DNA from: Hypomesus transpacificus
Lineage: Eukaryota > Chordata > Actinopteri > Osmeriformes > Osmeridae
DNA: 64,000 nt
Reading direction: 5' to 3'
Assembly (NCBI RefSeq): GCF_021917145.1
Contig: NW_025813792.1
Location: 1-64,000 of the forward strand
Shown here: one piece after another, positions 1-64,000 of the stretch
Numbering within the stretch: the first letter of the stretch is position 1
How the letters are laid out: every line of letters starts with the position of its first letter
Notes under the pieces: generated by a model
Database searches by the model: none
Seen by the model: the letters and a program-made list of their open reading frames with translations, nothing else
Told to the model about the DNA's origin: nothing
Made by a program: the position numbers and the translations under genes

Positions 1-156
1 CTCCAGCGACCACATAGCCGACTGTCTGTGTGTCACTGATGTTCCTGACTGTGGCCCAATATCTAGTCAGCTTACAGTACAGCACAGTAGGCTTGTAGTA
101 ACACGTTTGTGTGTGCAGGACCTGGACCTGGTGGAGTGGACCTGAACGTGTCTCAC
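1..156. other. shank1 intron sequence at the window edge
   Basis: No reading frame here continues the SH3 exon into the expected next Shank segment, so it is read as intron downstream of the donor at 156/157. Confidence 0.5.
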
Positions 157-269
157 CTGATCGGTCCTTAGTGGGAACGGCTACCTCCTCCACACACTCT
201 GACGGGAACCAACCAGTCCGACCCTTCACTGTGCCCTCCCAGAAGCCCCCCTCGCCTACACTCAACACT

Positions 270-358
<89 letters not shown>

Positions 359-2984
359 GAGAGAGATTATGAGAAAAAAAAGAGAGAAAGAAAGAATGAA
401 AGAAAGAATGGGGGGGAGGAGTGGAAATTGGAGGGAGACTAAGAGTGAGAGAAAGCAAGGCATAGTAAATCAGGTCATCACAACCAGCATTGACCCTCAA
501 ACCCTCGAGTCACCAGTCCCCCCTCACCTTTGACCTTGTCCCCCTTGCTGAGCAAGAGCTCTCTGTCGCCGTGGGAAGTGTACGCCCGCGTGGCCACGTA
601 CACACGCCCGGGGACGGCACTGTACATTCGCTTCATCTGACCACTGGACACACCCCCGCCGCTCCCCGCGGCGCCACTAACGAGAAGGGGAGAGGAGGAG
701 GGAGAGAAGAAGAGAGGGAGGAGGAGAGAAGGGGGGAGCAGGGGAGGAAAGGGGGTGGGAGAGGAGGGGAGGAGAGGGGGGAGGGGAGGAGGAGAGGGAG
801 AGGAGGAGAGGAGGAGGAGGGGAGGATAGGGAGAGGAGGAGAGGTGGAGGGAGAAAATGGGAGGGAGAGAAAGAGGAGGAAGGGAGAGGGAATGCAAGGC
901 GGAGGAGGAGGCAGAGGAGATAGGACAGGAGGGGGGAGGATGGAGAGATGGAAAAGAAGGGGAAAAAAAGGAGAAAATAAAATGAAGGGAGTGGAGAAAA
1001 CCCCCCCTCAGAGCATTGGTTTTCTACATACACATATGTATACTGTATATATATTGTGGATGTGTTCCCTCCTTGGCCCGGCCCGTCCTCACCCCTGTCT
1101 GCCGCGGGGCTGCCGTAGCCTCTCCTCCGTGTCGCTCTGCCCGCCCCCTCTGGAGGGCGAGCGGGTCCTGACCCGGGGGCTGCTGGAGCTCCGCCCTCCC
1201 AGAGACACCCTGCGCTGAGCCTGCATGGACACACAGCAGCCTCACTCACTGGAGAACTCACCATCTGGCTGGGTCAGCTGGGAGGGACTGACTAACAGGA
1301 TGACTAACTGACTGACTGACTGGCTGTCTGACTAACTGGCTGACTGATTAACTGACTGATTGACTGCCTGGCTGATTGACTGCCTGGCTGATTGACTGGA
1401 CGACAGACTGGCTGACTGACAAACTGATTGATTGACCAGCTGGCTGACTCTTTGACTGACAGCCAGCTTTGTGGTTTTTATTTGATCATATTTTATAAAA
1501 ACCTTAATTAAACTAGGCAAGTCAAACAAAACACAAACGAAACACACAACAAACCAAATGAACGTATTCCCTGAAAGACAAAGGCCTAGACACTAGAGGT
1601 AAGATGTTTCTCCTCAGATCAAATGACAGTTAACACAAGTTTAGCTTCAGTAGCCTTTAACTCTTTGGCCTTTCGGTACCTGTACGGGATTGGCTGGTGC
1701 TTTGTTGGGCGGGGCCGCTTGCTCAGGCAGGGTCATGCTGTTGTCACTGTTGGCGCGGAGGAGCGGGTGGGGGTGGGGCAGGGGCAAAGACAGAGGCAGA
1801 GCGCGGGTGCTCTCCCTCCGTTTGGGGGCGTACTTTGGGGATTCCAGAAAGGGCACTGAGGACATGTGGGAGTGGGGAGGGGAGAAGAAGGAAGGTGATG
1901 TGAGGAGAGGAGGTAATGAGAGGGGAGGTGAGGGGAGGTCGTGAGAGGGGAGGTGAGGATAGGAGGTAAGAGGAGGGGAGGTAAGGAGAGGAGGTAAGAG
2001 AAGGGGAGGTAAGGAGAGGAGGTAAGAGGAGGGGAGGTAAGGAGAGGGGAGGTGAGGATAGGAGGTAAGAGGAGGGGAGGTGAGGGGAGGTAGTGAGAGG
2101 GGAGGTGAGGAGAGGAGGTAAGAGGAGGGGAGGTAAGGAGAGGAGGAAAGAGGAGAGGAGGTAAGGAGAGGGGAGGTGAGGATAGGAGGTAAGAGGAGGG
2201 GAGGTGAGGGGAGGTAGTGAGAGGGGAGGTGAGGAGAGGAGGTAAGAGGAGGGGAGGTAAGCAGAGGAGAGGGGAGGTAGTGAGAGGGGAGGTGAGGAGA
2301 GGAGGTAAGATGAAGGGAGGTAAGGAGAGGGGAGGAATGTGGGTAAGTGCAGAGAAACAGTCGAGTCAGGAAGTAAGATGGTGAGGGTAGATACCAATCA
2401 GTTAAGATGAGGTTGGTGTATAGAATGACCGTGGAGAGCAGTCAGTGAGAAGAGTGTTGTCTCTCCATGTGAAGAGACCGAGGAGACGGCAGACACTCAC
2501 CCGTGTCTGTGTTTTGATGGTTCTTGATAATTTCCCCGAGTTCAAAATGGCCGGCCATGACCGCTACCTTCAAAACACACAGCATTCACTCGCTCAAAAT
2601 CAATGTACATTTATTAATACAGACAGGCACTTTCTGTGGATGCATACGGTATTTAAACCTCAACAAAGGTTTGAATGAGGGTCTATAAATGAAATGTTTA
2701 AGATGATATGATACCCGGATGCGATACTATTGAAACCTGGAAGCTAAACCCACAGGAAGTGGACCCTGTTGATGTTCAGGTTTCTATTCATACCTGGAAG
2801 GGGGTTTGCCCATGTTTGTTCTTGGCTTCCTTATTGGCTCCCCGATACAGAAGAACTCGGACACAGCTCTCCTGATAGGCCAGACAGAGACACAACAATC
2901 ATTCAAGAAATCACACAGAGATACAATAATCATTCAATGATCAAGCTTGGAGTCCCAGAACCAATACTATTAAATAGAAGCAAT

Positions 2985-3043
<59 letters not shown>

Positions 3044-4708
3044 TACAGTGCCCTCCAAAAGTATTGGAACAGTGAGGCGAATTCCTTTATTTTTGCTGTA
3101 GACTGAAAACATTTGGGCTTGACATCAAATAATGAACGTGAGACCAGAGATCAACGTTTCAGCTTTTATTTCCAGGTATTTACATCAGGATCTGATGCAC
3201 AACTAAGAAAATATCACATTTTGTTTGAATCCACCCATTTGTCATGTGAGCAAAAGTATTGGAACAGATATACTTAAAACATATTTAAGTGAATAAGACT
3301 TAATATTTAGTTGCAAATCCTTTGCTTTCAATAACTGCAGCAAGTCTGTGACCCATTGACGTCACCAAACTTTTGCATTCTTCCTTTTTGATGCTTTCCC
3401 AGGCTTTCACTGCAGCCTCTTTCAGTTGTTGTTTGTTTTGTGGGGTTCCTCCCTTCAGTCTCCTCTTAAGCAGGTAAAATGCATGCTCTATAGGGTTTAA
3501 GTCTGGAGATTGACTTGGCCAGTCTAATACCTTCCATTTCTTGCCCCTGATGAACTCCTTTGTTGTTTTGGCAGTGTGTTTTGGGTCGTTATCTTGCTGC
3601 ATGATGAAGGCTCTGCCAATCAGTTTGGTTGCATCTTTCCTTAAATTGGCAGACAAAATGTTTCTGTAGACTTCCGAGGTCATTTTGCTGCTGCCATCAT
3701 GTGTTACATCCTCAATGAAGATTAATGAGCCCGTCCCAGAAGAAGCCATGCAAGCCCAAGCCATGACATTACCTCCACCGTGTTTCACAGATGAGCTTGT
3801 GTGTTTGGGATCATGAGCAGTTCCTTTCTTTCTCCAAACTTTAGCCTTTCCATCACTTTGGTAAAAGTTAATCTTTGTCTCATCAGTCCATAAAACTTTG
3901 TCCCAGAATTTTTGAGGTTCATCTCTGTACTTTTTGGCAATTTCCAGCCTGGCCTTCCTATTCTTCTTGCTAATGAGTGGTTTGCATCTTCTGGTGTAGC
4001 CCTTGTACTTTTGTTCATGAAGTCTTCTGCGAACAGTAGATAGTGATACCTTCACTCCTGCCATCTGGAGGTTGTTGCTGATCTCACTAACAGTTGTTTT
4101 AGGGTCTTTCTTTACAGCTCTCACAATGTTTCTGTCATCAACTGCTGATGTTTTCCTTGGTCTACCTGTTCGACGTCTGTTACTTAGTACACCAGTAGTT
4201 TTCTTCTTCTTCAGGACATTCCAAATGGTTGTACTGGCTATGGCCAATGTTTCTGCAATGGCTCTGATTGATTTTCCATCTTCTCTAAGACTCACAATTG
4301 CTTGTTTTTCACCCAAAGACAGCGCTCTGGTTTTCATGTTGTTTTCACCTCTGAATACAGTCTGCATAGACAAAACCTATCTTACCCAATCTGAACCTGA
4401 GTGTAGACATTCAGTGGTATTTATTGATTGAATAATGTATGTAATAGGACACACCTGGGCAACAAAACACACCTGTCAGTCACATGTTCCAATACTTTTG
4501 CTCACGTGACAAATGGGTGGGTTCGAACAAAAAGGTGATATTTTCTAATTTGTGCATCAGATCCTGATGTAAATACCTGGAAATAAAAGCTGAAACGTTG
4601 ATCTCTGGTTTCACATTCATCGTTTGATGTCAAGCCCAAATGTTTTCAGTCTACAGCAAAAATAAAGGAATTGGCCTCACTGTTCCAATACTTTTGGAGG
4701 GCACTGTA

Positions 4709-4749
<41 letters not shown>

Positions 4750-6067
4750 GGTGCGTACCTTGTTGTAGAGGGCAGAGATGTGAAGTGGTGTGTTTCCTGA
4801 GGCGTTCTGAGCAGTCGTGTCTGCCCCATAGAACAGGAGATGCTCCAGGTGCTGGGCAAAGCCGTATTGGCAGGCCTTGGGAAGGGGGGGTGTGGAGCAC
4901 AGAGTCACACATGACATGGATAGACTAAGTCACTTGGAAGAAGTTAGGCAAGGGCTAAAGAGAGACAGCCATTGTTGTTGGAAAAAATCGACAAGTAAGT
5001 AAAGCATGGTATATAGTAAAGCTGTGTGGTTTTATTAGCATCTAAATAAACGAGTGAATAAATGAATATACATGTATACTGTATGTATAATTGTCTGTAC
5101 ACTGTGTATGATAAGGGTTCAAGTTAACCCTATCCCTTACCCTATATATATTCAGTAGCAGTGGAACAAATGTGGAAGAGACAGACAATCAAGGCAACAC
5201 AAATAAGCTTTGCATGTTTCCTCAATCCCAGTCATATTTTTTTGGCCACTATAAGAACACAAAAGAATAGAATAGGACACCATGACAACCAAACTGTGCT
5301 GCACAGAGATCATGCGAAACCGCTTCAGAGAATGACACACAAGGCAGCAATTAGACAAACGGGTGCAGGAAGATGGATATACAAGAGAGAGAGAGAGAGA
5401 GAGAAATAGAGAGAGAAAAACATATAGAGAGAAAGAGATGTGGTGTGATGAGAGAGGTAGTAGGAGAGGGAGACATGGAAAGAGAGAGATGGAGAGAGAC
5501 AGAGATTGGGAGAGAGAGAGAGAACACATCCAATGTCTTGTCATCATTGGACTCAACATGAGATGATTTTGTCGGAGTCTTCATCATGCAAATTGACTGT
5601 TACCAATGTAGTGTTATGGAATTCTTAGATGCAACACGACACCAGACTTTTGTCATTTCCAATTTCATTTGTCGTCTCCTTTGCTTCTCCAATCAGGATT
5701 CTCCTTCATTTCATGTTTTTATAGATGACCCCTCTCTGACCCTCAGAGACAGCCAAAGGCAGCATCCCAGTATACCAGCGTGGATGGATACTGTACTTAA
5801 CCATTGCAGGGCTGTCAGTCAGTGGTGCAGTCTAGTGTGAAGTAGTGAGCATACTGTCACTCAAACGCTCGCCACTCCCCTCGTCCTCCCCCCTTCCTCC
5901 CCATGTATCCTCCTCATTTCCCAGACAGCATACAGGAACTCCCAATGGGCCCACTGTTTACGGTGTGTCTGTGCATCCAGTAGACTGCACCACTGACAGG
6001 CACAGGGGGGGTACCTTGTGTATTTCCTGCATTCCAAACTCCTCTTCATCCCTGAGCTAGGGAGAGA

Positions 6068-6101
<34 letters not shown>

Positions 6102-8872
6102 TAGACAGAGAGAGAGGGGAAGGAGGAGGGACAGAGGATGGAGAGACGAGTGATGGGCAGGCAGTGGAATACACAGGACACAGAATACAATACAATAAAA
6201 AGAGAACCTGACATACAGTACTTAAATACAAAAAGATGATAGGAAACCCCATGAAACTGGATAAACAAAAAATAAAGAAAGTGACAAAGTCCCAGTAGTA
6301 GATAGAGAGTACAGTAAATAGACAGACAGATACCTGGTGAGACTCCTCCCAGCCGTTCTCATCCCTCACTCCCAGCTTGGCCCTGTAGTAGAGCAGAGTC
6401 TCACAGCAGGAGGTGTCGCCCCCTGTCAGCAGGGCGTGGTACAGCGGGGTCAGGCCACAGCGGTCCCGGTAATCAGGTGACACTCCCATGGACAGCAGAG
6501 CCTGGACAGGGGCACAGCACGGGCCAACGCATGTGAAACCATTTGGGTTTGTTGGTGTGTGCGTCTCTGGGTTTGGGGAACAGACTGTGCAACTCTTTGT
6601 ATGTGTGTGTGTGCTTGTGTGAGTGAGAGAGTGTCGGGTAATGAATAAAACCATTTATGTCAGTTTGTCAAAGTGTGTGTGCAATATTCTAGTTGGGGGT
6701 TTGTACAGAATGTGTGTTGGTGTTTTTCTGTGTGGCTGGGATGTTGTGTTAATGCATGTGTGTACAGAATGTGTGCGTGTATGTATGTGTGTGTGTGTGT
6801 GCTTGTGTGTGTATGCTCACTGAGCGTGTCAGTGTAGGAAATAGGGTTGTGGTTACCAGCAGCCCAGCATGGTTGTGTGCTATGACAGCCTTGTGTATGG
6901 CTGTCAGTCCATCTCTGGTTCTGAAGTCCACATGGGCCCCGCCCAGAACCAGAATCCTGATGCCTTCCACAGACAGAGCCGACTGCATGGCCACAGACAG
7001 GGGACTCTCTGGAGGTTGGAGGGGGTGGAGAGACAGAGAGAGAGATAGTGAGCCACGGGATAGATATCTGTTGATAAATAGTAGGCCTGACCTCTCTACT
7101 GGGGCAGTGAGGAATGTTGTGAATGTTGGAGTCTGACCTAATGAGCCTCCCAGGCTGCTGTGGAACTCACCTCCGGTGTCAGGGTCATGGTAATTTGGGT
7201 CAAGACCCTTCTCCAGCACCTTTGAGATTTTCTCAATGGAGCCAGCCTGAATGTAATCCAGGAACTTCTTCAAGCTTGCCTATAGGGATTCATCAGAAAA
7301 CATGTTATCTTTCGTTTAGATATCTTTTTTCTCTCTCTCCATACACAGTAAGTGTTCTTTAGAATGGCAGCGCACGTGTTTACAAAATGCTGCACGATCG
7401 TTCAAAGAAAATAGTACCTTGGTGTGAAGTTTTGCAAGTAATTTTTCGTCAAGGTTTGTCTGTTTATAAACCCTGGTCTTGTACCTAAACTGAGGAACAG
7501 GAAAGACGTGCATTACTGTCAAATTCATTCTAGGTCATTGAGTTAAAAATAAACTCTTCACTCCCTCGTGACAGTTTATACCTCTGCTATGAGGGTTTCG
7601 GTTAGGTCTCTGGTATATCTGTTGATATTTATAAAACTTTGCTACCATGAAGTTAAAAATGGGCTTACGTCCTTTCAATCTTGTACAGAAATGTACATAG
7701 GAGCTCATGAAAGAAGAGCTTTAGGTTTTGAATAACTGAGTGTATATGATATATCCCAAAATGTAATATAATGGCAAAAGTGTTTGCAACATGAGACAAT
7801 TGTGTGCTTTTGAGACATGTTTGTGACATTTTGAATGCAGTGCTTCATTTTGCAAAAGAAGCGACTAATTCACATCACTCACATAACATCTTAGAATTCT
7901 TTATATATTTGGTGGCACAACCTCCATAGATAATTTAAACAGTGTGCCTTCTCTGAAACCAGTGTTCCAGTAATACTGTATAAAAGCCCCACCCATGTCA
8001 GACACATGCTGTACAACCAATACACCACCAGAGGGCGCCTTGACACCATTCAGCGTGTCAGAGCCTGCCACGCTCCTAGTAAGATGTGCAGTGTCTCTGC
8101 AAATGGAAGGAATCTATGTCATGTCACACCCATTGGCAACAAGCTCATCGAAAAAAAGACTTTCGATAAGAAGTTCATTTACAGCAACTGAAAAGAGAAC
8201 CGCTTCCAATCGTGTCAGCAAAGGACACATTTAAATCGGAAAAGCAAAATGATCATTTCCTCATTGCTTCTCTCCCACTCCGAAAACCTTGTCTCTTTGT
8301 TTCCCCCTGTTCCCTTACCTCCAGATAGGGCACCCCCTTCTCAAAGGATTGTGGGTATTCTCGGAGGGCTCGCTCCTCGTCCAGGAACTTGGCGTCCCGG
8401 CCGTCTCCCGCTGGCTGGAACAGGCCGTAGTTGTAGACGTCCCACAACGACTCGCTCAGGGTGCAGATGACCTGGTGCTTGGCGCTCCACACCATGTCAT
8501 CAGGGTCGAACTGGAGACACCTCTGACAAGGGGGGGGGGGGGGTGAGGGGGGGGTGAGGGGGGGAGGGGAGGGGGGGAGGGGGGTTGGTCAAGCCATGGG
8601 TGTTTTAAAGTGGGTACAAGTCTGTGTTTGTTTGTGTGTGCAGCAAGGGAGGTGGGGATGAAAATGTGTGCATGTGTGTGTGTGGGTGTGTGTATGTGTA
8701 TGGTTGTGGGGGGAATAAACATGGCAGGGGTGAGGTGGGGTGGGGGGAGTTGGTCTGGACTGGAGTTTATAAGGGTGTGAGTGTGTGTGTGTGCATGTGG
8801 AGAGGGAGGTGAACATGCATGTGTGTGGTTGGGGATTGAGCTTGGCGGGGGGGTGGATAGTTCAGGGTTGCA

Positions 8873-8903
<31 letters not shown>

Positions 8904-9273
8904 TTGTGTGTTTGTGTGTGTGTGTGTTTGTTGAGTGAGGAAGGTGAGGATACATGCAATATAAAGTGTCTGCATGTGTGTGTGTGTTGCATGCAAATGA
9001 AATATTAAGTTAATAATTAAACAGTTGCCATGTCCATAACTGATATAAAGATCTAAACAACATGATTTATAATTAGCCTGAAAAGTGGAGCAGTGCACAA
9101 CACTTCCTCCTCCAGTTTACCAGCAACAGCAAAAGCAGAAACTTCTCTTTCCTCTCGGCTATTTTTTAAGTTGTTCTGTCTGCATAAACTCAAGACCTGC
9201 ATAGCGATCAATGAGAGATAGATTTTTAAATAGTCACTAGGAGAATAAAGCTCTATTCACACACACACACACA

Positions 9274-9357
<84 letters not shown>

Positions 9358-10269
9358 TACTGTACATACACCAGGGGCTTGCTGGTCACAATGGACCAAA
9401 GCCTTTGATGTTTTATATTCGTCTGGTGCTGCACATAATTAGATTTTACAGTCATTTTTTTGTTCCCCATATTCCATACAATTCCATTTCTATACCTCTT
9501 ACAGTGAGAGGACAAGGCTTTTTCATCCCAGTCGAAGTTGAACCTATTACAGCCCCACCAGCCAGAGAACACTGGTCAGTTGGACATGTATGGAACCACA
9601 CCACATCATTTTCTCCATTCTTATAAAGTGAAATTGCAGCGCTCAGCATAATGCCTTCTCGTGCCGGCCCCTCCCCTTTCCTCACATCCTCCCCCCTCCC
9701 TGTACCTGTTTTATGCTGTAGCCAACACCATTGGCATGGCAACGAGTTCATTAGAGGAGCAAGGCATCCGTTGCCGTAGCAATGCCTTGGTGGTCCCTGG
9801 GAGGTGCACCGCATGAGGAGAGGCGCGTGTGTGTGCGCGTGTCTGTCTGTGTACATATTTACACTGCATGTGTGCACGTTCTTCCGTGCGCAGGCTTGTG
9901 TGCTTACATGAGTGTGTGCCACGATCCGTGTGTCTTTGCCTATAACTGCGTGCCAGTATCTCTGTGTGTGTGTGTGTGTGTGTGCCTATTTCTGTGTGTG
10001 CCACTATTTGTGAGTGTGTGTATTCCCTGTGAGAGACTACTGTAATATATATGAGTGTGACTTCCTGGCAAATACTTATCTCAGGCTGTATTTTTGTCTG
10101 GCTATGTGCTTCCATGAAGCTCTCTCTAATAAAGCACAGCCCAGCAATATGACTCATACGTCATCCTTTGACTCGGATCAATGTAAAGAGCTGTTGTGTG
10201 AATACCCACTGTGTTTACCTATTCATCTCTATCTCTCACACTGCCTCTCTCTAATGTCCAGCCTCTCTT

Positions 10270-10357
<88 letters not shown>

Positions 10358-11678
10358 TCCACCTCCTCTCCCCCTCTCCCTATTACTTCCATCCTTCCCC
10401 TCTCTCTCCCTCTCTCAAACTCCACCATGTTTTAATACCCTTCCTCTCCCTCCTTCTCTGCCTCCCCCTCTAATCTACACCGATTATATTTCACCTGCGA
10501 GGTGGTGGCAGTGTTAGTGTTGGTCGGTGGGCGGGCCACAACCCCCTCTGGTGACGCTGCCCTCAGACCAACACCGTTCTGCGACTCCATCTTCACGCCT
10601 CTCACTTCACTCTCCAGCCCGGCCCTCCCCAAACTCATTAAAACCTTATTAGATAATTAGCAATTACAGTTATATTGAGGGCATATTAGCTGACATGTAG
10701 AACAGTCGATGCAATGTTCTGGGATTTGAAAGTGGAGATAATGATGGGGGAGCGGTTGGCTGGGGGGCTGGAGTTCTAACCTGCGCTGTCTGGGAGTGTG
10801 GAGGCGTTGGGCAGCAAACTACTTCTCAACTGCTTCTGCCATTCGGAGGCCGTGTGAATTATTGTTACAGTAACTCCCTGCTTGAGAGTATTAGTATTAT
10901 GACCATAAGCAGCTTCCGGTTATGTCAGATTATTAATGCCATGGCTGTTGGTGTTGCATGAACCAGACGTGAAACCTTCTGAGAATGTATTTTGGTGAAG
11001 TCATTGGTAGTTTTACAGCTGCGTTCATCACTGGTCTAGGCTTAAATGTTACAGTACGTGTTAGAAAAAGAAAGACTGCAATCAGCCTGCTGTCATGACC
11101 TGAGAACCTTGACAGTGTTGTGTCTGACATCATGCACCTACTGTCTGTTTGATGTCGGGGATTCCGATGCGGAACACCATCATGGTCAGGTGGGTGTCTT
11201 CCAGGGGCGCCACAGTGGTCATGCTGCGCTCCATGTGGGCCCGCTTCTTCTGCAGCGCATTGGACGGGGCCTGGTGATGATGCTGCTGATTGGCTGCGGC
11301 CAGATGGAGCTTGCTAGTTGGCTGAAGGTGTGGGGGAACTTGATTGGACGTGTAAGGGATTCCCCGGTTACCCGGGTTACTGGACCTGGGTGGCCGATCG
11401 CCCCTCTGTCGCCCGACCACGATGGCGGACGGTTTGCCGCCGTCTCCCTTCCCTTCCCGTCTCCCCCCCTTCATCTCCACCCCCGCCAGACCCTCCATCC
11501 CTCCGTTCTCCTTCTCTCGCCCTCCCTCCCCTCTCCTGCCGCTCCTCCCCTGTTCCTCTTCCTCCTCCTCATCCTCCCCATCCTTGTCATCCTCCCCTGG
11601 ATAGAAGTGTTTGTTGTTTCCCAGCATCCTTGGTGGTGCGCCGTCACTGCAGGGAGGGCTGGGGGACAGTGCTGTCAT
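157..11678 (-). CDS. shank1: shank1, SH3 and multiple ankyrin repeat domains 1 (5' part; continues off the left edge)
   Basis: Postsynaptic density scaffold that links glutamate receptor complexes to actin. Thirteen coding exons are visible: 11142-11678, 8319-8522, 7418-7489, 7171-7279, 6857-7008, 6334-6501, 4759-4875, 2794-2871, 2501-2567, 1680-1855, 1093-1220, 528-676 and 157-267. All have AG/GT borders and compatible phases, giving about 689 residues. The acidic and His-rich N-terminus runs to about residue 165. The SPN domain starts at MMVFRIGIPDIKQT (166-179) and includes YREYPQSFEKGVPYLE-like and YKTRVYKQTNLDEK segments. Ankyrin repeats cover about 272-500 (SPDYRDRCGLTPLYH, NASGNTPLHISALYNK). 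ESPKYAPKRR and LLRANSDNSM follow, and the SH3 domain spans about 618-675 (YSAVPGR, GEGGFWEG, GWFPSECVEEV). LLRANSD and the SPN wording fit SHANK1 better than SHANK2 or SHANK3. The start at 11678 is the first ATG after an in-frame stop. PDZ, proline-rich and SAM exons are not in the window. One ankyrin linker reads ENGWEESHQ where I expect an Ile near the Ser. Confidence 0.93.
271..360. repeat. (GA)n microsatellite acting as a polypyrimidine tract
   Basis: An almost pure GA run. On the minus strand it is (CT)n lying directly in front of the acceptor of the second SH3 exon of shank1. Confidence 0.95.
688..960. repeat. purine-rich low-complexity tract
   Basis: Irregular GGA/GAG-rich DNA inside a shank1 intron, next to the acceptor of the exon starting at 676. 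It opens long false reading frames on both strands. Confidence 0.9.
1285..1440. repeat. degenerate (ACTG)n tetranucleotide tract
   Basis: Repeated GACTGACTG and GGCTGATT variants inside a shank1 intron. Confidence 0.85.
1880..2335. repeat. G-rich minisatellite
   Basis: About 450 bp of imperfect GGGGAGGTAAGGAGAGGA-type units in a shank1 intron. The unit contains GGTAAG and GGTGAG, which look like splice donors on the plus strand, the antisense strand for shank1. Confidence 0.9.
2988..3045. repeat. (AT)n tract, left of the Tc1 insertion
   Basis: Pure AT dinucleotides ending in the TA at 3044-3045 that flanks the transposon. Confidence 0.95.
3046..4706 (-). mobile_element. Tc1-like DNA transposon with IR/DR terminal repeats
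   Basis: The element begins CAGTGCCCTCCAAAAGTATT and ends in its inverse, and is flanked by TA at 3044-3045 and 4707-4708, the Tc1/mariner target duplication. Each terminal repeat is roughly 200 bp. The AAAGTATTGGAACA motif recurs at the outer end (3058-3072, 4681-4695) and the inner end (near 3252-3266 and 4486-4500), which is the IR/DR arrangement of many fish Tc1 elements. One transposase frame fills the interior on the minus strand. It lies in the shank1 intron between the exons at 2794-2871 and 4759-4875, in the same orientation as shank1. Confidence 0.95.
3300..4367 (-). CDS. Tc1-like transposase, DD34E
   Basis: Cut-and-paste transposase with an uninterrupted 355-residue frame from the ATG at 4367. 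The ATG at 4337 (345 aa, MKTRALS) is an equally likely start. The N-terminal half has two helix-turn-helix regions (GEKQAIVSLREDGKSIRAIA and STVRRRLHEQKYKGY) separated by a GRPRK AT-hook/nuclear-localisation motif. The catalytic triad is in place: Asp162 in LWTDET, Asp259 in QQDNDPKHT and Glu294 in DLNPIEH, with 34 residues between the last two. The length is normal for the family and I see no stop or frameshift, so it may still be functional. Whether the protein is active cannot be read from sequence. Confidence 0.95.
   Translation of the reverse strand: MQTVFRGENNMKTRALSLGEKQAIVSLREDGKSIRAIAETLAIASTTIWNVLKKKKTTGVLSNRRRTGRPRKTSAVDDRNIVRAVKKDPKTTVSEISNNLQMAGVKVSLSTVRRRLHEQKYKGYTRRCKPLISKKNRKARLEIAKKYRDEPQKFWDKVLWTDETKINFYQSDGKAKVWRKKGTAHDPKHTSSSVKHGGGNVMAWACMASSGTGSLIFIEDVTHDGSSKMTSEVYRNILSANLRKDATKLIGRAFIMQQDNDPKHTAKTTKEFIRGKKWKVLDWPSQSPDLNPIEHAFYLLKRRLKGGTPQNKQQLKEAAVKAWESIKKEECKSLVTSMGHRLAAVIESKGFATKY
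4709..4749. repeat. (TA)n tract, right of the Tc1 insertion
   Basis: Continuation of the TA run that the transposon split. It ends 10 bp from the donor side of the shank1 exon at 4759. Confidence 0.9.
5385..5520. repeat. GA-rich low-complexity tract
   Basis: Interrupted (GA)n within the 1.46 kb shank1 intron between 4875 and 6334. A similar short GA tract lies at 6061-6120. Confidence 0.85.
9258..9354. repeat. (CA)n microsatellite
   Basis: About 97 bp of CA with a few CGCA interruptions, in shank1 intron 1. Confidence 0.95.
10275..10358. repeat. (CT)n microsatellite
   Basis: Nearly pure CT run in shank1 intron 1. Confidence 0.95.
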
Positions 11679-12423
11679 GGCAACGCGACATGGCCGCACC
11701 GTGCGTGATCAGTTTCACCCTGAAAGACATCCTGTTGGGGAGACAGGGAGGGAGAAGGACACCGTTACCCACGCTGAACTCGATCGTTTGGAGAAACAGA
11801 CTGTGAGGAAACTAGGTAGTACACATCAAAAAGTCGCGCCGAAATCCCACAGCGATGTGTGACAGGAGTGAGTAGGAGGGTGACATTGGTATCCCAAATG
11901 CAGAATGTGAACCAGTCCAGTCTACATTTTCCATTTAGCTGCTGAACATCCAGGAGGGAATAGCAGAGCTGAAGAAAGACTGACTATTAATAAACCCTAT
12001 GAATCTGCATCTCAGGTTCATTGCAGGATAGCGAGAAAACGGTAGTTTAGTCATCCCAAGTGGGTAAGCTAATGCTGCGCTAGGCTAGCCTACTGTAATG
12101 TTAATGAAATCGCAACCCATATTGCTTTCTCTGGCACACCTCAGCGATGGTGGCCAGACAACACGCAGTTAAACACAGTTTCTCTTTTCTGGGTGTTTGG
12201 CACGTGGGCCTGTCGCCTGGCTGCAACCCCTGGACAGCACGCCTCGACGCGGGTAGATGACGCCGGGATTCCCCCAACCCCTCATTTCCTGCACCGTGCT
12301 CTGAATCAGAGATGGAGTCTGGGAGTTGGAGGCGGAGCGGAGACAGAAGACCAGAACCTTCTTACGGACAGATGGAGCTCAATAAAACATCACATGCGGC
12401 TTGCGAGGACGGCGATCGCTTCG

Positions 12424-12484
12424 GGTGGGGGTGGGGGGGGGTGGGGGGGGGGGCGGGTGGTGGTTTGGGGGGGGGGGGGGGGGG
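12424..12484 (+). repeat. G-run cluster with quadruplex potential
   Basis: Several runs of 7-16 G separated by one to a few bases, about 750 bp upstream of the shank1 start codon. Confidence 0.85.
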
Positions 12485-13567
12485 AACTAGGGCAGCAGGC
12501 TACACTCCGAAAAAAATAAAAACACGTCAATCACACACATGCAAGGCATGACGTGAAGAGACAGGCTACTGTATGGGATGCTGGACTGTGACCAAAAAAG
12601 AAAACACACCCTATTTGAGAATGCCAGTCAAGCTGACAGCTGTTAGAGAGACAGGAAGGAGCGCTGTCTGGTCAGGACATCAATATGGATTGGTCACGTC
12701 TCATTGGACGTGAGGAAGTGTGCCAAGGCAGCAGATTTGAATGGTGGGGGTGAGGGGCCGAGGGGGGCGAGAGGGAGAGGTACTTGTGGAGTGAGAGAGA
12801 GAGCGATGGTGGAGCGTGTGTGAGGGGAGGGGTTGGGGGGATTAATCCCTAAGGAGCCTATGAGTGACAGGGGCGCTCGGTCTGCACTGTAAGCGGGAGC
12901 TTGTGTGGCACGGTGAGGTGGGGTACCGAGGGGAGGGGAGGAGGGGGGAGGGGGGAGAGGGTAAGTGTTGGACGTTCTCTGTATGCGGAAACTGTTGACA
13001 TGCGAAACTAAAACTGGAGGGTCGGAGCATCTGTACCGAGTCTCAAAGGAAATCAATGAGGCAAAGAACTGGAAGAGAAGTTACAGGGAATTTATAGACG
13101 CTGCAGAGAAGCACCACAGTGACTGGCCTGCACTTTAAAACGATCCAGCAAAGACAACAACAAAAAACGAAATAAGCCTTAAGCTGAAATCCCTGTGAAC
13201 GATCCACACCAAACATGCTCTGAAGACCTCCATGCCTCAACCAAAGTTTGATTCGAACTCGATAATTCTCAAGTTGCACCTGCGACGCTCTGGTGCGTTA
13301 CCGTCATCATTCAGTCAACGAAGAAGGAATGGAAGAGGTTGATTCATGTAGATCGTCATCATCAAATATTTAAGGACTCTGAGTCTGCAACGGGGGAGAT
13401 AAGAGAAGAGGAGGGAAGACCGAGGGGAGACGGGCCAAACGAGCTAACTACTGCGGGGAGGGGGGGAGAGTTGAGAGGGACAAAGGGAGGAGGGGAAAGA
13501 ACCAGGATACACAGAGAGAGAACGAGAACATGGTGCAGATGCATTTAGCATGAAGCAGGGTAATCAG

Positions 13568-13700
13568 ACTTAGAGAGAGAGAGAGAGGGAGAGAGAGGGA
13601 GAGAGAGAGAGGGAGAGAGGGAGAGCGAGCGAGGGAGAGAGAGAGAGAGAGCGAGGGAGAGAGAGAGAGCAACGGAGATAGAGAGGGAGGGAGGGTCAGA
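13568..13700. repeat. (GA)n-rich tract
   Basis: Interrupted GAGA/GGGA microsatellite. Confidence 0.9.
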
Positions 13701-14884
13701 GAGAGATGGCAAGTTGAGTGGTGAAGCTGAAAGTAGTAGTAACATGTTTAAGAAAGAGAAAAGATTAGAAGGAATGCTGCCAAGGAAAGGCCACGGGAAG
13801 ACATCAGCCCCCATTATGGAAACAATTGAAGGATAAAGCCAGAGTAGAATGGAGCAAAGATGAAAGGAGGAAAGTCCCTTGTCCTTTCAATAACCACTAA
13901 AATCACACTTTGTGGTCTGTCCCACTGATTCCCCCCCCCCCCACCCCCCCCCCCCCGGGCTGGCCGAACTGAGAACACAAGAGACAGAGAACAATGACAT
14001 GGCAACGGCTTCTCAGAGGCAGCAGAGTTGAAGAGAGAGACAGCGTTCTCAGAGGAAGCAGTATGGTATGAGACACACACACACGCACACGCACACACAT
14101 ACACACAAACACACACACACACTGACACACGGACACACACTCACACATGACGTAGGCCTGAACTCGACCCGAGACCCAGAAGCCTTGGTGAGGTGAGAAG
14201 TGTTTAGGAGGCGTGTGAGGTCCTGGCATGTGGGGCCAGATGAACAAGCCGAGGTGAAACCCTTAGAAAAACCTGAACAAGGCCGAGCCGAACAATGATG
14301 GGATCAGGTGCGGGGGGTAGGGGGGGGGGGGTGGATTCATCACAGTAACCACGGTAACCACGGTAACCGGGGGACGGAGATGGATGCCCTCCTTAGTGGC
14401 CAGGAAGCAGAAGATGGATGGATGGGGGGGGGGAAGGGGGGAGGCAGTTGCGACAGGACTGCTGATATCTTCATCTCCATCTGTCTTCTCCTGCTTCCTA
14501 AAGAGAGATTAGATGTAGAAGCCCAGTGCTGTTGAGATGCCACAAAGTCACAATGACTTTGGTCTGGTTTGACGACTTCCGCCTGCTCAGAATACTTTGA
14601 GCACAAAGGACGACCCTTCATGTGAATCCACCTCAAGATACAAAATCGAATTCAGATGTGAAATGTTCTTAGAGCTACTCCGTGAATATGTCAGTGATGA
14701 CGTGTGCTTCCTGTGTACACAGGTCCAGGTTCTGTGTCATGGTGGCTCTAGCATGTCATCAGAAGTCTGAACTGAATCATGCAGGGCTTTCTCCACACGC
14801 TGTTGGGTGACTCTCAAGGGAGAGGCCATAAATATGGCCATAGCACGGGGCATTTTTCAGGCCTTAAAGGCACTGACTTCCACT

Positions 14885-14888
<4 letters not shown>

Positions 14889-14957
<69 letters not shown>
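14889..14957. repeat. (CT)n microsatellite
   Basis: Nearly pure CT run of about 68 bp. Confidence 0.95.
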
Positions 14958-14960
<3 letters not shown>

Positions 14961-17900
14961 CTCTCTCCCTATGTAGGACAGTGCATGTGTATAGATATAT
15001 TTTCAGTGTAGCGGTCCCCAGAAAGTAGAATTGGAGATCATCCAAGGAACAGATTGTCCCACTTTTACGTCCTGCAAAAGTGGAGCGGCCAAGTTCTGTC
15101 CTCCATATCCCTCACTCTCTCTCCCTCTCTCTCTCACATTTTCTCTCACTCTTTCCCTCCTACTCTCCCTCTCTTTCTCACTGGGTCTCCATCCTTCAAC
15201 ATCTTTCACACTTAGTATGGAACAGTATGGAACATTCTTGATTATGCTACTGAGAGACACTGACAAGAGAAACACAAGGGAGGTTTGTCTCAAGAAGTGG
15301 CCTATCAGCTGTGTGTATGGGAAGCACCTGCCTCAGAGACAGTTAGGGGGGAGTGGTCAGAAACGCTAGCGCTGTGATGTCACACACTGTCCCTTCAGAC
15401 TGGCCGTGGGGGAGGAGCTAGACCAGCCTGTGTGATGCCCAGTACAGGAAGTCAATAAACACGTATCAACGTTTGACAGATGCATTTGAGGTTGGTAAAT
15501 AAAACAGAAGCTTTGCCAAAGACAGACGGTGAATAAGTAGTGAAACTAAAATCGCATTTTAAATCACAATGAGAGTATGTTTCATTTAGAACGCTGTCAA
15601 AAGTTCTAGAACATTTTGTCATGAATTTCTGGAGGCAGCAATTAGCATACTTCACTTTTAAAGGGGGAAGCAGTCAAGATAGTCTAGATGTCCTCGACAC
15701 TGAGATCAGAATTAATTTATAATGAACACCACTCCTCAAAATACATAAACAAATACTATTGTTACAGTTTTTTACAATCGCTATGACAAGAATGAAACTG
15801 ACTGGAAAAAAAAGATGTGAAAATGGTACACCAGACACTGTACATAAAAACAATCCCTGCTGCCTTAATTAGGCATATAATAACCTGATAAGAGACCTAA
15901 TAGAAACAGGATCAGTCCACATCCTCTCCTGTGATTCTCCTAACCCCTACGGCTGGGAAACCTACATCCGGCCTCTCCGAGAAATAAAACCAATTCATTT
16001 TAATCAAACAGTGTGTAGGATGCTAATCAAACCTCTATTCAAACAAAAATTATATCTAATCATTAATTAACTGCTTGATTAAAATAATTACCCCAGGCTT
16101 TCACTCCCACCGTAAACAAGTAGCGGTCCCTCTGTTCTGCTCTCCTGCTCCATCCTCTCCGGCTCCACCTCACCGAGGGGGATCCTTCTCCTTTTGATTT
16201 GGTCGGCCAACCGGGCCGATGGGCTTTTCAAACCGAGCCCAGGGTCACACCCGTGATAGAGACAGTTCTCACCCAACCAGCTGTCCTGGAAAAGGTTAGC
16301 GAGGAGACGTTTAGTGCCAGACCGCTCGGTTTGGGCCCGGCTGGAGGTCTGGTGCAGATCAAAACCCGCTAGCTCTTTCTCCCCTCAGACTGGGAGTAAA
16401 TGGGTCAGGTGGAATATGTGTTGAAGGCCGTGCTCGCGCTGGGTTTGGGTAAGGGAGGGAGGTTGGATGGGAAGGGGGGGAGAGTGGGGGAGCTTGTGGA
16501 AGGAGGGGGGGGGTAATGTGGGACAGCGAGGAAGGGAGGTAGAGAGGATGTGGAAGAGAAGGTTGGTGTGAAAGAGGGTGGTAGGGTATATTGAGGCAGG
16601 GACCAGGATAGGGAGGGAGGGTCGAGTTCCCGGCCGGTTGAACACATCTCAGCTCAAACATCCCCTCTGCTGTGTCAACTGAAATCCAGTGCTACACACA
16701 ACATCATGAGAGCTTTTAAGCAGACAGACTTTGTCAGAGTGCTCATTATTAAAACTTTGAGTAAGTGCCTTCTCAGAATCTTCTACATCAATTTATTAAC
16801 AGCAAGGGATTTCTTTTTTTCAGTGTCTCTCTTTCAATTCTTATGAGGCAGTGCTGTCATATGAATTCAACACATATAAACATGTATAGTGTATATTGCT
16901 GACTGTCACTGTGCTGCCCGGGTAAAACTCTGGTGATACTGAACCCACACTGAATCTCACTTGACAATAGAAAGATTTAACAACCATTTCAGTCATCAAA
17001 TGGGCCCATAGAAATGAAAACTGATGACTTCATCTCAGGGACTTTTCTGTCACACCGAAATACGGCAGTCAACGTGTCCCTCCCTTTACAGTAATTCACG
17101 CGCTTCGCAAGCGATGAAAAGGGAACAAAATGAAGCTTGTCTTTTACAGTAAGGTTTCGGTGTAGGGTGCAGCGGTTACAGCAGGCTGCTTTATATGCTG
17201 AACCACACAGGAGACGAGGCAGCACCCTGCCCGGCACCCTCCTCTCCTGAAAAGCTCTGACAGAGAGCACATTAAAATGCCACGGAACGAGCGATTGAAC
17301 TTCAAAAGGGGCTCGGCTGGAGGATTCCCACTGTTTCACTTCCACAGAGGAGGGAGAGAAACACAGTCGGACGGACAGGCAGGCAGGCAGGCAGGCAGGC
17401 AGACAGACAGACGGCCGGAGGGCCGGAGGCACCAAGTACCTTATCCGGGGGCACATCACAAGGACAGGGGTGTATTTTTCCTCGTAGATCTCATCATCCC
17501 TGAGCTCTCAGACTGAACACCCAGGTGAAAGTACGCCGTGTATGGCCGGCTGGCCATTAGGGGCTAGACCGTTGCAATCGAACTGACTGAACTCCCAGCC
17601 ACGACAGGGTCGGAGACCCATCACGAACGTACTGTGTCCGTTTGCCTCAGAGCCCCAATCCAAGTGACAGATTCACTTAGCGGTGTTTGTCTGTGTGGAC
17701 CAAAGGGTTCTCGTAGCAAACCAGAGCCAACAAGGTGGTCGTTCCACCCGTCAGACACGGATGACGAGAGCAGGGCCCGTTTGACGTCTGCGGGGGGGGG
17801 GGGGGGGCTGTGAGATGGGCCTGTCTGCTCTACTTAAGGGTTCCTCTTAACTGATTAGTGGTGTGATTCACCGACGGACACCTCTACTTCAGGACCAAGG

Positions 17901-18546
17901 CTCTCATAGCAGAGGCTAGATAATCTCACACCTCTCTGGTCTCTTCTGTCACCGACGCCTTCAGACAAGCGTGAAACATTTCAGTCGCTCAGAAAACACT
18001 TCCTGGAGACATTGACCGAATAAATTGGACGGGCCTTCATTAAATCTCGAGAAGTTTATGAAATATCTTTGTTGTCGTCGCTTTTAGTTCTTCAGCCAGG
18101 CTACTTTGCAGCAGATTAGCAGGCTGCATTTGCATGGCTTACAGAAATCCTCAGAGATGTCCCTAAGGGGCTGTCCGGTGTTCTACAGTGTGAAAAGAGT
18201 GCAGAGTCAGGAGGGCCAGAAGTTCCTTTGTGTTCCACCTTTTAATGAGTGTCGCAAAGGGAAGACAACAACAGGAAGGCTCATTAACATGGACATCTGA
18301 AGAAGCTTGATATTTTTTCATGCAAATCCTTTCTCGAGGCTCGTCATTAACGGCATTTAGTTAACATAACAGGTAGGGAGACGCGCGTTCCATCTGTGGG
18401 GCACTCAGGACTGCAGCACTTCTAAACGATTGTCTGAGTGTACAAGTGACAGTGTGTGTTCACCAATGTGTGTTAACGAGTGACTGTGCATCTGTTTGTA
18501 TGCACATTTTGATGGACTTGTGTGTGTGTGAATCGGTGTGTGTGCA

Positions 18547-18577
<31 letters not shown>

Positions 18578-19441
18578 CTGGTACCCCTGTCTGCAGAGGC
18601 CCAGTTAAAATCCCCCCCTTGGGAGTGAATTAGGCGATATTGTTGTGCAGATTCTGTATCTTGCTGTTCAGAGCAAATCTCTGTGCTTCTATGTCTTCAC
18701 TCTCATGTTCTGTAGTAGCCGGCCAGCCGCTGAGAACATTCTCAACATGGCTTCCTCTTCTCCCCCACTTAAACCTCAGGAGACCCACTGCAGCACATAC
18801 TGTAGCTACCATAGTTACCTCTGCTACACACTGACCTCTCCATTCCTACTCTGCTGTACTCTCAAATGACAGGGTGGGCGGAGACCAAAAGGACCGTTTT
18901 CATAAACATTCCCCTTGAGACTCGGGTAATCACAATCCATAGGTTTTCTCCCAGCGAGTCTAATGAATCGCAGTTCCTCATGACACGCACTCTTTCTTTG
19001 GGATCCCTCCATCCCGTCAAGGTTCGGATGGGTTCATTGCACAGTCGTTGATCCATCTGAAGGGGTGTCGAATGAATGGTTCTGTGTTGAAGGGTGAAGG
19101 GGGCGTAGATCTAGCCGCTGCCCATCTTCTCCAGATTGTTCCCAGTGAAGATGCGTCCCCAGAGGAGGACACACAGAGGGAGGACGCTATTGGTCCAGAG
19201 CACTGGCTGCTGGCAACATGGGCCGCCGACCAGAGCATGCGATGCCTAGAGAGGCCCAGCAAAGCCAATTACTCCCTATCTATAAGATCAAAGCGTTCCC
19301 CTTTGCGGCTTGCGAACGTGCCCCTCACAGTGTGAATCGTTGGTGCGCAACTCATTTCACCGTTGTCAACCTCTGGCACACTTTCATGTGCCTCGCGAAC
19401 ATCACATGTTCCGCAGTGCAGGCCTTGACCCCAGATACCGT

Positions 19442-19472
<31 letters not shown>

Positions 19473-19917
19473 TGCATGCAAATGAGCTGAAATGATTCAA
19501 CTCACTCCTCTTTGTTTTCGGCTGGGTTGTTTGGGTGGTAATGCAGGGTTTATGGTAAGTGGTGGTCACGGATGCTTTGTCATAGGAACTGCTTTTGACA
19601 GTGGTGCCGGGACCATTAACAATTGAGCTAGGGTTGCAGTTGTGTGTGGAATGTCTTCAATCAGGTGAGTATAATTTAGCTAAATTATTTCAGCAACTCA
19701 GAACAAATGATGGCTGCCCACTAGCTTCACGACATCATAGCTGGCCTTGTGTTTAGGGATAGTGGTCATGTGGTTTTACACAGTAAGGTAGAGCCCTCAA
19801 AATGACACCCTGGAGATGGGCACATTAAGGGAAATAGCAACGCGAATGCCCTGGCCACTATGACATGAACACAGTACATATAATAGGGGGTTTGCTACGT
19901 GTCAGCCGTGACGCTAG

Positions 19918-20121
19918 TGGGCGGGTGGGGGGTGGGGGGGTCTGGTGGGTGGGGGGTAGGGGGGTGGGGGTAGGGGGGTGGGGGGTTCTGGTGGGTGGGG
20001 GGGTCTGGTGGGTGGGGGGTAGGGGGGTGGGGGGGTCTGGTGGGTGGGGGGGTCTGGTGGGTGGGGGGTAGGGGGTGGGGGGGTCTGGTGGGTGGGGGGG
20101 TCTGGTGGGTGGGGGGGGTGT
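19918..20121 (+). repeat. G-rich minisatellite (TGGTGGGTGGGGGG unit)
   Basis: About 200 bp of alternating GGTGGGTGGGGGGTAGGGG and GGGTCTGGT units. The array is strongly strand-asymmetric, with C only in the TCT spacers. Confidence 0.95.
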
Positions 20122-21608
20122 GTGTAGCGAGAGAAACATCAGGTAACGACAACCAACTAACACAGGAAACATGTGACATCAGGTGTTGATGAGCTGTTGT
20201 CTGATATCCTTCACATCTCTGCTTCATCAGCCTTACCTTCATCAACACCCCCATCCATATGTTAGTTCCTGTCAGAGTCATGTTGACTTATATTTTGCTT
20301 CCAATCAGGGCAGCAGTATTTATACCTTGCATTGGTTGTCTGGAATTGGAATATTAAGTCAACCTCCCACCAACCTTCACATCTTTTTTTTCTTCCCTGT
20401 AGGCTATTATTGGCTCTGTACTACTTTTCAACTGGATTCAGAAAACTATCTCACACGTTGTTCAGTGTGGTAGGCAATAGGTTTACCCACAAAACCCTGT
20501 GAACTATGCACCAGTTGTGAACATCTTGTTCACCAGATTATCATCAACCTTTGGTTTAAGTGGCCTCAGTGCGTGAACTTTCATTTGCTCGAAATCAATT
20601 ATTCACACGAAAAAAGAAAGCCCATTTATTTGGCTTCACCTCCATTCACTGCACGGAGCAGGCACTTTGAGCTTCGCTTAATACGCTGATTGTACCTTGT
20701 GCATGGTAGACAGTTAAGTGGACAATAAAAGCGAGCGGTTAGCCTTGATGGAAAAAAAAAACCCTGTCCCGGGATCGGCTCCTAAGTGATGTGCTCTATT
20801 ACACGAGTGCTTTGCTTTAAAGCGTCTGAGATCGCGTTGTTCCTCGTCTGTCCCACTTAGCTGGGCGTCCGATCTCCATAAAACATGTGAACAGGAGCCC
20901 TCCAGCCCCACTCAGGCACCCTCCACACAGCGCTGACGACAGCCCTCCCCCCACCAGCACACTGATTCTCACTCCGTGTGAGACAGATGCGTTGCTAACT
21001 TCTTCTTTGTCGAATCGTGCTTTCTTATTTGCAACTTCGCCTGACTCTAAAGAGTTCATATGAGGTCTCCCAGCTGCCGTGCATTGTGTAAGACGGTCAT
21101 CTTAACTGTTACTTCCTCATCACTCTTGACTTGTGACTTCTAGCTCTTTCCTGTGTTTCTCACACAAGCTTCTCTGTCACTCGCACCCTCAGCATTAACC
21201 TGTCCAGTCTCAAAACAGCTGCAGCACCAACAGGAGTTGCCTCGTTTAAACAGCAGCACTCTCTGACCAGGAGAAACGAGGGAAATACATGTTTATGAAA
21301 GGCACAGTGAAGAGTTAAATACCTTCCTCCTGAGCGGGTCCCTCGGTTTTTTGTGTTGCTCCTCTTTGTATCCGCAGTGACCTCCTTCACAAAACCATAA
21401 GTAGAGACCAAGCTTGGAAGAGAGGAGAAGATCCAGTTGGGGAAAAAAGGATGAAAGATAAGGGGGGTGAAAAGAAAAAAGAAAATGAATGTCCTGTCTC
21501 TTTCAATATCACATGTTCTTGTCCCCCAACTCTGTGAATGTGCACCAGTAGGATCCGGAGCAGCACAGCTTAGCAACCTCCAACACTAGGGGGGTCTGAC
21601 AACCTCTG

Positions 21609-21616
<8 letters not shown>

Positions 21617-21704
<88 letters not shown>

Positions 21705-21717
21705 CCTCCCTCCCTCC

Positions 21718-21742
<25 letters not shown>
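21617..21742. repeat. (CT)n microsatellite with a CCCT core
   Basis: About 85 bp of CT, then a short (CCCT)n block, then CT again. Confidence 0.95.
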
Positions 21743-21752
<10 letters not shown>

Positions 21753-22189
21753 CTTCTCCCTTCTCTCTCTCCCTCCCCCTCTCTTTCTCTCACACACTCA
21801 CACACACATCCGTTCACCTACTCAACCCCGTCTGTAGCTCTCTCTAGCTCTCCTTTGCACACACACTCACACATCCACACGCACACACAAACACACACTC
21901 TAATGCACTCTCCATTCAAACAGCCCTGCTCTCTATCTCCCTCCCTCTCCACTGCTGGCAAATTGATCTCTCCCTCACTCCCTCTATCCCTCCACTCTCC
22001 TCCCTCATACATTTCCTTCAGCCCCCCCCCCCACCTCACACCCCTTGCAGCTCTTGTTACTCTAGTTCTCTCCCTCTCTCCCTCTTTCTTTTTTCACAGA
22101 GGAATGAATTTCCCTCATGCCCCCCCCCCCTAATATTCCACACTCCATGTCTTTGTCGCTCACCATCCATCCTCCCTCCATCTCTCTTT

Positions 22190-22292
<103 letters not shown>

Positions 22293-23526
22293 ATTCTGTT
22301 GATCCCATGATATGATACCTCCCTCCCACCCTCCCTCCCATGCTCCACATTGTCAGCAGCAGCTTGGGTAAGTCCATCTCCATCTCTGCTCGTCTCCTAC
22401 TGTAGCTAAAAGAACATCCAAAAAATAGGCAGTGGGCTCCTTCCATTGATGAAATCCTAAAGGTTATTCTCCACCAACACCCCCCCCCCCCCCGCCTCCA
22501 CATACAAACACAAACTATCTCAACACCTCTCTAGTGGGGGAAAAAGAAAAAGACTGTTTTGTGTGATCTCTGCTCTGGTGGTGAGTGCTGTGAGAGAGGT
22601 GCGTGGATATCATTAACATCTGTGTCCCAATGGACCGTGGCTTGCGCTGAGATCTAAAGCTGTGTCACCTATCGCTGGTTCACTTCTGATTAGTGTTGAC
22701 ACACAGGTGGGGGGCAGGTAGCTGGCAGGAAGGGAGCCGTGGAAGCTGCTACTCTTCTGGGCCATTCTGACAAACTGTCACGTGTGACATCATCCGTGCA
22801 ACTGACCTTGAAACTCCAACCGACAGCGGACGAATTCAGCAATCCGTGGAGAATGAACCATGAACGTGGTTGACGGGATTGTAAACCATGTTCTGAAAGC
22901 ATTGTTGACGCTTGTAGGTTTGGATTCCTAGAAGAGGAGGTTGGGCAATCGTCTTGTTTGTCGAACGGAAATCTGAGGTCGGAGTTGGGGTTATTTGTAT
23001 TTCTCAGGATGGTGTAACACCAGGACGGCTGGACGACAGTCACTTGTGAGGTTTTGGGCTGAGCGCATTTTTTCTATGATAACGCATGTTGCAGTGAGTC
23101 ATACACATCTAGAGGAGCTTCCCCTATCTGTTCTCTCCAGGCTAGTTTCAGCCTACTGTTTACTGCACTACAGCCCAGCCTGAGTGTGCTCTTAGGGGTT
23201 GAATTTCCCCGCTCCCTGCATCTCACAACAGTGTAGTGCAGCACATTCACCTTCACTTCAGAGGTGCATTGTCGTTAGCTCTGTTTAGGCTGTCCTGTGT
23301 CCCGCTTCTGAGAGGAGCTTCGCCTCCAAGGTTAACCCTGCTGCTGCTGGAGGGAGGAGGAAGAACTGGGTCACGGGCTGATGGAGGAGAGGAAGGATCT
23401 GTGTATGTGTGTGTGTGTGTGTTGTCTGTTGAAAGTGAGAACTAGAGCAATAAAGAATAAAGGAAATGAGTAATAGAGAAGGAATAAGAGAAAGGGAGGG
23501 GGGAAGGGACAGAGAGAAAAGGATGG

Positions 23527-23530
<4 letters not shown>

Positions 23531-23569
<39 letters not shown>
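23531..23569. repeat. (GA)n microsatellite
   Basis: Pure GA run of about 39 bp. Confidence 0.95.
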
Positions 23570-23573
<4 letters not shown>

Positions 23574-26482
23574 TATAAGTGTGTGAGAACAAAAAAAGCA
23601 TTGAAAGGGGGGTAAAGACCTGAAAATTAATTAAAGTGTAGAACACACAAACCATTTTTACAGTCAGTAGATATAATTTCTTGCTCAAAGCCATTGATAA
23701 AGCACAAGAAGCGAGGCAGTGGTGTGCTCTAGTGGCCAACATGGGAACTGCGAGGACAGAAGGCTTCTATTAGAGACTAAATGGTGGAAGTTTTACTTGT
23801 AACATAAAAACAGAAATTACATTTCAACAAGAATGATGAGAATCTGGTGCATTTTGGTTTGCATTTCAAGTAATGGGTGTCAATTCGCACATTGCTGGAG
23901 AACTTTGCAACAGTTTGACCACAGCTTCTAGTTTCAGAATTAGCATGAAACCACAAACCATGCGGAAACATTTGATGGCAATAATTAACCTCAACCAAGA
24001 AAGTACTGAGAACAACTCTTACACTGGCAGTGAAATGTTTCTGCAGCTACCAGAAATGATAGTTCATTCTATCTATGGTTTACAGCAAGAAATAATCCCA
24101 ATAACATTACCGTTTACATATTACATACTCCCCGACTTCCTTAAATTAAGTAATAACATGTCCATAACAGACAATGAAGAGCTGGGTGATTATGCAACAG
24201 GATTGGACACCCATCAGATTCTAAGAAGGAAGGAAATATAAGAATGGTCCCAAGAATTTGCTGTGAAACCATGACAACACAACGCCTGCCACCTTTCTTT
24301 CTGCAGACACACCCGATTGTACTGAGTAAGCCTAACACCTTTTTCTGAATTGTTCAAACCATTCCATACCAACAACTTTCTCACAGTAGCTTCGGGGCAT
24401 GATTAGTCATCACACCACAAATACATGTGTCATGTCAGACAAATGAAACCAAGTTTGGGCTTTGCATCTTATGGTCAAGAAGGAAGTGTTTGAACTGACC
24501 CATAATGTGTTCACAATTTTCGCACAGAATTCAGAGCTGAGAAAACTCAAACTACGGTACATTTAAGTTCTAATCATTTTCTTATAATTGTAACGCTTAA
24601 GGTTTATATGTACATGTTGATTTTTATAACTTGAAATATTTCTTGAGCATGCAGTCTCTTGGGTAAAATAATGATGCTTCAACAGAAAACTCTGCTGAGA
24701 AAGAGTGAAGAAAACACTGTGAAATCAGGTTTCTGTTCCAGAATTATAATTCCGTAAACAAACTGTGCTCACTGACACTAAGTGATGAGCCTCCTTGGAC
24801 ACGGGTGCTGTGATCTTGTTTGACTTCCTCAATGTCTCACTGTCCCTGAACCTCCACAGCAGCTCCTTCAAATTCAGTCTGCCCTCACATATCAATCAGC
24901 CTCAGCCCAGTCCGGACAGAGTCAGAGATGGGTGTGACAAACCAGCTCTTCTTAATACCAGGTATGCTGATTTAATCCAAAAATTGCATGCTTCTGTGCT
25001 CTCTGCTTTGTGGGTTCAATTATTATTTAGCTAATCAGCTCTTGTGACATCAGCAAACACAACACTGTCAGTTTCTAAACCAGCAAGATTGATTTGTGCA
25101 AATCACAACCAAGTGTCTCTTTTTAGGAGTAAAGGAAAGATACAGGATAGGCTAACCATGCAAAGTCAACCAAACAAGCCAGAAGGGTAGCCTACAAGAA
25201 TACAAGAGCAGAATAGAAATGAGTAAATATGAACCTCAAACAGAAGGTCCAAATATGGGAAGATAAAGGTTATTCCAGAGTAATCCGGTTTCTACTCTAT
25301 TTCTACTGTTCTCTATTTATTTCACAGAATATTACCTTATTACGGCAGTTTGAAGTTGTTACTTGATAAGATGTTGTGAAGATAACATGAAAGAATGCAG
25401 ACACGTCTGATTTGGTTTTCCATATAATTTACATTTAAGGAGAAAGGTGTAACAGGTGTCAAAAATATAAAGCACATTATTAGGACAATTACAATTACAA
25501 TTCTACAATCCCGATCATAAAAAAACTGGTGTGTTTGGAGATTCACAGTCTTCTATCACAGTCTTCGTACTGTACTGTGATATTTTGTGATCAGGTAACG
25601 AGATGGCCATGAAGAATTTGGCATTTTGGATTGTAATGATAAAGAAATGAAAAACAAAACTAACATGAGTCATACAATTATAAAAATCACATGAAAACAA
25701 AGTCTAAATTATATTTTACAGGCTATAATATATATTATCCTCATATTGAAAATTTGCCTCTATGTTCTTTGTGCGCATTAAACATAATTGAAAAGCTTTG
25801 AAGTAGGACTAAGTGACATTTGAACTAATATAGAACTTATTGGTTGGGTGGAATAGTAATTTCGTATCATTACTTTTTTTTATGAAAAAATTGAGAGGAT
25901 TTTCATAAACTATTGAACTCGCCCAAGATTAAAATATCTATTTCTGTCACAAACCGCTCTTTTTGTTGTGTTTTTAATAGTCCTTGTGCATGATTTCTGT
26001 AAGAAATATATATTTATTTGAGATTTTCTGAATTTATGTGACATTTATAATGAAAAATTAAATAACATTTGCCAAAATAGGTACATAGAATAATAAAGTA
26101 TACCTAATTGTTTCAACCACCATGCATCCCATTCAATTCAGTAAAAATAAGATTTAACCCTCTGGTCAAAGCTGCCCGGTGTATTCCTAAATACGTTTAG
26201 AACGTTGACTATGATAAGTAGGTATAAACAACAATTGACTCATGATACAATGTTGGTGAAACTTGGATAAACTCTGTATGTAGCTCTACTGTATTTACTG
26301 TTTCTAAAAACTATGGGTGGTATACATACATATGCACACATTTAAAATAAAGAAATAACCCTGATTCAAACTTCTCCATAAAGAAGCTCTCACTACGGGT
26401 TCTCTAAAGGGTTCTCTAAAGAACCTTATCTAAGTCAGATAGAACCATACAGAACTCCAAACAGCATCGGAAAGAGCTGAAA

Positions 26483-29400
26483 ATGGTTCAGTTATGTTTA
26501 GACCTTTTAATGCTTCTTCTATTCTCACAGAGAGTTCTGTGTGGCAGCCAATTTGCTGATGTTAGTGTGTGCACAGTTGCCACGGTAACCAAAGAGTTGT
26601 CTGTATTCTGACTTTTCTACAGTGCTGCTCACCCTGGTCAGGACTCAGAAACTTCAGGGTGAGGAAGTAGCACGTCAAATAACGCCATAAACACCCTGCT
26701 CTTACACGCTGTTGTTCTGTGTTTCTCTCTCCCCTCTCCCTATTTCCTATTTATTTAACCTTTAAAAGTTACTTCTCAAATACCCAGTAGATGGCAGCAT
26801 AATGTTGTTAACTGACTTACATCTCAACATTACATTTATACTTTTTAATACCCTCCCCTCCCCCATTTTCACTGTGTATTTGACTCTCCCCTTTTTAGTT
26901 TCCATGGTCCCGAATTTAAATCAAGTTTATGCCGGGGATACATTGAAGTTGACATGTAACAACAAGGGTTCTTCAGTGAAATGGTTCTTCAACAACATCC
27001 TGTCCAACAACATCCTGTCACCTGAAAAAGAATTGCAGATGACTGCAATATCTGCAAAAAACTCTGGCTCCTATCGCTGTGAGTCCAACGGACAGAGGAG
27101 TGACAACTTCAACATCTCTGTTCTGGGTAAATACAGGAGGCCTGCTTTGACTTATTCACTGAAATACTTTATGCTTAATCATCTTGATCATTCCTCAGTA
27201 AGTCCTTTAAACTGCAGGCTTGTGTTTAGGCTTGTACTTGTTTACCAAAGTACATAAATAATAACAATGTATTCCTTGTGTTTCCCCTCAACCCCTTCCT
27301 CTTTACCTTTCTCACACTCCCCACTCTCCTACCCACCCCACCCCACACTACACTCAACCCACTGAACTACCCTCCCCACACCACACCACCTCCGCCTTTT
27401 CCCCATCTCACCACACTCTTCAACCCCACCCTCACCCACTCCCCTACCCACCCCACAACCCTCACAGCCTACCTCCCTCCTTCAATTCTCTCCATCCGTT
27501 CGGGCCTACCAGTAATCCAGAGGGGCAGTTCAGTCACGCTGAATCTGGAGGTAGAAGATGGGCTTCAGGGCTGGACCTGCTGGGTGTACAAGAAGGGAGA
27601 GGTCATCAATATGAGAATGAAGAAGACTTTGATGACTGCCGACCAGACTGAGGTGGCGTTCCAGCCCTACAGACTGGAGGAAAACATGGGCCTCTACTGG
27701 TGCAGTGATCCGACCAACCAGACGAGGAGCAGCATGGTCACTCTTAGGACTTCAGGTAACACAAGATACTCTGAGGAATATACTGTATATGGAGTATAGT
27801 CCATATGTCTTTCTATATCCATACACTTTATGTACAGTGAAAAAAGGGTACAAAACAACATGAGAACAGTCCATATAAGAAAGTAGGCCTACAGCAGAAG
27901 AGGAAGAATCAGATGTGTGTAGTTCTGACAACATTTCAGTGGTCAAACCCAAGGAAGGATCTGTGTTAGGGAAAAATAACCACATCTCTGCTACCCGGGC
28001 TGGAGAACATGAATATGATCTTAAACAATAACCACAGTGCAATGACATGTGCAGTAGCATCCCTCAGTCTGCAGCTTTACGTTATTCCTAGAACGGATGG
28101 TACTGATGGAGACCCCATGGTCACCCAGGTCGGAAGATAATGTGGCCTTGGAATGCATCGTCCCAGGGGCCGAGATTGAGCGAACTCGGTTCTATAAGGA
28201 CGAAATACTGATCCAGGACGGTGACAGCACTTCCTTCCCCATCGACAGGGTGACACAAGCGGACCAGGGGTCGTACAAGTGTAAAGCCACCTACAAAGGG
28301 GTCGTCACTAGACAAACGGTCGAACACCTCTCCGAGGTTCAGGAGCTGGTTGTCATGGGTAGGCATGGTTTGCTGTGGATGAGCCTCTCCACCCCGTGTG
28401 TGTGTGTGTGCGTGCGTGCACGTGAGCCTTGTGCATGACCTGGCCATGCCAGAGTGTGTGTATTACTTCACAACCTTGACATTGAGGGAACTCTCCTCTT
28501 ATTCATTTAAATACATTGTTTTATTTCAATTCTCTTCCTTTAAATTCTCCCTTTCGTGTTTATATTTCACAGACGCCCCTCCGAGAGCATCTCTCTATAT
28601 GACCACGACCATGAGCATGTACTGTGCATGCTCCGTGTGTCCCCATAGCACCTCCTATCGTTGGTACTACCAAGAGCCTGATAAAACCCGCCTATCACGG
28701 GTACATGAAGTAACGGGTCCATCTTACAGTAATGAAATACTGCCTGGCAGATATGCATGCAGAGTTATATGGCAGGATGGACGAACATCTATGAGCAAGA
28801 TCCATGAGGGTGAGTTCCATTATGTTCAAAGGCCCTGTATTGATAAATAGTCCTGCAGTTAAGCATACTTGTAGTGGTATTAGCGGTTCGATTGATGTCA
28901 TGTATTGTCAATGTCCGTCTTACTCAAAGTTTCCGGGGAACTTAACTGGCTGATGCCGTTGGTCGTCGTGGCAGGCCTGCTTCTCTTCATAGTTGTAGTT
29001 TTCATCGCAGTCTTCAGGTGCAAAAAGAGGAATAGGCCTAATGCCGATGGTAAGTGTGCCTTCTAATTATCTACCTGAGATGTTGAATAGTACGGTAGTG
29101 GAGAAACTGGAAAGCACAATTACAATCTCTTTCCCTTCTCTACCCTTCTAGTTCATAATTCCTCTGGCTTTTACGTATCTAATCTTTTAAGCTAAATTAC
29201 TCAATGATTTTGCCCTGTGTGTTCACTCTGAGAAGCGTCTTTGAACATTTAGAAAAGTGCTTCACAAGTTTCATGTTTCATTCGTAAATGTGCTTTTGTT
29301 TTCCCAAAGGGATTTATGAAGATGTTCCGATGATGGGGGTGAAGGCGGGCGGAGAGGACGGAGGCTACGAGGAGCTAAAACGGAAACGTGACCAGGCAGA

Positions 29401-29977
29401 GTATGACACCTTGGAAGCTGTAGCTGGCGACCCAGAGTCAAAACGCGGCGCCAAGGAGAAGGTTACCTCGGTGACAGCAGCGCCCTCTAGTGAAGCAGGA
29501 GGGTATGAGCAACTCCGCCTGAAAGCAGTCGTTGACAAGGACAACGAGTACCACACCTTGAAGGCAGATGCCCAGGGTGTGAAGAAGAAGGATGGGGAAT
29601 ATGAAGCTTTGAAAGCAGAGCCAGAAAGAGAGGGGGTGTACCACACCTTGAAGGCAGATGCCCAGGGTGTGAAGAAGAAGGATGGGGAATATGAAGCTTT
29701 GAAAGCAGAGCCAGAAAGAGAGGGGGTGTACCACACCTTGAAGGCAGATGCCCAGGGTGTGAAGAAGAAGGATGGGGAATATGAAGCTTTGAAAGCAGAG
29801 CCAGAAAGAGAGGGGGTGTACCACACCTTGAAGGCAGATGCCCAGGGTGTGAAGAAGAAGGATGGGGAATATGAAGCTTTGAAAGCAGAGCCAGAAAGAG
29901 AGTGGGTGAACCATACCTTAGGGCTGGTGCAAGGGGCTGAAGGGGGGGCCGAGCTGGGGTCCCAGGTGGCCAAGTAG
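26483..29977 (+). CDS. Fc-receptor-like / CD22-like Ig-superfamily receptor with a tandem-repeat ITAM-like tail
   Basis: Probable leukocyte surface receptor signalling through tail tyrosines. Exons: a candidate signal-peptide exon from the ATG at 26483 (MVQLCLDLLMLLLF), a possible small exon 26623-26658, Ig1 26899-27126, Ig2 27468-27755, Ig3 28092-28358, Ig4 28573-28809, membrane 28930-29049 and tail 29310-29977. All exons from Ig1 on keep phase 1, as in Ig-domain genes. Cys pairs are LKLTC/YRCES (Ig1), VALEC/YKCKA (Ig3) and MYCAC/YACRV (Ig4). Ig2 lacks a Cys at the usual B-strand place and instead has WTCWVYKK. The membrane span (LMPLVVVAGLLLFIVVVFIA) has no charged residue. The 222-residue tail contains YEDV, YEEL, YDTL, YEQL and then four repeats each holding YHTL and YEAL. 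YEEL-x8-YDTL fits a canonical ITAM. Splicing of the signal region is unresolved and the exact orthologue is unknown. Confidence 0.85.
29549..29908 (+). repeat. coding 90-bp minisatellite, four copies
   Basis: Four head-to-tail 90-bp units (29549, 29639, 29729, 29819), each coding 30 residues that start YHTLKADAQG and include GEYEALKAE. By eye the first three are identical and the fourth differs at one base (Gly to Trp near its end). A fifth degenerate start (NHTLGL) has lost its tyrosine. The number of tail tyrosines therefore depends on repeat copy number. Confidence 0.97.
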
Positions 29978-30173
29978 TGAGGGTAAGCAGAGCACCAGAC
30001 CAGCGTAGCAGGCTGGATGGCATCCCAAACCATACATACCGTAACCGGCAATGGAAACATATCAAACCATTAAAGAGTCACCAGTTTAGTGAAACAACTC
30101 TTGTAATCATTCATTCAATCATTCATTTGCTTACTCCTATATGACATAGTTGTAGTTGACTCATAAACACATA

Positions 30174-30373
30174 TTTACATTTACATTTACATTTAGTCAT
30201 TTAGCAGACGCTCTTATCCAGAGCGACTTACAAAAAGTACAGGGACATTCTCCCCGAGGCAAGTAGGGTGAAGTGCCTTGCCCAAGGACACAACGTCATG
30301 TGCACCGGCCGGGAATCGAACTGGCAACCTTCAGATTACTAGCCCGATGCTCTACCCGCTCAGCCACCTGACT
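30174..30373 (-). mobile_element. tRNA-derived SINE
   Basis: Read on the minus strand it has an A-box (TGGCTGAGCGG) and B-box (GGTTGCCAGTTCGATTCC), a body containing TAAGTCGCTCTGGATAAGAG, and a TAAATG tail repeat. It probably lies in the 3' UTR of the Ig receptor. The copy at 42509-42658 is the same family. Confidence 0.85.
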
Positions 30374-30924
30374 CCTGACACCTGACACCTGACATATAAT
30401 GTATATTTATATTAACGTAAGAAAGCACTTTATCACCAAATGATTTGGTAACCAATATCACTGAGCTACAAAGTCAAAAGTTTTTATGAAACTACAAATT
30501 ATTCTTCCTGATTCCAAATCATTTATGTCCACGATATTGGAGGGTTAGTGGATTTGTCAATCTGTGAATCAACTTTATGATCCTTGTACATAAATTGCAT
30601 GCTTAATATATTCAGATAAAAAGCTGAAGGGTATTTTTTTTAAGAGCTTTCTAGGACTTAATGCTTGATTCTCGCTGTATTTTACTCTCGCACTTTTTAT
30701 AAAGTGTGAATGATTACATTTTTTTTATAGTGTAATCATTGGTAATCACTTGTGAATATCTTTGAGTGTCATTGTACCATGTATTGTTAAAGGATTGTTA
30801 GCAAGTTTTAGTGTATTGTGGAGTTGTGTCATGCAATGTTAACAGATGACTGATGGAAACATGAGTCAGTGTTTCAAAAATGACTGTTTCATTTTTTAAC
30901 AGGCAATATTATCATGAATGCTTG

Positions 30925-30930
30925 AATAAA
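30925..30930 (+). terminator. polyadenylation signal of the Ig receptor gene
   Basis: AATAAA about 950 bp after the stop codon, followed within 40 bp by TG-rich sequence. It is the most plausible 3' end for this transcript. Confidence 0.55.
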
Positions 30931-31518
30931 GAGTTGAGGTGTGACATGGTCTCTTGTTGCTTGGATGTGCATGGTTCAACTCGGACACCTTGTGTTGGAA
31001 TAACAATAATCAGAGAGGCATGAGAAGGCCTTGAGGGGGTTAAGGGGGAGAGAGGGACAGCAGGGGCTGAAGGGGGGGGGAGGCTGAGAGGGAGGGGCGA
31101 CACTGGGGAGAGGATGAGCAGAGAAGGGTGAGAATCCTGCACTCATCCATCTTGACTTTAATTACCTGGACCTGCTGTTCACTCCAGGAAGCTCCTGAGC
31201 CCAGCAGGTCAAGAGAAAGAGACCTCAGCTTACTTGACACTTACCTCCCCTCTGTCTTTCTCTCCTTCCCTTTCTCCTCTTCACCTTCCTCCATCCTCTT
31301 TCGAGATGCCCACCCCTTCCCCCCCTTCCAGAACGATTTCAAGAAAGAGCTCAAATGGAAACCAGGCGAGGTATTGTGTAACACCATTATCTGATTTCAC
31401 TCTCCCTGTGCCTCCCCCTCTCTCCCTCTAGCAGATGGGAGTAGGATTATCCCCCTGACTGTAGACAAACACATGAGAGGACTGAGAAAGAGAGAGAATG
31501 GAGGGAGAAAGATACATG

Positions 31519-31551
<33 letters not shown>

Positions 31552-32025
31552 GAAGGAAGAGAGAGAAAGGAAGAGAGAGGTCAATGGACATGGACACTCT
31601 CAGAATGTCCCCCGTTTCAAATCCTATACTAATCTCAGTTTCTCTTCCTTACTTCCTCTGGGGTAATATCTATAGCCCAGGGATCGATAGCTGGTCAGAG
31701 GAAGAGCAGAGCACTGGAGTAACATGACACCTGGGAGTCTGGGAGTAGCGACAGAAACATCCATTAGTGGCCAAACCATGTGGGGAGGATAGAAAGATCA
31801 TGTAGGCAGTAGAGCCCAGCACCAGGCTGCTCTACGTCAAATATGTATGTTAGCAATTTTTGGGGAAACACGGAAATGCGGTCAAATGATTTGTTTTGTG
31901 TATTTATACAGTGTCTGGGCAATGCAGGCTGGTGCAGAAGAAGATCGGATGTGGAATCATTAATACTCTTGTAAAAATAAAATACAAACAGGAATATTGA
32001 TAATAAATAATAATCACCTCTACGT
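30931..32025. other. gap between the convergent Ig receptor and slc17a7
   Basis: No gene recognised. It contains purine-rich low-complexity DNA at 31040-31100 and 31490-31580. Confidence 0.5.
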
Positions 32026-32031
32026 TTTATT
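32026..32031 (-). terminator. candidate polyadenylation signal of slc17a7
   Basis: TTTATT on the plus strand, AATAAA on the minus strand, 2.2 kb after the stop codon of slc17a7. The interval 32032-34203 has no other gene and would be its 3' UTR. Confidence 0.35.
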
Positions 32032-34203
32032 ATACAATATTTTTTCGACATGTACATGTTTTTACATATACAATTTTGCATGTTACAATCAAGAACAAAA
32101 CAGTCGAATAATAAAAGAAAAAGCAACTGGAAGACCAGTCGGAAAAAGAAACAAACAGAAACAACACAACAACAACAGCAACAACAGTAAAAACCCTAAC
32201 AGTTCATATTTAGTCTTTTTTCTAGTGTGAAAGAGACCCCTTAAATAGTTTACTGGATTTCCATTTGAACAACCCACACTCTCTTGCCAAAGTAAGACAG
32301 TAGTCTCACCCAAGACAAGAGAGATTCAACATTCAACTCTGACGTCAACTAAACACATACATTTTTCCAGTAGTTCAGATGTATTTACAGTGTAACCCCC
32401 CCCCCCAAATAATTCTGTCCCACAAAAGATTAATCTTGTATTGCTTCTTTTTTGGACTAAGTGTGAGCGAAAACAAAGATATACTGATCATCGACAGATA
32501 TCTCCTGCCTTACATCACTTCAGTACTTTGTTGTAGTTCATCTTTGAAAAAAGGGTGTTGGGGAGAGAGAGAGCTCTACCCCATCTGGAGGCTGGGGATT
32601 CATGATGAACCTCCATTGTGATAAACATTGCCTATGGTGTGATATTGCTTCATGCACTGTTTTATCTAACTGGTGTTCCACCCTGCCCAAGTTCAGTCAA
32701 CAGGTTCTTGTGGTGTGATCGTGACGCCACAACCTTGCCTCATTGTTATTCCTTAGTCACTGGGACAGTGTGCACAGGCTGGTGTGTGTGTGTGTGTGTG
32801 TGAGGGGGTTTGGCTTCTTGGTGACAGCTGCCTCAGTCCGAAGGGACAGAGACTGGCACTAGGTCAAACGTGACTGGCAATAATAACGATGACAATCTGC
32901 AGACATCACCAAGCCTCTGTGACCTCGCTCTCAAAAACACTGGAGGGAAAGTCTACGCTGGAAATCTTGAGCATGAGAGAGGAGCTTCTACAGAGAAGGA
33001 CTATCTGTTTTGTTTCTTCATGGAACGGTAAATGACCTCCTCTGGAATCACCTCCAAACCGTCAAATGTTACATGAGGTTTTGGGGTCATGTCAGGGAAA
33101 CGCATCATGTCCAGTACCAGAAGGCTATAAAACAGGTTAAGTCTTCAACCAAAGTACACTTCACAGTAGTTGTGGATGCAGCACTTGGGCGGTGACGTTG
33201 GTGATGGTGGCGACTGTCTTTGGTATTTGGTATTACTTGCTCTACTGTACATCTAGCTGGTCTCCCACTGTCCTGTACAAGTCCTGCCCTTGTATTATTG
33301 GACCTTTAATTCCCACGTTACCCGGGCAGAATCCTAATACAATTGCTTGACATTGAGAAGCCTGACGAAACACTTGTGTACTACAACAGGGTGGTGAGAC
33401 CATACTATCACAGCTTAAAGAATACATGATTTCTATCATGTGCCTATGCACGAGTAACTTCAGAGTGGCTGAATCTCTCTGCCTGAGCAAACCAATTCTA
33501 CAGAACGTAATACTTAAATGTGTTGGCACGAGTTAGATGCTTTGTCTTAACAGTGTGAAAATTATTTGGATTAAATTCGCAATTTCACTCACTCGGATTT
33601 CAGCCACGATGTGTGACGTGCCAAACATGGCCAATAGGTTGCACATCCACAAGTAGTTTTAAAAACATCACAATAAAAACAAGCCTAAATAATAGCTGTA
33701 CTGTTAAATCAAAATTAGAAATGATACAATAATTTTACTGCTGGACAGTACATTGTGTATAATAAGCACACTCTTAAAGAAAGCAACCAAACTAGGCCTT
33801 AAACCAACTCCTGCTCAAGTAGGGAAGTTGCACCAGTGTCACCAAATAGGCTTTGGAGCCTAAAATACTCCTAATGAGTCTGTCTGTCATACCAAGGACA
33901 CAAATGCTGACATGCAAACACACGCACACACACCCATGCAACACTCACACACACACATACACACACACTCTTTTTCCGATACAGCTCAGACTCCTTCTAT
34001 GTCCATACAATGGTCACATCTGTCATATCGCAGACACGACTCTTAGATCAGACTCGCTGACCAGCCTTTCTCTCGCACACCCCATCCAGCCATCCACCTT
34101 TCCTCTTCCTCACACTCCCCTGTCGAAACCTTTTCTCTAAACGCGTCACACCGTCTCTGCCTCACCGCTCCACTCCTCCCAGTACAATCCCCGTCCGGCC
34201 GCC

Positions 34204-44521
<10,318 letters not shown>

Positions 44522-45482
44522 CCTCGCGACTCCAGGCTCCGACCGATTTGCTATCCGTGCGCACTCCCGCTTGAGCGCGCAGCACTCTTCCCTATCACCT
44601 TCTCCCTCCGCCCTTAACCTCTTATTAACACACCATTAAATTCGTTTCGCTTTAGCAAAAGGTTAGTAAAGTCAGTTTGAGACAGCAGTCCTTTATTGTC
44701 TTAAATGGGATGTTACAACAAACTTGACTACATTTTACGCGCTACATTGTCAATTAAAAGTGCATTTCGGCATGTCAAATCCCCGTTACCTTTCGCTAAG
44801 GATGTACCTTTACCTCTCACAAAAAAATGATATATGATAAGATTGGGTTGCAAAAAATGTCGACTGAATGGGCAAGCAGTGTCCAGCCGATGGGACGCTC
44901 TCCATGGAACTGCAACCAGATTATTGGTTAATCTGTGTCTGTAGTGAAATGTCGTGCCACTTCCTCCCCCGCAGTCCGTGGATGGATTTAAGATGCTATT
45001 CTCGTACTGGACCCCACTACACAAATACTAAATGAAAAGAATCAGATTATCTTATAATAAAACCTGCAGTTTTGAAGTATAAATAAATAAAGGTGGAGAA
45101 AGTTGTCGCCTCAACCGCTGAGGCTATTTCGATAGAAACATATATTCTATGAAACACAACATTCTAAAGCGGCCTAGCTGTACGCTGCTCTACTACCTGG
45201 TTTAATGCTTCATAACATTTCCATTAATGATAGGAACAAAGACAAGCAAATGTACTTTTCACCCCAGTAAACATTATTTGAATGTTAGGATTGATTACAG
45301 CAACAAAATACATCGTGAAATACGTTCATGTTTGTTGTTTATTATTTGTGTACATGTGTATCAATAACTTCCTCCACAAAATAGTGTAGAACTGTAAAGA
45401 TTAACAATCAGTTTTAATTAGTTTTTAAATAGACTAATGGTGTACTGACAAAGTTTTCACTGACTGGCTATAAGGTGTGAAA
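44522..45482. other. slc17a7 promoter side / gap to the next minus-strand gene
   Basis: No gene seen. CG-containing sequence just upstream of the slc17a7 start (about 44522-44590) is the likely 5' UTR and promoter-proximal part. A TTTATT at 45338-45343 could end the transcript of the upstream membrane-protein gene. Confidence 0.4.
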
Positions 45483-46781
45483 TCAGACACAGCTCCTCTC
45501 CAGATCCCGAGCAGATATCGTTCTGAGATGGTAGGATGAGAGGAAGAGAGGAGGGTAGGGAACGAGGGAGGGAGGAGGGGACAGGCTGGGCGGGACATTG
45601 ATGATGGAGGGGGTATCAGAGATGGAGGCTGTACTAGCTCCCCACATCTTTTTGTTGTCTCTATCCATCACTCCAGAGCCTTGGAAATAAACTGGCGCTG
45701 CTTCAGGAGAGTCAGGGGTTAAGTCTGGCGTGTAAGAGAGAGAGACAGGGAGAGAGAGTGAATGAGAGAAAGGGAGGGACAGGGACAGAAAGAAAGAAAG
45801 AGAGAGAGACAGGGAGAGAGTGAGAAGAAGAGAGCAAGAGAGAGAGACAGACAGGGAGAGAAAGAGGGAGAGAGAGGAAGACAGAAAGTAAGAGAGAGGG
45901 GAAGCGAGAGGGAGACAGAGGGAGAGAGAGGAAGAGATACAAAAAGAGGAGGAGAGAAAAACAAAGGATGACAGCAATAAAATATCTGCACAAACTGCCA
46001 GTGGTTACGTGTTACATAACATGCTAAAAGCTCAATTCTGATTGAATTACTTTGCAGTAAGTCAGATAGAACAGGAGTCTGCGTTACCTGTGTCATCCTG
46101 TAGAGGGGTGTGAAGGTACTGGCTCTTGGGGTAGAAGTTGTTGTAGATACAGTACATCACAGCCATCAGTGTAACAGTACCCCCAGCAGCAGCTATAAAT
46201 ATTGCAAGTTTTTCATTGTCGTTCGCTGTGGAGCCGTCTGTGGAGAGACAGGCACATGGGCGGCTGCTCAAGATGTGCTGACTGGATGGAGATCGGTGTG
46301 TGCCCATGCATCCATCACCCAGTGTTTGCCATGACGGTGACATATATTGTTAAACGCACTTTTTTGAAGTCGATGCGAGGAAGGCAAACGTCTTGATGCC
46401 TAACAGCCACATGGCTTGCCTTTTATAATTCACATTTCCAATCCGTCACAATATCTATATTTTCTATATTTTTTTATCACAGTACAACTACTAACTACAA
46501 TTAAGTACAACACAATCCTACAAATAAAAACAGCATATCCTCTCTCCCTCAACGAGAACACAACCCCCCCTCCCGTGTCACTCACACATGCGGTTGTGGT
46601 TCAAGTGTCTGTTCTCCTCCCTGAGAAGGTCCTGTATGCGGGCAGCAGAGGGCAGCATCACTCCCAGGGGGGCCTGGGGGTTGTTTATTCTCTGGTCAGA
46701 GGGGGGCCCCTGCGAGCGGCCCAGCGGAGGAAGCACACAGAGGGAGCACAGCACTGCCATGCATCTCAGAGAAGCAGCCAT
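45483..46781 (-). CDS. small type I membrane protein, 195 aa; gfy (Goofy) candidate by position
   Basis: Three exons (46586-46781, 46088-46237, 45483-45724) join in phase 1 to 195 residues. A signal peptide is visible at 1-24 (AVLCSLCVLPPLGRSQG), followed by a short lumenal segment of about 50 residues with PSAARIQDLLREENRHL. One membrane span lies at about 76-97 (LAIFIAAAGGTVTLMAVMYCIY). The cytoplasmic part of about 100 residues includes YPKSQYLHTPLQDDT, DTPSIINVPPSLSPPP and the C-terminus ISARDLERSCV. I do not recognise the family with certainty. Human GFY, a Golgi membrane regulator of olfactory signalling, lies between SLC6A16 and SLC17A7, as this gene does, so it is a positional candidate. 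That is inference. It reads on the same strand as slc17a7, about 960 bp from it. Confidence 0.8.
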
Positions 46782-47440
46782 GCCAGCACAGCTAAACTTT
46801 GGACGAGAAATGTGTCTGCTGTAACGTTGATACTGTGGGGATTACAGTAGATGCTGTTCACGGTCGTCCTCATGCTTACTGTATGTCCGATTAGATTTAA
46901 CTTTAACCCTGGGTACTCAAACACTGATGTTATGGTTTATAGATTCTCCAAAATCACAGTTGAACTTCATGCTGCTAAAATCAACGACCACGATGAAACC
47001 TTACGTGTTAAGGTGTCAATTCAAATACAAACCTACATAAGCTAGGCCTACACAATGAAAATAGTAAAACATACATTGAGCATAGGCCTACCTGATATTG
47101 GTGAGAAATAATCACTGTATATCATACATTCACCCTAGCTGTTGGTGCCACACCCGGTCTCTCTCTTACCAAAGGGTGATGATCTCAGTCTCTCCTCAGT
47201 ACCTCATACCAGCTTCACCTGCTATCTCCATGGATAGGTAAACAGCGACTGTTGCCAGGACAACCACACTCCCCTGCCAATTCCATACCCAAACAAACGA
47301 AGGCTTCTTCTTTCCTAGAAACGACACTCAAGGGGTTCTCTTTTGCATTTAGTCATTTTATTTATTTATCACTGTGACACACCATTTTTTGTAAGACAGC
47401 AACTAACTTTGTCGCATTTTATTGGGGTAAAAAGCAAAAG
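46782..47440. other. gap without a recognised gene
   Basis: Probable promoter side of the 195-residue membrane protein. Nothing else is seen. Confidence 0.4.
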
Positions 47441-47775
47441 CTTGAAAAGATATGTGGGCACATAACCTTGATAATATGGCTAACTGTAAGAAAGCAACAA
47501 TGTGCATCTGTTTATTTGGATCATAATGGTCAAAGATTAAGAAACAAATTAAACTTTGTGAAATGGTGGAACGTCAATTCTGTTCTTTGCTCATAAGTCA
47601 ACACAGCATATAGCCTGACGATAATTAAAGATAATTATCTGAAAAAAGAATGACAATGTTACAACTTTAACTTTAACGAGTTGTGTGTTGTTCTGGCACA
47701 GTCAGGTACACTGATAACAGAGATGATAATTAAAATAATGATATCAAAGCACGGGCCCGTGGCAGTATCATAACT
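47440..47775. repeat. diverged direct copy of the DNA at about 49870-50530
   Basis: Shared landmarks in the same order and orientation: AAGAAAGCAACAATGTGCAT versus AAGAAGCCAACAATGTGCAT, TCAATTCTGTTCTTT versus TCAATTATGTTCTTT, TGTTCTGGCACAGTCAGGTA versus TGTTCTGGCAAAGTCATGTA, and a shared CAGTATCA end. The partner lies downstream of the slc6a16 stop codon, so this is probably a copied 3' flank or 3' UTR. Confidence 0.7.
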
Positions 47776-47845
47776 GTGACGGTGACATCTGCAACACCCC
47801 ACAGCTCACTCTCCCATCGATGACGTGACCCGTTTCCTTGCTGGG

Positions 47846-47866
47846 GCCGCTGTCCGCGGTGCTGAT
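47846..47866 (-). promoter_or_regulatory. candidate RE1/NRSE (REST-binding) site
   Basis: Read on the minus strand it is ATCAGCACCGCGGACAGCGG followed by C. Against the recalled RE1 consensus (TTCAGCACCACGGACAGCGC then C) it matches 18 of 21 positions, including both cores. RE1 sites silence neuronal genes outside neurons. It lies about 230 bp from the duplicated slc6a16 exon and in a block of neural genes. Confidence 0.5.
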
Positions 47867-48092
47867 ATCGGCTTTGTCCTTTTTTGTTGCCTGACATTGT
47901 CAGGCCTTCAATGTCAGATATGGTTACAAAAATCAAATGTTGCTGTTCCCAGCGTATCGTTGTATAGTTTCGTCAACTGGAAAAAAATCATAATCACGCA
48001 GCCCCCCCCTAAACCTTCAAATCTCATCTTGAACTTTATTCAAATTAAACATCTAAGGTCAGCTACATCGATTCACTCTGCACGTCCAACAG

Positions 48093-48710
48093 ATGGAGAG
48101 AGAGAAGCTGGCACTGCCCGCTGACGGTGACCTGTCTGAGATACCAGAGTCCCAACTTGGCAGCCCCTCTGCTGAGAGCTTCGAGCTCAGCTCGACAGAG
48201 CCCCCTGCCAGAGATGGGTGGGACAGTAAAATGGAGTATTTTCTAGCTCAGGTGGGCTTCAGCGTTGGTCTTGGAAACGTCTGGAGATTCCCATACCTCT
48301 GCCATCAGAATGGAGGAGCCAATTGAGCCAAGTCACTCCCTATAATGTACTGTACTGTCCCAAAGTCAACAGCAGCACTGTACTATACATCTAATATAAC
48401 TGAATAATGAGATTTCCCCGTATTCTTAAACACATTACTATTGTAATAGGAAACCATCCATAGTTTTATGATCATATGAAACCACTGGATCAGTGATATT
48501 GAGATGATGGTGTCCTTTGTCTGTTCTCCTCAGGCGACCGAGGTGACTCTGGAGTACCCAGACTGGGCCATCGTCGTCCTGTCTGGCCTCATCCTGTTTG
48601 CCATCATGCCCGTCCTGCTGGGCTACCTGCACGCCACGCTGAGGAGCAGAGCCAAGCAGCGTGCCAGAGACAGAGAGGCAGTCACCTACAGCAGGTGTGC
48701 CACGGAGTAG
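48093..48710 (+). pseudogene. inverted, internally deleted slc6a16 copy
   Basis: The segment 48093-48318 copies slc6a16 coding exon 1 (about 97% identical by eye, six differences in 226 bp) and 48534-48710 copies the last coding exon (three differences in 177 bp). Both lie on the opposite strand to the intact gene. All nine middle exons are missing. After GGAGGAG the exon-1 copy runs into CCAATTGAGCCAAGTCACTC, whose latter part matches intron 10 of the intact gene, so the splice donor is destroyed. Read-through stops after Gly-Ala-Asn, giving 77 residues with only the first membrane signature. Homology to the intact locus extends from about 47985 to 48880. No transporter can be made from it. 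Confidence 0.9.
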
Positions 48711-48949
48711 AGCCCCCCCCATGTTGCTGTGATGGACAAACAACACCATGAACAGAATGTCATGGCCAACAACAAGAATCTCCCCCCAGCCAATGAGGGA
48801 TGTCATCCCCAGACCAAGAATCTTCCCCTAGCCAATGAGGGAGAAGATCCACCCATAGAGAGGAGTTAGACAGAGCCTTTCAAGTGAAGCACCTGTAGGA
48901 TGTATCAAGACTGTATATTTGTGTAAAAATTACTTTAGGGATTGCTTGA

Positions 48950-49180
48950 TGTGCCTGTGTTCTGCACCTCTCTTTCAGTAACCGTCTCTGGAGGAGGGGT
49001 TCCCTCACTGAATTGCTCCTCCCAAGGTTTCCTCAATTTTTTTCTCCTCTTGTGAGTTTTTCTGGGAGTTTTTGTCTTTCTTTAAGGTTTAGGTTGGTTG
49101 AAGGGCAGTTCTATGGCGTATGTGAAGCCCTCTGTGACTTTGCTTGTAAGAAGGGCTATACAAATATTGATTTGACTTGA
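48950..49180 (+). repeat. dispersed teleost repeat
   Basis: Contains CTCCCAAGGTTTCCTC, GGGAGTTTTTGTC and the ending GAAGGGCTATACAAATATTG, resembling a common repeat found at many teleost loci. The family name is not assigned. Confidence 0.55.
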
Positions 49181-49607
49181 TATAAGTCAGAGCTTTAAAA
49201 AACAACCAATGGAGTGCTTTTAAACCGCTCAAATATGAGTTTGTTCGATCATTCAGTATCTGAAATTAAGGACTAATGATAATGAACCAAGAAGATGCCA
49301 CAGCATACATACAGCAGATGTTCCTAATTTAACATGAGGAATCTGGCGTTGTGGCAAGATGCAACATGTTGTGTGATGTGTGCATTATAAATGTTGATCA
49401 CATCTCCATAGTAATGTATTCAGGCAGTCCCCCTTTGTCCCATACTACCACCAGATGATCTCATGACTCACATCTCCCCCAAAAGTCGGTCAATAACACT
49501 TATCCCGCCTTCCATTCTTTTGTGTGGAAATCAGCTAATATTATATTGAAATGTTTATGGGTTCATCATCAGCTCCGCCTCTCTGTCAGCATGTCACTGT
49601 GTGTGAA

Positions 49608-49740
49608 TAGGTGTGTTCGACTTCATGCAGCGCCGACAGCCGTCTGCAGACAGCTGACTTGAAGCAGCCAATGGCGATCACTGCTTCAAGTCAGCCAGCT
49701 GCAGCTGGCTGTTAGCACCGCATGAAGTCGAACACACCTA
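49608..49740. mobile_element. 133-bp foldback MITE-like element
   Basis: The ends TAGGTGTGTTCGACTTCATG and CATGAAGTCGAACACACCTA are perfect inverted repeats of 21 bp (with the next base). An inner pair, GCTGACTTGAAGCA and TGCTTCAAGTCAGC, extends the foldback. There is no coding capacity. A TA target duplication is possible because both ends begin or end in TA. Confidence 0.75.
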
Positions 49741-49869
49741 ATAAGAAGCAAAACATGGCACGCGTTTGAGTTTTTTTTTATTAGTTACAAAAAAACCATT
49801 GTCATACAACAAGAAATAACTCACTTTTTGGGGTGAAAAGGGTCATAGTTCAGATATAAATATGTGCCA

Positions 49870-50530
49870 GATATTTGGCACATAAATAATAACCAAAAGA
49901 AGCCAACAATGTGCATATAATACTGGATCATACACTCAAGGCAACATTTGAATGACCAGTGTTTCTCCTACCATTACCCCCCGCCACCCCTGGAAGGTCA
50001 AGTTAATAAAAACATTAATAAATAAAAAACTATTTATTTGTATTTATTTTTTTATAGTGCCCAATCACAAAATAAGTAATTTAAGGTTACCTTTCCAATA
50101 AAACAGGTCTATAGCTTGCTATTATGCCTTATGTTATGTACACAACGGCATGTCATTTCTGTCTGTACATGGTCACCACCCCTTAAAACAAGGAATATAT
50201 TAAACAAGTTTACATTAAATTACATTTTCTCACTAAAAAGTATAATACAAAGTGTTCTAAAACAAACAATGTTGACATTGTTAGCAAACAAAATGGTAAA
50301 ACAAAAAATCCCAATACTGAAATAATGGAATATCAATTATGTTCTTTTTTTCACACTAGTCTGAAAATACCGTATGTACAATAACAAAAACACACTTCTG
50401 GCAGTTATCTGAAATAGTGAATGAAAATATATGTAAAACATTAACAAGTCTTGTGTTCTGGCAAAGTCATGTACACTGATAAAGAGATACACAATGTCAA
50501 AGCACTGGCCCCTGGCAGTATCAGATCATG
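49870..50530. repeat. slc6a16 downstream flank, partner of 47440-47775
   Basis: AT-rich DNA downstream of the slc6a16 stop codon, probably 3' UTR or just beyond. The landmarks shared with the left copy are in the same order but more widely spaced. Confidence 0.6.
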
Positions 50531-51213
50531 GCACAATGTTTAAGCTGGCAAGGAAGAGGTAGGTTTAATCAACACATGTTGATAGTTGAAAACTGTTTCC
50601 AACAGTAAAGATCAAGATGTTAAGATCAGTCCTTTTAGAAAAGACACATTGATTCAAACCATCTCTTCTCAGAGAGGTACCTATGTAGGTTACAGAATTC
50701 AAACAAACACAAAAAAACTCCCATAACTAATGTCATCTTCAGTTTTTTTGTACATTGACAAATATTGTGACCCACAGTAGCTGAATAAAACAAATTAAAA
50801 TCATCTCACATCAATTGGCAAGCTAAAGATCAGAGACGTAGGCATACATTTTTTTTGCCTTGATGCATGTGTGACCGTCCAATGGCACAATTTGTATTCT
50901 CTGGTTTCTTCCTGGTTCACCATTATTTGTTCTTGATACCAAATGCTGAATAAGTGTGCAAATTCACATTTGAGGAATTTAGAATAGTTCGAATTATAGT
51001 ATCGTTTTTCTTTCTTGGCTTTTTTTCCCTTACAGAAACACAGAATCAGCAGAGCAAAGGCTCTGTCTAACTCCTCTCTATGGGTGGATCTTCTCCCTCA
51101 TTGGCTAGGGGGAAGATTCTTGGTCTGGGGATGACATCCCTCATTGGCTGGGGGGAGATTCTTGTTCTTGGCCATGACATTCTGTTCATGGTGTTTGTCC
51201 ATCACAGCAACAT

Positions 51214-51239
51214 GGGGGGGGGGGGGGGGGGGGGGGGGG
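51214..51239 (+). repeat. 26-bp G homopolymer
   Basis: Pure G run directly after the slc6a16 stop codon (a C run in the transcript). The duplicated copy has only 8 C at the same place, so this run has expanded or contracted since duplication, or is an assembly artefact. Confidence 0.95.
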
Positions 51240-51241
51240 CT

Positions 51242-54200
51242 CTACTCCATGGCACACCTGCTGTAGGTGACTGCCTCTCTGTCTCTGTCTCGCTGCTTGG
51301 CTCTGCTCCTCAGCGTGGCGTGCAGGTAGCCCAGCAGGACGGGCATGATGGCAAACAGGATGAGGCCAGACAGGACGACGATGGCCCAGTCTGGGTACTC
51401 CAGAGTCACCTCGGTCGCCTGAGGAGAACAGACAAAGGACACCATCATCTCAATATCACTGATCCAGTGGTTTCATATGATCATAAAACATTGGCTGGAT
51501 TATGGTTTCCAATTACAATAGTAATGTGTTTAAGATTACGGGGAATTCTCATTATTCAATTATATTAGATGTGCTGCTGTTGACTTTGGGACAGTACAGT
51601 ACAGTACATTATAGGGAGTGACTTGGCGCAATAAAATAAGAAATTGAGGGAAAACCAAGGTCAAACTTGAGGCCCCAAACTGAGCAGGTCTCTGTACCGT
51701 GGTGTGGTTCCAGGCGGTGTAGGTGGGCCGGCTGATGACCATGGTCACGAGGCTGGCAGCCAGAAGGCCCAGCATGGCCAGCAGGCACACATACTTCCAC
51801 AGGTACTTGTACACCACATGGGGGCGCCAGCCCAGCATCTTCTCAATGTCGTTGAGGAACCTGGAATTCACATACACACACACGAACCACAGAAAATATA
51901 TTCAAACTGTTGAAGAGGAAACCTCATACAGAAACCCTTTTGTGAATTGTTTCATGCACTTAAAAACTATTCTAAGATTATTAATGGCAAATCTTGTGAT
52001 ATTACTGTTTTCCTTCTTGATAATTTATAGAGGCACTATGCGGGTAGGACATCAATCTTGAGTGCTCACCGATCGGCTCCGTACAGCCAGGAAACACTGA
52101 ACGTCTCAAACACGACCACAATGATGAGAGGCAGGGTGGCAGAGTAATCGTCTAACATCATGACAAAGTAGTTCCCACAGCGCTGGGTGAAGACGAGGCC
52201 AAACAGGAAACCAGTCACGCAGCCGAACACTGAGGAGAAGCGTTAAACACCCAGTTACACAACTACACACACCACACCAAGATAACCAGGCACATAGAAC
52301 TACTAAAAAGACGTCCAAAAAATCAGAAAACAAATCCAAAACCTATAGTTTGGAGTTGTCTTTTCAAACTTAAGGTCGAGTTGAGCTTTGAACATGCACA
52401 CACACACATGCCCGTCCACTCGCAGTCACACACACACGTTACCTGTGAGTTTAGTCTTGTTGTTGGAAAGGGTTTTGAAGTTGTCTGTGAGGGGCGCCAG
52501 GATGCCCTCCATGGTGCCGAACATGGTGCTGAGGCCCAGGTTGAGCAACATGAGGAAGAACAGGGCCGACCAGAAGGGACTGCCTGGAAACAGAGACATG
52601 GCCTCGGTGAACGCTATGAAGGCCAGACCGGTCCCCTGCACACCCTGATGGAGGGAGAGAGAGAGACAGAGAAAGAGTACAGAGAGAGAGACCTTGACAC
52701 ATTGAAATGGGTTGTCAGAGAAGACTGGGGTGCACTGGTTAACAAATCAAGAAGTAAACCAGTGACTCGGGACACAGCTCAGAAAGAGAGTGGGGAGACA
52801 AGGGGGTTGGGGAGACAAGGGGTTGGGGAGACAAGGGGGTTGGGGAGACAAGAAAAAAAAGTAACCCTAAAATGGGGCAAAGCCCTTACCGTGCTCATCT
52901 CCTTCTCCAGGCTGCAGTCTGAGAGGTTGCCAGGAGCCTGGGCTCCGTGGGCGCTGTACCAACCAGAGTACTCCTCCAGGGACACCATCTCTGGAGCGGA
53001 CATGTTGAAGCTGGGCCACAGGCTCTCGTCCAACCCGTGCTCAGACAGCCTCCTCACATTCCTAGGTAGAAGAGCAGACAGGAGGTCTGAGTGGACGATG
53101 AGTGTGAAGGTCCAAGTTGACTTGTTGTCTAAGATGTAAGGCTGGACGAAATGGCCCAAGATGTTACCGTAATATGATTTTAAAAATTAATTTTCATGAT
53201 CGGGCCTATATATTTAATAACATGAATGCTCAGTTTACAGTTACTCGTATTCTCCAAAAGGACAGAACTCAAGAAGAAACCAGAAGGTTAATTTGTATGT
53301 TTACCATGGCTATCAACCCTACTCCCAACTGGCACAGGTTATAAATAAAGTTGGGTGGGATCATTCAGCTTGTCTTATCACTCATCAGCCAGTCCACTAC
53401 TTAAACATAGATTACCAGTTATGGTCATAAGCTCCAGTAGGGGTGTTAAATGATTACATGTGACTCGGTGGCACAAGACCCAGACAAAGCGAGAGAGCGA
53501 TTTGGAAGATATCAAAAACTTGGCCCTTCCTTGTGTAAACACGAACACACCTGGCGACACACTGCAAGGCAAACGTCTTGGCTCGGAACCCCAGCACTGC
53601 AAACACCACGAGAGAGGCCAGGACGGAGGTGAGGAAGTTGATGGCGGAGACGGTGAAGGCATCGCGGTGACAGTTGTTGTTCTTGGGGTTGTAGGAGGAG
53701 TAGGCGATGACCGAGCCGAAGCCTAGACCCAGGGCAAAAAACACCTGCGTAGCTGCCTGGCGCCACACCTGCACGTCGCCCCAGATCTTCAGCTGCAACG
53801 CCGCCACACACACACGTAAGAAGATGATGGTGCTGGGGCAGGTGGGACTCGGAGTCCATCATGTTTAGTAGCCACAATGTCCAAAATGTTATCTGCTTTT
53901 TTCAACAGCAGCTGAACTTGAGATGGTAAAGCAGTACTTAGACAGCTTCCTCATACTATACTCTATGCATCACATTGAAAATAGTTCCCTTCCATCTGTT
54001 CCCATTACTCTCTCTTTCAGTCAGGTAGAGCAGTAGTGGGTGGCGGTACCTTGGGGTAGAACATGTATTTGATGCCGTCGGTGGCTCCGTCCAATAGCAG
54101 CCCTCGGATGAGGAAGCACAGAAGCACCACGTAGGGGAACACAGAGGAGAAGTACATCACCTGGAGAGACAGCAAAACAAGCCCAAGTTAGGCAGCTATG

Positions 54201-56047
54201 TTAGCCACTGAGTCCATATTAGCCACTAAGGACCTGTGTGATCGGAGTGTGTGGTCATGCTGGGGTACAACTTTTTACGAAGTTTGTCTCTTTATACAGC
54301 TTTTATTAATAGGAATTAGGAAATAGGACAGGAGGTCCTAGGCCAATGGCAACTGTTTGAGATGGCCACATGAAGGTCATGTTAAAACACCCCAATTTCT
54401 TAAACCTGGTCATTATCTTCATGACTTAGTCAAAACAGGTCTGTGATCCTGCCTCCCACCGACACACTCACCCCACATTCCCAGAGCACAAAACCCCCCA
54501 CCACGCACGCACACACACCCCCAGACTGGGCCAAGCAGACCCAGAACAGACGGTACCTTTGCGGAGGACTTGATGCCCTTGAACATGCCCAAGCACACAA
54601 TGGTCCAGGCCCCCAGCAGACAGCAGGTAAGAACTGGGTTGAACTGGCCCGTCTCGTTGATGGAGTCCGTGGTGTCCAGAGCCTTCCGGAACCAGAAGTA
54701 TGTGGTGGGCGAGCTGGCAGCACACTCCGGCACTGGAGACAGATGAGGAACAGCAGGTTTATACAGGCTGAAGTCCTGTCAGCTTTGTCTAGATGATTCT
54801 TCAGCAGCAACCCTCAGGCTTGAAACATAAAACCTAAAACAAGCTTAATATCGGTTCTTATTCAATATATTAATTTCTGTTGAGATATATATTACTCTTT
54901 TCTATATAGATTCCCCATTGCCTCGGGCACAGATCAGGTGGCAGGGGTGTAGTAGTAACAGTAGAGGTTCAGTCAGAGATTCACCCAGCAGCAGCCTGGA
55001 TGTGCAGCGAGGGTTTACCTGTAGTGTTACCCTGCTGAGGACACTGCTCCCAGGGCAGGGGGTACTGGAAGGAGTTCCCCAGGTAGAACAGGCTCCAGCC
55101 AATGATCACATTGTAATAAAGAGCTACGAAGAAGCACACCTGAGGGGGAAAGACGGGTTGTAACAGGGTTTAGCTACAGCGCTGAATGTAAACAAATGAT
55201 GCCAGGCAGGGAAAACTACTAGACACAGTTGGTTCAGGTCTCCAACCTTGGGTTTGTTGTGTTTGAATGGGTGAGCCGTGTTTTTACGACCGTTTTCTCA
55301 GGCTGCATAAAAACAACCAATGCCTGATAACAAGGAAACGGAAGTAGCCAATCAGTGGGGCGTGTCCTACTTACCACACAGCTGGAGTAGCCAATCCCTG
55401 AGAGTTTGGGTGAGATGTGTTTCCACACCCCGATGCTGCCCTGTCTGATGGACTGGCCGGCCGCCAGCTCTAAGAAGAACAGAGGGATCCCCATGACGAC
55501 CATGAGCAGCACGTAGAGGAGGAGGAAGGCTCCTGAGAGGCGCAGGGAGATCAGGGGGAGCTGATGATTACACTCATTTGGATTAGCTCAGTGGCTGAGC
55601 ATTTGACTACAGATCGGAAGTTTGCAGGTTCAAATCCCCCTTCATCCCTCTTACCCTATACTGCTCAGGATATAAACATCTGCAAAATGATACATCCACA
55701 TAAAATCTATACATATAATGATGGAAACCCAATATGTTGTTCTTTCATGGCAGTTACATTACACATTAATTTCTCATTTAGATGATTGATAAGGATAATA
55801 TCTAGTTGAGGGTCAACTCACCTCCTCCATTCTGATGGCAGAGGTAGGGGAATCTCCAGACGTTTCCAAGACCAACGCTGAAGCCCACCTGAGCTAGAAA
55901 ATACTCCATTTTACTGTCCCACCCATCTCTGGCAGGGGGCTCTGTCGAGCTGAGCTCGAAGCTCTCAGCAGAGGGACTGCCAAGTTGGGACTCTGGTAAA
56001 TCAGACAGGTCACCGTCAGCGGGCAATGCCAGCTTCTCTCTCTCCAT
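51242..56047 (-). CDS. slc6a16: slc6a16-type sodium-dependent neurotransmitter-family transporter, complete
   Basis: Twelve-helix SLC6 transporter of the NTT4/SLC6A15/SLC6A17 branch; relatives move neutral amino acids, but the SLC6A16 substrate is unknown. Coding exons: 55822-56047, 55375-55532, 55019-55139, 54557-54732, 54050-54160, 53551-53792, 52890-53061, 52443-52644, 52070-52229, 51698-51860 and 51242-51418. They join to 635 residues without a break. TM1 carries [19 protein letters not shown] (52-70) and NGGGAFLLLY. Further signatures are [111 protein letters not shown] and [18 protein letters not shown]. The loop between TM3 and TM4 has an N-glycosylation motif (NTT). The symbol rests on family resemblance plus linkage to slc17a7, as in human. 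The start ATG directly follows a splice acceptor, so a 5' UTR exon lies upstream. Confidence 0.93.
52795..52852 (+). repeat. short minisatellite (GGGGAGACAAGGGGGTT unit)
   Basis: Three to four 18-19 bp units in slc6a16 intron 7 (between the exons at 52890 and 52644), about 40 bp past the donor. Confidence 0.9.
55580..55690 (+). mobile_element. tRNA-Cys-derived SINE fragment
   Basis: The head GATTAGCTCAGTGGCTGAGC, then ATTTGACTACAGATC and GCAGGTTCAAATCC, resembles tRNA-Cys with A- and B-boxes. The anticodon position reads ACA rather than GCA and the acceptor stem does not pair. It lies in slc6a16 intron 1, antisense to the gene. Confidence 0.65.
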
Positions 56048-56350
56048 CTGTTGGAACGTAAGAATCGAGTGAATCGGTGTAGCCTACATTATATACATCA
56101 CTCAAATAAAGATGGCAAGGTTAGAGGGGTGGTTGCGTGACTATTTTGACGTTTAATTTCAATTTGGATTGGAAATTGACATTTTTGGAGTAACACTGAC
56201 TGGCTGTGCTCCACAAAGGAACCGCTTTGTTTGACCAAGTAACGTGTGTACACCCAATTAGTGGTTCAAGCTCAGCTCGTTAGTTAAAAGACCACACTGC
56301 CCTGGCTCATAGTGAATACCAGTTATTGTTACCGAAAAGTCATTGTTGCG

Positions 56351-56404
56351 GTTCCCATCGCATCGTCGTTAGTAGCTAGCTACTAACGACGATGCGATGG
56401 GAAC
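56351..56404. repeat. 54-bp perfect palindrome
   Basis: GTTCCCATCGCATCGTCGTT followed by AGTAGCT, then its exact reverse complement with no spacer (27 + 27 bp). It lies upstream of the slc6a16 start codon, inside the probable 5' UTR intron. Confidence 0.95.
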
Positions 56405-56544
56405 ACTATATAGTGCCTATCGAGCAATCTAAACTAGCCAACACTGTCTACCTAGTACCCTGTAAGATCCCTTCACACATCTAGCCCAATATATTAGCGT
56501 ATGTGACACAATTCTAATCCATTTTGATACGATACGACACTCAC

Positions 56545-56640
56545 CAGCAGAGGATTCTATCGCCAGCCACGTGGAGCACAGGGCAGGCTGTAAAGGGGTG
56601 TGTGGAGCAAAAGTAAACACACAGGGAAGTCGAAAGTATA
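56545..56640 (-). other. candidate slc6a16 5' UTR exon
   Basis: On the minus strand CTCTGCTG is followed by a strong donor, GTGAGTGT, at 56544. The acceptor TTCCAACAG just before the ATG at 56047 would receive it. The 5' limit is a guess. Confidence 0.35.
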
Positions 56641-56649
56641 TTTGTGTTA

Positions 56650-58680
56650 CCCGCCGCTACCTAAAATATAAACATATTTTGCTATGTGAACATCAAGCTC
56701 CTCCTTGGATACTATTCATTCATTGAAGCCAAACATCTCCCGACAAAGGCACGCCAGGCGTTTGAGCTCTGGGCACCAACGATGCTATTTCCTCAAAGAC
56801 TTCAACGACACGCCTGTGCTGTGATCTTTGGTTAACACAACGCAGGTTCTCTATTGGCTACCCATGCTCCGAAATTCTCTTTTTGTTGCGTGCAGAAATG
56901 GCAAGGCATCAATTTAAAATGAGATAGGCTAGGCTGAGCTAAATATCTTCTATTGTTCCACTACATGGTAACCGGTTAGGTGACTTTCTAACCAACATTA
57001 TTTCATTCAGTTTCGTAATATTATATATCAACTTTTATGTGAACTGTTCAACACTACTAAAGTGAAAAACAGTGAACACGCCCAGTTGCCCTTTGCTGGA
57101 ACGTCAAAAAACACTAAACACGTGGCAAGTTTCTGCCTGCCTATCAGTTGCATATAAACTTTATCGTTCGTGGATTTTAATGGAAAACACTACAAAGGCT
57201 GATGCAACAATCTAACGGTCTTACAGATGTTGCAATGGCCAAACCCGTGTCAAAGAATGAAGCAGAATTCTGGCACGAGAGACATGTCTCAAAAAATATA
57301 AAAAACATTTTGGGAAAAAGAAAAACACTAGATAATAACGGCGTCAAGAATGAATGAATAAATAAAAATAAGACACGAATGCAAAATATAAAGGTAGCCT
57401 ACTTCAAACTTGTAGCAATCATTGCCACGTTGAAGTCAAATAATTTATTGTACTGTATGGGCCGATTCATATGTCGGATACAATGGTCGGTGTATCTATA
57501 TTGTGAGAAAAGGGCAAGCATAGAATAAGTACACATAGCTACCTGATAGCACCAAACCAGACAAGTCCCTCCAGTACTATACTTTTGCTAAACAGTTTTG
57601 TCCCACAGGAACACTTGACTCCGCCTTAAAACCCTAGTGCCTTTTATTGAAGTAGAGGCTACCATAGAAACGTAATACTGTCCCATAAATATCATGACAA
57701 TGGTTTAAATGTCTTACCTTTAATGAATCCCATATATATCAGATGTTACTGAAACAGAAACAGTGTGTGTCAGACTTGTCTGCTTGGATTTGCATTGTTG
57801 TCTGTTCTCCACGGATTGATTACTTGCCCTTAATAGAATGTTCAAGTTCTAAGGAGCATAGTATGCCTATTCCTTCTGCTTATGTATTCACCAGTAGACT
57901 GACAAAAACATTGAACTATCTTGCCTGTGACATTATAAACTAGCTGACAGCAACCTTGCAATGCCGGTTAATGGCAGGGTGTTGGAGGTCAGGTTATACC
58001 AGGGGCATTCTGCAGCAGGTGTATTGTAACATGCTGTTGCTGCTCCATGTAGACAACATAAAGGAGGTAGGGAACTGAAGAAAGGTCGTTTACTGAGCTT
58101 CACCAAAAGTCCCTTTCAAAATGACTCAGAGGAGAACTCTGCATGGGGTCCTGGCAACTGATACTGTAATTACAGTACCTGTCCCATTTCGACACAGGGT
58201 GTTGGAGAAAGGGTGGCGTTTGTGTACACAAACTGAAACGGTGGTTGTATTTGTTTTCCAAATGTCACTGTGTACTTGGACCTGTTGATGAAACAGTTTG
58301 CAGAGGAGTGAAAGGGTTTCTCTGTGTGTGTATTTATGCTGCATCGTTAATGGCTCCCCAAGCAGGGTACTGGTAAACTTTCTGTTTGGGCTGGCAGAGT
58401 TGTTTGGGTTACTTGGGGAAATTAAATTACATGTACTTTTGGGAGGATAAAGTAAGCTAAATACCTAGAACACTTACATAGCATATAATGAGACAATAAT
58501 GTGTATTTTCAAATGTATTTGATAAACTATAACATTTGTCACAAAGCTGTGTGCATATTAGCTAATTTATCAGCTGGAAACACTGGCCTACTATACATTG
58601 ATATTAATATGTAATAATACTATATAAAAATACATTATGTATACATCCAGCTAGACAAGTACTGTGGGATTCAAGATGTG
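56650..58680. other. gap between slc6a16 and the vstm4 3' end
   Basis: AT-rich DNA without a recognised gene. It should contain the slc6a16 promoter. Confidence 0.45.
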
Positions 58681-58685
58681 TTCTT

Positions 58686-58691
58686 TTTATT
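58686..58691 (-). terminator. candidate polyadenylation signal of vstm4
   Basis: AATAAA on the minus strand, 2.3 kb after the vstm4 stop codon. The interval 58692-60991 would be its 3' UTR, including the GA array at 59290-59620. Confidence 0.4.
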
Positions 58692-59289
58692 GAACATTTG
58701 ATCCAGATCATTACAATAGTCCTTCAAATTAACATACACAGTCAATGTATTTTGTTCACATACAGTATAACAAACACAGTATAACAAACAAGACACATCC
58801 TGAATTTCAAATGTCTTTACGTGGATAACAAGCATTACTTTAATACATTTCCAATATTGATATTTCAATTATAAAAAACTGAAAAACAAGAATAAGACTA
58901 AACAAAAAAAACATGTGATCAGTGCCAAAATAATTATCTTTCAGATTCTAATACAGATACACAATTATTTTACATTTAAAATGTAGTTATTATAACATCT
59001 TTACAGGGTAAACTTTAAATTATCAGAATGTCTTTGACCTTAATGTTTACAAAAATGACAACAGGCTTCAGACATGTTTTGTAATGTTTCACAGTGTCAT
59101 GCCAAAACATGACAGCAGGGGGAGTACCAACACCAAGTCTGATTCTACAGACTGGATGTTGATTCATTCTCTTCCATGTCATTTTGGGATGTCTGACTCT
59201 GCCAGATGACAATGTCCTGAATGGGTCTGCTACCTTTTGGGGAGTGGGGAGGTCTGCTGCCTCTTCTATGCTGGGTTCAACTGACAGAA

Positions 59290-59348
59290 GGGAAGAAATA
59301 AGGAGAGAGAGACAGAGAGATATAGAGAGAGAGAGAGATAGAGAGAGG

Positions 59349-59380
<32 letters not shown>

Positions 59381-59386
59381 GGGAGA

Positions 59387-59462
<76 letters not shown>

Positions 59463-59479
59463 GGGAGAGAGAGGGAGAA

Positions 59480-59512
<33 letters not shown>

Positions 59513-59514
59513 GG

Positions 59515-59596
<82 letters not shown>

Positions 59597-59848
59597 GGGA
59601 GAAAGAGAGAGAGAGGAAAGAGACACAAGAAAAACAGACTAATAAAGAGGAAAGAGAGAGAGAGAAGAGAGAGACATGGAAAGAAAAGGGAGAAAGAGAG
59701 GAGAGAGGGAGTGGACGATAGACTGCGAGGAGAGCGAAGAGAAAGACTAGAAAGAGTAAAGAGAGAGGGAGAGATAGAAAGAGAGAGGAGTGCAAGAAGA
59801 AGGAGAAGGAGACGAGAGAGAGAAGGGAGAGGAAAAAGAGAGAATGGA

Positions 59849-59879
<31 letters not shown>

Positions 59880-59880
59880 G
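59290..59880. repeat. long compound (GA)n / GGGA array
   Basis: Purine-only tract of about 350 bp followed by about 250 bp of GA-rich DNA. It generates the long Ser/Leu-only and Arg/Glu-only frames seen here. Confidence 0.97.
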
Positions 59881-60991
59881 AGTGCCAGAGTTCACACAGA
59901 TGTTTCTTGTTAGTGGCCCGTGCAGCAGCCTCCCATTAAGTCGCCCTGTGGTCGGGAGGAGACTTGACTTTTCACAGTTTAAGAAAGTTTGGGATATTTC
60001 TTTCATCCCTGATGTCGCTTCAGTTGTTACAGAAGCAGGCATGCCTGCAGTCATGCGTGAAGGAAAAGTCCTTTTCCCCCTTATTAAGAACTTTCAATGC
60101 ATCTCAGTACAATTCTTTTGGAATGATCAAAACCCAGATCTTCACATATGATAGTGAGATAGGGTGGGGGAAGGGTAAAGCACGGTGCCGGTGTGTCTGG
60201 AGTTTGAGCTAGCTGTGAGAGAAAAAAATGGTTTTGATTCCCCACACTTTTCCATGTGTCAAATCCACGGTCGTTAAACAGAGCAATTTTACACACATTT
60301 TAAAGTCAGGAGGCCGTACCTCATCTCAGATGTTTGGTTGTTAAGATACTCTAGTCCAAACCTCAAGCCATATCACCCATGACTAGGAAGTCATGTTCTC
60401 ACACATAACAAGGTCAGCAAAGGCGTTGTGTTTGTCAAACGTTCGGACGAAACCAGGTTGCTACTTAGCTTTGTAACATTCCTTCATTTTGTAACATCGT
60501 TCAGTCTCAGCCACTGGCTCTGCGAGGCAGCTGTGTGGACCGATGCTTGTTGCTGTTGGCCCCAGATCAAAGCTTTAACAAGATGACAGGACCTTATTTA
60601 CCCAGGGTGGCAATGAGGATAATTGTTGCCTTAATGTCACCCTTCATAGATGCAGAAGTGAGACAGTATTCTGTACTGTAGCTGCAGAACATGACAGACT
60701 ATACATACAAGACTACTGAGGGGCAGACTTGTTTTTCAAAAAAGGTAACAAGAACATATTATCTATCTTGTGCAGTAAGATCATAAGTACGATCTGACAC
60801 GTTTGCATCAACAAAACATTTGACAAATGATCTCATTTCATTTTGGGCTTTGTGAAATGTCCGTCACAGAATCATTGACACAAAATAAAATTATAATGGA
60901 CTGGATATAAATAGACACTTTTGTACATATATCTATACAACATACATATAAGCACGGTGATAGTGGTGTGTGTAGGTGTGTGTTTGTGTGT

Positions 60992-62380
60992 TCACACCTG
61001 CCTCTCCTCAAAGAGGATTTGAGCATAGACAGTTCCTGAGCAGGCTGTTTTGTTGTCTGGCAGAGGCTTGACCAACTCCAACTCTGCATAGGTCAAGCTC
61101 TCCTCCGCTATCTTTGGCTGTGGTGAAGGGGTGGGGTCGGCGCGGTGTTGGTGGGGGAGAGAGGAAATGGGAGAGGGGGAGGATAGGAGAAGAGTCACAT
61201 TCACAGCTACACCTACAGTTGTGTGTTTGTCTTTACTACTGAGGTAATACAGAGTGCTTCTAAAGTGCAGTTCATACCGACAAAGAGGTTTCTACTTCTA
61301 AAAGTTGTATTTTCTGCAACAAAGACATTCTTCTAAGGCTTTAAACATCAAGGACCAGAATTTAAAAACTCACCAGGACCACTTTTCTGGGCTGGGCCTT
61401 TAAGAGTTTGGGTTTCCTTAGTTTGTCTGCAATGGGCACTGAGAACAAGCAGACGCCGATGAAAGCAGAGCAGAGAAGGATGGCTAAAACATTTTTCCGC
61501 TGAAGTGAGGAAATCTTCTCCAGTAAAACCCAAATCACACATACAATCTCTATTCTCAATGTTTACATGTCTGTCATCCTAACGTAGTCATGATATCTTC
61601 AGTGACAGACTGAGTCACATTCAAACATAAACATTCTGACAAATCAAACATAAAGTGCTTAAAAAAAAAAGTGTAGTCTATTTCTAGTCCTTGTGTGTTT
61701 AGATAGATAGAGAGAGAGAGAGACTGTTTACCTTTTGCTGGTATCTCTGGAGGTATCTCCTGCTGTTCCCTGAGCCTCCTCTTCCTGTATCTCCTCTCTT
61801 TCTTAGGCAGAGCAGGCGACACAGAAGTCACACTGGTGACGGTCTCCCCCGAACTGGAGAGAGAGACAGAAACAGAGAGAGAGAGTGTGTGTGCATGGGG
61901 GGTGGGGGGTGGCGACTACGACAGAATTCAGACATTGATGCATACCAACTTCTAAGAGAGTAAGGTAATGCCGCTGGGTAATGCTCACCTGTTCTGAGGA
62001 CTCTTGACCAGATGGTAACGGTCTGCCAATTAAAGAACAGCACAACCCTCTTACAGTGTAATGCACATCATGTTTATGTGTCTTTGTGTCTGTGTGTGTG
62101 TGTGAGGTAGAGATAAATAGAGAGAGAGCTTGAGAGAGACAGAGGGAAAAAGAGGGAGGGAGAGAGATAGATAGATGGAGAGAAAGAGGGAGGGAGAGGG
62201 GGAGAGCAGGACAGGATGGTGTGATGCTGGTTGAAACAAACCTTTTAACCTCTGCTTCCTCTGTATGTACTGGCAGGTCACTGTCACAGTGAACATACAC
62301 ATACACACCAGCCCCACTGAGCAGATCAGGACAGCACACAGGTAGACATCTGGAGAACACACACACACACCAGATACACA

Positions 62381-62418
<38 letters not shown>

Positions 62419-62682
62419 CACGATACGTAGGTAGTTATAAATCATACAGCCCACACAACCTTGAAGTCTCGTATTTTCATTGTTGCTCACTTCTGCAAAA
62501 ATAGACTTGAAAAGCAGTCTCTCTGCAGAATCCACAGAACATGATGTATTCTGCCATTTATAGTGTTATTGGTAGGATACTTTTACCAAGGACAGCAGAG
62601 CAGCACAGTAAAGTACAAAGAGTCTTACCTTGAAACAAACTCCACAGACTCTCCTTGGCCTTTGTGATTGGGAGGACATGCA
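60992..62682 (-). CDS. vstm4: vstm4, V-set and transmembrane domain containing 4 (3' part; continues off the right edge)
   Basis: Single-pass Ig-superfamily membrane protein. Six coding exons are visible: 62629-62682, 62242-62349, 61989-62022, 61732-61853, 61374-61438 and 60992-61117. All phases agree and give about 170 C-terminal residues. In order they hold a juxtamembrane stretch (ITKAKESLWSLFQD), a membrane span (VYLCAVLICSVGLVCMCMF), a basic stop-transfer (QRKQRLK), YHLVKSPQNSSGETVTSVTS, a basic/proline stretch (EIPPEIPAK), LRKPKLLKAQPRKVVLPKIA, and the ending LTYAELELVKP with TVYAQILFEERQV. The tail closely follows what I recall of VSTM4 (KIAEENLTYAELELIKP and TVYAQILFEENKL), so the identification is firm. 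The signal peptide and V-set exons are upstream, outside the window. Teleosts may have a and b copies; I cannot tell which this is. Confidence 0.92.
62380..62416. repeat. (CA)n microsatellite in vstm4 intron
   Basis: CA run just upstream of the membrane-span exon acceptor. Confidence 0.9.
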
Positions 62683-62691
62683 CTGGAGAGA

Positions 62692-62705
62692 GAGACACAG
62701 AGAGA

Positions 62706-62750
<45 letters not shown>

Positions 62751-62864
62751 GGGGGGAGAGGGGGAGAGAGAGAGAAACGAGAGCGGTCAGACAGCGAGAG
62801 AGTGACAGAGAGTGAGAGAGAGAGTGAGAGAGCGAGAGAGAGAGAGAGAGAGAGAGAGAGTGAG
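62692..62864. repeat. (GA)n / G-run compound repeat
   Basis: GA array interrupted by a run of about 16 G, in the vstm4 intron directly upstream of the exon starting at 62682. Confidence 0.95.
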
Positions 62865-63139
62865 AGTCCATTGTCATGACTGGGGCTTGAGCTCCCTGCC
62901 TGTCATCCTGATTATACAGCGTGTTATGTTTAAATAAAGCTAATTGTAGGTGCAGCCACGGAGGATGACAGTGCTGAGGTTACTCCCTCCTAATGATCTC
63001 TTCCTCTCTCCCTCTCTTCCTTCTCTTTTGCTCCAGTAGCGCTGGCTGACACCCACCCAGACTGGCCTGAAATACACTAAACACAAGCAGCTGACGACAG
63101 CCAGGCTAGCCATGCAGGCTACCAGAGCCTCTCCCACTC

Positions 63140-63186
<47 letters not shown>

Positions 63187-64000
63187 CACACACAGACGAT
63201 ACTTAGCCAAATGTCGGGACTGAAAGTAAGCCCAACCGGTGCACTTGGACCAAGTCGATGTCCACTTTGTATGCAGAGCAGGTGACCCCCATTTGATCGT
63301 GGCTTTGATGAGGGTGTCCATATCTTCAGAGAGTCCAGTGGATTTACATGGGATTTACTTCTGGAGCACTCTCCTCCCTGGAAGCAGAACCCTCCATGGC
63401 TGGACTGCCCATGTGTGACCTACATTCACGTTCCTCACTTCTCAGAGACAATCCTAACTCTGAGATCTGGCGTGGCCAGAGCAGACGATTTTCTTGTGTG
63501 TCCAGACTCTACTTCTTGTTGCTATGTTCAGCCTACCCTCATTTTGAGGCTTGTTTGTCAACCATTTCTGTAGCATTCTATCCCTGTGTCCTTCTGAGAA
63601 TGCGGGATCACTCAGAAATCAAGCGAGCACCATCTCTGTCAAAGATGTTGGAAACAGTTAAAAGACAAGTCTGCTTCGGCTTGAATTATAGCCCTTGAGT
63701 ACTACATGGCCTCTTCATAGAGTTACACAGTACCAGCTGCACATGCTGGAACAATCACAACGACATACATCTACCACAGAGTACTGTACGTCATAAAAGT
63801 GTCTTTATCCTATGATGAAAATGTCATGCATTCATAACTGTGTCTGAAAGACAGCATCCAGTCTTGTGGAAACGTCCAGACACATGCAGCCTTGTTCCTC
63901 CGCAGGCTGGTCGAATATCACATCCCTTTTCTTTTCGGGAACCCTCTCATATTGCCCCAGGCAGACCAAAGACTGTACACAAGGCGTCATTGATAGATCT
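62865..64000. other. vstm4 intron sequence at the right edge
   Basis: No V-set exon was found. It contains a (CA)n array at 63140-63195. Confidence 0.5.

Follow-up and report, generated by a model that had tools for sequence, protein, structure and literature searches.

Why some immune receptors carry multiple ITAMs is an open question. Among the closest described systems are CD3 zeta, an adaptor whose ectodomain is minimal, and Fc gamma RIIA (CD32A), which has two Ig domains. The zeta chain holds several ITAMs per polypeptide, six in the homodimer, and its potency is reported to vary with their number (PMC4850346); Fc gamma RIIA carries a single ITAM of its own on the ligand-binding chain, with a spacing longer than orthodox (x12; PMC6433993). 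For human FCRL1, two ITAM-like motifs are described, and an ITIM is lacking (PMC10562807). Fish G6fL combines four Ig domains with an ITAM encoded over two exons, a split called notable for classical ITAMs, and a YxN motif, and is reported to signal through both ITAM tyrosines (PMC3528668). Xenopus FcR-like (XFL) proteins with TM2 lack NxxR in the membrane span, have separate transmembrane and tail exons, and contain one to three YxxL/I/V motifs (PMC2413239).

Here we describe a four-Ig receptor of the delta smelt (Hypomesus transpacificus), encoded by LOC124462930 within the first 64,000 nucleotides of contig NW_025813792.1 (the window), and compare it with its fish relatives. Like Fc gamma RIIA and G6fL, this receptor has its own ITAMs, but there are several of them, in one exon and without YxN. 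It resembles zeta in having multiple ITAMs per polypeptide, although the array lies on the receptor itself and not on an adaptor. The TM2 type of XFL shares its lack of NxxR, its exon layout and its kind of motif, of which the delta smelt tail has 12. Human FCRL5 is the closest solved match to the Ig part, yet unlike FCRL5 and FCRL1 the fish receptors bear 2-10 ITAMs as a repeat array; the delta smelt gene has different neighbors, and the charged Glu in the span of FCRL1 has no counterpart in its product. Among the matches listed in the open-access PMC literature, none described FCRL-like receptors of fish with ITAMs arrayed in tandem, and the pertinent passages of two papers on catfish leukocyte immune-type receptors describe no such tandem array (PMC4810170, PMC7404264).

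Gene structure and family assignment

The exon at 29310-29977 is the last of LOC124462930, for which protein and DNA searches of the genome matched no second gene. The gene models were compared with the RefSeq protein P0004, which is encoded on the 154,219-base scaffold that contains the window and is not an independent check of the array.

24928..24961, + strand: signal-peptide exon 1, MGVTNQLFLIP plus 1 nt, in frame at 24928 and followed by GTATGC; agrees with the N-terminus of P0004
26623..26658, + strand: signal-peptide exon 2, 36 nt, LLTLVRTQKLQ, phase 1, AG/GT borders; peptide present in P0004
26899..27126, + strand: Ig domain 1, FcR/FCRL type, phase-1 exon, AG/GT borders; best PDB match FCRL5 (E 4e-16)
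27468..27755, + strand: Ig domain 2, phase-1 exon, present in P0004; without a Pfam match when searched alone
28092..28358, + strand: Ig domain 3; Pfam Ig_3 E 2.3e-6, 28.4 bits, below the 30-bit cut-off
28573..28809, + strand: Ig domain 4, present in P0004; Pfam Ig_2 E 0.006, below the cut-off
28930..29049, + strand: transmembrane exon, span without a charged residue, then RCKKR
29310..29977, + strand: cytoplasmic exon, a single open reading frame ending in TAG
30069..30074, + strand: ATTAAA, read from the sequence, which we take to be a possible polyadenylation signal

Ig domain 1 likewise scored below the 30-bit Ig_3 cut-off (25.6 bits), and the whole protein P0004 exceeded it (59.2 bits). 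The signal peptide is split into 34 and 36 coding bases; the FcR/FCRL rule is 30/21 bp, and is reported to hold for just a fraction of frog genes (PMC2413239). A candidate signal exon at 26483-26564 was dropped after P0004 pointed to the exon at 24928-24961. RNA-family and tRNA scans returned a LINE tail only, and an NCBIfam search with P0004 gave nothing of use.

A profile built from 17 full-length relatives and compared with solved chains placed FCRL5 first (7.8e-37, four matched stretches), followed by CEA (1.6e-24) and then FcRI/FceRI (about 1e-21). By this comparison the receptor is of the FcR/FCRL type, with FCRL5 the nearest among solved relatives. CEACAMs, of which the Xenopus members are described as carrying ITAM-like motifs (PMC5112662), were placed second to FCRL, 41 bits behind in the profile search, though there FCRL5 is matched over four stretches and CEA over two. 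A G6f-like receptor, also a four-Ig fish protein with its own ITAM, was rejected for the absence of YxN and of a split ITAM: YxN occurs in none of 31 fish tails, and every delta smelt ITAM lies within the single exon 29310-29977. The neighbors of the gene are SHANK, a vesicular glutamate transporter and an SLC6 gene, a neighborhood that we take to correspond to human 19q13.3; the human FCR locus is at 1q21-23.

The motif array of the cytoplasmic exon

All 12 tyrosines of the tail exon lie in YxxL/V motifs, which start at 29315 (YEDV), 29366, 29402 and 29504 and continue as YHTL/YEAL pairs at 29549/29600, 29639/29690, 29729/29780 and 29819/29870. From each motif to the next, the spacings are 13, 8, 30, 11, 13, 9, 13, 9, 13, 9 and 13.

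29366..29413, + strand: ITAM1, YEEL-x8-YDTL; also in P0001, Osmerus and P0002 (there two residues longer)
29504..29560, + strand: ITAM2, YEQL-x11-YHTL, with Ala at -3
29549..29908, + strand: four 90-bp tandem units, starting at 29549, 29639, 29729 and 29819
29600..29650, + strand: ITAM3a, YEAL-x9-YHTL, bridging units 1 and 2
29690..29740, + strand: ITAM3b, YEAL-x9-YHTL, bridging units 2 and 3
29780..29830, + strand: ITAM3c, YEAL-x9-YHTL, bridging units 3 and 4
29870..29920, + strand: terminal half-ITAM, YEAL-x9-NHTL; the second Tyr, present in P0001, P0002 and Osmerus, is replaced by Asn

The initial annotation had reported twelve YxxL/V motifs and four 90-bp units, with copies 1-3 identical, copy 4 one change away, and spacings of 13 within and 9 across units. 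Locating the motifs one by one bore this out: units 1-3 agree at 90/90 positions and unit 4 at 89/90, a single base change that turns Gly into Trp, and Tandem Repeats Finder gave period 90, 4.1 copies and 98% matches. That each unit adds YHTL and YEAL is correct for all four, although the loss of the closing second Tyr after the last copy had gone unmentioned. The YxxL/V content of the tail exceeds chance. When three of the four units were removed from the window's tail, 6/6 tyrosines were in YxxL/V, which was reached in 0/20000 shuffles; the one-unit relative P0001 has 7/7 tail tyrosines in the motif, again reached in 0/20000.

The register of the pairs was examined in 31 proteins, delta smelt included, out of 32 obtained in a search for relatives; P0035 was left out (25% identity over 39%). 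Judged by spacing, the true ITAM is YEAL-x9-YHTL across the unit border and the x13 stretch within a unit is a spacer, because the inner spacing is conserved (exactly 9 in 94/103 cassettes of the 31 proteins), spacer length is variable (8-35), and x13 falls outside the ITAM range. The earlier view that both spacings produce ITAM-like pairs thus stands for the border-spanning pairs and fails for those within a unit. The delta smelt tail has five complete ITAMs (x8, x11, x9, x9, x9), all within the broad consensus YxxL/I-x(6-12)-YxxL/I given in PMC6433993 and PMC3528668. Orthodox x6-8 spacing is found just in ITAM1 of the five, and in 9/134 ITAMs of the 31 proteins. An acidic residue at -3, described as a feature of orthodox ITAMs (PMC10562807), precedes the first Tyr in 106/134 ITAMs of the set, compared with a background of 20%. 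Tail tyrosines in the 31 proteins have L/I/V at +3 in 300/354 cases, or 300/314 after omitting the four residues that adjoin the hydrophobic window.

The Pfam ITAM family (PF02189) scored the delta smelt tail at 15.5 bits, below its cut-off of 22.2; a search with the whole of P0004 (E up to 1) did not list it, and it was absent among the best 25 of 56 Pfam families for 17 relatives. A genome-wide search with it gave two sub-threshold matches elsewhere and is uninformative about paralogues, because even this tail was missed.

The membrane span had been noted as uncharged, and none of the 31 proteins has a charged residue in the 18-residue core, with the span taken as the 20 most hydrophobic residues, a choice that itself disfavors charges; in the 28-residue stretches around the spans, charges occur near the ends only. 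A gamma-chain-coupled activating FcR, which requires a charged membrane residue, was rejected for the delta smelt protein on this ground. The uncharged span argues for signaling that would be self-contained, as the initial annotation had proposed in suggesting that the receptor carries its own motifs.

ITAM number among fish relatives

All 31 proteins combine an Ig ectodomain, a span with an uncharged core and a YxxL tail, in a set biased by a search that scored just 7993 candidates, those with the most words in common, words of the tail among them. They have 2 to 10 ITAMs per chain, as counted in gene models and assemblies on which these numbers depend. Several close species differ by one to three, which offers a route to ask about selection on ITAM dose. 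On an ectodomain tree of 31 rows, in which 12/28 inner branches are well supported, at least 19 changes of ITAM number are required. Units are more alike within a protein (identity 0.80) than between proteins (0.62), a difference reached in 0/300 shuffles by a test that ignores relatedness. From these comparisons, repeated changes of ITAM number among fish seem likely, and the array is not confined to delta smelt.

Where delta smelt has four units, its three nearest relatives (P0001, P0002 and Osmerus) have one, which, with the identity of units 1-3, supports the recent expansion that had been proposed from the window. Before the array, identity to the delta smelt protein is 80/83 for P0001, 68/83 for P0002 and 60/77 for Osmerus. 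By synonymous rate, Hypomesus nipponensis is reported to stand 0.13 from H. transpacificus and 0.15 from Osmerus (PMC12083275); against these rates P0001, at 80/83, looks too close to delta smelt to be H. nipponensis, and could be a same-species allele of the array with one unit.

Proposed mechanism and alternative readings

Building on the gene structure, family, motif array and repeated change of ITAM number as read from these sequences, we consider it probable that this FcR-like receptor is activating and self-contained, and that expansion and homogenization of the repeat drive the evolution of its ITAM number. Ligand clustering would lead Src-family kinases to phosphorylate the YxxL tyrosines, and more ITAM copies would bring more kinase per receptor and hence higher potency, without acting as a switch. 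In one study, placing four FcR-gamma ITAMs in tandem is reported to have made a receptor more potent than its one-ITAM counterpart, but not to have replaced receptor clustering (PMC8175083). The cassette, as a coding repeat, could change in number through unequal exchange or slippage, the same process that would keep its units alike; ITAM number would for this reason be an evolvable setting. A bolder version, in which the coding minisatellite is a signal-gain dial whose copy number varies within a species (delta smelt having both one-unit and four-unit forms) and has repeatedly been reset in teleosts by pathogen selection, is speculative and in our view doubtful.

It is quite conceivable, though not what we expect, that the array is a coding minisatellite evolving neutrally within a disordered tail, with the first two ITAMs signaling and the amplified copies adding little. 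The tails are rich in K/E/G/D (49% over 31 tails), and we infer that the delta smelt tail is disordered; the last delta smelt copy has lost a tyrosine and the last Coregonus copy has Phe in place of Tyr; ITAM numbers of close species differ without evident pattern; and the gain from tandem ITAMs is reported to be limited (PMC8175083). Against neutrality, YxxL and x9 are preserved in diverged units across the 31 proteins, the inner spacing is near-constant while spacers vary in length, and the acidic -3 residue has been kept in most ITAMs.

Multiple YxxL motifs might instead recruit SHP-1/SHP-2, or act as an inhibitory ITAM under weak ligation, making the receptor inhibitory or dual. Singly phosphorylated ITAMs are reported to inhibit (PMC6433993), FCRL kin to combine ITIM and ITAM-like motifs (PMC10562807), and ITIM-like matches occur in 10/31 tails, or 13/31 if Thr at -2 is admitted. 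This is nevertheless unlikely for delta smelt, where no ITIM-like match was found and 0/12 motifs have I/V/L/S/T at -2, and the paired spacing and acidic -3 residue agree with an ITAM. An ITSM-like match was found in 1/31 tails, and none in delta smelt.

That the true copy number is not four, through an artefact of assembly or gene model, is quite unlikely. The array was examined in a single assembly, from whose scaffold P0004 also derives, and the closest contig, P0001, has one unit; yet unit 4 and the right border of the array each have their own changes, other species have the same kind of array with unit sequences of their own, and one-unit relatives fit the expected ancestral state. Least of all do we favor an array of YxxPhi endocytosis motifs binding AP-2 and driving uptake instead of signaling, a very unlikely reading even though YxxL fits the YxxPhi sorting motif, as AP-2 binding is not known to need a paired spacing of 9 or an acidic -3 residue.

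For a self-contained activating receptor, a natural series of 2-10 near-identical ITAMs would supply ready-made test constructs, and a single ligand-binding chain with ten ITAMs would have more than the zeta chain, which has three (six per homodimer). The studies of ITAM number cited here used zeta-chain reconstitution (PMC4850346) or a synthetic chain (PMC8175083). The contigs encoding P0020 (530 aa) and P0029 (480 aa) are at most 2363 and 2680 bases long, shorter than the 5-kb delta smelt gene, which suggests that both are spliced transcripts.

The receptor gene and its repetitive tail

The first 64,000 bases (1-64000) of the scaffold, which is 154,219 bases long and part of a 437-Mb genome, contain LOC124462930. 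The gene comprises two signal exons, four Ig exons, one transmembrane exon and one cytoplasmic exon, with all internal junctions AG/GT and in phase 1:

24928 to 29977 (+), receptor gene
24928-24961 and 26623-26658 (+), signal exons
29310-29977 (+), cytoplasmic exon
29549-29908, four 90-bp repeat units

Searched against protein records, the joined exons matched the RefSeq protein P0004 (Hypomesus transpacificus LOC124462930 isoform X2) at 100% identity across the full query. In genome searches the tail, a 121-base stretch of it and the ectodomain each matched this locus alone, indicating a single copy. A UnaL2 LINE 3' element is found at 30191-30244 (-), about 210 bases past the stop codon.

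The tail description in the initial annotation was largely borne out: all twelve tyrosines of the cytoplasmic exon fall within YxxL/V motifs, and units 1-3 are identical, with one base different in unit 4. Successive motifs are separated by 13, 8, 30, 11, 13, 9, 13, 9, 13, 9 and 13 residues, as expected from the proposed spacing of 13 within units and 9 across their borders. With an ITAM range of x6-12, taken from excerpts of PMC6433993 and PMC3528668, the tail holds five complete ITAMs (x8, x11, and x9 three times). The suggested pairing across borders stands; motifs paired within a unit, at x13, are too widely spaced for this range. In a would-be sixth ITAM, the second tyrosine is replaced by Asn. 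Assuming that all 90 sites are neutral and applying the teleost synonymous rate of 3.51e-9 quoted in an excerpt of PMC12083275, the three identical copies roughly bound the last homogenization at less than about 3.2 million years (95%).

A family of fish receptors with variable ITAM arrays

A relative search, which favored proteins sharing tail words, returned 32 proteins; 31 were analyzed, including P0004, after P0035 was dropped (25% identity over 39%). All 29 of those with a named species are from fishes, under names that include uncharacterized protein, Fc receptor-like 2, Fc receptor-like 5 and B-cell receptor CD22. They have in common an Ig ectodomain, an uncharged span, mostly a KKR-like border and mostly a juxtamembrane IYEDV/M, usually followed by a first ITAM ending in YDTL and then by YEAL-x9-YHTL cassettes. 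The uncharged span noted initially in the smelt receptor extends to the whole set: taking the most hydrophobic stretch as the span, K/R/D/E/H occurs in the core 18 residues of 0/31, and charges in the printed stretches stand near the ends only.

By a pattern made one letter wider than at first to include the first ITAM of Trachinotus, the 31 proteins contain 134 ITAMs: two in one protein, three in nine, four in nine, five in seven, six in four and ten in one (Micropterus dolomieu, P0007, the longest array), all numbers resting on gene models, of which P0013 is labeled partial. Another protein, P0003 (216 aa; weak match, E 8.7) from the early-branching fish Paramormyrops kingsleyae, has an Ig-like part, a span and the first ITAM alone, with cassettes absent; this could reflect either the ancestral state of the tail or a gene model that is too short.

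The motifs appear constrained. L/I/V occupies +3 in 300/354 tail tyrosines (300/314 without the four residues adjoining the hydrophobic window), and D/E precedes the first tyrosine at -3 in 106/134 ITAMs, against a 20% background; the second ITAM of the smelt tail carries Ala at that position. Among the 103 cassettes that remain when each protein's first ITAM is set aside, 94 have an inner spacing of 9, a value found in 30/31 proteins, although the pattern itself required 6-12, making 9 one of seven allowed values, and array copies are not independent. Spacers separating ITAMs vary far more, with 11 different lengths (8 to 35). The register is thereby fixed, with YEAL-x9-YHTL as the conserved pair.

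Units resemble each other more within proteins (identity 0.80) than between them (0.62; 93 units of 17 aa, 30 proteins), a difference reached in 0/300 label shuffles, which ignore relatedness. On the ectodomain tree (31 rows; 12/28 inner branches well supported), the distribution of ITAM numbers requires at least 19 changes. Numbers are often unequal in close species: Poecilia latipinna has 5 against 3 in P. reticulata (ectodomains 89% identical), Sebastes umbrosus 5 against 4 in S. fasciatus (91%), and Hypomesus 5 against 3 in Osmerus (74%); four Epinephelus proteins (84-88%) have 3, 4, 4 and 6. Elsewhere the number is the same, as in Odontesthes and Menidia, both with 4. Long self-matches at a protein's own array period span 208 aa in Micropterus (period 28) and 88 in the smelt protein.

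Copy number among smelts

A tail search matched two ENA proteins, P0001 (139 aa) and P0002 (141 aa). Both are taken as genomic in origin, since compared with the smelt frame they seem to run through the end of the upstream intron. Like Osmerus eperlanus (P0005), each has one unit, and all three retain the tyrosine lost from the sixth smelt ITAM. On the simplest reading, a smelt tail with three ITAMs was ancestral, and the four-unit expansion followed the split from the lineage of P0001. Identity to the smelt tail before the array is 80/83 in P0001, 68/83 in P0002 and 60/77 in Osmerus. P0001 may represent an allele from delta smelt, in which case unit copy number would be polymorphic. Alternatively, its repeat may have collapsed if the contig was assembled from short reads, but plain collapse of the allele described here is disfavored because the right border of the array reads Gly and Tyr in P0001 versus Trp and Asn in the smelt.

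Likely function, known receptors and neighboring genes

Ligand clustering would most likely lead to phosphorylation of the tail by Src-family kinases, allowing Syk or ZAP-70 to dock and activate the cell, with ITAM number setting the signal gain. In excerpts of the literature, zeta-chain ITAM number alters potency and maximum phosphorylation, with no evidence for a switch (PMC4850346), and a synthetic four-ITAM receptor outperforms its one-ITAM counterpart without replacing receptor clustering (PMC8175083); by analogy with these results, ITAM dose may matter modestly. Expression of such receptors is only indirectly supported, by two relatives, P0020 and P0029, whose contigs (at most 2363 and 2680 bases) cover the Ig domains, the span and the tail but are too small to hold a gene with introns such as those in the smelt.

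The smelt protein thus appears to work like a self-contained ITAM receptor. Fc gamma RIIA likewise carries its own ITAM, in that case with x12 spacing (excerpt of PMC6433993), as does fish G6fL; identity with G6fL is ruled out, YxN occurring in 0/31 tails. The smelt tail fits the broad ITAM consensus and departs from the orthodox x6-8 spacing, and in a Pfam search neither it nor P0004 reached the ITAM cut-off. Fish FCRL genes are already known, and the excerpt of PMC4016189 reporting them leaves tails with ITAM arrays unmentioned; among the matches listed from open PMC papers, none described fish FCRL-like receptors with tandem ITAM arrays. When 17 of the 31 proteins were combined into a profile, FCRL5 was the best match among solved chains. 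No named FCRL is proposed as an ortholog, because the gene neighbors SHANK, a vesicular glutamate transporter and an SLC6 gene, a locus that presumably differs from the human FCRL region.

Several other features lie nearby:

60995-61291 (-), open frame with LTYAEL (ITIM-like) and TVYAQI (ITSM-like)
48057-48323 (+) and 55805-56083 (-), SLC6 transporter frame start (Pfam SNF in the 55805 frame)
48441-48827 (-) and 51071-51565 (+), a second stretch in two opposite copies
3303-4376 (-), unbroken Tc1/mariner-type transposase frame of 358 aa (Pfam HTH_Tnp_Tc3_2 and DDE_3)

The tail frame at 60995-61291 had no match in the Pfam search. A V-set-like domain, recognized by eye and by a C..W..YxC pattern, lies on the same strand about 6 kb farther upstream (L011, G000:C124:60001-70000, near 7450-7927 (-)). 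At a guess, the two belong to one second Ig receptor gene, which may be an inhibitory-type neighbor of the ITAM receptor. The SLC6 start and the second stretch, each present twice in opposite orientation, look like an inverted duplication.
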